DNA of 58,687 nt from contig NZ_JAFZKX010000029.1 of assembly GCF_017551775.1 (NCBI RefSeq), positions 1 to 58,687 on the forward strand. The letters run 5' to 3'. This stretch comes from Fibrobacter sp. Lineage in GTDB: Bacteria; Fibrobacterota; Fibrobacteria; Fibrobacterales; Fibrobacteraceae. Every line of letters starts with the position of its first letter. The stretch's first letter is position 1. The translations under genes were made by a program, and so were the position numbers. The notes under the pieces are model-generated. The model saw nothing but the letters and a program-made list of their open reading frames with translations. It was not told the DNA's origin and did no database searches. This document shows positions 1-58,687 of the stretch, in pieces.

Positions 1-2
1 AT

Positions 3-671
3 CTCCGTAATCAAGTTACTGGCACAATGGTTGATCCGCGCGACGGGCGCGAATATAGAACGGTAGGCATTGGAGACCATATGTGGATGCAAGAAGATTT
101 GGCATACAACACCAACAATACCGCAAATCTTTATACGTGGACACAAGCGATGGGAGGCCTTCCCGATTCGCTTGACGAAGGCGATTATTTAAACAGCTAT
201 ATTCAAGGAATTTGTCCAGATGGATGGCGAGTGATGTCATATAGCGATGCCGGGGAACTTTCCGACTATTTTAGAGCGCTGAGTAACGGCGGATATCAAT
301 TTGAAGAAAAATGCTATGTCGGAAAAACGGGATGGAAATACGATGACAGGACCTACCCTGAGTTCTTTAAAGGACCAGATTGCATGAATACAGACTTCAC
401 CGCTAAAAACATTTCAATTACCACCATAACATCAAAGGAAAACGATAAGGGGCATGTGGCGGGATTGTGGATATCTGGAGCAAAGCCCAAGAAGGGAGCC
501 GCACTGATAATAGAGAATGCAGTCTACACGGGGCAAATTTCGTATTCATTCAGTAAATCCGCCTATTATGACTTTTCATCTTACCTGTCTATCCGGTGCG
601 TAAAAAATGAAGAGCGGGAAATAGTATATAAAACGGCGAAGGACGCTCCTATATACACTACACATAGATAG
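3..671 (+). CDS. FISUMP-domain protein, 5' end cut by window
   Basis: The frame is open from base 3, and the residues before the first ATG at 27 (LRNQVTGT) already fit the family, so the ATG is internal and the true start lies outside the window. Visible are the domain opening DPRDGREYRTVGIGDHMWMQ, the central ICPDGWRVMS and the closing SIRCVKNE, which are hallmarks of the Fibrobacter succinogenes major paralogous domain (TIGR02145). These domains are usually exported or lipid-anchored in this phylum and have no established biochemical role. The domain is about 200 residues and complete apart from its first residues. A short tail of about 20 residues follows. The gene is AT-richer than the GH116 gene that follows 73 bases later. 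No terminator was seen between them. Confidence 0.85.
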   Translation, partial: LRNQVTGTMVDPRDGREYRTVGIGDHMWMQEDLAYNTNNTANLYTWTQAMGGLPDSLDEGDYLNSYIQGICPDGWRVMSYSDAGELSDYFRALSNGGYQFEEKCYVGKTGWKYDDRTYPEFFKGPDCMNTDFTAKNISITTITSKENDKGHVAGLWISGAKPKKGAALIIENAVYTGQISYSFSKSAYYDFSSYLSIRCVKNEEREIVYKTAKDAPIYTTHR

Positions 672-744
672 CTCTATAGTTTTTGCTCATTATCCCTTCT
701 ACGTTTTACTACCTTTCTATCCGGAAAAAATTAAACCCAAATTC

Positions 745-3700
745 ATGGATCATACTATGAGCATCAAAGATTACCTCGCCGGCGCCAAGATGGCCGGTTC
801 CGTCCAGAAACTCATGACACCGGGCCTCGCCGTGGAATTCATCCAACCGTGGTACACCCCGCTTTCCACGACGCCCTCCACCACGGGTATCGCCGTGGGC
901 GGTATCGGCTCTACGTTTACGGCAACACCTGCCGGCACAACTCCCGTGATGAACGTGATGCCGGGCGTGCAGGTCCGCACCGAAAAGCCCGCCGACCTCC
1001 GCTTCAACAACTTCTTCTTCCGCGAATCCGTGATTGGCGCCAAGGCCGCCCTCGAAATCGGCGACTTCGCCGGCTTCACGCAGATGCTCGCCAAGTACCC
1101 GCTCGTGGACGCCAAGGGCGAAGCACTCTTTACCGCCGCTGAACTTGCCGACAAGAAGAAGGCCGAGGCCAAGCTCAACAAGGCCATCGCCGAAAAGGAT
1201 TTCTTCAAGAACAACAAGGCCGCCTTCGAACGCTGGCACATCGAATGGAGCGACCGCACCGCCGCCCTCCTGAACAAGGCCGGTGCAGAACTCAACCGCA
1301 GCGCCGTCATCGACTTCTTCAACGGCGTCGTCGGCGAAAAGATTGCCCGCCAGGGCGCCCTCACCGCCGCCTGGGCAGACGACAAGGAATTCCTGGGCCA
1401 AGAAGGCTACGATGCCGCCAAGATGCAGTATAGCGCCCTCTACCCGGTGAGCGAAACCAAGTACGAAGGCAAGGGCGTGCAGATTGTGAAGACCCAGTCC
1501 AGCTACGTGACTCCGGGTGACGAACGCCTCTCCAGCCTCCCCGTGAACGCCACCGTGTTCACTCTCGAAAACACCACCAAGGAAGTCCGCGAAGTGACCA
1601 TCGTACAGGTGCAGGACTGCATCGCCGGCTACATGGCCAAGAAGGACCGCCAAGGCGTGCAGGACTCGAGCTTCGTGCTCGTGCCGTCGGCCCGCTTCCC
1701 GAAGGGTGTCAAGTTCAGCAAGACTGCAAGCGACGGACGCGAAGTGCGCGGCCTGCAGTTCTACAACGAGAAGGCTCTCGCCGAAAGCGACTTCAACGGT
1801 TGCATGGGTGTTTCCGTTGCCTGGAACAAGAAGGATAACCTGAACGTCTCCGTGAAGCCGATGTTCTACCAGGACGACGCCGCCTCCGTGCTGAAGGGCG
1901 CTCTCCGTAGCGGCCGCGTCAGCGAATCCTGGGTCAAGAACGTCTACAGCGGCCGCGAAACGATGGCCGGTGCCGTCGCCGTGACCGTGGTTTTGAAGCC
2001 CAAGCAGAAGGTCAGCTTCCAGTTCAACCTGGTGCTCGACTTCCCCGAAATCAAGCTGAACAAGCTCACTTCCGCCAAGAAGTACACCGCCTTCTACCCC
2101 GAAGCATTCGGCCGCGTAGAAGCCATGCTCGACGAAGCCCTCTCCGCCGACAAGAACTTCGACGCCCGCCTCAAGGCCTTTGAAAACCTCGTGCCGAAAA
2201 AGGCCGTCGCCAAGATTTACAAGACTGCCGCCAAGCAGAACGAATTCAAGAGCCTCGCCATCAACACGCTCAGCTTCCTCGCCGAAGCCACCGTGTGGGA
2301 CAAGGACGACCGCTTCCTCGTTCGCGAATGCGCCGACTATCCGTTCTTCAACTCGCTGGACGTCTACTTCTACGGTAGTTTCAGCCTCATGGCCCTCATG
2401 CCGCGCCTTGACGGCGTGGTGATGAAGCGCTTCGGTGACGCCATCCTCGCGGTGAACAACAACCGCCGCCGTCACCACGAATACGTGAACCATCCGTTCG
2501 CCGACCTCCCGGATCCGAAACTCGAAGGCCCGCGCGCCGTGCGTGGCGCCGTGATTCACGACCTCGGAAGCCCCTTCGATGCCGAACCGGATGCCTACGA
2601 CTGGCACAACGTGAAGGAATGGAAGGATCTCGCCCCGAAGTACGTGCTGATGGTTCTCCGCCACTTCCACAAGACGCAGGACATGCAGAACCTGCAGGAC
2701 TGCAAGGAAGCCGTCTATGCCGCAATGGAATACCTCGAGAAGATGGTGAACGAAGGCGAAAACTTCCCGCTCACCCACGGTACTGACGATACGTTTGACA
2801 ACCTCTCCAGCCACGGCATTTCCGTGTACTGCGGTAGCCTCTGGATTGCCGGCCTCCGTGCTGCGGCCAAGATTGCCGAACTCCTCGGCGACAAGGCCCA
2901 GGCCGACATTTGGAACGCCAAGGCCGACTCCGCCAACAAGGAATTCGACGAAGCCCTGTGGGACGAAGCCGAAGGTTACTACCACTTCTTCGTGACTCCG
3001 ATGGAAGCCAAGGACATCGTTGCCGACAAGCTCCCGAAACTGGCTGATGCCATCAAGGAAACTCTCGTCATTGACGGTAACGACGTGAAGGCCGCCCTCA
3101 AGGCTATCAACGAATGGCTCAACTCCGGCGAAATTCCGAGCGACGTGGAACTTTCCAAGAACGAACTCCGCGGCCTCAAGAAGGCATGGCTCACCGCCCA
3201 GTGCAAGGAAGCCTTTACCGCCAGCTGGAACGCCAAGATCGCCAACGACTGCGACGACGTCTTCGCCGACACGATGCTCGCCGACACCTACCTCCGCCTC
3301 CTCGGCCTGAAGCCGATCAGCGACGAAAAGAAGGCCAAGGCGAACCTGCTCCGCGTATTCAACACGAACTACAAGGCCAACAGCCCGCTCATCGGTGCCG
3401 CAAACCTTGTCCGCAAGGATGGTTCTCCGCTCGATGAATTCAACTTCCAGGCTCACGACGTATGGATCGGCATCCAGTACAGCATCATGACCGCCATGAT
3501 GTTCCACGGCCTCGAGAAGGAAGCTGCCGTCATGGGCGATTCCATGATCCGCAACCTCTACGACGAAGCCCGCATCCCGTTCGCCGCACCGGAAGGATTC
3601 AACGGCTCCTGCCGCCTGCACCCGGAAGCGCTCGTGAAGGCTTTCGGCCTGAGCGCTACCGCCGCCGACAAGATGCACAAGGAACTCCTGAAGAAGGGCG

Positions 3701-3894
3701 CCCTCCTTGCCGACAGCCGCATCAGCCCGAAGCTCCCCCGCAATCTGCCCGCCTTCGTGAAGGCCTTCGGCGCCATTGCCAAGAGCAACAAGGTTGAGGC
3801 GAGCGCGCTGTTCATGCTGCTCCACAGCACGGCTCTGAAGTACACCGCCGGCAAATACTTCCGCCCCGGCATGGTGTTCGCTCTGCTGTATTAA
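745..3894 (+). CDS. GH116 family glycosidase (GBA2-like), cytoplasmic
   Basis: This 1049-residue protein belongs to the glycoside hydrolase 116 group, relatives of the non-lysosomal glucosylceramidase GBA2 and bacterial beta-glucosidases. An N-terminal beta-rich domain (about 1-480) is followed by the alpha/alpha barrel. Family landmarks are LDVYFYGSFSLM (about 538-549), IHDLGSP, GTDDTFDNLSSHG (679-691) followed by YCGSLWIAGL, and DVWIGIQYS. By comparison with the family, D685 in DDTFDN is the likely acid/base. The nucleophile region ECADYPFFNSLD (528-539) is less clear: a Glu sits at 528 and an Asp at 531. There is no signal peptide, so it probably acts on imported oligosaccharides or glycosides. 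It is longer than typical bacterial members of about 800 residues. The start could instead be ATG 757 (MSIKDYL); neither has a clear Shine-Dalgarno. Codon use is strongly GC-biased. The substrate is not known. Confidence 0.82.
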   Translation: MDHTMSIKDYLAGAKMAGSVQKLMTPGLAVEFIQPWYTPLSTTPSTTGIAVGGIGSTFTATPAGTTPVMNVMPGVQVRTEKPADLRFNNFFFRESVIGAKAALEIGDFAGFTQMLAKYPLVDAKGEALFTAAELADKKKAEAKLNKAIAEKDFFKNNKAAFERWHIEWSDRTAALLNKAGAELNRSAVIDFFNGVVGEKIARQGALTAAWADDKEFLGQEGYDAAKMQYSALYPVSETKYEGKGVQIVKTQSSYVTPGDERLSSLPVNATVFTLENTTKEVREVTIVQVQDCIAGYMAKKDRQGVQDSSFVLVPSARFPKGVKFSKTASDGREVRGLQFYNEKALAESDFNGCMGVSVAWNKKDNLNVSVKPMFYQDDAASVLKGALRSGRVSESWVKNVYSGRETMAGAVAVTVVLKPKQKVSFQFNLVLDFPEIKLNKLTSAKKYTAFYPEAFGRVEAMLDEALSADKNFDARLKAFENLVPKKAVAKIYKTAAKQNEFKSLAINTLSFLAEATVWDKDDRFLVRECADYPFFNSLDVYFYGSFSLMALMPRLDGVVMKRFGDAILAVNNNRRRHHEYVNHPFADLPDPKLEGPRAVRGAVIHDLGSPFDAEPDAYDWHNVKEWKDLAPKYVLMVLRHFHKTQDMQNLQDCKEAVYAAMEYLEKMVNEGENFPLTHGTDDTFDNLSSHGISVYCGSLWIAGLRAAAKIAELLGDKAQADIWNAKADSANKEFDEALWDEAEGYYHFFVTPMEAKDIVADKLPKLADAIKETLVIDGNDVKAALKAINEWLNSGEIPSDVELSKNELRGLKKAWLTAQCKEAFTASWNAKIANDCDDVFADTMLADTYLRLLGLKPISDEKKAKANLLRVFNTNYKANSPLIGAANLVRKDGSPLDEFNFQAHDVWIGIQYSIMTAMMFHGLEKEAAVMGDSMIRNLYDEARIPFAAPEGFNGSCRLHPEALVKAFGLSATAADKMHKELLKKGALLADSRISPKLPRNLPAFVKAFGAIAKSNKVEASALFMLLHSTALKYTAGKYFRPGMVFALLY

Positions 3895-3917
3895 GACCGC
3901 TCGTGCTTAATCTGAGC

Positions 3918-3946
3918 AACGCCCAGTTAATACTGGGCGTTTGTTG
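3918..3946 (+). terminator. Intrinsic terminator after GH116 gene
   Basis: A perfect 9-bp stem AACGCCCAG / CTGGGCGTT with a TTAATA loop, followed by TGTTGTT, lies 24 bases after the GH116 stop codon. Confidence 0.75.
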
Positions 3947-3999
3947 TTCACGAAAAGTAAATAGCGGCTTGACTTCGGCTGTTTTATCCTCAAGCTTAA

Positions 4000-4027
4000 A
4001 AGGGGCGCCCCTCGCGGAGCGCCCCTT
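4000..4027 (-). terminator. Terminator of the lipoprotein/regulator operon
   Basis: The stem AAGGGGCGC / GCGCCCCTT has a 10-base loop. Read on the minus strand it is followed by TTTT, and it lies about 37 bases downstream of the stop of the minus-strand lipoprotein gene. It may also work in the plus direction. Confidence 0.75.
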
Positions 4028-4063
4028 ACTCTTCATAGGAGAAAAAAAGTTCTATTACACTCT

Positions 4064-4804
4064 TTATTCGGGTTCTTTCAGCGGAATAGCTTCACTTTGT
4101 TCAAGAACCACATAGTTCAGGCTGGAATAGCGGGCATTCAGCGTAAATTTCACGGTCGCCACGCACATGCAATCGTATGTCACGGAGTTATTCCGAGCGA
4201 CTTCAATATGTATAGTATCGCCGGCAAGGTCGACCGAAACCATTCTCGGAGACTTGAGCTGATCCATGAAAGCAACAGCCTCGTCTTCATCGCAAGGGAT
4301 TCTAAAGTAGTCGTTCACCAAGATATTGACAGAATCCGCAGTTACAGACTTGGATGCATAAGGCACCTGCACATCCTTGGGAGTATCCGGCGTATCCACG
4401 AAATCAGAGTCCCCCGCTTCCACGGCAACATCCATCAAGTACTCGAAAGAAACGTTTCTCGGAATCACGGAAACATCACTGCGATCTCTCTCCGACGAAG
4501 ACGATTCCGGATCCGGCTGAATATAGTGTGAGCTGCCTTTCTGCGAACTGCTGCTCAAATCCAATTCTTCATACGACGAACTTGAAACTTCACCGGCCAA
4601 ACGCTCAGACGAACTCCATTCAAAATCGTTCGTCATTTCAGATGAGCAAGGTGTAACATCCACATTCGCAACGGACGAACTGGAATTATTCGCAATCGGG
4701 TTGGAATTGGGGTCTATAGTCCCGCCCGCCAATTTTTCTCCGGAGCAAGCAAACAGGAACACCAACAGGAAAGCGCCCGAAACAGATGCAAACTTTTTAA
4801 GCAT
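4064..4804 (-). CDS. Ser-rich lipoprotein co-transcribed with DUF4423 regulator
   Basis: The 246-residue protein starts MLKKFASVSGAFLLVFLFAC, a lipoprotein signal with a lipobox ending at Cys20. Residues of about 30-105 form a linker rich in Ser runs (SSSSVAN, SSSERLAG, SSSYEE), a common style for anchored Fibrobacter surface proteins. The C-terminal part of about 140 residues is predicted globular, with two Cys in YDCMCVATVKF; I do not recognise the fold. The start codon lies inside the end of the upstream regulator gene (8-base overlap), so the two are translated from one message and probably coupled. The regulator may therefore control this lipoprotein. A terminator follows. No function is proposed. 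Confidence 0.8.
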   Translation of the reverse strand: MLKKFASVSGAFLLVFLFACSGEKLAGGTIDPNSNPIANNSSSSVANVDVTPCSSEMTNDFEWSSSERLAGEVSSSSYEELDLSSSSQKGSSHYIQPDPESSSSERDRSDVSVIPRNVSFEYLMDVAVEAGDSDFVDTPDTPKDVQVPYASKSVTADSVNILVNDYFRIPCDEDEAVAFMDQLKSPRMVSVDLAGDTIHIEVARNNSVTYDCMCVATVKFTLNARYSSLNYVVLEQSEAIPLKEPE

Positions 4805-5630
4805 GACAAGGCTCCTTTATCTTGTCCGTGACTGGGAAAAACTGAAAGTTCATTCGGAAAACCTGGTTCTGGTCATTGTATTCGTTCGCTATGGAGAGGA
4901 TTTTCTTGCAGCAGGCATCTATTTCTGCAATAATCCTCTTGTTCGCTTCTTCATTCACGCTGAGCGTAATCCCTGCGAAATAGCGTTCGCTCGGAGAATA
5001 ACGGTCGACGGCACGGGCCGCCATGTTGGCCATCTCCTTGTGCATGGCTCGGATCGCGATGGGCAAAGCCTCCTTCGAGCCGATGACGGTCTGCTCCGTC
5101 TGTGAATAGACCTTGTCACCATCCTTCTTCAAGAATCCGGCCTTGAGCAAGAAGTTCAAAATGTCACGGACTTCCTCAGCAGACACGTGCTCCTTGCATT
5201 CTTCGGCGATATCGCGCGGGCAAGCCCCCGGCATCATCGGGATAAGTTCCCTCAATACGGGATACTTCCAAGATTCATAATACTGGAAGGCATCCCCATC
5301 GACAACGCGCACCTTGTGTTCCAGTGCAATCCTCTGCATTTCAAGGAGCGCAGTCTTCTTGACAGAATCCTTTTCGGCATTGCAGAATGTAACGAGTTCA
5401 TAGAAATAATCTTCCTCGAATCCAACAAGCCCCATCGACCTAGCCACAGAAATAGCCTTGACCTTCGAGAGCTTGCTCTGGCCCATGCAAACAAGTTTAA
5501 GGAAATTTGGAGAAGAAAAACCGGCACTCTTGCAGAATTCACGCCACGAGAACGCACCCAGACGCTTGCGTTCATCGTAATAATCTTGCAAATACAGGTG
5601 GTAGTCCTTATATTCGAGAATCGACTTCAT
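4797..5630 (-). CDS. TIGR02147/DUF4423 family putative transcriptional regulator
   Basis: This protein of 277 residues begins MKSILEYKDYHLYLQDYYDE, the usual opening of the TIGR02147 family, which is strongly expanded in Fibrobacter. Residues of about 25-65 (SWREFCKSAGFSSPNFLKLV and onwards) look like a helix-turn-helix segment. The rest is the DUF4423 helical part, including an RDILNFLLKAGFLKKDGDKVY winged-helix-like stretch and a terminal sequence on residue packing and dimerisation that I cannot assign further. I chose ATG 5630 over the upstream TTG at 5669 because it matches the family start and because a good promoter lies immediately before it. It overlaps the downstream lipoprotein gene by 8 bases, a pairing often seen with this family. 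The DNA target and signal are unknown. Confidence 0.8.
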   Translation of the reverse strand: MKSILEYKDYHLYLQDYYDERKRLGAFSWREFCKSAGFSSPNFLKLVCMGQSKLSKVKAISVARSMGLVGFEEDYFYELVTFCNAEKDSVKKTALLEMQRIALEHKVRVVDGDAFQYYESWKYPVLRELIPMMPGACPRDIAEECKEHVSAEEVRDILNFLLKAGFLKKDGDKVYSQTEQTVIGSKEALPIAIRAMHKEMANMAARAVDRYSPSERYFAGITLSVNEEANKRIIAEIDACCKKILSIANEYNDQNQVFRMNFQFFPVTDKIKEPCHA

Positions 5631-5637
5631 ATACGGG

Positions 5638-5666
5638 AATATACTTTTTTTGACAAAGTAAGTCAA
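5638..5666 (-). promoter_or_regulatory. Sigma-70-type promoter, leaderless regulator message
   Basis: On the minus strand TTGACT (5661-5666) and TATATT (5638-5643) are separated by exactly 17 bases. Only 7 bases lie between the -10 box and the ATG at 5630, so transcription should start at or one base before the start codon. There is no Shine-Dalgarno sequence. Confidence 0.7.
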
Positions 5667-5824
5667 CAAGCCCTATTATACAAAATTTGAATTTTTGCGC
5701 TATTTAAATCATTTTTAAGATAAATATAAAAAGCACATCAACTCATATAATACATATTGTATAATATAGAAAATCATCACCATCGCCTTAGTCCTACCAC
5801 GGAGCAATTTTTACGGTCTCGATT

Positions 5825-6025
5825 CTAGGCACACAAAGGAAAATCCCCCGCATCGGCGAGGGACTTCTTGTGTTTCAAGTTCCGGTTGTACTTTGTCTTG
5901 TCGCGGACAACCCTAGTCCGTAACGTGGCTCCGTTCTGGGAGCCGTCTATGCGGAGCATGCGCATTACATCGCTTTCTTTGGCATCGGCAACCTTGCCGA
6001 CCGCCTTGCACTTGTGTCTAGCCAT
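5825..6025 (-). CDS. Small basic protein, candidate ArfA/BrfA-like ribosome-rescue factor
   Basis: The 66-residue ORF opens MARHKCKAVGKV and has a perfect AAGGAGG ribosome site 5 bases before the ATG; the upstream in-frame TTG at 6046 has none. The middle is polar and the C-terminal half is very basic, with TRVVRDKTKYNRNLKHKK at 37-54. That stretch resembles, from memory, the L-R-x-R-V...K-x-x-Y-x-R-x-x-K-H pattern of ArfA-type factors, which bind stalled ribosomes lacking a stop codon. After KHKK the remaining 12 residues (SLADAGDFPLCA) are unlike the rest, and their codons form a hairpin followed by a T-run. The transcript would then often end before the stop codon, as known for arfA and brfA genes. 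The coding call is fairly safe. The functional assignment is an inference; it could be an unrelated basic protein. Confidence 0.6.
   Translation of the reverse strand: MARHKCKAVGKVADAKESDVMRMLRIDGSQNGATLRTRVVRDKTKYNRNLKHKKSLADAGDFPLCA
5837..5862 (-). terminator. Terminator-like hairpin inside the coding region
   Basis: On the minus strand CCCTCGC, loop CGAT and GCGGGGG form a 7-bp stem with one G-U pair (5845-5862), directly followed by ATTTTCCT (5837-5844). An outer ACACAA/TTGTGT pairing could extend it. It covers codons 55-63 of the small basic protein, ahead of the stop codon at 5825-5827. Confidence 0.65.
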
Positions 6026-6094
6026 AGGGGCCTCCTTGAGTGACAAATATAAATATTTATATTTTATGTAAATAATCCTAAAAAGGAGAATACC

Positions 6095-7207
6095 TTGAAA
6101 AAGCTTTTCGCTCTTGCCATCACAGCGACATTATTAATCGCTTGCGGTGACGACAATCCTTCTGAACCAGATACCGAATTGTCTTCTTCCGAGGAAGTAA
6201 ACCTCAGTTCGTCTTCCAAAGAGCCTGGTTCTTCATCCGAAGGGCAAGAAAAGCGCAACTCTTCTTCTAGCAACCAAGAAGTAAATTCTTCTAGCGATAC
6301 AAACATCTCTAGTTCTAGCATCGGTTCTTCGGAATCCAAAGCAGAATCATCATCTTCTTCAAATGCAACAGAATCCTCGTCTTCCATAAATATTGAAATC
6401 CCTTCTGTATTTGGAGACGACAAATTAGTCTTAAAAGAAATTCCAACATTCGGCGAGTTAGATGGCAAGCCCTATTTTTATACGACACAATCCAGATGCA
6501 CCTATAAAAATGGCATATTCTCCATCACGCCCTATACATCTGAATACGCATACTTTTACAACATTTCAAATGACACGCTAACATTTAACTATGTTAAATC
6601 AGAAAAAGTTCTTTTAGGGACATATGAAGATTCAAAGCTAAAAGAAACTCTTCTCGGCCCAAACAAATCTATCGAAGGCCAATGGGAAAAGCTCTGCTAT
6701 TTCAACCTAAATGGCGACTATTCTAATTGTGAACAAAGCTATTCCTTCATTATTTCAAAAGATACCATCTATATTGTTTATACAGTTTCACACGACGCTG
6801 ATTATGAAATTTTCAGGCTTATTGAAAAAATCACGCATTCTCAATTGGGAATATTCGACGAGATGTCTCAAGCAGAACGTTCTGCAAAGTATGCGGAAAA
6901 AGGAATTTCAATCGATTCTTCTAGTTCAAAGAAACTGATTCAAATCAATAACACAAATACCTTATCTATTGACGAATTAACTTTTAAAGTTAAAAACAAC
7001 GAAACAAACTCATTAAAACTCGTAATATCGAATAGCACAAAAGAATGTACCTTGACACAAGAATACACGCCTATCAAATCATCTAAATATTGTTCCGAAG
7101 AATACCTTCCCTATCTCCAAATTGATGATTTTGATGGCTACGTTTCTTCGTATGGGATAAGCAACGAAGAAGAATTTGACACTTGCTTAGAGAGCCTCTT
7201 GAATTGA
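6095..7207 (+). CDS. Ser-rich lipoprotein of unknown function
   Basis: The start is a TTG at 6095, supported by AAGGAG seven bases upstream and by the signal sequence KKLFALAITATLLIAC with the lipobox Cys at 17. A linker of about 85 residues follows, made of Asp/Glu/Asn-spaced runs of four or five Ser. The globular part (about 105-370) is AT-rich in codon use and contains several Cys (RCTYKNG, KLCYFNL, NCEQSY, KECTL, KYCSEE, DTCLE), possibly disulfide-bonded after export. I do not recognise the domain. It is divergent from the small basic gene across a 69-base AT-rich region. Its stop overlaps the start of tilS (TTGA), so it is transcribed into the tilS operon. Confidence 0.8.
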   Translation: MKKLFALAITATLLIACGDDNPSEPDTELSSSEEVNLSSSSKEPGSSSEGQEKRNSSSSNQEVNSSSDTNISSSSIGSSESKAESSSSSNATESSSSINIEIPSVFGDDKLVLKEIPTFGELDGKPYFYTTQSRCTYKNGIFSITPYTSEYAYFYNISNDTLTFNYVKSEKVLLGTYEDSKLKETLLGPNKSIEGQWEKLCYFNLNGDYSNCEQSYSFIISKDTIYIVYTVSHDADYEIFRLIEKITHSQLGIFDEMSQAERSAKYAEKGISIDSSSSKKLIQINNTNTLSIDELTFKVKNNETNSLKLVISNSTKECTLTQEYTPIKSSKYCSEEYLPYLQIDDFDGYVSSYGISNEEEFDTCLESLLN

Positions 7208-8286
7208 CAATCGATATTGCAGATAGAATTCGCCGTCATGGGTTCAAGCGCCTGCTGCTTGCGGTTTCGGGCGGTCTCGATTCTATTTGTCTGGCACATT
7301 ACTTTATCAAAAATCGCGAAGCGCTCGGGATTGAATGGCTAGGAATTGCGCATGTGCATCACGGATTGCGCGAAGGCACTGCCGACCGCGACGCCCAATT
7401 TGTCGAAGCATTCGCCAAGTCGCACGGCATTCCGTTTTTCTTGAAGAAGCTGGATGGCAATGCGCTAAAAACTGCGGAGGGTTCACTCGAAGAGAACGCG
7501 AGGGATGCGAGGTACGAAGCGCTGATGGGTATTGCTGAGGCCAACAAATGCGCAATTGTAACCGCGCACCATGCAGGCGACCAGGCGGAAACGATGTACA
7601 TGCGGCTCCGGCGCGGAACGACGCTTGCAGGCATGAGAGGTATTCAAGCCCTTCGACAAAATATCTACCGGCCGTTTCTGGACATCACCCGCGAAGAACT
7701 GCTCGCCTACGCCCGAGAAAACGGTCTCGAATGGTGCGAAGACGAAAGCAATGCCGACGTAAAATTCGCCCGCAACTTCATCCGGCACGATGCTCTTCCC
7801 CACCTCGAAGAAACATGCCCCGGCGCGACAATGCAACTCTGCCGCATCGCCGGACTTGCGGACAGGGCTTATGCGAAAGTGATGGAGGCTTGTGAGAGAG
7901 TTTTTAGCCCGGCTTTGCGGACGGAAAATGCTGATGCTGATCTTCATCAGCATGACATGAAGGGCGACAATCAGCATGACACCGTCGCCGGGATGACACA
8001 GTACATTTCCCTGAACAAGAAGGCGCTCCGGAAGATGCTCCTGGAACATGCCGACTCCGACCTTTCCGAAATGTTCCGCCTGTGGCTATCGGAACAGGGG
8101 CTCCGCTTCCCCATCGCCTTCTTCTACGGCCCCAAAGAGCCCGCACATATCAAAATCCCCCATCGGGCAGCCTACCGCAGGCGTTCTATCGTGAAAAATG
8201 GCCATACTGTCCGAATTTGCGCATTTGAAAGCGCTGAAGCGGCCCTAAAATTTGTATCTTGCGAGAGTAAAGAAAAAGGATACTAA
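7204..8286 (+). CDS. tilS: tRNA(Ile)-lysidine synthase TilS
   Basis: TilS uses ATP and lysine to convert C34 of the tRNA-Ile CAU anticodon to lysidine, allowing AUA decoding. The PP-loop AVSGGLDSICLAHYF lies near the N terminus, followed by VHHGLR, TAHHAGDQAET and RRGTTLAGMRGI, all standard for the family. At about 360 residues it is on the short side, with a reduced C-terminal region. No ATG is available; I chose the TTG at 7204, which overlaps the preceding stop as TTGA. An in-frame TTG at 7183 is the alternative. A stretch around residues 240-265 (ADADLHQHDM...DNQHDTVAG) is encoded by a genomic repeat and looks like an in-frame insertion. The stop overlaps the ftsH start as TAATG. Confidence 0.9.
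   Translation: MTIDIADRIRRHGFKRLLLAVSGGLDSICLAHYFIKNREALGIEWLGIAHVHHGLREGTADRDAQFVEAFAKSHGIPFFLKKLDGNALKTAEGSLEENARDARYEALMGIAEANKCAIVTAHHAGDQAETMYMRLRRGTTLAGMRGIQALRQNIYRPFLDITREELLAYARENGLEWCEDESNADVKFARNFIRHDALPHLEETCPGATMQLCRIAGLADRAYAKVMEACERVFSPALRTENADADLHQHDMKGDNQHDTVAGMTQYISLNKKALRKMLLEHADSDLSEMFRLWLSEQGLRFPIAFFYGPKEPAHIKIPHRAAYRRRSIVKNGHTVRICAFESAEAALKFVSCESKEKGY
7927..7998 (+). repeat. REP-like repeat inserted in tilS reading frame
   Basis: Read on the minus strand this segment contains two copies of GTCATGCTGAT and the hairpin ATGCTGA/TCAGCAT followed by CAGCATT. This closely matches the 48-base palindromic units found at 13463 and 37342. It adds roughly 20 codons to tilS without breaking the frame. 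Confidence 0.6.
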
Positions 8287-10400
8287 TGAGTCAAGCGAAA
8301 AAGCCTGTCACCCCCTTAAAGAACAAAAATTTCATCATTGTTCTTATCATGCTTGTCCTGCTCTTCGTGATGCTTCCGCTCACGGGGCAAGATAAGGTGC
8401 AAGACATGACGCGCACGGAATTCCTCGCCATGATGGGGGATTCCTCTAAGGTCATTACCGAACTTACCCTCCAGAAGACCCCCGACGGCATCATCATCGA
8501 GGGTGCCTACAAGATGTCTCCCGAAGAACTCGCCGAGGCTGCGAAGAGCAAGAGCGCCATCGCCCGCTTCACGCACACCGACAACACGGGTGACACGCGC
8601 AAGTTCTCGAGCCACATGCTCGAAATCAGCAACGAGCAGATTACCGCATGGGAAATGTTCAAGGGCGTCAAGGTCAAGATTATCCATGAATCGACCACGT
8701 GGATTGAGACCATCATGAGTTTCCTCCCCGTCATTCTCCTTATCGCCTTCTTCTGGATCATGACGAGCCGCCAGATGGGTGGCGGCGGCAAGAACCCGTT
8801 CAGCTTCGGCAAGAGCCAGGCGAAAATCCTCAGCACCGACCCGAAGAAGAAGACCACGTTCAACGACGTGGCGGGCTGTGACGAGGCCAAGCAGGACCTT
8901 CAGGAACTCGTGGAATTCCTCAAGGCCCCGAAAAAGTATGACGAACTCGGCGGACGCATTCCGAAGGGAGCTTTGCTCGTCGGGCCTCCGGGTACCGGTA
9001 AAACTCTCCTCGCCCGTGCAGTTGCGGGTGAAGCCGGCGTACCGTTCTTCAGCATGTCTGGTTCCGACTTCGTGGAAATGTTCGTGGGCGTGGGCGCAAG
9101 CCGCGTGCGCGACCTCTTCGAGACTGGCAAGAAGAATGCCCCGTGCATCCTGTTTATCGACGAAATCGACGCCGTGGGTCGCCAGCGTGGCGCAGGCCTC
9201 GGCGGCGGACACGACGAACGTGAACAGACATTGAACCAGTTGCTCGTCGAGATGGACGGCTTCGCTGCAAACGAAGGCGTCATCCTGATTGCGGCCACCA
9301 ACCGCCCCGACGTTCTCGACAAGGCGCTCCTGCGTCCGGGACGTTTCGACCGCCAGATCGTGGTGGGCCTCCCCGACCTCAAGGGCCGTGAAGAAATTTT
9401 GAAGGTGCATTTGAAGAAGAGAAAGGTCCCGCTCGACAAGGACGTGGACGTCTCTGCCATCGCGAAGGGCACTCCGGGCCTCGCCGGTGCCGACCTCGAG
9501 AATCTCGTGAACGAGGCCGCCCTCCTCGCCGCCAGGTTCAACAACAAGAAGGTCACGATGCTCGACTTCGAGGAAGCCCGCGACAAGCTCAGCATGGGTG
9601 CCGAGCGCCGCACGCTCCTCATGACCGACGAAGAGAAGCGCCATACGGCCTACCACGAAGCGGGCCACGCCCTCATGACGCTCCTGTGCAAGCACTCCGA
9701 CCCGCTCCACAAGATTACGATTATCCCGCGCGGCCGCGCCCTCGGCATCACGATGAGCCTGCCCGAACGCGACCAGGTGAGCTACAGCCGCGAATACGCC
9801 GAAGAACGCATCATGATCATGATGTCGGGCCGTCTCGCCGAACTAATCTTCTTCAACCACCAGAGCACCGGTGCCAGCAACGACATCCAGCGCGCTACCG
9901 AACTTGCCCGCAAGATGGTCACGGAATGGGGCTTCGACGAAGAAATCGGGCCGGTATGCTACAGCCGCGCCGATGGTGAAGTGTTCCTCGGCCGCGAAAT
10001 TTCCAAGCCCAAGGAAATGTCCGAGATGATGGCCGAAAAAATCGACAACGCCATCAACAACCTCATCAAGCGCATGGATCAGGCCGCCCGCAAGCTCCTC
10101 GAAGAGAACAAGGACAAGCTCATCGACCTCGCCGAAGCGCTGTTTGAATTCGAAGTACTCGACCGCGAAGAAATCGACAAGGTCATGGCGGGCGAAAAGC
10201 TCACCGGCACCAAGAAGAGCCGCCAGTACCAGGCTCTCGAAGAAATGGCCGAGAAGAAAAAGAAAGAAGAAACTCCCCCGCCCGACCCGGGCAGGCAACC
10301 GCCTATCGCCCCTGTGGCCGCCGGGACTCCCGTAGTCTCGAAGCCCGAAACCGCGGGCATTTCTTCTGTAGACATTCCACCTGAGGAACCGCAAGCCTAA
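8286..10400 (+). CDS. ftsH: ATP-dependent zinc metalloprotease FtsH
   Basis: This 704-residue membrane AAA+ protease degrades misassembled membrane proteins and selected soluble regulators. Two transmembrane segments (about 17-36 and 143-161) flank a periplasmic loop. The AAA domain has Walker A GPPGTGKT at 233-240, Walker [13 protein letters not shown] and the second-region-of-homology [20 protein letters not shown]. The zinc site is HEAGH at 457-461, with a downstream [12 protein letters not shown] segment likely to carry the third ligand Asp. The C-terminal tail of about 60 residues is Lys/Glu- then Pro-rich and probably disordered. A ribosome site (AAAGGA) precedes the ATG. Start and stop overlap tilS and folP as TAATG, so it is in the middle of a coupled operon. 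Confidence 0.97.
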
Positions 10401-11311
10401 TGCTCAAGGATATATTCGAAAAGACACGTTCTAACCCATGGAAAATCGGCGACGATGTTATCGACTGCGCAACACCGCTCGTAATGGGTATAGTCAACAC
10501 GACTCCAGACAGTTTTTTCGACGGCGGCAAGCACAACACCCCCGAAGCTGCCTACGAGCATTCAATAATGCTCCTAGAACAGGGCGCAACCATCCTCGAC
10601 ATCGGCGGTGAAAGCAGCAGGCCCGGTTCGGCGCCCGTAAGCGAACAAGAAGAACTCGACCGCGTCTGCCCCGTAGTGGAAGCCCTCGCCCAGATGGCAA
10701 GCATTTCCGACGACCTCGAGAACCCGGGCAACCGCAAGTTCTACATCTCGGTCGATACGGTCAAGTCGAAAGTCGCCCGTGAATGCATGCGCCTCGGCGC
10801 CCACATCATCAACGACATCAGCGCCTGCTCCATGGATCCGGACATGCTCTCTACCGTGGCAGCAACCGGAGCAAGCGTCGTGCTCAACCACATGCGCGGC
10901 TCCTTCGGCAACATGCAGAACGATTTCAAGCCCTACGCAGACGTGGTGGAAGAGGTAAAAAGCGAACTTTTCGCCCAGGTGGACAAGCTCCTTGCCCTGG
11001 GTGTCGAAAAAGCGAAGATTTGCATCGATCCCGGAATCGGGTTCGGCAAGACCGTGCAGGACAACATCGACCTGATGAAGGCCACCGACGTGTTCGCAGA
11101 GACGGGCTACCCCGTGCTCATCGGGACATCCCGCAAGTCCTACATCGGGAAGATGCCGGGGCTCGAAAAGAGCGACAGGCTCATCCCGACGGTCACCGCA
11201 GGCATTGTCGCAGCCATCGGCGGGGCTTCCGTCATCCGCGTGCACGATGTCCGCGAGGCAAAAGAATCTATACTTTACCTGGAGGCCCTGAAGTCCAATG
11301 GTACTGTTTAA
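10400..11311 (+). CDS. folP: Dihydropteroate synthase FolP
   Basis: FolP condenses p-aminobenzoate with hydroxymethyl-dihydropterin diphosphate in folate synthesis and is the sulfonamide target. The 303-residue TIM-barrel protein shows MGIVNTTPDSFFDGG near residue 32, DIGGESSRPGSAPV, and CIDPGIGFGKT, all signature pterin- and phosphate-binding segments. The start overlaps the ftsH stop, and the end overlaps the cdaA start by 14 bases. A folP-cdaA pairing is also seen in several other bacterial phyla. Confidence 0.96.
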   Translation: MLKDIFEKTRSNPWKIGDDVIDCATPLVMGIVNTTPDSFFDGGKHNTPEAAYEHSIMLLEQGATILDIGGESSRPGSAPVSEQEELDRVCPVVEALAQMASISDDLENPGNRKFYISVDTVKSKVARECMRLGAHIINDISACSMDPDMLSTVAATGASVVLNHMRGSFGNMQNDFKPYADVVEEVKSELFAQVDKLLALGVEKAKICIDPGIGFGKTVQDNIDLMKATDVFAETGYPVLIGTSRKSYIGKMPGLEKSDRLIPTVTAGIVAAIGGASVIRVHDVREAKESILYLEALKSNGTV

Positions 11312-12128
11312 ACTCTTCGACGTCATCGATGTCCGCATGGCCGACATCCTGGACATCCTCCTGGTGTCCATAATCCTGTATTACGTGTTCCTGCTGTTCA
11401 GGGGCACCCGCGCCGTGCAGATGATCGTGGGCGGCCTCCTCCTGATTGTCGCGTGGCTCATTGCGCAATGGTGGGAACTGCGAAGCATCACGTGGCTGCT
11501 CAGTAACCTGACGGGTATCGGTATCGTGGCTTTGGTGATTTTGTTCCAGCCCGAAATCCGAAGCGCCCTTACCCGTATCGGCCAGATGATAAGCCGAGCG
11601 GACCTGCGGCAGCTCTTCTTCCACTCCAGCGGCCTCGACGAAGTGACTGAATCCATTACATCGGCAGTGCAAGACCTCGCAAAGAACCGCGTGGGTGCGC
11701 TCATCGTGCTCGAAAAACGCGTGGGGCTTCGCAACTACGAAGAGACCGGTGAAATATTGAACGCCCGCATCAGTTCCCGACTGCTCCGCGCTTTGTTCTT
11801 CCCGAATTCCGCACTTCACGATGGTGCCGTGCTCCTCAACAGCCAGCGCATCGTCGCCGCAGGGTGCATCCTCCCCATGCCCACGGGTAACGCCGAAGGC
11901 GATGCGGGCTACGGCATGCGCCACCGCGCAGCAAAGGCTCTCGCTGCCGAATGCGACGCCATGGTCATCGTCGTCTCCGAAGAAACGGGCGGCATCTCCA
12001 TCGCCTACAGGAACAGCCTGCGCCGCAAGCTTTCCATCAAGGAACTGGAAGCCGAAATCAAGCGCCATTGGGCGGAACTCTACCACGAAGAAACTGCCAC
12101 CGCCGAAAAAATCCAGGTGGACGAATAG
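11298..12128 (+). CDS. cdaA: Diadenylate cyclase CdaA (c-di-AMP synthesis)
   Basis: CdaA makes the second messenger c-di-AMP from two ATP and sits in the inner membrane. The 276-residue protein has three predicted N-terminal membrane helices (about 18-35, 40-58, 62-80) and then the DAC domain with the catalytic HDGAVLL (about 174-180) and GMRHRAAKAL (about 204) motifs. A GGAGG lies 13 bases before the ATG at 11298; MADILDILL at 11337 is a later possible start. In Firmicutes cdaA lies with cdaR and glmM; here no cdaR is adjacent and the partner is folP. c-di-AMP usually controls turgor, potassium and cell-wall balance. Confidence 0.95.
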   Translation: MVLFKLFDVIDVRMADILDILLVSIILYYVFLLFRGTRAVQMIVGGLLLIVAWLIAQWWELRSITWLLSNLTGIGIVALVILFQPEIRSALTRIGQMISRADLRQLFFHSSGLDEVTESITSAVQDLAKNRVGALIVLEKRVGLRNYEETGEILNARISSRLLRALFFPNSALHDGAVLLNSQRIVAAGCILPMPTGNAEGDAGYGMRHRAAKALAAECDAMVIVVSEETGGISIAYRNSLRRKLSIKELEAEIKRHWAELYHEETATAEKIQVDE

Positions 12129-12186
12129 TCCCATTCCGCGCAGGTAAGCAAATCCATAAAATTTTCAACTGGCAACACAGAGTACT

Positions 12187-13455
12187 ATGAGCACGAACGA
12201 AAAAGAAGAAAAAAAGACCACAGACACGCAAAACAAGGAAAACAAGAGAAAGAAGAAGAACATTGCCGTTCTGGTAATCATGTTCCTTTTGCTGCTGTGC
12301 CTTTTCATAGTGCAGTGCCAGCTCGACAAGATGAAGCAGGAAGCCCTGCAAAAGCAACAGGAAACCGAACTCGAGGCAAGACAGAAGTATATCCTCGACA
12401 GCCTGCGCCGCATCGAGAAGATGAAGGCGGACAGCCTCGCCGAAGCGGCCCGCGTCGCCGACAGCCTCGCACAGGATTCCATGCGCCTTGCCGATTCCCT
12501 CCGCGTCGCAGACAGCCTCGCCTCGCTCAAGCCCGAGATAAACAAGGACAGCCTGCGCCATGTGCGCGATAGCATCAAGCACGTACGCGACAGCGTCGCC
12601 GCCGCCGACAAGGCCCGCAACGATTCCCTCGCGGCAGTCGCCGACAGCCTCGCAAAACTCGAAAAAGCCCGCCTCGATTCCCTCGAAAAGAAGCGCGTGC
12701 AGGACAGCATCCGAGCCGCCGACCAGACGCCCCCAGGAGCCGAAATCGTACCGCCCGCAGGCCGCTACTACGACCCCATCAAGCTGAAAGTCAAGTGCGA
12801 CGAAATCAAGTGCAAGACATTCCTTTCCATCGGTGACACGCTCAACCCGCAAGAGGCGGGCAAGGCAGTGGAATACAACAAGACCGGCAGCGTGTTCTTC
12901 TACGCCGAAGACTCGGTCGGAAACCGCACCCCGTGGGAAGAAGCCAAGTATGACATGGCATCGGACAACATCTGCGGGAAGCACGCCTACCCCGTTCCCG
13001 TCGGCGGAAAGACGGTTTGCGTGGACGCCTACGAATACCCGAACGAACCCGACGCCAACCCGCGCGACATGGTGAGCCAGGAACAGGCGGTGGAACTCTG
13101 CCAGCAGGCAGGCAAGCACCTGTGCACCATCGACGAATGGCAGGCGGCATGCCGCGGCAAGGACAAGACGCGCTTCTCCTATGGCGACAGCTACAAGCAG
13201 AACAAGTGCAACACGAACACCAAGGCCATGAAGCGCAGCGGGCGCAAGGAACAGTGCCGCAGCTGGTACGGCATGTACGACATGAACGGAAACCTGTGGG
13301 AATGGACTTCGACCGCAAGCAAGGACCACCCGAACATGTTCTTGGTGGCTGGCGGCGCATGGAACACGAACAACGAAAGCAAGTGCACCGACAACAAGTT
13401 CAGCTTCTATCCGCAGAACCAGTACCCGAGCGTCGGGTTTAGATGCTGCAAGTGA
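12187..13455 (+). CDS. Membrane-anchored SUMF1/FGE-sulfatase-domain protein
   Basis: The 422-residue protein starts with a charged cytoplasmic tail of about 30 residues, a single membrane helix (NIAVLVIMFLLLLCLFIVQC), then a coiled-coil region of about 130 residues with repeated ADSLA/RVADSL units. A segment around 180-255 (PPGAEIVPPAGRYYDPI...SVFFYAEDSVGN) resembles the C-terminal domain of chitobiase-type enzymes. The last 165 residues are a formylglycine-generating-enzyme-like domain: AVELCQQAGKHLCTIDEWQA, GMYDMNGNLWEWTS, GGAW, and the terminal VGFRCCK. In bacteria such domains are often binding or assembly modules rather than sulfatase activators, so an enzymatic role is not claimed. The start ATG has no clear ribosome site. 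Confidence 0.85.
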   Translation: MSTNEKEEKKTTDTQNKENKRKKKNIAVLVIMFLLLLCLFIVQCQLDKMKQEALQKQQETELEARQKYILDSLRRIEKMKADSLAEAARVADSLAQDSMRLADSLRVADSLASLKPEINKDSLRHVRDSIKHVRDSVAAADKARNDSLAAVADSLAKLEKARLDSLEKKRVQDSIRAADQTPPGAEIVPPAGRYYDPIKLKVKCDEIKCKTFLSIGDTLNPQEAGKAVEYNKTGSVFFYAEDSVGNRTPWEEAKYDMASDNICGKHAYPVPVGGKTVCVDAYEYPNEPDANPRDMVSQEQAVELCQQAGKHLCTIDEWQAACRGKDKTRFSYGDSYKQNKCNTNTKAMKRSGRKEQCRSWYGMYDMNGNLWEWTSTASKDHPNMFLVAGGAWNTNNESKCTDNKFSFYPQNQYPSVGFRCCK

Positions 13456-13462
13456 CCTTCAG

Positions 13463-13610
13463 GTCATGCTGACGAATGTCAGCATCAGATATAAACATTT
13501 TGACCCTGTCGTCATGCTGAGGACGCTCAGCATCGGATATAAACATTCCGACCCTGAGAGTCCTCAGGGTGACGAGGACGACCAAGTCCTCAGGGTGACG
13601 ATGGAGATAG
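13463..13610 (+). repeat. Two 48-base palindromic repeat units plus short direct repeats
   Basis: Units begin GTCATGCTGA at 13463 and 13511 (48-base period). Each has an ATGCTGA..TCAGCAT hairpin, then GATATAAACATT and GACCCTG. They are followed by two copies of AGTCCTCAGGGTGACGA. The region lies between convergent genes. Inverted copies occur at 37342-37443, so this is a dispersed REP/BIME-like element. Confidence 0.8.
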
Positions 13611-13623
13611 TCCTCTGGGAGAC

Positions 13624-14154
13624 TCAATCAAGTAATTCCACGTGCAGGTGTTCGGCTTCGCCCTTTTCCCATAGCACGCGGGCACGGCCTTCCAAGCGCT
13701 TCTGCGACATGTCGATAACACTCCGGCGTTCCTCGGGCAACAGTCCCTTCAGGCGGAAATCGAGCGCCTTGTTCTCGTAGTGTTTTGAATTGCGGGCATG
13801 ATACGGGAAATCGTTCCCGCTTGTTATCACCGGCACGTATTCATACCCCATGACGGAGTGAAACACGTTTATCACCTCCAGCGCGACAGAATCCAGAGCC
13901 GGTTCCATGCTTTCGAGGTACACGCCATGCTTCTGCTTGGTACGCTGGAGCACGAGCCTGTGAACGGCACGGCTGTTAAACGGCATTTTCTGCGCCTTCA
14001 GGCTGCGCAGGTAGGCTTCCGCATCAAAAACGGGCACCTCGACAACCACCGGTTCATAGTGTGGCACGGAGCGCTTGTTCGTGTGAATAAGCCAGCAGAC
14101 GCCTCCGAGAAGCAAAATGGCCAGAAAAAGCGGTATTATGGCGAGACACTTCAT
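13624..14154 (-). CDS. M15-like zinc peptidase, membrane-anchored
   Basis: The 176-residue protein has an N-terminal signal anchor (CLAIIPLFLAILLLGGVCWL). The C-terminal half carries SKHYENKALDFR and, close to the end, EHLHVELLD, which match the SxH-x(6)-D and HxH zinc-ligand pattern of M15 peptidases (D-Ala-D-Ala carboxypeptidase or endolysin type). It is therefore probably a periplasmic peptidoglycan peptidase. The match is limited to this core, and the family has members with other substrates. It diverges from the lipoprotein gene at 14187 across only 32 bases. Confidence 0.75.
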   Translation of the reverse strand: MKCLAIIPLFLAILLLGGVCWLIHTNKRSVPHYEPVVVEVPVFDAEAYLRSLKAQKMPFNSRAVHRLVLQRTKQKHGVYLESMEPALDSVALEVINVFHSVMGYEYVPVITSGNDFPYHARNSKHYENKALDFRLKGLLPEERRSVIDMSQKRLEGRARVLWEKGEAEHLHVELLD

Positions 14155-14173
14155 TTACACGGAAAAAAATAAC

Positions 14174-14179
14174 TATTTT
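14174..14179 (+). promoter_or_regulatory. TATTTT -10 box, near-leaderless start
   Basis: TATTTT is followed by GAGAAGC and then the ATG at 14187, leaving only 7 bases. No Shine-Dalgarno sequence is present. Confidence 0.45.
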
Positions 14180-14186
14180 GAGAAGC

Positions 14187-14549
14187 ATGAAAAAGCTAAT
14201 CTCTCTCGCCGTTCTTTCCATCGTTCCTATGATTTTCACCGCCTGCGGGCAAAATGCGGACAAGGGTTCCTTCGTCGGCTACTGGCAGGGTGAAGCCAAC
14301 ACCATCTTCGAAGTGCTGACCGAAAACGGACAGGACTTCATCATCCGCAACATCCACGGTGACCTCACCGCCAAAATCGAAGATGGCGAACTCCGCGGCA
14401 AGAACGACATGGACATGGCCTACTCCATGAAGGTCAAGGGCGATTCCGCCTACTACCTCTTCGCCGACATCACGACCGGTTACAAGAGGATTTCCAAGGA
14501 CGAATACGACAAGATCTTCGCGACGCTCTCGAAGCCCGCGATCCAGTAA
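14187..14549 (+). CDS. Small lipoprotein of unknown function
   Basis: The 120-residue protein starts MKKLISLAVLSIVPMIFTAC, a lipoprotein signal with the lipidated Cys at 20. The mature part (GSFVGYWQGEANTIFEVL and onwards) suggests a small beta-sheet protein with alternating hydrophobic residues, perhaps lipocalin-like, but no family is recognised. The ATG at 14187 is preferred to the TTG at 14178 because of the signal sequence and the -10-like box just upstream. Confidence 0.75.
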   Translation: MKKLISLAVLSIVPMIFTACGQNADKGSFVGYWQGEANTIFEVLTENGQDFIIRNIHGDLTAKIEDGELRGKNDMDMAYSMKVKGDSAYYLFADITTGYKRISKDEYDKIFATLSKPAIQ

Positions 14550-14573
14550 GCAGAACGGCCAATAGCCGCTCCG

Positions 14574-15341
14574 CTACTTTCCGTTCATCGTTTCGATAAC
14601 GATTTGTTCAAGTGCCTTCTGGTTAGGCACTCCGCTCCATACACCCTTGATATAGCCTTCGCTGTCCAGGAGCATCAGCGTGGGTACGGCGCGTATCCCG
14701 TAACGGCGCCACAGATCCTTTGTTGCATCGCGGTATAGCGGATAAGGCGAGCGGTGCTGTTTTTCGTAGAACGCGTTCAGCGTCGAAAGGTTCTCGTCGG
14801 CAATACCGATGACCTCGAGTCCCTGGTTCCCGAGCTTCGCATAGATGCTCTCGAGTATGGGGAGCGTCTGGCGGCAGGGGCCGCACCAGGTCGCCCAGAA
14901 GTCGAGCAAGGTCGCCTTGGGCTTAGCCTTGCGCTTGTCGCCGTTCTGGTAGAAGTTCTTGCCGAATTCCGCCATCTTGCTTCCGATAGCCGAACCCGTA
15001 AGGCTGCTGATATCGTCGGGCCTGTCGGTAAGCTTCACCTTGAGGTTCTTCTTTTTTCCATCGCGCAAAATTTCGACCGCGACGGTCGAACCCGCCTTCG
15101 ACGACGATATCACCGAAGTAATCTGGGACATGTCGTTGAGCGGCTTGCCCGCAAACCCGATGACCTTGTCACCCGCGACAATACCCGCGGCAACGCAGCC
15201 CGAACCGGGATGCACGCCCTTCACGTCGAGCGCAAGGTGGTTCTCATATTCCGTCTTCTTGAAAATAAGCCCGAGCCACGGGCCCGCAAAAGACGGGACA
15301 GCAAAAAACAGGATTGCAAAAAACGCGATTAGTCGAAACAT
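14574..15341 (-). CDS. Exported PDZ-thioredoxin (TlpA-like) fusion
   Basis: After a cleavable signal peptide (MFRLIAFFAILFFAVPSFAG) this 255-residue protein has a PDZ-like domain at about 22-105 (GVHPGSGCVAAGIVAGDKVI, LNDMSQITSVI). A thioredoxin fold at about 135-250 follows, with the redox-active WCGPC at 152-156 and the cis-proline segment RAVPTLMLLD. TlpA/ResA-like proteins reduce periplasmic disulfides, for example in cytochrome c maturation. The PDZ part may direct it to exposed C termini of client proteins. The extra Cys49 in the PDZ domain could interact with the redox centre. It probably shares a transcript with the upstream barrel-protein gene, 13 bases away. Confidence 0.85.
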   Translation of the reverse strand: MFRLIAFFAILFFAVPSFAGPWLGLIFKKTEYENHLALDVKGVHPGSGCVAAGIVAGDKVIGFAGKPLNDMSQITSVISSSKAGSTVAVEILRDGKKKNLKVKLTDRPDDISSLTGSAIGSKMAEFGKNFYQNGDKRKAKPKATLLDFWATWCGPCRQTLPILESIYAKLGNQGLEVIGIADENLSTLNAFYEKQHRSPYPLYRDATKDLWRRYGIRAVPTLMLLDSEGYIKGVWSGVPNQKALEQIVIETMNGK

Positions 15342-15354
15342 CTAAACGACCCCT

Positions 15355-15936
15355 CTAGAAAAACAGAATGGAAAATCTCGCATGAAGGAAGAACCGAACC
15401 GGTTCCATATACGGTCCGACAATATTCATCTTCTCGTTTTCCTTCTCGACCGGATGCCCAGCGACAACGCTTCCGTAGAATTCGAATCGGCCGAAGAGAT
15501 CGGCCTTCTTGAAAAAGAGCATATCGCGACCATAGCCAAAGGAAATCACCGGCGAAAAATACGTCTCGTCGTAATCGAGATAGAACGCCGACACAGCGAA
15601 CTTCAGGTAGTCATCGTGTCCGCTGCGCATGAGCGAACCCTTGAAATACCAGTGGCAGTCCAAGCCGAACTCGAGAAAATCCGCGACAAACGGAACCGTA
15701 CCATAGAGCCCGAGCGAAACATTCTTGTGCACCCTGTATTCGGCATCGAGACTCACGGAACCGTCGATGGACTTTAGGTAGTAAAGGAGCGAGGCTCCCC
15801 CGCCGAAAATAAACGAAGGCAGCGGCCGCTCGTCCTTGGAGGCGCCGTCCTCGATGGGCAGTCCCATGAAATCGTCCGCATGGCCCAAAGCTATGGCGAA
15901 CAGGAGAACCGCTGCTGTTTTACGCAGGAAATTCAT
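15355..15936 (-). CDS. Predicted outer-membrane beta-barrel protein
   Basis: The protein of about 193 residues begins MNFLRKTAAVLLFAIALGHA, a cleavable signal peptide. The body shows alternating hydrophobic and polar strands (GSVSLDAEYRVHKNVSLGLY, GRFEFYGSVVAGHPVEKENE) and ends in ARFSILFF. A terminal Phe is typical for outer-membrane barrels recognised by the BAM complex. No specific family is recognised. The ATG at 15936 gives the signal peptide; the TTG at 15951 is less likely. It lies 20 bases downstream of the dihydroorotate dehydrogenase gene on the same strand. Confidence 0.65.
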   Translation of the reverse strand: MNFLRKTAAVLLFAIALGHADDFMGLPIEDGASKDERPLPSFIFGGGASLLYYLKSIDGSVSLDAEYRVHKNVSLGLYGTVPFVADFLEFGLDCHWYFKGSLMRSGHDDYLKFAVSAFYLDYDETYFSPVISFGYGRDMLFFKKADLFGRFEFYGSVVAGHPVEKENEKMNIVGPYMEPVRFFLHARFSILFF

Positions 15937-15956
15937 ACAAACCAATCCCAAACACG

Positions 15957-17132
15957 CTACTTCTTCGGATTGCGGTCGTCGTACTCGCCGAGCGACTTGT
16001 ATCCGTCATTCAGCATCGCATCCATGAGTTCATTGCGCATGGCATGCGCCGCCATCCAGCGGAAGGCGACCACGGAATAGCACTGCACGGCATCTACACC
16101 CATCTTGATGAGGTCATAAACCTTGTAGCCATGGTCTATGCCACCACAAGCGATGATGCTCATCTGCGGGTAGTGTTCGCGAATGTACTTCACGTTCCAC
16201 ACCATGTTCTCGAACAGCGGACGGCCCGACATTCCACCGCAGTCTCCGTCGGCACGAAGCGGCGTCAGGTCTTCGAACTTCGCGTTCACGGGCAGTTCGC
16301 TCAATTTCGCGGTCGGGTATGTATTCCCGATTACCACGCCATTCACTCCGGTGCGCACGAGCATATCCATGATGGATATCAGGTGGCGTTCCGAAAGGTC
16401 GGGGCTGAGTTTCGCGTATACGGCCTTGCGCAGTCCAAGCCCATTGCGGAAGTTCATGATTTCGGTAAAGATGCGTTCCGAGAAACTCATATCCAAATCG
16501 ACGCGGGACTCGCCCGTATTGGGGCAGCTCACGTTGATTTCGATGTAGTCCGCCGCGCGGTAGGCAATCGAAAAACTTTCGATGATATCCTTCAGTTTTT
16601 CTTCGGGGTCAACAAGCCCCGGCGTCTCGGCGACAGAAATGCCGACGCAGAGTCCGGCCTTGTGCGCCTTCACGAGCTGCGCATCCACGCGCTTCGCGAT
16701 GACATCGACACCCTCGTTGTTGAGGCCCATGCTGTTGTGGATGGCACGGTCTTCTTCCAAAAATCCTATGCGGGGCCTATGCGTGTTGCCTTCGCGGAAA
16801 TGGCGAGTCGCAGTCCCTACGGTAATGCCGCCGAACCCGACGTTCGCATAATCCTTGATGCGTTCCGCCGTCTTGTTCGCACCCGCGGCCAAGATAATGG
16901 GACAGCCCAGGTAAAGCGAATTGCTGTGGTCCGAAAAAGTGATGACTCGGCGCAGCGGCTTGGTCAAATCCGGACGCCCGCCCATGAACGGAATGAACGG
17001 CGCGAAGCGCGCTACATACTTGAACGAATCATGGCGGAACTCCGGCGAATTGTGGAAGATCCGGCGGATAAGGGCAAGAACCTTGTCGCTAAAGCGCAAA
17101 TAATATTCGTGGTTGATACAATCATTTCCCAT
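15957..17132 (-). CDS. pyrD: Dihydroorotate dehydrogenase (PyrD family)
   Basis: PyrD oxidises dihydroorotate to orotate in pyrimidine synthesis with FMN. The 391-residue protein has the quinone-dependent (class 2) layout, with an N-terminal helical extension (DKVLALIRRIFHNSPEFRH) before the barrel. Flavin and substrate segments include LAAGANKTAERIKDY, GFGGITVGTAT, NSMGLNNEGVD, INVSCPNTGESR, and the phosphate-binding IIACGGIDHG. At the catalytic-base position in SCPNT the residue is Cys203, as in class 1 enzymes; class 2 enzymes usually have Ser. The start ATG has no ribosome site. It diverges from the peptidase gene at 17168. Confidence 0.88.
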   Translation of the reverse strand: MGNDCINHEYYLRFSDKVLALIRRIFHNSPEFRHDSFKYVARFAPFIPFMGGRPDLTKPLRRVITFSDHSNSLYLGCPIILAAGANKTAERIKDYANVGFGGITVGTATRHFREGNTHRPRIGFLEEDRAIHNSMGLNNEGVDVIAKRVDAQLVKAHKAGLCVGISVAETPGLVDPEEKLKDIIESFSIAYRAADYIEINVSCPNTGESRVDLDMSFSERIFTEIMNFRNGLGLRKAVYAKLSPDLSERHLISIMDMLVRTGVNGVVIGNTYPTAKLSELPVNAKFEDLTPLRADGDCGGMSGRPLFENMVWNVKYIREHYPQMSIIACGGIDHGYKVYDLIKMGVDAVQCYSVVAFRWMAAHAMRNELMDAMLNDGYKSLGEYDDRNPKK

Positions 17133-17167
17133 ATTATTTAAATTACAAAAAAAAAGAGGTCAAGATA

Positions 17168-18541
17168 ATGAACCGCAACGTAGAAAACAGAATCCACGAG
17201 AATTTTCCCAAATACATCGAAGCCCTGAAACAGCTAGTCCGCATCCCTTCCATCAGTTTTGACAATTTTGACCAGAAGTTCGTGATGGACAGCGCAGAAG
17301 CCGTAAAGGCCATGTTTGCCGAAGCGGGCTTCACCAACATCCAGTTCCTGCTTCCGCCGAGCGGAAGGCCCACGGTCTACGCCGAGAGCCTAACCGGTGC
17401 CGACAAGCCGACCATCCTGCTCTACGCCCACCACGACGTGCAGCCCCCGATGCGCGAGGCCCTGTGGAAGAGCGCACCGTTCGAACCCGAAGTCCGCGGC
17501 GACAGGCTCTACGGACGCGGAACCGCCGACGACAAGGCGGGCATCATCACGCATATCGCCGCAGCGCAGCAAGTGCGCGAGCTGCTCGGGGACAAGGGAC
17601 CGAACCTGAAATTCATCATCGAAGGCGAAGAGGAATCCGGCAGCGCCGGGTTCGAAGAAATCCTCGCAAAGCACGCGGAACTCCTCAAGTGCGACGCGGT
17701 GATCGTCGCCGACCTCGGGAACTTTGCAAAGGGAGTCCCCTCCATCACGACGACACTCCGCGGAATGAGCGCCGTGAACGTCACGCTCCGCAGCACCAAA
17801 ACGCCGCTCCATTCCGGTAGCTGGTCGGGCCCGATTCCCGACCCCGCACAGGCGCTCTGCCGCATGATTGCATCGCTTACCGACGAACGCGGGAACATCG
17901 CCATTCCGCATTTCGAAGACGGGCTCGTGCCCCCCACCGAAGAAGAACTGCAGTCGTACCGCAGCCTCGGATACGGGGAAGCCAAGTTCCGCGAAGAAAG
18001 CGGTGTCTTGAACAAAGTAAGCCTTACCGTTCCCGACGAAGAAATCCTCGAATCGCTCTGGCGCAGGCCTTCCATCGTGGTGACCACGATGGAAGTGGGC
18101 AGCCGGACGAATGCGGGCAACGTTCTCCAGGATTGCGCCTACGCGAGAATCGGCATCCGGCTGGCCCCCGGCATGAATGCCGGCGCCTGCACCGACATGC
18201 TAGTGAACTTCCTGCGCCAAAACACGCCGAACGGACTCGAAATTTCAATCGACGTCGAAGACGGCGCGAACCCGTTCGTGACTGACATCGCCCACCCCTT
18301 CTTCAAGAAGATGAGCGACGCCATGAAGGAAGCCTACAGGACCGAGCCGAAATTCATCGGCTGCGGGGCCAGCATCCCCGGCGCGGAGCTCTTCCGCAAG
18401 ACCTTCGGGGACATTCCTATCCTGCTCACCGGCCTCGAAGACCCGGAATGTGCGGCCCACGGCGAAAACGAGAGCCTCTATTTGCCCGATTTCGAGGCAG
18501 GAATCACCGCAGAAACACTATTTTTCATCTCGCTGGCCTAA
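17168..18541 (+). CDS. M20 family metallopeptidase (di/tripeptidase type)
   Basis: The 457-residue cytoplasmic protein has the di-zinc core of the M20 family: LLYAHHDVQPP, YGRGTADDKAGI, the catalytic pair in EGEEESGS, and a C-terminal His in CAAHGENESLYL. A lid/dimerisation domain is inserted at about 190-330. Close relatives act as dipeptidases or acetyl-amino-acid deacylases; the substrate cannot be told from sequence. The ribosome site AAGAGGT lies 7 bases before the ATG. Confidence 0.9.
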   Translation: MNRNVENRIHENFPKYIEALKQLVRIPSISFDNFDQKFVMDSAEAVKAMFAEAGFTNIQFLLPPSGRPTVYAESLTGADKPTILLYAHHDVQPPMREALWKSAPFEPEVRGDRLYGRGTADDKAGIITHIAAAQQVRELLGDKGPNLKFIIEGEEESGSAGFEEILAKHAELLKCDAVIVADLGNFAKGVPSITTTLRGMSAVNVTLRSTKTPLHSGSWSGPIPDPAQALCRMIASLTDERGNIAIPHFEDGLVPPTEEELQSYRSLGYGEAKFREESGVLNKVSLTVPDEEILESLWRRPSIVVTTMEVGSRTNAGNVLQDCAYARIGIRLAPGMNAGACTDMLVNFLRQNTPNGLEISIDVEDGANPFVTDIAHPFFKKMSDAMKEAYRTEPKFIGCGASIPGAELFRKTFGDIPILLTGLEDPECAAHGENESLYLPDFEAGITAETLFFISLA

Positions 18542-18602
18542 AAACACCCAAAAAATGCACGCTTAACCGCTATAGGCAGAACTTTCCGTACAAAGCATAT
18601 GC

Positions 18603-18608
18603 TATATT
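18603..18608 (+). promoter_or_regulatory. TATATT -10 box, near-leaderless start
   Basis: TATATT is followed by GAGAAGGT and the ATG at 18617 (8 bases). GAAGG could act as a very close ribosome site, but the leader would be only about 2 bases long. Confidence 0.4.
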
Positions 18609-18616
18609 GAGAAGGT

Positions 18617-19306
18617 ATGGATAAGAAACTGGTTGTACTGACGGGCGCAGGAATCAGCGCCGAATCCGGACTTCGCACATTCCGCGGAAACGACGGGATG
18701 TGGGAGCACGAGAACATCGAGGACGTCTGCACGCCCGGTGCCCTCCGTCGCGACCCGAAGCGCGTGATGGATTTCTACAACTTCTTGCGCAAGGGCCTCC
18801 CCGAGCACAAGCCGAATGCCGCCCACCTCGCGCTCGCCGAACTCGAAAAGCGCCTGGGCGACCGCTTTTTGCTCGTGACCCAGAACGTTGACGACCTGCA
18901 TGAGCGGGCCGGCAGCAAGCGCGTACTCCATATGCATGGCGACCTGATGAAACTCCGCTGCATACAGGACCCTGAACATGAATTCATGTTCGACGGCGAG
19001 GAAACTCCCGAAACCAAGTGTCCGTTCTGCGGTGCAGGTACGCGCCCCGATATCGTTTTCTTCGAGGAAGTCCCGCTCTACATGGACCAGATACAGGACG
19101 CCCTGCGTGACTGCGACGAGTTCGTGTATATCGGTACCAGCAGCGTGGTCTACCCCGCGGCCGGTTTCAAGAATTACGCCAAGCGCTTCGGCGCGAAGGT
19201 AACCTGCCTCAACCTCGAGATTCCCGCCCACGACCCGGATACCGACGTGTTCATTCAGGGCAAGGCGACCGAAATCGTGCCCAAGTGGTGCGAAAAGTTT
19301 GAGTAA
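18617..19306 (+). CDS. cobB: NAD-dependent protein deacylase (sirtuin, CobB-like)
   Basis: The sirtuin removes acyl groups from lysine using NAD. The 229-residue protein shows the NAD site TGAGISAESGLRTFRG (9-24), TQNVDDLHERAGS, the catalytic His in HMHGDL, a partial zinc site KLRC...KCPFCG, and IGTSSVVYPAAGF. It aligns closely with E. coli CobB around VMDFYNFLRKGL. The class III pair that selects succinyl/malonyl groups is Tyr-x-x-Arg; here Tyr54 is kept, but the Arg position is Leu57 and Arg58 is next to it. Acyl preference may therefore differ. The gene is followed by mqnE after 15 bases, probably on one transcript. Confidence 0.92.
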   Translation: MDKKLVVLTGAGISAESGLRTFRGNDGMWEHENIEDVCTPGALRRDPKRVMDFYNFLRKGLPEHKPNAAHLALAELEKRLGDRFLLVTQNVDDLHERAGSKRVLHMHGDLMKLRCIQDPEHEFMFDGEETPETKCPFCGAGTRPDIVFFEEVPLYMDQIQDALRDCDEFVYIGTSSVVYPAAGFKNYAKRFGAKVTCLNLEIPAHDPDTDVFIQGKATEIVPKWCEKFE

Positions 19307-19321
19307 AGAAATGCGCAGCCG

Positions 19322-20389
19322 ATGCGCAACATGATTAATTTGTACAAAATGCCGCGAATCAGCGAATCCGAAGCCCTTGACCTGTTTTTAAACGCCCCGC
19401 TCGACGAACTCTGCGCACGCGCGAACGCCGAAAAAGAACGCCTGCACGGCAAGTCCGTATACTGGGTAAACAACCGCCAAATTAACTACACGAACGTGTG
19501 CGTATTGCACTGCAAGTTCTGCGCCTTCTCGAAAATCAAGAAGGACAGCCCCACCGCATACGACTGGGATTACGATACCATCCGGAACAAGGCAGCCGAA
19601 GCAATTGCCGGAGGCGCACGCGAGTTGCACATTGTAGGCGGGCTCCACCCCGACCATCCTTTTGACTATTACATCGACATGCTGCGAAAGCTCCGTGGGG
19701 AATTCCCGAAGGTAAACCTGAAGGCGTTTACCGCGGTCGAGATTTGCCACTTCGCAAAAATTTCCGGACAGACGCCCGACCAGATCATGGCGACCCTCAA
19801 GGACGCGGGCCTGGACGCCCTCCCCGGAGGCGGCGCCGAAATCCTCGTGCAGAGCGTGCGCGACCAGATTTGCCCCGGCAAGGAAACTGGAGAGGAATGG
19901 CTCGAAGTGCACCGCGCCGCGCACAAGCTCGGAATCCCGACGAACGCCACCATGCTCTTCGGGCATATCGAAAAGCCCGAGGACCGCATCGCCCATATGA
20001 AGATGCTGCGCGACTTGCAAGATGAAGCGCCCGGATTCTTCGCGTTCATCCCGCTCGTGTACCATCCGGAACACAACGCACTGCACAAGATTGTCCCGAA
20101 CATCACGAGCGAAGAAGACATTCTGCGCACGGTCGCTGTCGCAAGGCTATTCCTCGACAACTTCCCGCATATCAAGGCCTACTGGATTCAGATGGGCATC
20201 GAGACCGCCATGAAGGCGCTCCATTCCGGAGCCTCCGACCTGGACGGAACAATTATCGAGGAAAAAATTACGCACGCCGCCGGCGCCACCGTGCCCGTGG
20301 GCATGAGCCCCGATCGCATGAAGTCGCTTATTGTAAACGAAGGCCTAGTCCCCGTCGAACGCGACGCTTTATATGAACAATTTTCTTAA
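19322..20389 (+). CDS. mqnE: Aminofutalosine synthase MqnE (radical SAM)
   Basis: MqnE is the radical-SAM enzyme that builds aminodeoxyfutalosine in the futalosine route to menaquinone. The 355-residue protein carries the cluster-binding Cys60-x3-Cys64-x2-Cys67 (CVLHCKFC), preceded by NRQINYTNV. Family segments HIVGGLHPDHPFDYY, LPGGGAEIL, NATMLFGHIE and AYWIQMGIETA follow. DDLDGT-type ends are conserved here as SDLDGTIIEEKITHAAGA, which points to MqnE rather than MqnC. The start could be ATG 19331. Menaquinone would serve anaerobic fumarate reduction in a succinate-producing organism; that is inference. Confidence 0.9.
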   Translation: MRNMINLYKMPRISESEALDLFLNAPLDELCARANAEKERLHGKSVYWVNNRQINYTNVCVLHCKFCAFSKIKKDSPTAYDWDYDTIRNKAAEAIAGGARELHIVGGLHPDHPFDYYIDMLRKLRGEFPKVNLKAFTAVEICHFAKISGQTPDQIMATLKDAGLDALPGGGAEILVQSVRDQICPGKETGEEWLEVHRAAHKLGIPTNATMLFGHIEKPEDRIAHMKMLRDLQDEAPGFFAFIPLVYHPEHNALHKIVPNITSEEDILRTVAVARLFLDNFPHIKAYWIQMGIETAMKALHSGASDLDGTIIEEKITHAAGATVPVGMSPDRMKSLIVNEGLVPVERDALYEQFS

Positions 20390-20477
20390 CGAAAATCGTT
20401 CTTTAGACTAGGAGAGGCTCCGCCCCTCCTAAAACCTTCCTTTCCCAGATGCATTTTTTTCTTAATGAAAATCGTTC
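20381..20477 (+). repeat. 21-base direct repeat pair flanking a hairpin
   Basis: Copies at 20381-20401 and 20457-20477 share TTTTCTTAA-C/T-GAAAATCG and TTC with one mismatch. The first includes the mqnE stop codon. Between them, 20410-20430 can fold as AGGAGAGG/CCCCTCCT with one mismatch, perhaps a weak terminator although no T-run follows. Confidence 0.55.
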
Positions 20478-20548
20478 CCCCCATACCCTTTTTCGGTTAT
20501 TTTATCAGGAATATTGCACATTGCACACCCCTTTCTCTCTGATCTTCA

Positions 20549-20554
20549 TATATT
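20549..20554 (+). promoter_or_regulatory. TATATT -10 box, near-leaderless start
   Basis: TATATT is followed by GAGAGA and the ATG at 20561 (6 bases). The 18 bases ATCTTCATATATTGAGAG recur exactly before the nfeD gene at 21873. Confidence 0.45.
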
Positions 20555-20560
20555 GAGAGA

Positions 20561-21850
20561 ATGATGTCGTGTACCCGAATTTTATCAGCCATCTTGATTC
20601 TCGCAGCGTTTTCGCTTGCCCAAGGCATCGGTTCCGAAAAAGTCAATTTCAACAAAATGAAAGTGAACCCTGCCGAAATGCAGAGCGAGCTGAACACGCG
20701 CGAAGACTTGCTGCAGGCCTTAAAGACGGGCAATACGACCAAGGTCGACAGCGCCCTTCACGTTCTGTCGTACGAAAAGATTCCAGAATCGGCGATAGAC
20801 AGTCTGGAAATTCTCCAAATCAACTTGATAATGGGGCGTTACGACTTGGCAGTCCCGCAGCTTGCAAACATCCTTATGAAAAAGGACAAGAAAGTCCGTT
20901 ATTCCTTTGCCAACGATTCCCTATTCCATTATCTCAGAAATGAGACACGATTTGCCGCCCATTACAGAGACCGTCCATACGACCGAGACCGCAGAGAGAG
21001 ACTCAAAAAAGCAAAAAAATACATGACCGAAGCGGCACAAGCGAACTTAAAGCAGGAATATAAAGATCTCGCTTCTATCCTTGCGGATTTGCTCCCCTAT
21101 TATGAATTTTCGGATAAGGGTCAATGGATATATCTCAGCACCGTATTCAATGGCATCAGTACAGACAGCCTTGCCAATATTGTTGCAGTACGAACAGAAG
21201 ATTGGGTGAATTATCATCAAGAAATGGACACGGTTGGCGTATTGTCGCTGTTCGAAAAAATGCGAGCGTTCTACAAGAAGTATCCGGAATCGGAGTATTC
21301 CGACTGGATATACCAGAAAATAACGAGCCTCAATAAACACGTAGAAGGTTACAAGCGGTACAGGAATTACTATTTAGACAAACTTTATACCGGTGGCTTG
21401 GGACTTGAAGCCTTTATAGGAAGTTCAGCGGCTCTTGTAGTCGGCATTCCCTTACAATACTCACGATTCATCCTCACTCCGTCGTATATATATGACAATA
21501 ACTCATATAGAACAAGAGACGGTTCAAGAATTGAGGCCAATAATCTTGACAATTTCTTCGTTACGGCCGGTTTTGATGCGTTCGAAAACAAATGGTTTAA
21601 AATCCAACCCTTTATCGGCGGATACGAATTTTTCACGACGGGCTTACAAGCAGATTTCCGATTCTGGATGTCAAAAACCCTCGGAAGCGAATTCCATGAT
21701 GGGACATACCTATCCCTTAAGTTCCGCTATATGGGAATCTATTACACCTCCGAAAAAACGACAGAAAACGCAATCGCAGAAGACGATCGAACAAAAGAAA
21801 AAAAATGGGGCAACTGGTTCTTTGCGGGCATAGGCGTCCATTTCTGGTAG
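20561..21850 (+). CDS. Exported protein with helical N-part and barrel-like C-part
   Basis: The 429-residue protein has a signal peptide (CTRILSAILILAAFSLAQG). Residues of about 25-280 are helical and charged, with repeats resembling TPR packing (TREDLLQALKTGNTTKVDSA, YDLAVPQLANILMK). The last 150 residues alternate strands and end in GIGVHFW, as in outer-membrane barrels. No family is recognised. Codon use is AT-richer than the neighbours. The ATG at 20561 is followed by a second ATG at 20564. The promoter and the first codons are nearly duplicated at the next gene, nfeD. Confidence 0.7.
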   Translation: MMSCTRILSAILILAAFSLAQGIGSEKVNFNKMKVNPAEMQSELNTREDLLQALKTGNTTKVDSALHVLSYEKIPESAIDSLEILQINLIMGRYDLAVPQLANILMKKDKKVRYSFANDSLFHYLRNETRFAAHYRDRPYDRDRRERLKKAKKYMTEAAQANLKQEYKDLASILADLLPYYEFSDKGQWIYLSTVFNGISTDSLANIVAVRTEDWVNYHQEMDTVGVLSLFEKMRAFYKKYPESEYSDWIYQKITSLNKHVEGYKRYRNYYLDKLYTGGLGLEAFIGSSAALVVGIPLQYSRFILTPSYIYDNNSYRTRDGSRIEANNLDNFFVTAGFDAFENKWFKIQPFIGGYEFFTTGLQADFRFWMSKTLGSEFHDGTYLSLKFRYMGIYYTSEKTTENAIAEDDRTKEKKWGNWFFAGIGVHFW

Positions 21851-21879
21851 AGTGATTTGTTTTTTTGCCGAAATCTTCA

Positions 21880-21885
21880 TATATT
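21880..21885 (+). promoter_or_regulatory. TATATT -10 box, near-leaderless start
   Basis: TATATT is followed by GAGAGT and the ATG at 21892 (6 bases), in the same sequence context as at 20549. Confidence 0.45.
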
Positions 21886-21891
21886 GAGAGT

Positions 21892-23523
21892 ATGAAATTG
21901 TATACCCGTATTTTATCCGTACTCCTGCTGTTTGTAGCGTTTTCCTTCGCCAACATAACGCAGGATTCCTCCGTCAATCGTTTCGACAAGCTCAACGACC
22001 TTGCCGTCACAGACAATTCCACCATTGCGGCAACGGCCGATTCCAGCGCCTTGAATTCTACCGATAGCGCAGCTGCCTCCAAAATAACAACCGGCAAAAA
22101 ACGTGCCGTCTGGATCAAGCTGGAAGGCGACGTGGAACCCTCCATGTACGACTTCTGCGCCCGCGCCATCGCCGACGCCCTCAAGGAAAATCCGGATTAC
22201 ATCGTATTCGAAATCAACACCTTCGGAGGACGCCTCGACGCCGCCTTCGACCTGGTCGATACCATCATGGCGGTCAAGGGCCCCGAGACTATCGCCCTCG
22301 TGAAGAAGAAGGCCATCAGTGCAGGTAGCCTCATCGCTCTCGCCTGCAAAAAGCTCTACATGCTCGAAGCGACCACCATCGGCGACTGCGCCCCCATCGT
22401 GCAGGGCGGCGACGGCACACCGCAAATCGTCGGCGAAAAGATTCAATCCCCGCTCCGCGCCAAGTTCAGGAACCTCGCCCAGCGTAACGGCTATCCCGAG
22501 CTCCTGAGTTCCTCGTTCGTGACTCCGGAACTCGAAGTCCTCGAACTCACCGCCAAACTCGACAAGGGCAAGAAGACGGAACGCGACACGACGTTGATTA
22601 TCGAGGGGCAAAAGTACGCCGTCCTCGACAGCGCCGAAAAGAAGTTCTGGGGCGCACCGAAAATTCTCGTGAAGAAAGGCGAACTCTTGACCATGACCGA
22701 CAAGGAAGCCATGGAACTCGGGTTCTCCAAGGGAACGTTCAAGGACCGCAGCGAATTCGAAACGACGCTCGCCATCGAGAATGCGCGCGAAGTCGAAACC
22801 ACGCTTGGCGAAGACATCGCCTCCGCTATCGCGGCCATTTCGGGCATCTTGCTGATTCTCGGTTTCGGAGCCCTCTACATCGAGTTCAAGACACCCGGCT
22901 TCGGGCTGTTCGGCATTATCGGCATCATTCTCGTCGCCATCGTGTTCCTCGGGCAGTTCGCCCCGCAACTCGACGGCTACATTCCCGCAATCCTCCTCGT
23001 CGCGGGCGTAGTGCTTTTCCTCGTCGAAATATTCGTCATGCCCGGGACATTCCTGTTTGGCATCGGCGGCATCATCTGCATGATAATCGCGCTTGCGATG
23101 TCGTTCTCGCCGGCGGAGATGCCTGAGTTCGTGCCCGAAACTGTCGAGACCTCGTTCGACGCTACCCCATGGCTATTCGGCCTGCTATACATGCTATGCT
23201 GCGCGGCGATTGCGCTCGTATTTCCGATTGCCGCAAGCAAGTACCTGATTCCGCTTCTCCCCGAAGGCTGGACTCCCATGCTCAAGGAGGACCTCGAGAC
23301 TGCGGCCTCCCCCACTGAAGCCGTGCAGGAAGTCAATGTCGGCGATGTAGGACTTGCAAAGACCTTCCTCCGCCCCGTAGGCCAGGCGAGCTTCACCATG
23401 CCCGACGGTTCAACCAAGCTGTTCGACGTGCAGACACACGGCGAGATTATCGAGGCGAACACCCCCGTAAAGGTAGAATCCGTACAGGAAGGCCATATCT
23501 GGGTGGGCGCAGCAAACGAATAA
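21892..23523 (+). CDS. nfeD: NfeD-family membrane serine protease
   Basis: NfeD proteins combine a periplasmic ClpP-like serine protease (1510-N) with a membrane domain and a C-terminal OB-fold. Here a signal peptide (1-20) and a Ser/Asp-rich linker precede the protease at about 70-290, with FGGRLDAAFDLVD and KKAISAGSLIALACKKLYM; Ser143 is the likely nucleophile. Several membrane helices follow (about 315-450: ISGILLILGFGALYIEF, IPAILLVAGVVLFLVEIF, WLFGLLYMLCCAAIALVF). The OB-fold is at about 480-543. The usual partner is a flotillin-like protein; floA lies 1.4 kb downstream, beyond an opposite-strand gene. The start at 21892 is chosen over 21865 because it gives the signal peptide and follows a -10 box. 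Confidence 0.9.
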   Translation: MKLYTRILSVLLLFVAFSFANITQDSSVNRFDKLNDLAVTDNSTIAATADSSALNSTDSAAASKITTGKKRAVWIKLEGDVEPSMYDFCARAIADALKENPDYIVFEINTFGGRLDAAFDLVDTIMAVKGPETIALVKKKAISAGSLIALACKKLYMLEATTIGDCAPIVQGGDGTPQIVGEKIQSPLRAKFRNLAQRNGYPELLSSSFVTPELEVLELTAKLDKGKKTERDTTLIIEGQKYAVLDSAEKKFWGAPKILVKKGELLTMTDKEAMELGFSKGTFKDRSEFETTLAIENAREVETTLGEDIASAIAAISGILLILGFGALYIEFKTPGFGLFGIIGIILVAIVFLGQFAPQLDGYIPAILLVAGVVLFLVEIFVMPGTFLFGIGGIICMIIALAMSFSPAEMPEFVPETVETSFDATPWLFGLLYMLCCAAIALVFPIAASKYLIPLLPEGWTPMLKEDLETAASPTEAVQEVNVGDVGLAKTFLRPVGQASFTMPDGSTKLFDVQTHGEIIEANTPVKVESVQEGHIWVGAANE

Positions 23524-23528
23524 CCGCC

Positions 23529-24728
23529 CTACTTGTGCGGGTTTGTCGATAGGTACATGCGGATGACATCCATCTGCTGCGGAGTAAATGTCACATTAGT
23601 TTCATCGGACTGCTGCGGATACATAATGTCACCCAATTCCATCGTATGATCCAGCCCAAAGAAATGGCCCAATTCATGTATGGCGACATTGCCTATTGTC
23701 TGCGATGACAGCGTAAATTTGCCGGACTCATAATGAGTCGCCAGAGTCACATGACTGGCCCCCCATTCCGATCCGTCATAATAAATCGTTCCCGGCTTGG
23801 GAGAAAAGCCCAAGGACGATTCGTTCTCATTTACAATATAGTATCCCAGAACCAGCATCATCTCTCCCTCGTGACCGGGCCAATGTCCCAATTCAAACAG
23901 CGGGTCGTCATCGTTCGAACTCGCATGAGGCACAATGTAGGGCTCGTCTTTCGCGAAGTTCTTGCCAACAGTCGGGTGGTCCTTTGCATACAGGATATTG
24001 ATATTGCGGGCATGAATCCCGCCCGGATTGAGGGCCTGATTCAAGCGCGCTAAAATCCTTTCGGAGACTTCTTCTATGGAAGCCTTGTCACTTGTACCCA
24101 TGAACTTCCCAACAACGACAAGGTTCACATCAAAATCAAGTGGCCACACCTTATCGCTGTCAAAAACCGATACGTTTTTCACCTTCCCCGTATATGCGGA
24201 AGTGTCGCTATTGTACAGAGCAAGCGCGGTAAACCATTCTCCCGGATTGATTTCATCCATGTCTATCGGATAGTACCACCGCCCCTCTTTTTCGATACCC
24301 TTGACAAAACATTCTATACTTGCGGAAAACGTAGATACCTTGAGTATCGGCGGAGCATTCCCGTTCTTGTCCATACTGAAGACATAACGATTCGACTTCG
24401 AATTTTCAAAATGGAAATAAATACTGTCGGAAGCCGGAAGAATTTTATTTAGATAAAGATACTTTCCCCACCGGATTTCGAACGAATCCCGGACTTCGGG
24501 TTCGTATTCGACAGAATCAAACATGTCCTCGAAGAAATAAGGAACATATTTCCATTCCTTAAATGTCCAGCCACCGTCAACATAAGAATGGGTAAAGCCG
24601 ACCTCGTAGTCCAATTCGGTACAATCACCATCTCCCGAAACGCATGGATTAGAAATCACACGCGAACATCCGGACGCAAAAAGGGAAAATGCGAACAGCA
24701 ACAGTACAAAATTCAATTTTTGTCGCAT
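23529..24728 (-). CDS. Metzincin-type metalloprotease lipoprotein
   Basis: The 399-residue protein begins with a lipoprotein signal (NFVLLLFAFSLFASGCS) and ends with a zinc-protease core: HELGHFFGLDH at 351-361 and the Met-turn DIMYP around Met369. Both are typical of metzincins such as M10/M12-like enzymes. The middle (about 40-330) is of unknown fold with predicted beta structure. It is probably anchored to a membrane and cleaves extracellular or periplasmic protein. The weak ribosome site AAGGA precedes the ATG. The gene is convergent with nfeD (5-base gap) and divergent from floA, separating two normally neighbouring genes. Confidence 0.85.
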   Translation of the reverse strand: MRQKLNFVLLLFAFSLFASGCSRVISNPCVSGDGDCTELDYEVGFTHSYVDGGWTFKEWKYVPYFFEDMFDSVEYEPEVRDSFEIRWGKYLYLNKILPASDSIYFHFENSKSNRYVFSMDKNGNAPPILKVSTFSASIECFVKGIEKEGRWYYPIDMDEINPGEWFTALALYNSDTSAYTGKVKNVSVFDSDKVWPLDFDVNLVVVGKFMGTSDKASIEEVSERILARLNQALNPGGIHARNINILYAKDHPTVGKNFAKDEPYIVPHASSNDDDPLFELGHWPGHEGEMMLVLGYYIVNENESSLGFSPKPGTIYYDGSEWGASHVTLATHYESGKFTLSSQTIGNVAIHELGHFFGLDHTMELGDIMYPQQSDETNVTFTPQQMDVIRMYLSTNPHK

Positions 24729-24830
24729 TTTTTTCCTTTTTTGGCGGTTAATACCTATATACCCTTTCCAATATAATCTCTAATTCCACACAAAATACGG
24801 GAAATCGGAAATTTTCCGAAAAGGCTTTCC

Positions 24831-24857
24831 AAAAAGACCCAAAAACCGGTCTTTTTT
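24831..24857 (+). terminator. Perfect stem-loop between divergent genes
   Basis: AAAAAGACC and GGTCTTTTT form a 9-bp stem with an 8-base loop and A/T tails on both sides, so it could terminate in either direction. No gene reads directly into it: it lies between the divergent metalloprotease and floA genes, just upstream of the floA -10 box. Confidence 0.6.
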
Positions 24858-24869
24858 CTGAAAAAAAAG

Positions 24870-24875
24870 TATATT
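24870..24875 (+). promoter_or_regulatory. floA -10 box (TATATT)
   Basis: TATATT lies 31 bases before the floA ATG. This gene has a normal leader and a GGAG ribosome site at 24896-24899, unlike the near-leaderless genes in the window. No good -35 was seen. Confidence 0.4.
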
Positions 24876-24906
24876 AGTTTAGGTTATTTCAAATTGGAGA
24901 AAACTA

Positions 24907-25878
24907 ATGGATACTCTTCTCATCGTTGGAATCATTATCGCGGCGATTGCCGTCATCATCCTGCTCGCCTTCGTAGGCAAGTTCTTCAGCCTCTGGCTGC
25001 AGGCATTGTTCTCCAGGGCGAACGTGAGCATTTTCCAGCTCATCGGAATGCGCCTGCGTAAGGTGCCGCCCCAGGTGATTGTGGAAGCCCGCATTTTGAG
25101 CTGCAAGGCCGGCCTTCCCGTCGACACGAACCTGCTCGAAGCCCACTACCTTTCCCGCGGTAACGTGCTCCGCGTGATCCAGGCCCTCATCGCCGCAAAC
25201 AAGGCGAACATCAAGCTCGACTTCAAGGAAGCCGCCGCCATCGACCTCGCCGGCCGTAACGTGCTCGAAGCCGTGCAGATGTCCGTGAACCCGAAGGTCA
25301 TCACGACCCCGAAGGTTTCCGCCGTGGCCCTCGACGGTATCCAGCTGCATGCCGTGACCCGTATTACCGTGCGCGCCAGCATCCAGAAGCTCGTCGGTGG
25401 CGCCGGCGAAGATACCGTGATTGCCCGTGTGGGTGAAGGCATCGTGTCTTCCATCGGTTCTGCGAAGAGCCACAAGGACGTGCTCGAGAACCCGAACATG
25501 ATTTCCAAGAAGGTGCTCGCCTCCGGCCTCGATGCCGGTACCGCATTCGAAATCCTTTCCATCGACATCGCCGACGTGGATGTGGGCCAGAACATCGGTG
25601 CTATCCTCGAGACCGACCGTGCCGAAGCCGACAAGAAGATTGCACAGGCAAAGGCAGAAGAACGCCGCGCCATGGCTTATGCCGCCGAACAGGAAATGAA
25701 GGCGAAGGTCATGGAAATGAAAGCCAAGCTCGTCGAAGCCGAAGCCCAGATTCCGATGGCCATGGCATCCGCACTGCGCGACGGCAAGCTCGGCGTGATG
25801 GACTACTACAACCTCAAGAATATCGAAGCCGACACGCAGATGCGCAAGGAAATCGGAGCTGCTCCGGAAGCGAAGTAG
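24907..25878 (+). CDS. floA: Flotillin-like protein FloA
   Basis: FloA scaffolds functional membrane microdomains. The 323-residue protein has one N-terminal membrane helix ([19 protein letters not shown]), a re-entrant hydrophobic segment ([15 protein letters not shown]), and the SPFH-like body with [26 protein letters not shown] and [12 protein letters not shown]. The long C-terminal helix is rich in Ala, Glu and Lys ([20 protein letters not shown]). Length and order match the YqfA/UPF0365 family. The gene at 25882 follows after 3 bases and probably encodes a partner. NfeD, the usual partner, is nearby but on a separate transcript. Confidence 0.93.
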
Positions 25879-25881
25879 TAA

Positions 25882-26697
25882 ATGGAAGGCTTACTCATAC
25901 TCATCGGCGTCTGGCTTCTTGATGTTGTCATCAAGAAGGTTGCTGCGAACAGGAAAAAGCAGCAACAGATGCCGCAGTACCAGCCGAGCAACGATGCAGA
26001 TGAAGACGAAAGCGAAATCGAGTCCCAGGAATCGGAGCCGCAGTTTGCACCTCCGCGTTCCTTGCAGGATTTGATTCGCCAGTTCGAAAATGCACAGAAC
26101 GAAGCCGAGCAGGGAAACATCGAGCCGCCCACACCGCCGGCACCGCAGCCGCAGTATAGTGACGAACCGTTAACCTTCCGCGATATCGCAGAAGAGGTAA
26201 TCGAACTCGACGTCGTCGATATGGAATTTCTGAAAGACCAATTCGACCTGACGGAGGGAGAAGCTATTACGATGCTCGCTGAACTCCAGAAGTACCGTAT
26301 TATCGGGCGCGACATGGGTGACGGCGAGTACGACGTGCTGGTGCACGACCTCATCGAGTTGAACAATCTCCTCAATCACGATAAACCCTCGCAGGAGCAG
26401 ATACTCGAAGAAGCCGAAACCGAGGAAGACGACGGTCTCCACCAGGAACTGGAACGCCAGCGCAAGCTGAACGAACTAGAAGACCGCGCCAGATCGGCAC
26501 GCGAATCTGCGGCCTCTTCTTCCGATATTGACGCGATCGAAGATCCAAACGCTTCGGACGACGGAACGGTTGTTGTCGCGCGGCGCGCTCCGCTTGTTTC
26601 CACAAGGAACATCGCCGACGTGCGCAAGGGATTCATCTGGGCGAAAGTCTTGGACGAGCCCCGATTCAAGCGCCGCTGGAGCATGCAATACCGCTAG
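25882..26697 (+). CDS. Membrane-anchored acidic protein next to floA
   Basis: The 271-residue protein has an N-terminal hydrophobic helix (LLILIGVWLLDVVIKKV) and then a basic/Gln-rich stretch. The rest is very acidic, with SNDADEDESEIESQESEP, a middle helical segment (DLTEGEAITMLAELQKYRII) that could be winged-helix-like, and a Pro-rich linker. The C terminus is basic (ARRAPLVSTRNIADVRKGFI). No family is recognised. Translation probably couples to floA (3-base gap), so it likely acts at the same membrane sites. A strong terminator follows. Confidence 0.75.
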   Translation: MEGLLILIGVWLLDVVIKKVAANRKKQQQMPQYQPSNDADEDESEIESQESEPQFAPPRSLQDLIRQFENAQNEAEQGNIEPPTPPAPQPQYSDEPLTFRDIAEEVIELDVVDMEFLKDQFDLTEGEAITMLAELQKYRIIGRDMGDGEYDVLVHDLIELNNLLNHDKPSQEQILEEAETEEDDGLHQELERQRKLNELEDRARSARESAASSSDIDAIEDPNASDDGTVVVARRAPLVSTRNIADVRKGFIWAKVLDEPRFKRRWSMQYR

Positions 26698-26718
26698 GTA
26701 CAGCATTTTTCCACATCG

Positions 26719-26746
26719 AAGCCTCCCCCGCAGGGAGGCTTTTTTA
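26719..26746 (+). terminator. Terminator of the floA operon
   Basis: AAGCCTCCC and GGGAGGCTT form a 9-bp stem with a CCGCA loop, followed by TTTTT, 22 bases after the upstream stop codon. Confidence 0.9.
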
Positions 26747-26819
26747 TCTTCATATGAAACATTTTCTGAACTGAAGATAAATTATTTGAAACCAAAGAAC
26801 TTTCTGTCAATAAAAATTA

Positions 26820-26847
26820 TATATTACCTTTCTAAGAAAGAAGGAGG
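26820..26847 (+). promoter_or_regulatory. -10 box and strong ribosome site of the small exported-protein gene
   Basis: TATATT (26820-26825) is followed by AAGGAGG (26841-26847), 6 bases before the ATG. A -35 box is not obvious. Confidence 0.5.
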
Positions 26848-26853
26848 TTTCAA

Positions 26854-27246
26854 ATGCGCAATTTTTTTCGCAAAATTCTCGGTAAAATACTCGCTTTCCT
26901 GAGCGCAGTTTTCTGGAGCAGGCGTTACAGGCTGGCCAGCATCATCACATCTTCATTCGCATTGCAGGCATTCTCGTGCACCTACGGTTCCCCCGACGAT
27001 GTCGAACACTCCTGCCATGGCCTAGAATTCCAGTTGCAACATGAAAGCAACCCGTACTATTCGGAATGCGAACAGAAAATCGTAGACCAACTCGTCCTGG
27101 CCAATCGTGTAAAGGAGCAATACGGAGAAAACTCCAACGAGTACATCTCGCAATGGAACGAATCGCTCCGTACAGCCCGAAATATTGCAGAAACGTGCGA
27201 AATGAGCACTCTCAAGATAGACGGCACGGTCTCGTGCTACGATTAG
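26854..27246 (+). CDS. Small Cys-containing exported protein, possible lipoprotein
   Basis: The 130-residue protein has an unusually long basic N-region (MRNFFRKILGKILAFL, WSRRYR) before a hydrophobic stretch, LASIITSSFALQAFSC, whose end resembles a lipobox. The mature part is hydrophilic with five further Cys (HSCHGLE, SECEQK, ETCEMS, VSCYD), suggesting disulfides outside the cytoplasm. No homologue is recognised. A very good ribosome site supports translation. It precedes ligA by 46 bases but ligA has its own -10-like box. Confidence 0.7.
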   Translation: MRNFFRKILGKILAFLSAVFWSRRYRLASIITSSFALQAFSCTYGSPDDVEHSCHGLEFQLQHESNPYYSECEQKIVDQLVLANRVKEQYGENSNEYISQWNESLRTARNIAETCEMSTLKIDGTVSCYD

Positions 27247-27262
27247 GCGTCAGACTCTGTAG

Positions 27263-29485
<2,223 letters not shown>

Positions 29486-29488
29486 ACC

Positions 29489-31528
29489 TTAGGGGGCCGG
29501 CGCAGTTTGTGCCGGCGCAGTCCCAGCCGGTGCGGCGCTATCTGGAGTGGCACTCAACGCTTTTAAAGCGCCTTCCGCATTTGCCGCACCTTCAGCCTTC
29601 TTCGGTGGAGCCGTATTCTTCACGCAGCGCACCGAAATGGCCATATTGTCGAAATCTTCGGCCTGCATCACCTCGTCACGCGCATTGATGAGGTTCCAGT
29701 ATCCGGCGCCCGTTCCATCATATCCGCCGGTTGTTTCCCAGAAATACGTGCTAGAACCCAGATCCATGAATTCGCCATCGTTGTAACGCACGCCCGAAGG
29801 TATCGCATTGAACCCGGACGCTTCCGTAATCGGCGCGCCCCCGCGATTCCAGCCTTCACGCGTCTTCAAGGCAGAAGCCACGCTACCCTTGCCCATTCTC
29901 TGGACCGCCGCCATAAGCGTTCTCCAGTCGTTACGCGATGGGATATGCCATCCATCGGGGCACACGCCCTGGTGCTCTTCCTGCACGGCGCCTTCCACGG
30001 GATTCGCGATGAAATCTTCCGGCAATCTCATCGCCACATGCCACGGGTAGAGCCTCCCGTAATTGCGGCAGCGGATGTCCTTGTTCTCATAGCAGAAGCT
30101 GCCGGGAGCCGCAAAGCGCAGGTTCTCCGCCATCCAGCGGACACCGCCGATTTCGACCGTCTTGTATCGGTTCTCGTCGCGCACATCGGCAATAGCGGCA
30201 CTGTCATAGATTTCGTCATCTCCGGGCGGGTCCATCAGGCAGCGCACCGGGAATGCCGCCGACTTGGCCGTACTGTCGCGGAAGAAGTCATCGTTGTCGT
30301 AACGCAACGACCAATACATCACCGTCTGGGAATCGACTTCGGCAGTGCTCCAGAACCCGGACGAGGAATCCATTCCCGTATAGCCCGCTCTCGGAATCAG
30401 GTAGCCGCTCGGCAAGGCGTTGAAGCCGAAACCATTTTCACCCGGCATGGAATTTTCCGTTTCGATCCATATGCCACGCGTTTTCAAGTTCGTACCTACG
30501 GCGACTGCATCGTCTATATCTTGCAGGTAGGCACTCAAGCGTTCGAAATCGTAAATGCTCGGCAGGTGCCAGCCCACGGGGCATACACCGCGATGGACGC
30601 GCTTTATGGAATCACGCGCCGGCTTTTCCTCCAAGTTCTTCGAGAATTTCATGGCGGCAGTCCACGTGTAGAGGCGCCCATACTTTGCGCAATTCAAAGG
30701 CAAGCCTTTATAGCAGAAACTGCCCGGCACATCCACATCCAGGTTTTTCGCCATCCAGACCTGATCGCCAATATGAATTGCGAGAATATCGTTGTTCTGC
30801 ACCTTCATGAGTTCCGGCTTTACGACAACAGGCGGCGGAGGCGGTTCCTTGATTTCGTACAGTTTGTCTTCTACGCAACGCACCGAGACGGCATTGTCCT
30901 TCGCGTCGTACACCTTGTCCAATGTTCTCGAATCGTAAGCAAGGCGCCAGAAGTATGCGCCATAGGCATCAAACTCGTTCGAAGCCCAGAACTGGGTCGA
31001 AGCCCCCTTGTCCATAAATTCACCGACATAATGCTTTTCGCCCGCAGGCAACGCATTAAACCCGAATTCGTCGCTTCCCGCCGGCAATCTCAGTTCGCGG
31101 TCCCAGCCTTCCTTCGACTTGAGGCTGATGCCCACACCGTCGCTCCGGCCCTTCTTGCCGACGAAATACTTCATTTTCTTCCATTCCTTGTTGCTCGGGA
31201 TATGCCAGCCCGCCGGGCAAACATCGTGCACGCGCTTCTTGAGTTTGGTTATGGAAGTCGAATTGTAGTAGTCCACAAGCCTCATGGCCGCAGCCCACGT
31301 GTAGAGGCGGCCGTATTCACGGCAGTTGGACTCCTGCTTGTTATAGCAGAGCGTCCCCTTCAAATTAAACCGCAGGTTCTCCGCCATCCAGCGCTGGTCG
31401 CCAATCTGTACCGTCTTGTAGACCTGTTTATCGCGCGAATCAACCAGGTCCGGCATCGGATTGACCTCGGCAAAAGCCACCGAGGCCGAGAAAACCATTA
31501 CTAAAAAAAAGGGAAAATATCGCATCAT
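29489..31528 (-). CDS. Exported protein with three tandem FISUMP domains
   Basis: After a signal peptide (MRYFPFFLVMVFSASVAFA) the protein of about 679 residues has three FISUMP domains at roughly 27-230, 240-435 and 440-640. Each opens with a YKTVxIGxxRWMAENL-type segment, has VCPxGWHIPS in the middle, and closes with SVRCVxD/N. A Pro/Ala/Thr-rich tail ends it. The second domain is the most divergent (IHIGDQVWMAKNL). The domains differ enough in sequence that this is an old triplication. The function is unknown; repeats suggest multivalent binding at the surface. Start: ATG 31528 or the adjacent ATG 31525, with TATTTT 7 bases upstream. Confidence 0.88.
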   Translation of the reverse strand: MMRYFPFFLVMVFSASVAFAEVNPMPDLVDSRDKQVYKTVQIGDQRWMAENLRFNLKGTLCYNKQESNCREYGRLYTWAAAMRLVDYYNSTSITKLKKRVHDVCPAGWHIPSNKEWKKMKYFVGKKGRSDGVGISLKSKEGWDRELRLPAGSDEFGFNALPAGEKHYVGEFMDKGASTQFWASNEFDAYGAYFWRLAYDSRTLDKVYDAKDNAVSVRCVEDKLYEIKEPPPPPVVVKPELMKVQNNDILAIHIGDQVWMAKNLDVDVPGSFCYKGLPLNCAKYGRLYTWTAAMKFSKNLEEKPARDSIKRVHRGVCPVGWHLPSIYDFERLSAYLQDIDDAVAVGTNLKTRGIWIETENSMPGENGFGFNALPSGYLIPRAGYTGMDSSSGFWSTAEVDSQTVMYWSLRYDNDDFFRDSTAKSAAFPVRCLMDPPGDDEIYDSAAIADVRDENRYKTVEIGGVRWMAENLRFAAPGSFCYENKDIRCRNYGRLYPWHVAMRLPEDFIANPVEGAVQEEHQGVCPDGWHIPSRNDWRTLMAAVQRMGKGSVASALKTREGWNRGGAPITEASGFNAIPSGVRYNDGEFMDLGSSTYFWETTGGYDGTGAGYWNLINARDEVMQAEDFDNMAISVRCVKNTAPPKKAEGAANAEGALKALSATPDSAAPAGTAPAQTAPAP

Positions 31529-31535
31529 AGTAAAT

Positions 31536-31541
31536 AAAATA
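31536..31541 (-). promoter_or_regulatory. TATTTT -10 box, near-leaderless start
   Basis: On the minus strand TATTTT is followed by ATTTACT and the ATG at 31528 (7 bases). Confidence 0.45.
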
Positions 31542-31596
31542 ATTCCATTTTCAAAAAAACGGACAAGCGATATTCCCAAAAAGGTATTCCAAACTG

Positions 31597-31627
31597 CAAA
31601 AAAAAGAACCCACCGTTAGGTGAGTTC
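31597..31627 (-). terminator. Terminator of tRNA-Glu
   Basis: On the minus strand GAACTCACC, loop TAAC and GGTGGGTTC form a 9-bp stem followed by eight Ts, starting 8 bases after the tRNA 3' end. Confidence 0.9.
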
Positions 31628-31634
31628 CTTTTAG

Positions 31635-31707
31635 TACCCCCAAGCGGACTCGAACCGCTGTTGCGGGAATGAGAATCCCGAGTCCTGGGCCACTAGACGA
31701 TGGGGGC
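31635..31707 (-). tRNA. tRNA-Glu (anticodon CTC)
   Basis: The 73-base cloverleaf has acceptor strands GCCCCCA/TGGGGGT with G1-U72 as usual for Glu, a D-arm with TCTAGTGG, the anticodon stem CGGGA/TCCCG around loop TTCTCAT, and a T-arm with GGTTCGAGTCC. CCA is not encoded. It reads GAG codons. It has its own promoter and terminator. Confidence 0.95.
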
Positions 31708-31711
31708 GTCA

Positions 31712-31750
31712 AGCGGGCTCAAATATAGCAAAGCCCGCTAGTTTCGTCAA
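31712..31750 (-). promoter_or_regulatory. tRNA-Glu promoter inside an inverted repeat
   Basis: On the minus strand TTGACG (31745-31750) and TATATT (31722-31727) are 17 bases apart; the tRNA begins 14 bases after the -10 box. The -35 overlaps the stop codon of the PpiD-like gene. AGCGGGCT (31732-31739) and AGCCCGCT (31712-31719) form an inverted repeat that encloses the -10 box. Confidence 0.7.
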
Positions 31751-33690
31751 TCCCTGTAGAACAGGTCGAGATTGCTTTCAACCGGAGTCGACTTTTCGAT
31801 ATTGCTGATGAATCCGTTGAACATTGTCATCGAAGCAAAGCGACCAGCGCTTTCGACTTCCTGCTTCACAGCGGTTTCGATAGCCGCATCGTCAGCAACA
31901 ATCTTGTTGTTCACGCGCACCATCACGGCACCATTATCGGTCTCGATGACGGGGCCCCATTCGCCGACCTTCTGGCCGTTGAGAACCTTGTACAAAGCAG
32001 AGCTGCCGTAACCGAAGCCATTCACGTAACCTTCGGCGGAAGCCTTCATGTTCTGAATGGTGACCTTTTCGACAGTAACCGGAGTGGCAGTGGAATCACC
32101 CTCTACCGGAGCCTTCCAAGCCTTGACCTTGTCTGCAACGGAGTTCAGGTAGATGCCTGCGGCATTCGCAGACTTCTTGGCCCTCAGAGCGGTCTTGATG
32201 GATTCGAAGTACATATCGAAATCGCGGTCGCCGGCCTTGAGTTCCTTGACCTTGTTGGCGAGCACGACGAACTTCGCATTGCGGAGCACCGGAGAAACGT
32301 TGCCAGCTTCTTCAGGAAGGTTTTCGTTGGGCCATGCGAAGGAGGTAAGGCCCTTCAGGTAACCGAGATCGGCGATAGAGCCGTTGCGGTCAACCCATCC
32401 GGATTCCTTGACTTCGAGGTTCTTTTCCTTGGCGGCAGCAGCAAAATCCTTGCCGGCAGCGACATCGTTCTTGATGCCCGTAAGGATCTTTTCGAGGCTG
32501 TCAATCGTTTCGGAAGAAGCGTTGACCACAAGCAGGATGTGACCGACGTCGGCGGTAACCTTGCCGGTAGAATCGGTGGACTTGCCAAAGCACTTGATGA
32601 TGTGGTAGCCATACTGCGTCTTGACCGGTTCGGAAACTGCACCGGAATCGAGAGCGAGGGCAGCCTTTTCGAATTCAGGAACGTACACGCCCAGGCCGGC
32701 AGGCTGCGGAAGCACACCGCCGTTTTCGGCGCTGCTCGGGTCTTCAGAAGAGATACGGGCCATTTCTTCGAAGGTGGCCGTAGAAGACGTATCGGCGAGC
32801 TGGAAGTAGATGGTCATCGCATATTCGCGAACGCGCTCGTCATCGGCGGCGGTAGCGGCGACAGGGATAGACACATACTGGAACTTGGCGGCATCGTTTT
32901 CCACAAAGAAGCTGTCGCTGTGGGCATTGAAGTAACCCTTGACCATCGCGGTATCAACCACGTCTTCGGCCACGGCGAAATCGTTGTTGGAAGCGAAAGC
33001 GACATCGATGTCGAAATCAGTCAGGCGGCGGTCGATAGCCCACTTGGCTTCGAGGGTCGTCGGGTGGACACCCGCACCAACCAGCATCTGAAGTTGCTTG
33101 ACCGGAATATTATTGTTCTTCATTTCTTCTTCAAGCTGAAGCATCATGCTCCATTTGAAGGCTTCCGGCGTTTCGAGCCAAGCTTCGAAGTCTTCCTTAG
33201 TTGCTGTCGTATCGGTGACGAACTTCGGGAGGCCTGCGATGTAGGCCTGGCTACGCTGCATCAGTTCTTCCTGGGAAGAGGCCTGCTGCTGGATTACGCT
33301 GAGCCTGTACTGGGCTTCCTGAATCACGCGAGCGCGGACGACTTCGAAATTGTTCTTGAATTCGGACTTGAGTTCGGCGACCGAGGCTGCCAGTCCGGCC
33401 TTTTCGATCTGTTCGTCCAGAAGAATCTGGCGGACGAAAGAACGGAAAATGTCGTTGCGAAGCTGTGCATACTGCTCGTCTTCAAGGCGCTGATTCTGGA
33501 ACTGGTTCTGTTGCACCATTTTGAAACGAGAATCAAATTCCGAGTACGAAATCTTGCGGTCGTTCACGACACCGACAGGATAACTCTGCGCACCCTTCGG
33601 AACACGGTCCATTGCCAACAGGCCCACGACAATACCTGCCGCGAAAATAACAATAACCCACTTGGCCTTTTCATTTATCCACGTTAACAT
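31747..33690 (-). CDS. PpiD-like membrane-anchored peptidyl-prolyl isomerase
   Basis: This protein of about 648 residues has an N-terminal membrane helix after a short cytoplasmic end (MLTWINEKAKWVIVIFAAGI), then a SurA-N-like helical chaperone domain (VGVVNDRKISYSEFDSRF...). A parvulin-type isomerase domain follows with SSEDPSSAENGGVLPQPAGL and EPVKTQYGYHIIKCFG, and then a long C-terminal region with a degenerate second isomerase-like part. PpiD/SurA proteins help newly exported proteins fold in the periplasm. The ATG at 33690 with TGGAG upstream is preferred over the TTG-type start at 33732. It diverges from nadB. Confidence 0.88.
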   Translation of the reverse strand: MLTWINEKAKWVIVIFAAGIVVGLLAMDRVPKGAQSYPVGVVNDRKISYSEFDSRFKMVQQNQFQNQRLEDEQYAQLRNDIFRSFVRQILLDEQIEKAGLAASVAELKSEFKNNFEVVRARVIQEAQYRLSVIQQQASSQEELMQRSQAYIAGLPKFVTDTTATKEDFEAWLETPEAFKWSMMLQLEEEMKNNNIPVKQLQMLVGAGVHPTTLEAKWAIDRRLTDFDIDVAFASNNDFAVAEDVVDTAMVKGYFNAHSDSFFVENDAAKFQYVSIPVAATAADDERVREYAMTIYFQLADTSSTATFEEMARISSEDPSSAENGGVLPQPAGLGVYVPEFEKAALALDSGAVSEPVKTQYGYHIIKCFGKSTDSTGKVTADVGHILLVVNASSETIDSLEKILTGIKNDVAAGKDFAAAAKEKNLEVKESGWVDRNGSIADLGYLKGLTSFAWPNENLPEEAGNVSPVLRNAKFVVLANKVKELKAGDRDFDMYFESIKTALRAKKSANAAGIYLNSVADKVKAWKAPVEGDSTATPVTVEKVTIQNMKASAEGYVNGFGYGSSALYKVLNGQKVGEWGPVIETDNGAVMVRVNNKIVADDAAIETAVKQEVESAGRFASMTMFNGFISNIEKSTPVESNLDLFYRD

Positions 33691-33836
33691 AGAGTAGACT
33701 CCATTAAAATTTGTCGGAGCAAAATTTAGCAATAAATTCCAAAACCATTTATTTTGAATTGAAATAATGCCGAAATAGCGCTTTTTTTCTATCTATTGGT
33801 CATTCAAAAATAAAAGTTTCTCAACGGAGACATCGC

Positions 33837-35423
33837 ATGTACGATATTTTGGTCCTCGGTGCAGGAATTTCCGGCCTAAGTGCAGCCATACACGCCGCCG
33901 AAAAAGGCCTCTCAGTAGTCATCCTCACCAAGGGCGCGAAGCCCGACGGATCCTCCAACTACGCTCAGGGCGGCATAGCCACCGTCACCGAAAAAACAGA
34001 CAAGTTCAAGTTCCATATCGACGACACGCTCGAAGCTGGCGCCGGCCTCTGCAAAAAGGAACCGGTGAACATCCTCACCAAGAGCGGCCCCGACACCATC
34101 AGGCAGCTCGTCAAGTGGGGCGTGCAGTTCACTCCCTCGCCCGTCGACAAGACCCAGTTCGACCTGCACCTCGAAGGCGGCCACAGCCACCACCGCATCC
34201 TGCATGCGGCCGACCTCACCGGCAAGGAAATCATGCGTGCGCTGCTGTGCGAACTGCACAAGCACAAGAACATCCATTATATAGAGAACTGCTACATCAA
34301 GGACCTCATCTGCAAGGGCGAAGGCAAGGCGAAGCGCTGCGTGGGCGCAAAGATCATCCACCAGAAAACCGGCCTGGTCGAGAACCTCTATGCGAAGGCC
34401 TCCATCCTCTCTACCGGCGGTGCCGGGCGCATCTGGCAGTACACCGTCTGCCCGCACGACAGCTGCGGTGACGGCATGGCGATTGCGGCACGCGCAGGGG
34501 CTGCCCTCCAGGATATCGAGTTCATGCAGTTCCACCCGACCAGTCTCTACGCACCGAGCCTCAAGAAGCCGTTCCTGATCTCGGAAGCGGTACGCGGTTT
34601 CGGCGGCATCCTCAAGAACGACAAGGGCGAAGAATTCATGAACCAGGTGCACCCGTTGCACTCGCTCGCGCCCCGCGACATCGTGGCCCGCGCCATACAC
34701 AGCGAAATGCAGCGCCTCGGCAAGCCGAACATGTTCATCGACCTCTCGGGCCGTACCCCGAAGGATATCAAGAGCCACTTCCCGAACATCTACGCGAAGT
34801 GCCTCGACGCAGGTATCGACATCACGAAGGAATGGATTCCCGTGGTGCCTGCCGCACATTACATGTGCGGTGGCGTACTGGTCGACACCTGGTCCAGAAC
34901 CGAGATTAACGGCCTGTACGCCTGCGGCGAAGTCGCCGCGACAGGCGTCCACGGTGCAAACCGCCTGGCCAGCAACTCCCTCCTGGAAAGCGTCGTTTTC
35001 GCCATCCGCGCCGTAGACAACATCTGCGACAGCGGGCTCCTGAAAGACAAGATTAGCACTTCGAAGGCAAGCAAGACGGAACGCGTCACCTTCACGAAGG
35101 CCGCCTACTGGCGCAAGCGCAAGAAAATCCTGCAAGACATGATGTGGACGCACTGCGGAATCGTGCGCACGGTCGCGGGCCTGAACCAGGGCCTCAAGGT
35201 TATCGAAGGTCTCGAAAGCGACGTGCAGGCCGCCATCAAGAACAAGGAAACGGAGAACTTCCACTTCATCGAGTTCCTGAACGCGCTGCAGGTTTCCAAG
35301 ATGATTCTCATCGCGGCCCTCCACCGCAAGGAATCCCGCGGGCTGCACTACATTCTCGACTACCCGAATCTGGACCCGAAGACGAAGCACCATACCATCT
35401 ATCTGGATGGGAAAAACAAGTAA
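33837..35423 (+). CDS. nadB: L-aspartate oxidase NadB
   Basis: NadB oxidises L-aspartate to iminoaspartate, the first step of NAD synthesis; in anaerobes fumarate can be the electron acceptor. The 528-residue flavoprotein has the FAD-binding GAGISGLSAAIHA at the N terminus, SSNYAQGGIA, the substrate region EGGHSHHRILHA, LSTGGAGRIWQYT, MQFHPTSLYAPS and GEVAATGVHGANRLASNSLLE. The helical C-terminal domain is present. The ribosome site ACGGAGA lies 6 bases before the ATG. Confidence 0.96.
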   Translation: MYDILVLGAGISGLSAAIHAAEKGLSVVILTKGAKPDGSSNYAQGGIATVTEKTDKFKFHIDDTLEAGAGLCKKEPVNILTKSGPDTIRQLVKWGVQFTPSPVDKTQFDLHLEGGHSHHRILHAADLTGKEIMRALLCELHKHKNIHYIENCYIKDLICKGEGKAKRCVGAKIIHQKTGLVENLYAKASILSTGGAGRIWQYTVCPHDSCGDGMAIAARAGAALQDIEFMQFHPTSLYAPSLKKPFLISEAVRGFGGILKNDKGEEFMNQVHPLHSLAPRDIVARAIHSEMQRLGKPNMFIDLSGRTPKDIKSHFPNIYAKCLDAGIDITKEWIPVVPAAHYMCGGVLVDTWSRTEINGLYACGEVAATGVHGANRLASNSLLESVVFAIRAVDNICDSGLLKDKISTSKASKTERVTFTKAAYWRKRKKILQDMMWTHCGIVRTVAGLNQGLKVIEGLESDVQAAIKNKETENFHFIEFLNALQVSKMILIAALHRKESRGLHYILDYPNLDPKTKHHTIYLDGKNK

Positions 35424-35478
35424 TTGGTCGCTAGTTATTGGTTGTTGGTCTCTGGTTATTAGTTATTAGTTACTAGAA
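35424..35478 (+). repeat. Low-complexity TTAGTTATTAG-type repeat
   Basis: The segment is built from GGTTATTAGTTATTAGTTAC-like degenerate units directly after the nadB stop codon. It has no coding potential and looks like a slippage-derived or dispersed simple repeat. Confidence 0.55.
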
Positions 35479-35518
35479 TTTAAGGACGACAAGAGGTTTA
35501 TCGCGGGATAGTTTAGCA

Positions 35519-36550
35519 ATGGCGACGACGAAGAAACAGACAAAGGATGCCCTCCCGAAAAAAATCGGAGGCTACACCCCGACGCAGATGCTCGGGCATG
35601 GCGCCATGGGCAATGTCTGGCTCTGCCACGACGAATCGCTCGACCGCATGGTCATCGTGAAGCAGATGGTCCCGAAACTTCTGGACCAGGATTCCTTTAT
35701 TCTGCGCTTCCAGCAGGAGGCGACCATCCTCGCCCACCTGAACCACCCCGCCATCGTCGTGCCCTACGCCCTCTGGAAGGAGAGCGACGGCCAGCTTTCG
35801 CTTTCCATGGAATTCGTGATGGGCAAGAACCTCCGCGAAATTCTGGATGTATGCAAGCAGCCGCCCGTATGGGTCGTGATGGCAATCCTCTACGAAATTT
35901 TCCTCGCACTTAGCGTCGTTCACCGTGCAGGCATCGTCCACCGCGACTTGAAACCCGCGAACATGATGGTCGACAAGGACGGGCGAATCCGCCTGCTCGA
36001 TTTCGGTGTCGCGCACATGGACAAGGTGTACGAAGACGACCCGACGCTCACCATGGCGGGCTCGCAAATCGGTACGGCCGCCTACATGAGCCCCGAACAG
36101 ACCATCGGAGATGACGCCACCCCGGCATCCGACCTGTTCAGCATGGGTGTCATCGCAAGCGAAATGCTGCTGGGCGAAAACGTGTTCCGCGGGGAATCGC
36201 TCAATCAAACTTTGCAAAACATCCGCAGGCTGAAAATCGGCAAGCAGGCCTTCCCCGAAGGCACGCCTAAACCTCTCATGAAGCTGGTAATGCGCCTCCT
36301 CGAGAAAAAGCCCTCGAAGCGTCCGCTTTCGGCCGCCGATGTCGCCGACGAACTGAGCCGCATGCTGCAATCCTACCCGCGCGACCTCACGCCATACCTT
36401 TCGGAATGGGTGACTTCCACGATGAAGGGCACGAATACCACCATAGAGCCAGCGACGTATCCGGACAAGGCCAAAAAATTGTTTATTATTGGTCTTGCTA
36501 CTGGGATTATCGTTCCTACAGCAATATTCACCCTCCTGCATCTCCTCTAA
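35519..36550 (+). CDS. Hanks-type Ser/Thr protein kinase with C-terminal membrane helix
   Basis: The 343-residue protein has a full kinase domain (about 17-285): glycine-rich LGHGAMGNV, the Lys in MVIVKQM, the catalytic loop VHRDLKPANMM, DFGVAHMD, and an activation segment with several Ser/Thr before AAYMSPEQ. A single C-terminal membrane segment (LFIIGLATGIIVPTAIFTLL) ends the protein with almost nothing outside, so there is no visible extracellular sensor such as PASTA repeats. The next gene (cvpA-like) starts 9 bases later and encodes a membrane protein with many Thr and Lys in its tail, a possible partner. Confidence 0.92.
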   Translation: MATTKKQTKDALPKKIGGYTPTQMLGHGAMGNVWLCHDESLDRMVIVKQMVPKLLDQDSFILRFQQEATILAHLNHPAIVVPYALWKESDGQLSLSMEFVMGKNLREILDVCKQPPVWVVMAILYEIFLALSVVHRAGIVHRDLKPANMMVDKDGRIRLLDFGVAHMDKVYEDDPTLTMAGSQIGTAAYMSPEQTIGDDATPASDLFSMGVIASEMLLGENVFRGESLNQTLQNIRRLKIGKQAFPEGTPKPLMKLVMRLLEKKPSKRPLSAADVADELSRMLQSYPRDLTPYLSEWVTSTMKGTNTTIEPATYPDKAKKLFIIGLATGIIVPTAIFTLLHLL

Positions 36551-36559
36551 CGGATAAAC

Positions 36560-37267
36560 ATGAATTGGATTGACATCGTCTGCCTCATCTGCATTCTGGT
36601 ATTGACCCTGATTGGCATCTGGCGCGGTTTCCTGAAAGACGTATTCAGACTTGTCGCCTGGGCAGCAGCACTTGCAGGAGCCTATTTTGCGCAGGACCTG
36701 CTCGCCGACACTATAGCAACGAATCTCGCCATCAGCGGGTTCACGGTCAAGCTCGTCAGCATCTGCATCGGGTTCCTCGTACCGTTCATCCTGCTTTTCA
36801 TGATTGGGCACTTCGTGCAGAAATCCATCGCGAACACGAGCGCGGGCAAGTTGAATCGCATCCTGGGCGGCATTCTCGGCGCCTGCAAGGCGTGGGTCAT
36901 CTGCTTCATATTCCTCAGCATCCTGCACATTCTTCCGGTATCGGGCGACCTCAAAGAGACGAGGAACGACGCCATCGCCTACAATTTCTACAAGTTCAAC
37001 CTCGAACTGCTCGGGTTCTCTTCCGATGAAGTCGACCTGGTCGGCTTTGCCGAAAAGAAGGCAAGCGAATTCAGCAAGGAAATCACGGACAAGGCCGTAG
37101 AGAAGGTCAAGGAAACCACGACGCAGGCCGCAGAACAGGCGAAAGACGCCGCAGTACAGGCAGCAGAAGACGTAAAAGACGCAGCCGTCAACGCGGCCAA
37201 GGAAACAACCGACAAGGCAGTTTCCACCGTCAAAGAAAAAGTAGAATCTACGACTCAGTCAAAGTAA
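36560..37267 (+). CDS. CvpA family membrane protein with LEA-like tail
   Basis: The 235-residue protein starts with four membrane helices of the CvpA family (IDIVCLICILVLTLIGIWRG, FVPFILL-like segments, AWVICFIFLSILHILPV), a family linked to colicin V production, purine availability and envelope stress. The last 70 residues are an Ala/Lys/Glu/Thr-rich amphipathic helix with an approximately 11-residue repeat (AAEQAKDAAVQ, AAEDVKDAAVN), similar to LEA-type or apolipoprotein-like helices that lie on membranes. It is probably co-transcribed with the kinase. Confidence 0.85.
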   Translation: MNWIDIVCLICILVLTLIGIWRGFLKDVFRLVAWAAALAGAYFAQDLLADTIATNLAISGFTVKLVSICIGFLVPFILLFMIGHFVQKSIANTSAGKLNRILGGILGACKAWVICFIFLSILHILPVSGDLKETRNDAIAYNFYKFNLELLGFSSDEVDLVGFAEKKASEFSKEITDKAVEKVKETTTQAAEQAKDAAVQAAEDVKDAAVNAAKETTDKAVSTVKEKVESTTQSK

Positions 37268-37341
37268 ACGATCCCGAGTGCCCCTGAGGCTTGGTCACTC
37301 GAATGTCACCCTGAGAACCGTCACCCTGACGCAAGTCAGGG

Positions 37342-37443
37342 CAGGGTCGGAACGTATATATCTGATGCTGAGAGTCCTCAGCATGACGGCAGGGTCGGAA
37401 TGTTTATATCTGATGCTGAGAGTCCTCAGCATGACGGCAGGGT
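37342..37443 (-). repeat. Two 48-base palindromic repeat units, inverted relative to 13463
   Basis: Units start at 37342 and 37390 (48-base period), each with CAGGGTCGGAA, then TATATCTGATGCTGAG and TCCTCAGCATGACGG. The perfect hairpin on the minus strand is ATGCTGAG-GACT-CTCAGCAT. The 37321-37335 segment CACCCTGACGCAAGT is a degenerate flanking part. It lies between convergent genes. Confidence 0.8.
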
Positions 37444-37446
37444 GAG

Positions 37447-38730
37447 TCAGCAAGACTTCGCAGCGACAGCCGCCAGCCTCTTCGCGCAGGCTTCGGCTTC
37501 TTTCTTGATATCGTCCTCGCCATCCACGCGGCGGCCACGCATCACGAACTTCCCGTTACAGATGACCGAATCGATGCAGCTACTGTCGGCGGCATACACC
37601 CAATTGCTCACCAGGTCATGCGAAGGCACCATGCGTTCATTCGCGATATCCACCAAGAGACAATCGGCGAGTTTTCCTTCGGCAATCTCGCCCGCATCGA
37701 TACCGTAGGCACGGGCCGTATTCACCGACGCCATTTTCAGGGCATCCCCCGCAGGCAGCGTTTCCGCACCACCGCACACTTTTGCAAGCAGGGCGGCGAA
37801 CTTCATTTCTTCGCGCATGTCGAGGTTGTTGTTCGAAGAGACGCCATCCGTCCCGAGGGCGACTTTCGCTCCGGCACGCAGCAGGCGGTCGATAGGCGGA
37901 ATTCCGCTCGCAAGTTTCAGGTTCGAGCACGGGTTTAACACGGCCGTGGCCCCGGAACCCACAAAAGCCTTCATGTCGTCATCCGAGAAATGCACGCAAT
38001 GTGCCGCGACGAGATTGCGGTCCAGCATTCCGGCGCGTTCCAGCAAACGGACCGGGCTACAGCCATACTGCTTTTCACAATCTTCCAGTTCCTGCTTCGT
38101 CTCGGACAAATGAACATGGACCTGGTAATTTTCGGAACGCGCGAATTCGGCACAACGCTTCAGGAGCTTCTCGCCCACCGTATAGACGGAATGCGGAGCA
38201 ACCGCAAGACACACGCGATCCGACTCACCCGTATGCTTCGAGAGGAATTCGAAATTCTTCTCGATGGCTTCCGGAGACATTAGGGATTCGGCAAACGTCA
38301 CCCCTATCGAGGCCCGAATTCCCATTTCCTCGACCACCTTCATGGTATGTTCACGATGCCAGTACATGTCGGCAAAGAACACCGTTCCGGACTTGATCAT
38401 CTCGAGCACAGCGAGGCGGGCCGCAATTTCGATATCGTCGGCAGTAATCTTGGCCTCGAACGGCCAGATATATTCCTGCAGCCACTTTTGCAGAGGCATA
38501 TCGTCGGCATAGCCCCGCAGAATCGACATCGCCGCATGCGAATGGCCGTTATAAAAAGCGGGAAAGACGGCGAAACGGGAACAGTCCACAACCTCGGCGC
38601 CGTCGGCATCATCATCCGTAGCCTTGTCGGCGATTTTCACGAAGCGTCCGTCCGCAATGACGATATCCTTGCGCGTTTCAGCCCCGAATGAAGCGGGCAC
38701 CAGCGCCGATTTCAACAAGATTTTTTTCAT
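37447..38730 (-). CDS. Amidohydrolase, likely MTA/SAH or N-ethylammeline-type deaminase
   Basis: The 427-residue protein belongs to the ATZ/TRZ-MtaD branch of metal-dependent amidohydrolases. It shows YNGHSHAAMSILRGYADDMP, with the HxH ligands, PHSVYTVGEKLL, the QVHLSET metal-ligand region, AHCVHFSDDD and GTDGVSSNNNLDM. Relatives deaminate 5-methylthioadenosine, S-adenosylhomocysteine or other amino-purines; the exact substrate is uncertain. The ATG at 38730 follows GGGGA. It is preceded by the Mur ligase gene by 24 bases on the same strand and probably shares its transcript. Confidence 0.83.
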   Translation of the reverse strand: MKKILLKSALVPASFGAETRKDIVIADGRFVKIADKATDDDADGAEVVDCSRFAVFPAFYNGHSHAAMSILRGYADDMPLQKWLQEYIWPFEAKITADDIEIAARLAVLEMIKSGTVFFADMYWHREHTMKVVEEMGIRASIGVTFAESLMSPEAIEKNFEFLSKHTGESDRVCLAVAPHSVYTVGEKLLKRCAEFARSENYQVHVHLSETKQELEDCEKQYGCSPVRLLERAGMLDRNLVAAHCVHFSDDDMKAFVGSGATAVLNPCSNLKLASGIPPIDRLLRAGAKVALGTDGVSSNNNLDMREEMKFAALLAKVCGGAETLPAGDALKMASVNTARAYGIDAGEIAEGKLADCLLVDIANERMVPSHDLVSNWVYAADSSCIDSVICNGKFVMRGRRVDGEDDIKKEAEACAKRLAAVAAKSC

Positions 38731-38754
38731 GTTCCCCGCATCCGTCAAGAAGGC

Positions 38755-40182
38755 TTATTCCCTATTTTCCAGCAGTTTCTGCACACTCTGCGCGTAGGCC
38801 TGCAAACTCGGGTCGCGGGCGCCCATCAGCAAGATGGTATCACCCGGCTGGGCGCATTCCACCATCTTCTTAGCGCATTCATCGCGGTTTTCGATGTAGA
38901 TGGCCTCACATCCCTTCAGCAAAAGATCGTCGGCAAGGTCGCCCGCGCTGATATCGCGCGTGACAGTTCCGCCCGCATAGTAAATCTCGCTGAAGAACAT
39001 CATGTCGTTGTCGCGGTCAAAATCGAAATCCTTCGGGCGCAACGTCTTCGCCATAAATTCCACGAGGTCCTTGCGCAAGAAGCGCGTGGGCCCGAATCCG
39101 TGCGGCTGGAACCAGGCAATGACGCGGCCATCGGTAAAGTCCTGCGCGCTCTTGATACTCGCGGCAATCTTCGCGGGATTGTGCGCAAAATCGTCCACGA
39201 GAGTCACGCCATTGAACGTTCCCAAAATCTGGTGGCGGCGAAAAACGCCCGGGAATGTCGCGAGCGCATCGGCACAGGTATGGAGCGACACTCCGGCGCG
39301 AAGCGCCGCGGCCACAGCCGCAAGGGCGTTTTCCATGTTGTGCTTGCCCGGAAGCGGAACTTCAAAGTTCACGAGTTCCGCCAAGTGGCGCACGCGGAAC
39401 TTGATATGCGTACCGGCGGTCTTGAAATCCGTACCCTGCACGCCCACATAGTTTTCGAAACCGAAATCGAATTCGCGGCCCGCGCTGAACTTCTTCGCCA
39501 GCGGGTGCGCGTCGTTCACGATCAAAATCTTTCCATTGCCAAGGATGTTGTGACTGAACTTGAGGAAGATTTCCTGCAGTTCGTCCATCTCCTTGTGATC
39601 CTTGTCCACGTTCAGAATCAGGCCGATTTCCGGTTCGTAGCGCACGAGCGTTCCATCGCTCTCGTCGGCTTCGACCACGAGCCATTCACCCTTGCCGCTC
39701 ACCGCATTGCCAATCTTCCCCTGTGCCTGCAGGTTCACGAGGCCGGCACCCGTCATCACCGAAGGCTGCAATCCGGCGTATTCAAGAATGTGGTAAATCA
39801 TTGCGGTCACGGTGGACTTACCGCTCGTACCGCTCACGGCGATGGTCTTCGCCTCTTTCGAAATCTTCGCGAGCATTTCGCTGCGGTGCATCACGGGGAC
39901 GCCGAGTTCCTTCGCACGCTTCAAATCGGGATTCGTGTCCTCGATGGCGGTACTCACCACCACGGCATTGAGGCCCGCGACAACGCCCGAACCATCCTGC
40001 GCAAAGCACTTGATTCCGCAGTCTTCGAGTTGGCTCATCACGAGCGGTTTTTCCATACGGCCCGCAAGGAACTCGCCGAATTGGCGGTCAGACCCGCTCA
40101 CTGCAACGCCCTTGCCAACAAGGTACTGGGCAATGGCGCTCATACCCACGCCCGCAACACCGATAAAGAAGTAAGATTCCAT
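38755..40182 (-). CDS. MurC/Mpl-like Mur ligase
   Basis: The 475-residue protein has the three-domain Mur ligase layout. The N-terminal Rossmann part starts MESYFFIGVAGVGMSAIAQY, as in MurC. The ATP loop is GTSGKSTVTAM (118-128) where MurC and Mpl usually have GTHGKTTT. Next come VVEADESDGTLVRYEPEIG, LPGKHNMENALAA, and in the C-terminal domain DDFAHNPAKIAASI. The family adds L-Ala (MurC) or a recycled peptide (Mpl) to UDP-MurNAc. The unusual P-loop and HNP in place of HHP make exact assignment uncertain. It lies outside any division cell-wall cluster, which fits a recycling or secondary role. Confidence 0.8.
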   Translation of the reverse strand: MESYFFIGVAGVGMSAIAQYLVGKGVAVSGSDRQFGEFLAGRMEKPLVMSQLEDCGIKCFAQDGSGVVAGLNAVVVSTAIEDTNPDLKRAKELGVPVMHRSEMLAKISKEAKTIAVSGTSGKSTVTAMIYHILEYAGLQPSVMTGAGLVNLQAQGKIGNAVSGKGEWLVVEADESDGTLVRYEPEIGLILNVDKDHKEMDELQEIFLKFSHNILGNGKILIVNDAHPLAKKFSAGREFDFGFENYVGVQGTDFKTAGTHIKFRVRHLAELVNFEVPLPGKHNMENALAAVAAALRAGVSLHTCADALATFPGVFRRHQILGTFNGVTLVDDFAHNPAKIAASIKSAQDFTDGRVIAWFQPHGFGPTRFLRKDLVEFMAKTLRPKDFDFDRDNDMMFFSEIYYAGGTVTRDISAGDLADDLLLKGCEAIYIENRDECAKKMVECAQPGDTILLMGARDPSLQAYAQSVQKLLENRE

Positions 40183-40198
40183 GCTTTTAACCAAAAAA

Positions 40199-41215
40199 TT
40201 AAAGTAATTCTTGCCAAGTATAGATTACTTTAGACAATGTATCGTTCAAAAAATACAAATCAGATCGTTCTGTATATGTTTTTTGAAAACAACTGTCCCG
40301 AAAACATTCATATTTAGCGGGGTGGCATCCACCTATAGAACATTTGAATTTTTGTTCCCTATTCCAGATCCAATGATTATCATTCTTTTCGAACGGAATG
40401 AAAGTCAACTTTTCATAATCCGACAGCGGCACCCCCACACCGACCCTATTTGCCAAACGGATTATCGACTTACATGTTTTCAATGACGAATCATATTTCT
40501 GGTCCATTTCGATTGTAACCAGCGAATCCCATTTCACGCTAGAATCCGATACAAATCGATAACTTTTTCGTTCAATTTCACATTCAAAAAAGACATATCG
40601 GTTACTCTTTTCATCCAAGGAATCTTGCAAAGAACAACCATCACAAAGAAGATCCTTCATAGCAAACCTATTTCGCACTCCAAAATCAAACACATCAATC
40701 ACCCTCCGTGCATCAGCAGGAATATCCTTAACGGACTGAAGCGATTCTATTACCTTTTCGCAATCAACCTCGTTACTATTTTTCGGATTATAAGAAAATT
40801 CAAAATAGGTAAAAGGAATCACTGCAGGCGGTCGGTTTCTAATCGCCATCATATGTACTTTATATAACGTATCGCTTTCACCACCGAAGTCAAAGTCATC
40901 CCTTGTTCCAACAGAAACAACCTCCCCCTCGTTCAAACTTTTTGAATCTGGAGAAAGGTAAATATGGGACTGAGGAAAATTTCCTACATACAAGAATATG
41001 TGATTTGAAGGTCCATCAATGGAATACGTAAGAAAATCCATTTTGGAATTATACTTTTTGATATTCCAGTCTTCAGGAACCCGAAGAGAGAAATGCATTT
41101 CTTCATCGACTATCAACTTGGTAGGCGGCTCAAATTGTTGTTCATTACCCTTTTCTCCACAAGAGCAAAGGCATAGAACCAAGCCAAGAAGAAGATAGAT
41201 GAAATTAGACTTCAT
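40199..41215 (-). CDS. Lipoprotein of unknown function
   Basis: The 338-residue protein begins MKSNFIYLLLGLVLCLCSC, a lipoprotein signal. The mature part starts with a PsbP/PsaE-like-looking stretch (MHFSLRVPEDWNIKKYNSKM, GPSNHIFLYVGNF), common in small solute-binding or stress lipoproteins, but that resemblance is weak. The C-terminal 150 residues have about nine Cys, including CDGC and CSIGGCHPAKYECFRDSC, which suggests disulfides. Codon use is AT-rich compared with the GC-rich genes on both sides. It ends 16 bases before the Mur ligase start and begins 3 bases after the RluD-like gene. Confidence 0.75.
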   Translation of the reverse strand: MKSNFIYLLLGLVLCLCSCGEKGNEQQFEPPTKLIVDEEMHFSLRVPEDWNIKKYNSKMDFLTYSIDGPSNHIFLYVGNFPQSHIYLSPDSKSLNEGEVVSVGTRDDFDFGGESDTLYKVHMMAIRNRPPAVIPFTYFEFSYNPKNSNEVDCEKVIESLQSVKDIPADARRVIDVFDFGVRNRFAMKDLLCDGCSLQDSLDEKSNRYVFFECEIERKSYRFVSDSSVKWDSLVTIEMDQKYDSSLKTCKSIIRLANRVGVGVPLSDYEKLTFIPFEKNDNHWIWNREQKFKCSIGGCHPAKYECFRDSCFQKTYTERSDLYFLNDTLSKVIYTWQELL

Positions 41216-41218
41216 ACA

Positions 41219-42496
41219 TTACAGCAAATCCGGGTCAATCGTGGGTTCGTAACCGGGCTCCACGAAGTCCTCGACAGCGACGCCCTTTTTGCGGGCGGCC
41301 TTCATCTGCTTAATGAGTTTGCGCTCGGCAGCCTTGGCCCTGCGCTGGGCGGCAGTCGCCTGCTTTTCAGCATGGCGCTGGGCACGGGTCTTGCGTTCCT
41401 TCAATTCCGGGAATACGCACTCCTGGAATTGATCGAGCGATTCATTATCAACTTCATCTTCGAAGCCTTCATCAAAACGAATATCCGCATCAAAGTCGCG
41501 GAAGCCTTCCTCTTCATCGAACACCGGAGCATCCGCCGGACATTCCTTCTTCAGGAACTTGAGCACCTTCGCAAACGGTTCTTCCATCGGGACCTTGAAC
41601 TTCATCTTCTTTCCCGTACGCGGGTGGATGAGTTCAATCTTCACCGCCTGCAACAGCTGCGCGGGCGCCATCTCCAGCACCTTCGCCGCGACATCCTTCA
41701 TTAGGGGCGGCACGCGGTTCAAACTTTCTTCACGGCCATCGTACAGCGGGTCGCCCACTACCGGGTGGCCCGTATAGCGGCTATGCACGCGAATCTGGTG
41801 CGTACGGCCCGATTCCAACTGCAGTTCGAGCAAAGTAGCAATCGCAAAGAACTGCTTGGCCACATAATGCGTGCGGCTTTCCTTGCCACCCTTCACCACG
41901 GCCATCTTGAGGCGGTTCTTGGGGTTGCGCGCAATCGGGGCGTCGATGCAGCCTTCCAAGTCACGCGGACAGCCCCACACGAGGGCATTGTACGTGCGGT
42001 GCAGCGTGCGGGTTTCGAGCTGGTGCGCCAAATGCCTGTGAGCGGCATCGTTTTTCGCCACCACCATGAGGCCCGGCGTATCCTTGTCCAGACGGTGCAC
42101 GATACCCGGACGGAGTGGCCCGTTGACCGCAGATAGGTTATCCTTGAAATGGTGGAGCAAACCTGCGGCGAGCGTTCCGGTGCGTACGCCGTTACCCGGA
42201 TGCACCACCAGGTTGCGCGGCTTGTTCAGCACGACGATGTCTTCGTCTTCGTACACGATGTCGAGCGGGATATCTTCGGGTTCGAGCGTACTCGATTCCT
42301 TCTCAACGAGTTTGTCGACCACAACGACCATACCCGTTTCTACGCGGAAATTCTTGGCGGCAGCAGCGCCACCCACCTTCACCTCGCCCGCGGCAATGAG
42401 TTTCTGCACGTCGGTACGCGATACATTTTCCATCACGCCCACAAGAAACTTGTCGATGCGTTCGCCGTTATGTTTTTCGTCAACTAGGTAATTCAT
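41219..42496 (-). CDS. RluD-family 23S rRNA pseudouridine synthase with long tail
   Basis: The protein has an N-terminal S4 RNA-binding domain (RIDKFLVGVMENVSRTDVQK) and the RluA/RluD catalytic domain, with PRNLVVHPG, the catalytic Asp in GIVHRLDKDTPGLMVV, LHRTYNALVWG, and SGRTHQIRVH. These features match enzymes that modify 23S rRNA helix 69 or similar sites. At 425 residues it is about 100 longer than usual: an acidic segment (VFDEEEGFRDFDADIRFDEG) is followed by a strongly basic helix (RAQRHAEKQATAAQRRAKAA), probably an extra RNA- or ribosome-binding tail. The start overlaps the lspA end by 4 bases (ATGA). Confidence 0.9.
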   Translation of the reverse strand: MNYLVDEKHNGERIDKFLVGVMENVSRTDVQKLIAAGEVKVGGAAAAKNFRVETGMVVVVDKLVEKESSTLEPEDIPLDIVYEDEDIVVLNKPRNLVVHPGNGVRTGTLAAGLLHHFKDNLSAVNGPLRPGIVHRLDKDTPGLMVVAKNDAAHRHLAHQLETRTLHRTYNALVWGCPRDLEGCIDAPIARNPKNRLKMAVVKGGKESRTHYVAKQFFAIATLLELQLESGRTHQIRVHSRYTGHPVVGDPLYDGREESLNRVPPLMKDVAAKVLEMAPAQLLQAVKIELIHPRTGKKMKFKVPMEEPFAKVLKFLKKECPADAPVFDEEEGFRDFDADIRFDEGFEDEVDNESLDQFQECVFPELKERKTRAQRHAEKQATAAQRRAKAAERKLIKQMKAARKKGVAVEDFVEPGYEPTIDPDLL

Positions 42497-43113
42497 TTTT
42501 CGTCACCAGCGGCAGGTTTTTCTTTTTTTGCAGCAAGGGCCTTCTTTTCGGCTTCCTTTTCGGCCTTGATTTCCTTATGGATTTTTTTCAAAATTATCGG
42601 CGAAAGGATAATGACCGCCACACCAACCGTCACGAACGAATCCGCAACGTTGAACGTCGGAAATCGCGTCATGCTAAACTTCTGGAAACTAATGTCCGGG
42701 AAATCGCAGTCGATAAAGTCCACCACCATCTTGAGGCGCATGCGGTCGATGAAGTTGCCCACGGCACCACCGAGAATCATCACCACGCCAAGGCGGCTCA
42801 GCCAATCGCGCTTGTCGATACTCTTATAGAAAACGAACATCACTACGCACGCCACGACCGAAATCAAAATAAAGAACACCGTCGGCGAAAGGAACGGCAT
42901 CAAATCTTGCGGACGGCTGCTGAATGCGGCACCCTTGTTGAACACCAGCTGGAAGCGCACCAGATCGCTAATCACTTCGATGATGTCGTGGTTCGGAGCT
43001 CCCGTCTCGTTCGTAAAACGCACAAGCGCCCAAAGTTTGGTCAACTGGTCGGCTACAATACTGAACAAGATTACGCCAACATGAAACGGCCACTTATTAT
43101 AAAACTTCGTCAT
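42493..43113 (-). CDS. lspA: Lipoprotein signal peptidase LspA
   Basis: LspA cleaves signal peptides of lipidated prolipoproteins in the inner membrane. The 206-residue protein has four membrane helices and the conserved ADQLTKLWA, GGAVGNFIDRM and FNVADSFVTVG segments; the two catalytic aspartates are in the last two. A hydrophilic Lys/Glu/Ala-rich tail of about 35 residues is longer than usual. The many lipoproteins encoded in this window are its likely substrates. It overlaps the RluD-like gene by 4 bases. Confidence 0.95.
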   Translation of the reverse strand: MTKFYNKWPFHVGVILFSIVADQLTKLWALVRFTNETGAPNHDIIEVISDLVRFQLVFNKGAAFSSRPQDLMPFLSPTVFFILISVVACVVMFVFYKSIDKRDWLSRLGVVMILGGAVGNFIDRMRLKMVVDFIDCDFPDISFQKFSMTRFPTFNVADSFVTVGVAVIILSPIILKKIHKEIKAEKEAEKKALAAKKEKPAAGDEK

Positions 43114-43130
43114 TATAAATTCTTCACTTT

Positions 43131-44261
43131 TTACTTTGTATTTTTTATTTCCTGTTTCAACTTACCATAAGAGCGTTCTATCCACTTATCGGAATAGAAA
43201 TGCCGCAAGGTAGTCTTGACAATCTTTTTCACCGTATCGCGAGAAATCTTCACCTTCTTGTCGCTTGCGAAAAGGCTGGAACCGTCCCCGATAAGTTTCA
43301 TGTTCTCCGCCGCCATGAATAGCGGCCACAGGCAGAACAAACGGGTACGCATCTTCACGTTCGGCACGAGCTTCGTGTACGCGATGGCATCGTCCAAATG
43401 CCTCCACGCCTTCGCGACAAGTTCACCCATCACGGCTGCACGGCGGGCATCGAAATCGGCCCGAACCTCATCTGCGACCCCTACCGGCAGGCTGAACATG
43501 TCGTAGGAATGTTCGAAGCCGTGGCGGCGGCAAATTTCTTCGGGCACAAAGCATACACGGCGCGTAGAATCTTCCATGCAGTCCTTCACGATGTTCGCCA
43601 CCTGGAGCGCAAGCCCGAAACTCACGTCGAGCTTTTGCATCTCGGCCTTGCGGGCATCGCTGATGAGGCAAGTGTCCGCGGCAAACAGGTTCGTGAGCAA
43701 CTTCCCAACGATACCTGCCACATAGTAGCAGTACTCGTCCAGATCGGCGACGCTTTCGAGCGTAAACCAGCCGGAACTCAGCGCCGCCTCTTGCCTCAGC
43801 GCAAACTTCGCCATGCCTCCGCACATCTCGATGGTCACATCGCGCACCGGAGCCGCATATACCTCAGGCAGTTCCTTGAGCAGAGGCACCACCACATGCG
43901 TATGCAGGCACAGGTTCATGTACGGATGGTCGGACTTGCGCCAACTTTCAGGGAACGCGGCCTCGAATGCGGCAACGGCTTCCTCTTTCAAGTCAGGCGT
44001 GCGGAATATGTCGGCAAAGAGCCCGAGCAGCACTTCCTTCTCGGAGGCCTTCATGTCGGGATCGTCTTCCACCGTATCTGCGATACGCAGGTACAGGTAC
44101 GCAAGCAAGATGCTCTTGTGGAGCTTGCCCTTCAACACGTTTATGTTGAGAGCAAACGTCCTCGAAACCAGGAGAAGGATTTCTTCGGCATACCGCCAAG
44201 CCTGCTTCCCGTCGAGCACTTCCTCGCCCATACCGAGCGTATCCAAGATATTCTTAGACAT
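43131..44261 (-). CDS. Squalene/phytoene synthase family enzyme
   Basis: The 376-residue protein has both aspartate-rich sites of head-to-head prenyl synthases: RIADTVEDD (62-67 for the core) and LQVANIVKDCMED. YCYYVAGIVGKLLTNLF is also present, the segment typical of squalene synthases rather than phytoene synthases. It may convert farnesyl diphosphate to squalene or a related C30 product. No hopene cyclase is in view. The ATG at 44261 overlaps the upstream membrane-protein gene by 8 bases; the 44276 start is less likely. Confidence 0.85.
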   Translation of the reverse strand: MSKNILDTLGMGEEVLDGKQAWRYAEEILLLVSRTFALNINVLKGKLHKSILLAYLYLRIADTVEDDPDMKASEKEVLLGLFADIFRTPDLKEEAVAAFEAAFPESWRKSDHPYMNLCLHTHVVVPLLKELPEVYAAPVRDVTIEMCGGMAKFALRQEAALSSGWFTLESVADLDEYCYYVAGIVGKLLTNLFAADTCLISDARKAEMQKLDVSFGLALQVANIVKDCMEDSTRRVCFVPEEICRRHGFEHSYDMFSLPVGVADEVRADFDARRAAVMGELVAKAWRHLDDAIAYTKLVPNVKMRTRLFCLWPLFMAAENMKLIGDGSSLFASDKKVKISRDTVKKIVKTTLRHFYSDKWIERSYGKLKQEIKNTK

Positions 44262-44835
44262 ACATCGTCTCCGCATAAACGTCGGGCGGAATCTTCTTCG
44301 TCTTCGCCATCGCGTTCACGTACTTCCAGAACCTCCCGTGGGCTTCGGCATTCTTGAGCTTCTTGGCGAAACTCCATGCGGTACGGTTGTGAATGTCGGT
44401 CTCGTTCTGGAAATTGCCCTTCTTTTCGGACTGGTAACGCACCTTGCGGTATTCCAGGAAGTACGCCGCCTCGAACAGGGCCTTGATACGGCCCATCGCC
44501 ATGCGGTAAAGCGAGAGCGCGAAAAGAAGGAACGCGGGCACGCAGGCTAACCCGTACACCGGCGGACAAACGCTGGCCTTGTCGAGCGCCCAGCAGACCG
44601 AAACCGAAAGCGCAACCGAGGCTATCAGCGAGAACACGAAGTTCTTCACGCGCAGCTTGGCCACCCAGCCGGGCTTCTTCGATACTTTTTCCGGGACACA
44701 GGCCCATTTTTTCCCTTTTTTCATCATTTTTCGTAAAAATAGAGGGTACGAAAAACGATAGAACCAAACATAAAGCACCACCCACAGGAGCAGGGGCAAC
44801 AGGGACAAATAGTCCATTTTCTCAAATATTTCCAT
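44254..44835 (-). CDS. Small membrane protein upstream of squalene-synthase-like gene
   Basis: The 193-residue protein has an N-terminal membrane helix (YLSLLPLLLWVVLYVWFYRF) and a second hydrophobic pair in the middle (FVFSLIASVALSVSVCWALD, PPVYGLACVPAFLLFALSLY), with a basic cytoplasmic loop between. The C-terminal 80 residues are soluble and basic. No family is recognised. Coupling to the prenyl synthase gene suggests a joint role at the membrane. The ATG at 44835 has TATTTT 7 bases upstream; ATG 44817 is an alternative. Confidence 0.75.
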   Translation of the reverse strand: MEIFEKMDYLSLLPLLLWVVLYVWFYRFSYPLFLRKMMKKGKKWACVPEKVSKKPGWVAKLRVKNFVFSLIASVALSVSVCWALDKASVCPPVYGLACVPAFLLFALSLYRMAMGRIKALFEAAYFLEYRKVRYQSEKKGNFQNETDIHNRTAWSFAKKLKNAEAHGRFWKYVNAMAKTKKIPPDVYAETMYV

Positions 44836-45205
44836 ACGCTGTAAAATATAGAAATTTAACCGGTGAGCCCCTCCCGCACATGCGGAGCAGGCGTTCTCGA
44901 ACCCCAGCCCCCCAAAATGCGCCCGCGGTAGTTAATTTGTTTGTAAAACAGGCAAAAAAGGCGTTTTTTCGGGCTCAAGTGAACAAGTGATCACCAAGCG
45001 ACGTCGTTGCGGCACGGCAGAAAAGCGCCGACACTAATACCATGACAATCAAGGACTTACATAGCCGGTCCGACGTCATGAAAAGCCTTTTTCGAGGCTA
45101 TTTCGGGAAACTTATCAACACACCCGAGCTATTTTTTTAAATTTTTGTTCTACCTGTTGATAGATTTAAAAATACCGTGACCCCAACGGACAAGGACTGA
45201 CCCCT
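44836..45205. other. 370-base non-coding region upstream of dnaA; possible origin elements
   Basis: No gene is seen. The region holds the minus-strand promoter at 44843 and a hairpin CTCCCGCA/TGCGGAG near 44872-44886. It also has an AGCCT/AGGCT stem near 45085-45100, a DnaA-box-like TTATCAACA (45112-45120, one mismatch to TTATCCACA), a T/A-rich stretch (45131-45149) and an inverted CTATCAACA (45155-45163, two mismatches). This could be a dnaA autoregulatory site or part of the replication origin; only two weak boxes are visible. Confidence 0.4.
44843..44848 (-). promoter_or_regulatory. TATTTT -10 box, near-leaderless start
   Basis: On the minus strand TATTTT is followed by ACAGCGT and the ATG at 44835 (7 bases). 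Confidence 0.45.
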
Positions 45206-46531
45206 ATGCAGATTGACTGGGAAAGATGCCTGAACTACTTACGCGGAATGCTCTCCGATTCCGTATTCAAGACGTATTTCGCACAGACCAGGATGGTGAA
45301 CCAGACTCCGGGACACGCCGTGATATCCGTGCCCCCCGGACTGGACATTAAGGTCTACTCCGCATACAAGGAACTTATCAAGCTCGGCTGGAAGGAAGCA
45401 ACCCACAACGACACGCCGATGGAATTCGAATTCCAGCCGCAAGAAGTCGTGATGCAGGCGGCTCCGGCCACCGACAACAACTTCAAGGATTTCATCAAGC
45501 CGAGCGTCCCGCTTTCGAGCAGTTTCCGCTTCGAAAACTTCGTTCCGGGCGACAAGGCCCAGCTCGCATTCAACGCGGCACTCGCCGTCGCCAAGAACCC
45601 GTACGGCACGCAGTACAACCCGCTGTTCATCTACGGCCCCTCGGGTCTCGGCAAGACTCACTTGCTGCAGGCCATCGGCAACTACGTGCTCGAAGAAGAT
45701 CCTGCCAAGCGCGTGTGCTACCTCACCAGCGAAGATTTTTCGCAGCAGTACATGAAGTGTCTGCGCGAAGGCCGCGTGACAGAAATGAGTGATTTCTATC
45801 GCAACGAAGTGGACATCCTCCTCATCGACGACATCCAGAACTGGACCGGCAAGTACGAAACGCAGAACGAATTCTTCCTCATCTTCAATGCGCTGCACCA
45901 GGCAGGCAAGCAGATCGTGCTCACCTCCGATGCTCCCGCGGGCGAAGTGAAGAACCTCTCCGACCGTCTCGTGAGCCGTTTCTCGTGGGGCCTCACCGTG
46001 GACATCCAGCCGCCCGACGTGGAAACCCGCGAAGCGATTTTGCACAAGAAGGCCGAAGAGCGCCACCTGGAAATCAGTGACGACGTGCTCCACTTCCTCG
46101 CCGAAAAGATTGCAAGCAACGTGCGCAGCCTCGAAAGCGCCATCATCAAACTCACGCTGCAGTCGAGCCTGATGAACCACGACATCGACATGAGCATCGC
46201 CCAGAAGGTCGCGGCTGAAATCGCCCCGACGCTCCGCCGCCGCGTAAGCCTCGATGCCGTGCTCCACACCGTTTCGCAGCATTACGAAGTCGCCGAATCC
46301 AAGCTGACCGAACCCGGCCGTGGCACCAAGGAAATTTCCAAGGCCCGCCAGGTCGCCATGTACCTCATGCGCGAATGTTCTTCCATCAGCTTGCAGAGCA
46401 TCGGTTCGCGTTTTGGCGGCAAGGACCACTCCACCGTCGTTCATGCCATCAAGAGCGTGAAGAAGGAAATGGAAACCGACGCCGCATTCGCACGCCTTAT
46501 CGAAGGCCTCAAGAATTCAATCCACGACTAA
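45206..46531 (+). CDS. dnaA: Chromosomal replication initiator DnaA
   Basis: DnaA opens the replication origin. The 441-residue protein has domain I at the N terminus (WERCLNYLRGMLSDSVFKTY), a short linker, the AAA+ domain with Walker A GPSGLGKT (144-151) and ILLIDDIQ, and the C-terminal DNA-binding signature GGKDHSTVVHAIKSVK. It is a little shorter than the E. coli protein because of the short linker. AAGGAC lies 8 bases before the ATG. The upstream region contains DnaA-box-like sites. No dnaN or rpmH is adjacent within the window. Confidence 0.97.
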   Translation: MQIDWERCLNYLRGMLSDSVFKTYFAQTRMVNQTPGHAVISVPPGLDIKVYSAYKELIKLGWKEATHNDTPMEFEFQPQEVVMQAAPATDNNFKDFIKPSVPLSSSFRFENFVPGDKAQLAFNAALAVAKNPYGTQYNPLFIYGPSGLGKTHLLQAIGNYVLEEDPAKRVCYLTSEDFSQQYMKCLREGRVTEMSDFYRNEVDILLIDDIQNWTGKYETQNEFFLIFNALHQAGKQIVLTSDAPAGEVKNLSDRLVSRFSWGLTVDIQPPDVETREAILHKKAEERHLEISDDVLHFLAEKIASNVRSLESAIIKLTLQSSLMNHDIDMSIAQKVAAEIAPTLRRRVSLDAVLHTVSQHYEVAESKLTEPGRGTKEISKARQVAMYLMRECSSISLQSIGSRFGGKDHSTVVHAIKSVKKEMETDAAFARLIEGLKNSIHD

Positions 46532-46541
46532 CAGGAACAAG

Positions 46542-47642
46542 ATGAACTTCACAAAATCCTTTGCCTTGTGCGCAGCCCTGGCGGCAAGCGCAGTTTTTGC
46601 CCAATCCGAATCCGCACCCGCGGCAGAACAGGCCTCCGGTGAAACGCTCACCATCATCGGCGTGGGCGACATCATGATGGGTCTCAACTTTCCCGACGAA
46701 AAGCCCGCGCTCCCCACACAGGACGGCGAGCTCACCTTCTCCGAAGTGAAGGATGTGTTGCGCGATGCCGACCTCACCACGGGCAACCTCGAAGGAACGC
46801 TCCTGAACCAGGGCGGGCTCCCGAAGCCCTGCTGCCGCGTGACCAAGAAGTCCGGCAACTGCTACTGCTTCCGCTCTCCCGAAAGCTACACGCGCCACCT
46901 GATCGACGCAGGTTTCGACTACGTGAGCGTATCGAACAACCACTCCGGCGACTTCGGCAACGAAGGCAAGATCGGCACGATGCGCGCCCTCAACGAAGCG
47001 AACCTCGCCTATGCGGGTTTCGAGAACAGCTGCGAGCAGCGCGTGCTCGAACTGAACGGCGTGCGCTACGGGTTCGCCTCCTTCTCCGTGAGCAGCGGGA
47101 CGCTGACCGTGTTCAACACCGAGAAGGCCAAAAAGACTATCGCCGCACTGCGTGACAGCGCAGACATCGTCATCGTCACTATGCACGTGGGCGCAGAAGG
47201 CTCCAAGTACACGCACGTCACGCGCGAAATGGAAGAATTCCTGGGCGACAAGCGCGGCAACCCCTACGAGTTCGCGCGCCTCGCCATCGACGCGGGAGCC
47301 GACGTGGTATTCGGTCACGGCCCGCACGTACCGCGCGCCATCGACCTCTACAAGGGCAAGTTCATCGCCTACAGCCTCGGGAACTTCGCGACATCGACCA
47401 GCGTGAACATCTCCGGTGTGACAGGTTACGCCCCCATCGTGAAGATTACCGTCGACAAGAAGACGGGCGACTTCAAGGAAGGCCAGATCTACTCGTTCAT
47501 CCAGAGGGGCAACAACGGCGACCGCAAGCCCACACGCGACGACAAGGGCGCCTGCATCAAGCTCATGAAGGAACTGACCGAGCAGGACATTCCCGAAGCG
47601 GGCGTGAAGATTGCTGACGACGGCAAGATTACCCTGAAGTAA
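46542..47642 (+). CDS. Exported CapA/PgsA-family protein
   Basis: The 366-residue protein has a cleavable signal peptide (MNFTKSFALCAALAASAVFA) and a calcineurin-like metallophosphatase fold of the CapA group. Segments include TIIGVGDIMMG, TTGNLEGTLL, VSVSNNHSGDFG, IVTMHVGAEGS, VVFGHGPHVPRA and YSLGNF. CapA proteins take part in poly-gamma-glutamate export in Bacillus; many relatives outside that setting have unknown substrates. The cluster CCRVTKKSGNCYC adds three or four Cys. It starts 10 bases after dnaA with an AGGAAC ribosome site, so it may share the dnaA transcript. Confidence 0.85.
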   Translation: MNFTKSFALCAALAASAVFAQSESAPAAEQASGETLTIIGVGDIMMGLNFPDEKPALPTQDGELTFSEVKDVLRDADLTTGNLEGTLLNQGGLPKPCCRVTKKSGNCYCFRSPESYTRHLIDAGFDYVSVSNNHSGDFGNEGKIGTMRALNEANLAYAGFENSCEQRVLELNGVRYGFASFSVSSGTLTVFNTEKAKKTIAALRDSADIVIVTMHVGAEGSKYTHVTREMEEFLGDKRGNPYEFARLAIDAGADVVFGHGPHVPRAIDLYKGKFIAYSLGNFATSTSVNISGVTGYAPIVKITVDKKTGDFKEGQIYSFIQRGNNGDRKPTRDDKGACIKLMKELTEQDIPEAGVKIADDGKITLK

Positions 47643-47670
47643 AAACTCCAGGGTCGATTTTCCCAAAAAA

Positions 47671-49100
47671 CTATTCTTCCAGACGGTTCCAGAAATCGGT
47701 GTCCTGCTTGACACCGCATTCCTTGGCGTAGTATACGGGTTCGACACCCTTTTTGCGCTGTTCCATATAATTCCTGAGGGCCTTGATCGCGATAGGCGAA
47801 AGGATCAAGATACACGGAATGTTCACGACGACCATCAGCGCCTGGCACAAGTCCGCAGAATCCCATGCGAAGCCTGCACTCGCAAGAGCGCCCGCAAACA
47901 CGATAACTGACGCAATTATCCTGAACACCGTCATCACCGCCTTGCCGGGGCGACGGTTCATGATAAAGCGCAGGCACCCCTCGGTATAATAGTAGTTGCC
48001 TATAAGCGTCGTGAAGCCGAACAGCAATATCGATACCGTAATGAACACCGGGCCCCATTCACCGAACACCGTACGGAGGGACGCCTGCACATAGGGAATT
48101 CCCGAAATTTCGCTCGTCGGCACCACTTCGGTCGAAAGGCACATCAGGGCCGTCGCAGAGCAAATCACGAGCGTATCGATAAACACGGAAAGCGACTGCA
48201 CCAAACCCTGCTTAACCGGGTGCGAAACGCTCGCGCTCGCAGAGGCGTTTGGAGCAGAACCCATACCGGCTTCATTCGAATAGAGACCGCGCTTGATACC
48301 GTACATAATGCAGCTTCCGGCAAATCCGCCCGCACCGGCCTCGAACGAGAACGTATCCTTGAAAATAGTCGCGAACATCGAAGGAATGTTGCTGAAATTG
48401 TAAAATACGACACCGATGGCCGCAACGATATAGGCAATACTCATCACCGGCACCAGATAGCTCGTAATCTGCGTGAGCTTCCGGGCACCTCCGAACACGC
48501 ACAACGCAAACAAGACCGCAAGGCCTCCCCCCACAATCAAGGGAGTCTTGGATTCGCTATAGAAACTGTAACCCGAAAACTGGTCTGGACGTTGTAAGAA
48601 GCCAAGAGGTTGTAGCCGACCAGGTAGGTCAACAGAATGAACACCGAGAAAATGACACCCAACCAACGCTGCCCCAGCGCCGTCTGTATATAATACGAAG
48701 GTCCGCCGTAGGAATGTCCCGTCACCAGGTCCTCGCGCTTGAATATCTGCGCCAGCGTCGATTCCACGAACGCAGAAGCGCTTCCGAAAACCGCAATCAA
48801 CCACATCCAGAAAACTGCACCCGGGCCACCCATGCAGATAGCCGAAGAAACGCCGACAATATTTCCGGTACCCACGCGGGATGCCGTCGAGACCATCAAG
48901 GCGCCGAATGAAGAAATTCCGCTCCCCTGCACCGGTTTCTCGTTGATAACGCGGAACATTTCGGCAAAAAGGCGAATCTGCGGGAACCCCATGCGGACAG
49001 ATAGGTACACGCCCGCCGCAATCAAAAGGAACGGCACAATAAAGGGCTGGTACAAAAAGCCGCTCATGGCGTTGACGGCATTGTGAATTGATTCTAGCAT
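47671..49100 (-). pseudogene. AGCS family sodium:alanine/glycine symporter, frameshifted
   Basis: Two adjacent minus-strand frames give one AGCS transporter. The N-terminal part (49100 down to about 48580) has GFLYQPFIVPFLLIAAGVYL, TASRVGTGNIVGVSSAI and GGPGAVFWMW. The C-terminal part (about 48580 to 47671) has GSCIMYGIKRGLYSNEAGMG and SAPNASASA. The break is at a T-run on the minus strand (48576-48579): four Ts are present where five restore YNVQTSFSGYSFYS. Otherwise both halves are intact and conserved. This is a recent mutation, a sequencing error, or, less likely, programmed slippage. AGGAAG precedes the ATG. Confidence 0.85.
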
Positions 49101-49136
49101 AGTCACTTCCTGTTTCGGGGGAGTTTTTTACAAGAT

Positions 49137-49164
49137 AATAAAAAAACGCCGCCATTCAGCAGCG
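49137..49164 (-). terminator. Terminator of the modular lipoprotein operon
   Basis: On the minus strand CGCTGC and GCGGCG form a 6-bp stem (one G-U) with a 6-base loop, followed by seven Ts, 30 bases after the last lipoprotein stop codon. Confidence 0.8.
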
Positions 49165-49193
49165 ACGATTCCTCAAAGAAGTCGAATAAAATT

Positions 49194-49814
49194 CTACGGT
49201 TTTCCTCCGTACATCAAGAAGTCCCCATTCGCATCGACGAACTTGATGTTCCAATCCGAATGTTCGTACCTGTAGGTCGGTTTCTGCCTGGGGAACTTTC
49301 CGTCTTCCACCAAATAGAATTTGCTGTCTACTTTGACGTAGCTACCGACCAGTTTGGCCGACTCGTCATCGACCCCATCGCAATAGATATTTTCGAGCGT
49401 ATCCAGATCATTATCCTTCTTGTCGAGCAGAATCAGCCCGCATCTATGAGAATAATCGTCCAGATGGGTCAGCCGCAAGCCGTATTCATCCGTTTCCCTC
49501 TCTTCGGGCATCGTTCCCGAAGTGGAATCCCGCCAAAGGCCAATCCTGTACGCATCCATGCCTACATAATAATATTTGGTTTCCTTGATTTTATGGAAAT
49601 CATCGTCCCACCCAAACAGGTGGTGATCGTGTTCCTCGCCCCTTTGTTCAAGCGTCACCTTGACCAGCGCGGTCGAGTCATCAACAAGTCCAACAAATCT
49701 CCAGACATGTCCCTCTTCTTCAATTTCATAATCGACCATCGAGCATCCGCCCAGAAAAAACACAGATGCACAGGCTAAAGCCGCAAACATTTTCATGAAC
49801 AATTTCCCCTTCAT
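49194..49814 (-). CDS. Lipoprotein, last gene of the modular lipoprotein operon
   Basis: The protein of about 206 residues starts MKGKLFMKMFAALACASVFF and reaches a lipobox at FLGGCS. The mature part is mostly beta and charged (EEEGHVWRFVGLVDDSTALV, EEHDHHLFGWDDDFHKIKET). No Cys-Trp modules and no FISUMP domain are present, so it differs from its operon neighbours. No family is recognised. The ATG at 49814 overlaps the upstream stop as TAATG, showing translational coupling; the longer 49877 start is not needed. Confidence 0.75.
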   Translation of the reverse strand: MKGKLFMKMFAALACASVFFLGGCSMVDYEIEEEGHVWRFVGLVDDSTALVKVTLEQRGEEHDHHLFGWDDDFHKIKETKYYYVGMDAYRIGLWRDSTSGTMPEERETDEYGLRLTHLDDYSHRCGLILLDKKDNDLDTLENIYCDGVDDESAKLVGSYVKVDSKFYLVEDGKFPRQKPTYRYEHSDWNIKFVDANGDFLMYGGKP

Positions 49815-52438
49815 TACGGTTCCTCCCCATCGTTCACGCAAACAACCTGCACCATCGGGTGCAAATCCTTGGGGCATTCGACAAGCCCGCCGGCGATAAC
49901 ACTTGTTCTCCAGCCTTCATCCTTTGTAACATACTCGAAGCAGTACTGTGTATCGGAATCCTTCTCCGTGCTGGTCCAAAAAAGACTATAGTCCGCAACA
50001 AACAGGTTGTGCCGCGCGTTTTCGTTGTGCTGCTTGACAAGCATGGCGCGACTACTCGAAAAGGCCTTCCCGTAGTTTTGGTTCAGCCATTCTTCTGCAC
50101 TCGGGATATGCGTACCTTCGGGGCAGAACGACTTCGCCTGATTCCATGTGGTATAGGAATTCTCATTGTAATGGGCGAACTTTACGTCGAGTTCCGATTC
50201 ATCCCAGTCCGAAACGCAACTGATTCCGGAGAGAGTCGCGTCGGGGCAACTAGTCGACTCGATAATTTTCTGCTTCCAATCCGCGAAGTAGCTTTCGAAC
50301 GACGGGCTTTTCCCTTCGATCTTGTCAAGCGTAGCAGAACTATCCCCGATTGCGGCACGGAAGACCGTATAGTTGTCCAATTCCGAAACGTCGAATGCAG
50401 AACCGGATTCCGAAACGACATTCTTAAGGAACAAATACCTGCGATAGTCATCGTTCACCCCGGAGCTATAATACAAGAACGTATATTTCCAGCCGCCCTT
50501 GCTAATCACGAAACGACTGTTATCCTCGTAAACCCCTTCAAGCAAAATTTTGGGATTATCGAATTCGGCATAGGGCTTAGTTTTATTCGCATTGCGTCTC
50601 ACCTGGCCCCATCCTAAATTGACATCCGAATAATTACCGATACAGCCGTAAAGGGCAGAATCCGCATCATCCCAGAAGAGTTTCGTTCCGGCAGAACCAT
50701 TCCGGCAATATTCCGGATCGAACTTGTTGCGAACCATCGCCCTGTAGACAGCCAGGTGATATTCGCTAGTAGCAGTCCACTGAGGAGCATTGCACTCATA
50801 TCCGACTCCATCGTATTCGACGACTTCGCCGTTATTTTCCTTATTGCAAATTTTTCCATGCCGTACAGGGACGGAAAGGTCGTTGTCCGAGGCTACCTGC
50901 CAAGAACAGCTCCAGCCCCATTTGACCTTGCAGATAAACTTTATCCCGTCGTATTCCTTGATATAGTTTTCAGTTTCAGTCGTGCAGGCGTCCCCATAAT
51001 ATTCGGGAATCAAGATTTCTTTCCAGGTGCCCCCATTCTCTTGGAAGCATTTGAAATAACCGACAGAATCGTGATGTGCAGTCTTGTTGAGAGTCGTCTC
51101 ATCGCAGCGATCCAAGAAATAGGTCTTCCTGTCGACCTCTTCCCAAACCCTGTCATAGCATTGGTAATATTTACCCTCGACAGTTACCGTTTCACGGTCG
51201 CGTTCTTCGGTACAAACGCCGGCATGCTTCCGGACAAAAATGTTAACCGGGTTGCTCAATTTTGTATTCTCCAAGAGATCCTTGGTCCAGACATAATCAT
51301 TGTATCTGTCGATAACGCAGGCATAATATGTCGAATCGTATTTGATCGTATCGCCTTCCATTTCCTCACGACATTTACCGAACAGGTAGGGAACCGCATC
51401 GCTTTCGGCCATGTTCCGCCAATCCGTTTTCGCGGAATCACATATGTACACCAAGCTGTCAAAGACGACGGTATCACGCAAGCCGGATGTGCATACGCCC
51501 TTTTCCGTCTCGAGTTCCGTCAACAGGCGCCAACTGAGCGTTTTTCTTTTCGAAGTGTAATCACACACGAGCAACCGCCCGTAATAGGCGCTTTTCTTTT
51601 CCCCGACGCTCAGCGTATCTTTGAAAGAGGAACTGTCACAGGAAGAAAGTCCCAACGCATCCATCCACAACTGCGGCCAACGTACCTTCGATTCGCGGGT
51701 AAGCAGCGTATCCGCCACTTCAACTTCAGGAATCAAGTCACGCCAGGTCTTGCCGCTACCCAATGAGGAGCGCAGCTTGTCGTAATTGGCATAGAAGGCG
51801 GAATCGGACTTTTCCCTCTGGCAAAGCGTATAGAGGTAATCGTTCAGTTCATCCCGGAACTCATCGTGACTGCCGTCTTCGAGAACTACGTCCCGTCGCT
51901 GTTCATACTCGAGCATGTCGTAAATTTCGCGCAAGGCCTTCTGCTTCGCGCCTACAAGCTCAAAGCCTTCATCCTGCACCAAGGTTTTCACGCGTTCGCT
52001 TCCGAGCGCGCCCGAAATGCTGAGCGCCGGGTTCTTTAGATTCCCGATATCGACATACTGCACGAATTCCATCTTCAATCCGCTCGAAGAATTCGGATAG
52101 ACGCAAGCGTATGCGATACGCAGGTAAGGAGTCGGGAAGTCCACAGAATCGGATACGAAATCAATTTCCCCGTCACGCTGCCGAATCATCTTCTGGTCCA
52201 GGACTCCGATGGAATCGAGGTTTTCATCAAGCAAAGTCACATTGATTTCGACAGGAACCAGACGGGAACCGTTCTGGAAGCTACCCTCCAGAATCGTCCA
52301 GAGGCTTTCGGAATTTTCGCTGCCCTCGATATACCTACCGCCCGAGACCCTCGAGCCGCCATTTTCACAGGCGGCAAGGAATGCGGCAACCAGGAGCGCC
52401 GCCATCAATCGAATCGCTTTCATAGAAATAGGCATCAT
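49814..52438 (-). CDS. Lipoprotein with seven Cys-Trp modules and FISUMP-like end
   Basis: The 874-residue protein has a lipobox at LLVAAFLAAC, a beta-rich N-terminal domain (about 30-150), and a helical domain (about 150-290, with LYTLCQREKSDSAFYANYDK). About seven modules of pattern Cys-x(10-16)-[YF]-x-Cys-x(4-20)-Trp follow (about 320-640, such as VCTEERDRETVTVEGKYYQC). The end resembles the FISUMP core (SFCPEGTHIPSAEEW, LFWTSTEKD, VVCVNDGEE). It is a clear paralogue of the 52438 and 54705 genes. It is presumably surface-anchored; the modules look like small disulfide-stabilised repeats. The start at 52438 overlaps the upstream stop; ATG 52423 is also possible. Confidence 0.8.
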   Translation of the reverse strand: MMPISMKAIRLMAALLVAAFLAACENGGSRVSGGRYIEGSENSESLWTILEGSFQNGSRLVPVEINVTLLDENLDSIGVLDQKMIRQRDGEIDFVSDSVDFPTPYLRIAYACVYPNSSSGLKMEFVQYVDIGNLKNPALSISGALGSERVKTLVQDEGFELVGAKQKALREIYDMLEYEQRRDVVLEDGSHDEFRDELNDYLYTLCQREKSDSAFYANYDKLRSSLGSGKTWRDLIPEVEVADTLLTRESKVRWPQLWMDALGLSSCDSSSFKDTLSVGEKKSAYYGRLLVCDYTSKRKTLSWRLLTELETEKGVCTSGLRDTVVFDSLVYICDSAKTDWRNMAESDAVPYLFGKCREEMEGDTIKYDSTYYACVIDRYNDYVWTKDLLENTKLSNPVNIFVRKHAGVCTEERDRETVTVEGKYYQCYDRVWEEVDRKTYFLDRCDETTLNKTAHHDSVGYFKCFQENGGTWKEILIPEYYGDACTTETENYIKEYDGIKFICKVKWGWSCSWQVASDNDLSVPVRHGKICNKENNGEVVEYDGVGYECNAPQWTATSEYHLAVYRAMVRNKFDPEYCRNGSAGTKLFWDDADSALYGCIGNYSDVNLGWGQVRRNANKTKPYAEFDNPKILLEGVYEDNSRFVISKGGWKYTFLYYSSGVNDDYRRYLFLKNVVSESGSAFDVSELDNYTVFRAAIGDSSATLDKIEGKSPSFESYFADWKQKIIESTSCPDATLSGISCVSDWDESELDVKFAHYNENSYTTWNQAKSFCPEGTHIPSAEEWLNQNYGKAFSSSRAMLVKQHNENARHNLFVADYSLFWTSTEKDSDTQYCFEYVTKDEGWRTSVIAGGLVECPKDLHPMVQVVCVNDGEEP

Positions 52439-54708
52439 TAGTCCTCCCCGTCCTTGAAGCAGAGCGTCTGTACGCCCGGATACAGGTCATCAGGACACTC
52501 GACGACCCGACCGAAAGCGCCTTCGTTTCCTTCGTACCGGATTTCGTAACAGTAGTGCGTTCCGGAAGCCTTCGAATCGGTAGTCCAGTAGATATCGTAG
52601 AGATAGAACTTGTCGTTATAACGCACCTTTATTGGGCTATCTTGAGCGTCTATAGCCTCCATGGGGAATTTCTTCACAAAGTCTCCCGCCCACTCGCTCG
52701 TATCAGGCAGATGGTAGCCCGCGGGGCAGAACGACGCGGCCCGTTCCCAGTCCATGTACGATTCTTCCCCCACACGCGTGAGCAGGACCTTGAAGGCGGG
52801 GTAAGCGCTCTCCGGATGCGTATATCGCGTCACAAAACTGTCGAAGCTTTCGCTCTTTTCGGGGAACGTATCCGCCACGATTTCTTTGGAACCCTTCTTG
52901 GCGGAAAGGTACGGAACCTCGTTCCTGAACATCGCCCCGTATTCCTTGCCACCGATATTCGCCACGGCACCAACGGCATCAAAGACTCCGGCCAGACTTC
53001 CCCTTTTGAGAACGGTAATCGTAAATTCATCGCGAGAAACCTTGACAGTGGTATCGTCTACGAAGACACCTCCGTCAAAAATGGCCCTCTCGTAATTCTC
53101 CCGTCCCATAATTCCGATTCGCACCCACTCAAGCGATTTGGCATCGCACGCGAAATAGGTATGCGAAGAATAGTATTCGCTTATGGCTTCGTTCCAGTGG
53201 ACCGTCGTTCCCTTGGGACCGTTTTTGCATTCATCCTTGTGGAGCCTGTTGAACGCATAAAGAACCGAATCCGCGAATCCCATCCTCTTCCAAAAGAATT
53301 GGCCGCAAGTCCAATAGCTGCCATTTACCTGTTCAATCCTGCCTTCGGTAGAATCCGTGCAGAACAAGCCATTTTTCTTGTATGCGGAAGTACTGTCATC
53401 GGAAAGTGCATACCAGGTATAACCATATCGATCAACATAGCCGCACCTATAGAATTTATTACTGTACTGGACAATTTCCCCAATGTTGCATTTGCGCAAA
53501 TCCTTGACGGGAGACAGCAACAATTCCGAGGGGACTTCATTCCACGAATATCCACCCCTGCAATGGAAATACCTGCCATCGTAGGTTGCGTATTCGCCTT
53601 CTTCACCCTTGTCCCCATAATACACGGGTGCATTTATGGAGACCCATTTCTTGTCATTGCACTGAAAATACTTTCCATCTTCCAGTTTTTCTTTCTGGTT
53701 CTGGCGATTGAGACCGCATTCCCCGAAAGCTTCATCGGGAGTGAGTCCCTTCAGGGAATCCGCCTTCGTGGTGTCGGAAACCTTGCCCGTGTCTCGCGGG
53801 ACCAGCGTCTCAGTCTCGCAGGTCGACGTATCGCCGACTACCCACCGGGCAATATCGTAACGCAACTGCGTAAAGTCAGGATCTTTTTTCAAACTCGCAA
53901 AGACCGCGGAATCGCAGTGAGATTCGCCGAGCTTATAGAAATCGACAAGCTCATCCAGGACATCCTTCGCCGACAGCGTTTCATCCCATTTCTTTTCGCC
54001 TCCGACGGCATCGACCAACTTCTTGAAATTCTTGTACGACACCGAATCCTTCAAAAAGAATCGGCAGTAATGGTAAGCGAGTGTTTCGAGCGTATCGTTT
54101 CCGTAGGGAGCATTCTCGATTCCATATTCGAATTCCTGCTCCGGATCCAGCAGGTCATGGATTGCCTCATGGGCATGTTTCCTCGCCATATTGAACGATT
54201 CGCCCTTCTTCTGCACCAGCTTTTTCAGGTATTTGCTTTCCAGCGCATGGTACAAATCGATGTCTGCCGCCTTCTTCTCGTTAAGATTCGCATATACGGT
54301 AAACTGCATCTCGGTGGTATCCTTCGAATCCCTGAGACGGCAGACGAAATCGAATTCTACGAAAGGCTTCTCGAATTTTATTTCCTTCGCCTTGTACGTA
54401 AAATCGAGCCTGTTGCGCACGATGCGGGCCGAAACTTTCTCCTGCCTTTCCAGTTTATCGTCCAAGGCGTAGATATCCAGTTGCAGCGGCTCCAAAGCCG
54501 TAGTCAAATTAAACTTTCCCTCAAGTCCAAGCCATTTCGTTTCCCAACCCTGAATCGAGTCGTTTCCGTCGTCTTCTAAATTTCGGCCGAACTCCCTATC
54601 GTAATTCCTGTAATCGTCCGCATAATACGTATCGGTACATGCGACCATCAGGGCCACGCTTGCGGGCAAAAATACCGCAAGCAATGACTTTTCAAGATAT
54701 TTTTTCAT
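52438..54708 (-). CDS. Lipoprotein with five Cys-Trp modules and FISUMP-like end
   Basis: The 756-residue protein begins MKKYLEKSLLAVFLPASVAL and continues to the lipobox LMVACTD. It has the same order as its neighbour: a beta-rich domain, a helical domain (YHYCRFFLKDSVSYKNFKKL), about five modules (for example KLEDGKYFQCNDKKW, TYDGRYFHCRGGYSW, NGSYWTCGQFFW), and a FISUMP-like C-terminal part (SFCPAGYHLPDTSEW, IYWTTDSKASG, QTLCFKDGED). The start overlaps the stop of the 54705 gene by 4 bases (ATGA). The role is unknown; the shared layout suggests related ligands or an assembly made from these paralogues. Confidence 0.8.
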   Translation of the reverse strand: MKKYLEKSLLAVFLPASVALMVACTDTYYADDYRNYDREFGRNLEDDGNDSIQGWETKWLGLEGKFNLTTALEPLQLDIYALDDKLERQEKVSARIVRNRLDFTYKAKEIKFEKPFVEFDFVCRLRDSKDTTEMQFTVYANLNEKKAADIDLYHALESKYLKKLVQKKGESFNMARKHAHEAIHDLLDPEQEFEYGIENAPYGNDTLETLAYHYCRFFLKDSVSYKNFKKLVDAVGGEKKWDETLSAKDVLDELVDFYKLGESHCDSAVFASLKKDPDFTQLRYDIARWVVGDTSTCETETLVPRDTGKVSDTTKADSLKGLTPDEAFGECGLNRQNQKEKLEDGKYFQCNDKKWVSINAPVYYGDKGEEGEYATYDGRYFHCRGGYSWNEVPSELLLSPVKDLRKCNIGEIVQYSNKFYRCGYVDRYGYTWYALSDDSTSAYKKNGLFCTDSTEGRIEQVNGSYWTCGQFFWKRMGFADSVLYAFNRLHKDECKNGPKGTTVHWNEAISEYYSSHTYFACDAKSLEWVRIGIMGRENYERAIFDGGVFVDDTTVKVSRDEFTITVLKRGSLAGVFDAVGAVANIGGKEYGAMFRNEVPYLSAKKGSKEIVADTFPEKSESFDSFVTRYTHPESAYPAFKVLLTRVGEESYMDWERAASFCPAGYHLPDTSEWAGDFVKKFPMEAIDAQDSPIKVRYNDKFYLYDIYWTTDSKASGTHYCYEIRYEGNEGAFGRVVECPDDLYPGVQTLCFKDGED

Positions 54709-56000
54709 AAATCCCCTTCTTCTTCTCTGATCAGACTCGAATCAGCAACACCGCCGGGATAGACGGAATCGATTACGGCCTGGTCATCAGTCCAAACGTA
54801 TTCCGTCCTCTGGGTCGTGTAACCCAATCCCATATAGTAGAAGGTCGAATCGACAACAGTTTGCTGATGGCAAATATAGGTTTTGCCCCTGAAGTCATAA
54901 AGTTTATCCGGAAAATTCGAATTGCAACTCGCATAAAGTTTGTTGATGACGATGTTCATGTCATCTTCCTTTTGCCAATAGCCCTTCGAACAATGGTAAA
55001 ATACAGAATCTTTTTCGACAATCGCCTCGTTACCATACAGGCAGAACCCCAATTCCCTATCTTCAGAGGTGACCGGCCTCCAGTGGGGTTTCCCGTTTAG
55101 AAAAGGTCCTAAACTCAGGTTGAGGTCGCAAACGAAGACACTGTCGTAAAAATCGCTTTTACGGTTCCCGTTGGCAATGGTGTCGCCGATACGAGCTTCT
55201 GTGCAAAATTCCATACCGTACGCCTTTTCCCAGAATTCAGGAATGGCCTCGCTGGAATTAAAGAGCTGTAATCCGCGGAAATCCCTCCAGCGGTTTGCAA
55301 CAAACGAGCGCACCAACCCGTCGGCGGCACGCACGCGGAACAGCGTATCGCCCCACTCGCCCGCATCGATGGCATCGACCAGTTCACCAAAATCACTGTA
55401 GAACACGGAATCCGAATCAAAATAACGGCAATAGAGGTATGGCTGGATTTCGTTTCCGTAGTTACTGAATCCATGATATTCGTAGTCGTAATCCTCTATT
55501 CCAAAGAAGTCGTCCATGTTCGCATAAGCAACCGACATGGCGGAATCATAAGGGAGATTTTCTTTCTTCATCAGACGGTCAACCGTCTTGATTGCAAGTG
55601 CCGTATTGAGATTCAACCGAGACAAGTAAGCATCCGCTTTCGCATACCGCGAGAACACCATCCGCATTTCGTTTCCGTTATTTTCAGCAATCTTAACAAT
55701 GTCCATCCTGATATAGGATGCCCGGACCGAAATGGGATCTGTCTGATATAGCCAGTCACTGCCTACAACGGAAATCGGCCATGCATTGACCGTTTCGATT
55801 CCCCGCAAACGCTTGTCGAGAAAAGTCACATATACAGAATCGGGGAAAAGACCCATATCGAGCGAAACCCGTACCTCGTACGAGCGCGGAGTTTCGTCGA
55901 AATATTCTTCCTCCTCCGTTGAACTGGATCCCAGATCGACCGTACAAGACACAAATGGGACCAGCGCTAGAATACAAATGAAAATCCGAAGTATAGTCAT
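54705..56000 (-). CDS. Lipoprotein with three Cys-Trp modules, no FISUMP end
   Basis: The protein of about 431 residues starts MTILRIFICILALVPFVSC, a lipoprotein signal, followed by an Ser/Glu-rich spacer. A beta-rich domain (SYEVRVSLDMGLFPDSVYVT) and the helical domain with YLYCRYFDSDSVFYSDFGEL match the two downstream paralogues. Three modules follow (for example ARIGDTIANGNRKSD...VFVCDL, IVEKDSVFYHCSKGYW, DFRGKTYICHQQ), but the FISUMP-like end is missing. The ATG at 56000 is chosen over 56042 because it gives the signal sequence and has a -10-like box 6 bases upstream. It is the first gene of the operon. Confidence 0.78.
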   Translation of the reverse strand: MTILRIFICILALVPFVSCTVDLGSSSTEEEEYFDETPRSYEVRVSLDMGLFPDSVYVTFLDKRLRGIETVNAWPISVVGSDWLYQTDPISVRASYIRMDIVKIAENNGNEMRMVFSRYAKADAYLSRLNLNTALAIKTVDRLMKKENLPYDSAMSVAYANMDDFFGIEDYDYEYHGFSNYGNEIQPYLYCRYFDSDSVFYSDFGELVDAIDAGEWGDTLFRVRAADGLVRSFVANRWRDFRGLQLFNSSEAIPEFWEKAYGMEFCTEARIGDTIANGNRKSDFYDSVFVCDLNLSLGPFLNGKPHWRPVTSEDRELGFCLYGNEAIVEKDSVFYHCSKGYWQKEDDMNIVINKLYASCNSNFPDKLYDFRGKTYICHQQTVVDSTFYYMGLGYTTQRTEYVWTDDQAVIDSVYPGGVADSSLIREEEGDL

Positions 56001-56006
56001 TTGTCT

Positions 56007-56012
56007 AAAATA
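56007..56012 (-). promoter_or_regulatory. TATTTT -10 box of the modular lipoprotein operon
   Basis: On the minus strand TATTTT is followed by AGACAA and the ATG at 56000 (6 bases); an overlapping TATATT lies 2 bases further upstream. Confidence 0.45.
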
Positions 56013-56098
56013 TACATTCGGCTTCCCCGTTCTAGCATTCATTTCCTCGGGAAATTATGACGCTTTGTCGGAAATACAGCGAAAAATGGCGTAAAAAC

Positions 56099-57187
56099 CT
56101 ATTTTTTCACCCACAAATTCGGATGCCACAGTTCCCCGCCACGCACCAAGTCGACAACCGACGAATCCTGCATATTCACAAGGACTATCTTGTCGTGCAA
56201 CAGGTCTGCATTTTGCAACGAGGCTACTACGTAATCATCGAGACCGACCCATTCGGTATGGTCAAAGGACGTTCCTTCTGGAGACGGCACCGCATCGACC
56301 AGATTTCCAAATTCGTCCACCACAAGGATACGCTGGTGCGGCCTATAATATTCGCCAGCGAATTCAACTCCCTGCGCTCCGCTCATATCCAGGAACAAAG
56401 TCCTGTTCGTCCCGTCTCTCGACAAGGACGCGTTGCAGGTCTGGTCACTATCATACCAAATCGAATCTTCAATACTTTCAACGGAGCCATCCTTACCATA
56501 GACAATATGACGTCCCATGAACAACCCTAGAGCATTGCTCATAAAAGTCAAATCATCCGAGACCCCGCCACTGAAGGTTCCTTCGGTTATCTTTTCCGGT
56601 TCTCCGAAAGTTCCTCCCATAAAAGGCACCATCCAGGTTCCATGTTTTTTCCAGTTGGAAAGACGGCTCTGCAACTCGGATTCATAGATATCCATATTTT
56701 TTGACGGAAGGACCACCGTCGCATCCACATAGACAATAACTGTATCCCCACTGGGCAGGATTCTCCAACGCGGGGTCGCCGCATTCGGCACTTTCAATTT
56801 TAAAGGAGCGACAGAACTCCCAATCCTCTTGACGTACAGACTGGAGGATTCTCCGGCAGGTTCGTAGGAAGAAGAAAAGGCAACCCATTTTCCATCGGGG
56901 GATACTTCGGGATGGTAGCATTCCAGGCCCAGGTCCATATCGACCGCTTCGGAATCCAAGAGGCTAAATCCGGGATCGGTGATACTCCCCATAAAGGCTA
57001 TATATTTCAGATGGCCCGTATTGTCATCGCGGTAGAACAGGTACCCATCGGGAATCTTCTCGCCAACAATATCTATTTCTTGCGGATCGTCGTAGTCAGG
57101 CCCATCCGAAATGCAGCCGAAAATACAGAACAAAAAGGCAAGAAAGCAAGCCCATGCAGGAACCATCATTTTACAAGAACTGCGCAT
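56099..57187 (-). CDS. TolB-like beta-propeller lipoprotein
   Basis: The 362-residue protein has a lipoprotein signal (PAWACFLAFLFCIFGCISDG) and a body of WD40-like/PD40 propeller repeats: ECYHPEVSPDGKWVAFSSSY is the clearest blade, and PRWRILPSGDTVIVYVDATV and HTEWVGLDDYVVASLQNADL are further blades. Such propellers often bind peptidoglycan-associated or surface partners. It lies 98 bases upstream of the modular lipoprotein operon on the same strand, probably on its own transcript. A weak TAAATT box lies 7 bases before the ATG. Confidence 0.75.
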   Translation of the reverse strand: MRSSCKMMVPAWACFLAFLFCIFGCISDGPDYDDPQEIDIVGEKIPDGYLFYRDDNTGHLKYIAFMGSITDPGFSLLDSEAVDMDLGLECYHPEVSPDGKWVAFSSSYEPAGESSSLYVKRIGSSVAPLKLKVPNAATPRWRILPSGDTVIVYVDATVVLPSKNMDIYESELQSRLSNWKKHGTWMVPFMGGTFGEPEKITEGTFSGGVSDDLTFMSNALGLFMGRHIVYGKDGSVESIEDSIWYDSDQTCNASLSRDGTNRTLFLDMSGAQGVEFAGEYYRPHQRILVVDEFGNLVDAVPSPEGTSFDHTEWVGLDDYVVASLQNADLLHDKIVLVNMQDSSVVDLVRGGELWHPNLWVKK

Positions 57188-57286
57188 GATTTATAATTTA
57201 CAAAAACACAATTTCGACAACCACCCCCAAAAACTCATTTTGGAACGTTGCGACCCCGCAAAATCCGTAAAATTATACGATTTGAC

Positions 57287-57340
57287 TTGACAGAGCCAAA
57301 TCTTTAGTATATATTTGTGCAGTAAACATTCGTGCACAAA
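57287..57340 (+). promoter_or_regulatory. ruvA promoter with inverted repeat and LexA-like site
   Basis: TTGACA (57287-57292) and TATATT (57310-57315) are 17 bases apart, putting the transcription start near 57322. TTTGTGCA (57314-57321) and TGCACAAA (57333-57340) form an inverted repeat over the start. Within it TAAACATTCGTGCA (57323-57336) matches 7 of 9 fixed positions of TGCNC-N4-GTGCA, the LexA box I recall being reported for F. succinogenes. Confidence 0.55.
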
Positions 57341-57362
57341 GTTTTACGTCAAAGGATCACTC

Positions 57363-57971
57363 ATGATCGAAAGAATTAAAGGCATTCTTGCAGAAAAATC
57401 CCCCACTTTCGTGGTCGTGGACGTGAACGGAGTCGGTTACGGCGTGAACATTTCGGCATACACCGCAGGCAAGCTGCCCGAAGAAGGCGCAGAGGTTTTG
57501 CTCTACACGAACCTCGTGGTCCGCGAAGATTCCATGACGCTGTTCGGGTTTGCCGACAAGACCGAAAAGAACATTTTCCTGATGCTGCTCGACGTGAATG
57601 GCGTCGGCCCCAAGATGGCACAACGCATCCTGAGCGGCGTCTCCCCCGCCGACCTCCTGAACATGATAGCCAGCGACAACAAGTCGGCACTTTCCAAAAT
57701 CAAGGGTCTCGGCAAAAAGACCTGCGAGCAGATGACGCTCAGCCTGAAGGACAAGGCAGCAACACTCCTGCAGGCGCTCGGCGACGTGGAAGGTTCGGGC
57801 ATCACCGGCATGGGCGCCCTCACCGGAGCGAAGATGGAAGCCGTTCTCGCGCTGCATACCCTCGGCGTCAAAGACCCGTCCGCAGAAAAAGCCGTCATGA
57901 AGGCAGCCGAAATTCTGGGCGACAGCGCCGATGCAGCAGCGCTTATCCCCGAGGCATTGAAGTATCTTTAA
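57363..57971 (+). CDS. ruvA: Holliday junction helicase subunit RuvA
   Basis: RuvA binds Holliday junctions as a tetramer and loads the RuvB motor. The 202-residue protein has the N-terminal OB-fold (MIERIKGILAEKSPTFVVVD, VLLYTNLVVREDSMTLFGF), the two helix-hairpin-helix motifs (LLDVNGVGPKMAQRILSG, LSKIKGLGKKTCEQM), and the flexible C-terminal domain that contacts RuvB. The ATG at 57363 with AAGGA upstream is chosen over 57315. ruvB follows after 50 bases. Confidence 0.97.
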   Translation: MIERIKGILAEKSPTFVVVDVNGVGYGVNISAYTAGKLPEEGAEVLLYTNLVVREDSMTLFGFADKTEKNIFLMLLDVNGVGPKMAQRILSGVSPADLLNMIASDNKSALSKIKGLGKKTCEQMTLSLKDKAATLLQALGDVEGSGITGMGALTGAKMEAVLALHTLGVKDPSAEKAVMKAAEILGDSADAAALIPEALKYL

Positions 57972-57981
57972 TAGGCAATGG

Positions 57982-58008
57982 ATCCTATCGGCCCTAGGCC
58001 TCCAGGAT
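57982..58008 (+). repeat. Hairpin repeat between ruvA and ruvB
   Basis: ATCCT (57982-57986) pairs with AGGAT (58004-58008) and the inner GGCC/GGCC around a CTA loop. The sequence ends in GGATGACAGG, similar to the REP-like GGGATGACA seen in tilS. It may be a dispersed repeat and may supply the AGG used as the ruvB ribosome site. Confidence 0.45.
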
Positions 58009-58021
58009 GACAGGTCATAAA

Positions 58022-58687
58022 ATGGAAGACAACCGCATCATTTCCCCGCAGAAGAGCTCCTTCGACGAAAACGATACCGACCGCAACCTGCGGCCGCCCA
58101 GCCTTGCCGAATTCACCGGGCAGGATGCCATCAAGGAAAGCCTTTCCATCGCCATCGAGGCGGCAAAACACCGTGGCGATGCGCTCGACCATTGCCTGTT
58201 CGCAGGGCCACCGGGTCTCGGCAAGACGACGCTTGCCGGCATCATCGCAAAAGAAATGGGCGTGAACATCCACATTACCAGCGGGCCCGTCCTCGAGAAG
58301 GCAAGCGACCTTGCGGGGCTGCTCACGAGCCTGCAAGAGAACGACGTGTTGTTCATCGACGAGATCCACCGCCTGAACCGCACCGTCGAGGAATACCTCT
58401 ACCCCGCCATGGAAGATTTCAGGCTCGACATCATGCTGGATTCGGGCCCGGCAGCGCGTAGCGTAAACCTGCCGCTCAAGCATTTTACCCTCGTGGGCGC
58501 CACCACCCGGAGCGGGCAACTTACCGGCCCTCTGCGCGACCGCTTCGGTCTCCAATACAGGCTAGAACTGTATAACGAGAAGGACATCGTGAAAATCCTG
58601 ATGCGCAGTGCGACAATCCTCGGGGTGGAACTTTCCGAAGACGCAGCACTGCTGCTAGGCGGGCGCTGCCCCGGCACGCCCCGCATC
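58022..58687 (+). CDS. ruvB: Holliday junction helicase motor RuvB, 3' end cut by window
   Basis: The open frame runs from the ATG at 58022 to the window edge (222 codons, no stop). RuvB is the AAA+ ring ATPase of branch migration. Visible are [18 protein letters not shown], Walker [35 protein letters not shown], Walker [21 protein letters not shown], the RuvB-specific region [20 protein letters not shown], and the sensor [19 protein letters not shown]. The C-terminal winged-helix domain lies outside the window. Confidence 0.97.

Follow-up and report, generated by a model that had tools for sequence, protein, structure and literature searches.

A putative ArfA-type ribosome rescue gene of Fibrobacter with a hairpin inside its reading frame

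The reading frame and its internal hairpin

Fibrobacter is a plant-fibre-digesting bacterium. The window, which is the whole 58,687-nucleotide stretch of a Fibrobacter sp. contig that was analysed, includes a small open reading frame (ORF) on the minus strand with the following features.

6031..6037, minus strand: Shine-Dalgarno sequence AAGGAGG, in nearly all homologues within the genus Fibrobacter
5825..6025, minus strand: 66-codon ORF MARHKCKAVGKVADAKESDVMRMLRIDGSQNGATLRTRVVRDKTKYNRNLKHKKSLADAGDFPLCA, proposed ArfA-type ribosome rescue factor, with homologues in 66 of 80 genus genomes
5864..5923, minus strand: codons 35-54, LRTRVVRDKTKYNRNLKHKK, aligning with ArfA LFRxRVxKxKKGKGSYxRKxKH
5840..5867, minus strand: in-frame 12-bp hairpin, core 5863-5844, loop CGAT, codons 53-62
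5835..5843, minus strand: interrupted U-tract TTTTCCTTT after the GC stem, the point where conservation ends
5825..5836, minus strand: frame end, codons 64-66 and an apparent chance stop codon, unselected as judged from conservation and stop-spacing data

The ORF starts with ATG (6025-6023) and ends with TAG (5827-5825), and the original prediction of a 66-codon gene with a perfect ribosome binding site was confirmed in its ORF, start, stop and AAGGAGG. The hairpin, GAAGTCCCTCGC-CGAT-GCGGGGGATTTT, is GC-rich and lies entirely ahead of the stop codon; its earlier placement at 5845-5862, also before the stop, was correct within a few bases. A T-run had been proposed at 5837-5844, and a U-rich tract does follow the stem but is not pure, as CC interrupts TTTTCCTTT (5843-5835).

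The fold had a free energy of -21.5 kcal/mol over 43 nt (z = -5.05) and none of 200 shuffles was equally stable. As a terminator it scored d = 15.7, which ranked 26 among the 40 terminators in 270 kb of the source genome. Terminators at the same threshold were located inside only 2 of the 218 sense genes of at least 100 amino acids in these 270 kb, and the in-frame hairpin is more than chance. No second copy was found elsewhere in the source genome, so the hairpin is not a dispersed repeat, and the region had no Rfam match. The interrupted U-tract and the moderate terminator score suggest that cleavage by RNase III or trimming may contribute, and termination or cleavage and trimming would either way yield a nonstop mRNA. 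The U-tract at 5835-5843 is the predicted zone of mRNA 3' ends, at about codons 62-63, which would give a product of about 62-63 amino acids.

Two other observations were made in these data. A 1,038-codon open frame at 709-3825 of the window (minus strand) is nearly exactly antisense to a long plus-strand gene (745-3894) and is probably a codon-bias artefact. Two hairpins with a TTAAT loop, one at 3908-3952 of the window and one around 6182 of locus L196 (minus strand), had the common tail TTTGTTG(T/C)TCACG and resemble a recurring element, of which only two copies occurred in 270 kb.

Hairpin and stop codon among relatives

Within the genus Fibrobacter the gene was absent from 14 of the 80 genomes, five of them of high quality, and it was present in 35 of 40 in the high-quality subset (completeness of 90% or more, contamination of 5% or less). 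A profile search gave matches in 71 of the 111 genomes of the family; four extra family genomes were recovered by profile at E <= 0.01 (two from genus g6, one from g9 and one from g11). A DUF7230 search added a member from outside the family but within the phylum (G111). Weak matches from families elsewhere in the phylum (G112, G131, G132, G139, G151 and G152) look spurious, as with ribosomal-protein-like frames, and were rejected. A scan of contigs outside the phylum with a strict pattern gave a single match, which lay on a Clostridia contig and had an ordinary stop. Literature searches returned no report of such a rescue factor in Fibrobacter, and a survey published in 2024, covering more than 15,000 genomes, recorded no arfA among its 1,956 FCB-group genomes (PMC11633108).

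The hairpin was in frame in 72 of the 75 gene copies read. The other three were the G002 copy, a broken one in G056 and, in G048, a divergent second gene that had no hairpin. In the G002 copy (L100, G002:C76:72312-72494), which is located at a contig end, the 3' arm of the hairpin was replaced and a stop codon was followed by an ordinary terminator; this copy may have escaped from gating or may be an artefact of the contig end. In a further homologue (L103, G005:C1:683010-683228) inserted residues separated KHKK from the codons of the hairpin, which was itself intact.

Among 55 distinct sequences the hairpin occupied the same codons, and standard pairs were present in 98.3% of pair cells compared with 42-63% when the partners were slid. 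The four third codon positions of the core stem were 100% conserved against 72% upstream, and two loop positions varied (0.66 and 0.62). The paired third bases of synonymous Lys and Asp codons covaried (Fisher p = 0.005, not a strict probability as the sequences are related) and other stem changes were compensated, for example CCUUCGC/GCGGAGG and CCAUCGC/GCGAUGG. Between 0 and 3.6% of random synonymous recodings folded equally well. On this comparative evidence the hairpin is judged to be under selection as RNA. Hairpins of other sequence were present in four distant homologues (the second copy of G035, G105, G108 and G111), in each case in frame, before the stop codon and after the same basic motif, and those of G108 and G111 were canonical terminators with a stem plus U-run. 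In sister genomes (L249 and L250) a stem of the same type, here followed by a pure U-run, lay just past the stop codon of unrelated ORFs, which is the position of an ordinary terminator.

With 65 distinct sequences aligned on KHKK, the 30 codons leading up to this motif had a mean identity of 76%; the figure rose to 88% for the hairpin and fell to 70% for the 8 nt that follow it. Past this 8-nt tail, successive windows had 28.5%, 27.2% and 27.5% identity, the level of unrelated sequence, and this sharp loss of conservation coincided with the end of the U-tract. Depending on the copy, the stop codon was located 3-228 nt beyond the conserved part. Past the U-tract, the reading frame ran for a median of 17 codons to its first stop, and the two alternative frames for 16 and 17 codons (Mann-Whitney p = 0.64 and 0.66; mean of 17.1 expected by chance). 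The stop codon therefore appears to be under no selection, with a random position.

Conservation that ends at the U-tract and a randomly placed stop suggest that selection acts on an mRNA that lacks a stop codon and has its end at the hairpin, and an mRNA of this kind is the simplest reading of the alignments. The ArfA-type trait of a nonstop mRNA made by way of an in-frame hairpin is thus indicated by comparative evidence (conserved hairpin, unselected stop). The original prediction had named conservation of the hairpin and of the KHKK region in relatives as tests, both of which came out in its favour, and the nonstop mRNA that it proposed is supported by the halt of conservation exactly at the U-tract and the random stop placement.

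Similarity to ArfA and to phage proteins

Neither the source genome nor the Fibrobacter protein gave a match to the Pfam ArfA model (PF03889) at its curated cut-off and the Fibrobacter family is not a PF03889 member. The protein had no NCBIfam match, and its only Pfam signal was a sub-threshold one to DUF7230 (PF23876) over residues 38-55 (22.5 bits versus a cut-off of 27), a model with which a relative in G102 scored 27.1 bits. The KGKGS motif of ArfA was absent, with DKTKY, three residues shorter, in its place, and the N-terminal half was unrelated to ArfA. No GGQ occurred in the protein, which thus differs from ArfB, defined by a GGQ domain plus a basic tail. Sequence searches of the PDB with profiles built from the family only (A1 and A2) matched no solved chain, and hence none of BrfA. 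A strong PDB match of alignment A6 was circular, since A6 includes ArfA itself, and was discounted as evidence. AlphaFold2 modelling of the family alone predicted no fold of its own (pLDDT 52, pTM 0.20), an outcome that agrees with an ArfA-like protein but is no evidence for one.

The link to ArfA was found through phage proteins. A Pseudoalteromonas phage J2-1 protein annotated as ArfA passed the cut-offs of both Pfam ArfA (41.3 bits, cut-off 25.5) and DUF7230 (28.6 bits) and matched ArfA chains of solved ribosome complexes. Its FRTRVERDKTKYRRKKKHK shared 14 of 19 residues (74% identity) with the Fibrobacter LRTRVVRDKTKYNRNLKHK, and the corresponding sequence in a second viral protein (L242) was TPLFRMRVERDKTKYTRRKKHK. 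When the Fibrobacterota family profile was compared with ten ArfA sequences, the same residues aligned as expected (p = 0.007 and 3e-4); the hhalign probabilities were just 5 and 39%. In this register L35 corresponds to ArfA F25 and K51-H52 to the KH motif. F25 of ArfA packs in a pocket of RF2 and the Lys-His motif is common to ArfA and BrfA (PMC6299226, PMC6881298). The core LRTRVVRDKTKYNRNLKHK matches the RF2-contact strand and the mRNA-channel tail of ArfA by way of the phage bridging proteins, and the ArfA-type trait of a basic K-H tail with an RF2-contact strand is seen, from sequence only, as LRTRV...YNRNLKHKK in the ArfA register. The similarity covers about 20 residues and may thus have arisen by convergence. 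Of the ArfA-like protein type originally proposed, the alignment of the core with ArfA through the phage proteins stands while a direct PF03889 match does not.

A 243-kb viral contig (L233) encoded a close homologue with 57% identity over 49 residues, including RIxGxxNGxTLRTRVVRDKTKY. This viral frame had an ordinary stop right after KHKETTENE and no hairpin, so the extra codons of the bacterial gene, SLADAGDFP, seem to serve the hairpin.

Among known rescue factors, ArfA (YhdL; PF03889) of E. coli and other Gamma- and Betaproteobacteria resembles the Fibrobacter protein in being small and basic, in the RxRV strand, the aromatic-x-R and K-H tail motifs and a hydrophobic residue at the F25 position, and in a nonstop mRNA from an in-frame hairpin, which in Fibrobacter is inferred. 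RNase III cleavage or 3' trimming at the hairpin has been reported as the main source of the nonstop mRNA of E. coli arfA, whose C-terminus encodes a hydrophobic degradation signal (PMC3989581), whereas the Fibrobacter sequence after the hairpin appears unselected; the other differences from ArfA are the lack of KGKGS and of a PF03889 match and the unrelated N-terminal half. BrfA (YqkK) of Bacillus subtilis also comes from a nonstop mRNA, through an in-frame intrinsic terminator, and its active product has about 62 amino acids with Lys-His at 49-50 compared to 51-52 in Fibrobacter (PMC6881298), although BrfA is confined to Bacillus and relatives. ArfT of Francisella is likewise a small basic factor that recruits release factors, but it has about 40 amino acids and a KKGGSTNKK tail and apparently does not come from a nonstop mRNA (PMC6299226). 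DUF7230 (PF23876) and the families phrog_2701, phrog_18092 and phrog_6310 share the RDKTKYxRKxKHK tail with the Fibrobacter protein, while the viral members read stop ordinarily shortly after KHK and have no in-frame hairpin.

Proposed mechanism and alternative explanations

The source genome included tmRNA with the tag ADENYALAA, SmpB, RF1 and an RF2 with the SPF motif, and no canonical ArfB was identified in it. A third RF-1-domain protein with GGQ (SGPGGQHRNKTNT; L204, G000:C70:34823-34981) was also observed in this genome and is neither RF1, RF2 nor a canonical ArfB. The idea that the rescue gene and ArfB have complementary distributions was set aside, given the nature of this third protein and since its counterparts in other genomes were covered by counts only.

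The gene very probably encodes an ArfA-type, trans-translation-gated rescue factor of Fibrobacter whose message would end before the stop codon. The best reading is that an ArfA-type factor of this kind was previously undescribed in Fibrobacterota, the nonstop logic itself being that of ArfA and BrfA. Judging from the pattern of selection, transcription would end at the in-frame hairpin, or the RNA would be cut or trimmed back to it, to leave an mRNA without a stop codon. With trans-translation working, tmRNA-SmpB would rescue the stalled ribosome and the product of about 62 residues would be tagged with ADENYALAA and degraded; with trans-translation failing or overloaded, untagged product would accumulate. 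By analogy with ArfA, the basic KTKYNRNLKHKK tail would then enter the empty mRNA channel and the LRTRV strand would bring in a release factor, most probably RF2, which would free the stalled peptide, including on the mRNA of the rescue gene itself.

How the nonstop mRNA arises could differ from simple termination, and a rather unlikely variant of the rescue-factor reading is that it comes mainly from RNase III cleavage or 3' trimming, as for E. coli arfA (PMC3989581). The interrupted U-tract, the moderate terminator score and the conservation of the entire 12-bp stem agree with this variant, while the conserved bases of the U-rich tail and the canonical stem plus U-run terminators of the distant homologues in G108 and G111 point to termination. 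A 12-bp stem is also short for RNase III, which speaks against cleavage. It is improbable that the gene encodes instead a small basic ribosome- or RNA-binding protein of other function, with a terminator that drifted into the frame and was tolerated. Small basic proteins are numerous and the U-tract is imperfect, but in-gene terminators are rare (the 2 of 218 genes given above), distant homologues repeatedly carry in-frame hairpins of different sequence, the stop codon appears unselected and the core motif matches ArfA and phage proteins that resemble rescue factors.

The overlap of a small ORF with a terminator would also be expected of a leader peptide and attenuator controlling a downstream gene. 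This explanation is highly unlikely and was largely refuted by the lack of conserved gene neighbours; the downstream neighbour and its strand vary among genomes, and the gene is conserved at the amino acid level, with third positions freer upstream of the hairpin. Conservation of SLADAGDF within the genus might in turn mean that the hairpin sequence is fixed merely by these amino acids, or the hairpin could have entered the gene as a mobile or repeated palindrome, and there is very little likelihood of either. A dispersed palindrome was ruled out by the uniqueness of the hairpin in the source genome, and a hairpin dictated by SLADAGDF is countered by the rarity of synonymous recodings that fold as well, by the other amino acids and other hairpins of the distant homologues and by the viral homologue L233, in which an ordinary stop right after KHK closes the same core and there is no hairpin.

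Backup rescue factors that depend on a release factor are known from few groups only (ArfA, ArfT and BrfA), and such factors are species-specific. If the rescue-factor reading is correct, the same self-sensing logic would be present in another phylum, with direct evolutionary evidence of an unused stop codon. It would also offer a sequence-based search route to further factors, namely small basic KH-motif genes with conservation ending at an in-frame hairpin and a random stop position, and it hints at what DUF7230 and several unnamed phage families do.

The chances are about even that ArfA, DUF7230, the phage small-protein families and the Fibrobacterota family form one superfamily of release-factor-recruiting proteins with an RVxRDKTKYxRKxKHK tail, in which in-frame terminators were repeatedly and independently gained in bacterial lineages for trans-translation gating and the phage copies are ungated with an ordinary stop. 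The phage proteins with the RDKTKYxRKxKHK tail are candidates for phage-borne rescue factors. These proteins of 40-50 amino acids (families phrog_2701, phrog_18092, phrog_6310 and DUF7230; loci L149:520-675, L205-L209, L233, L235, L236 and L242) were observed in phages with the hosts Staphylococcus, Campylobacter, Pseudomonas, Pseudoalteromonas and others, and an ordinary stop codon was present in all those read.
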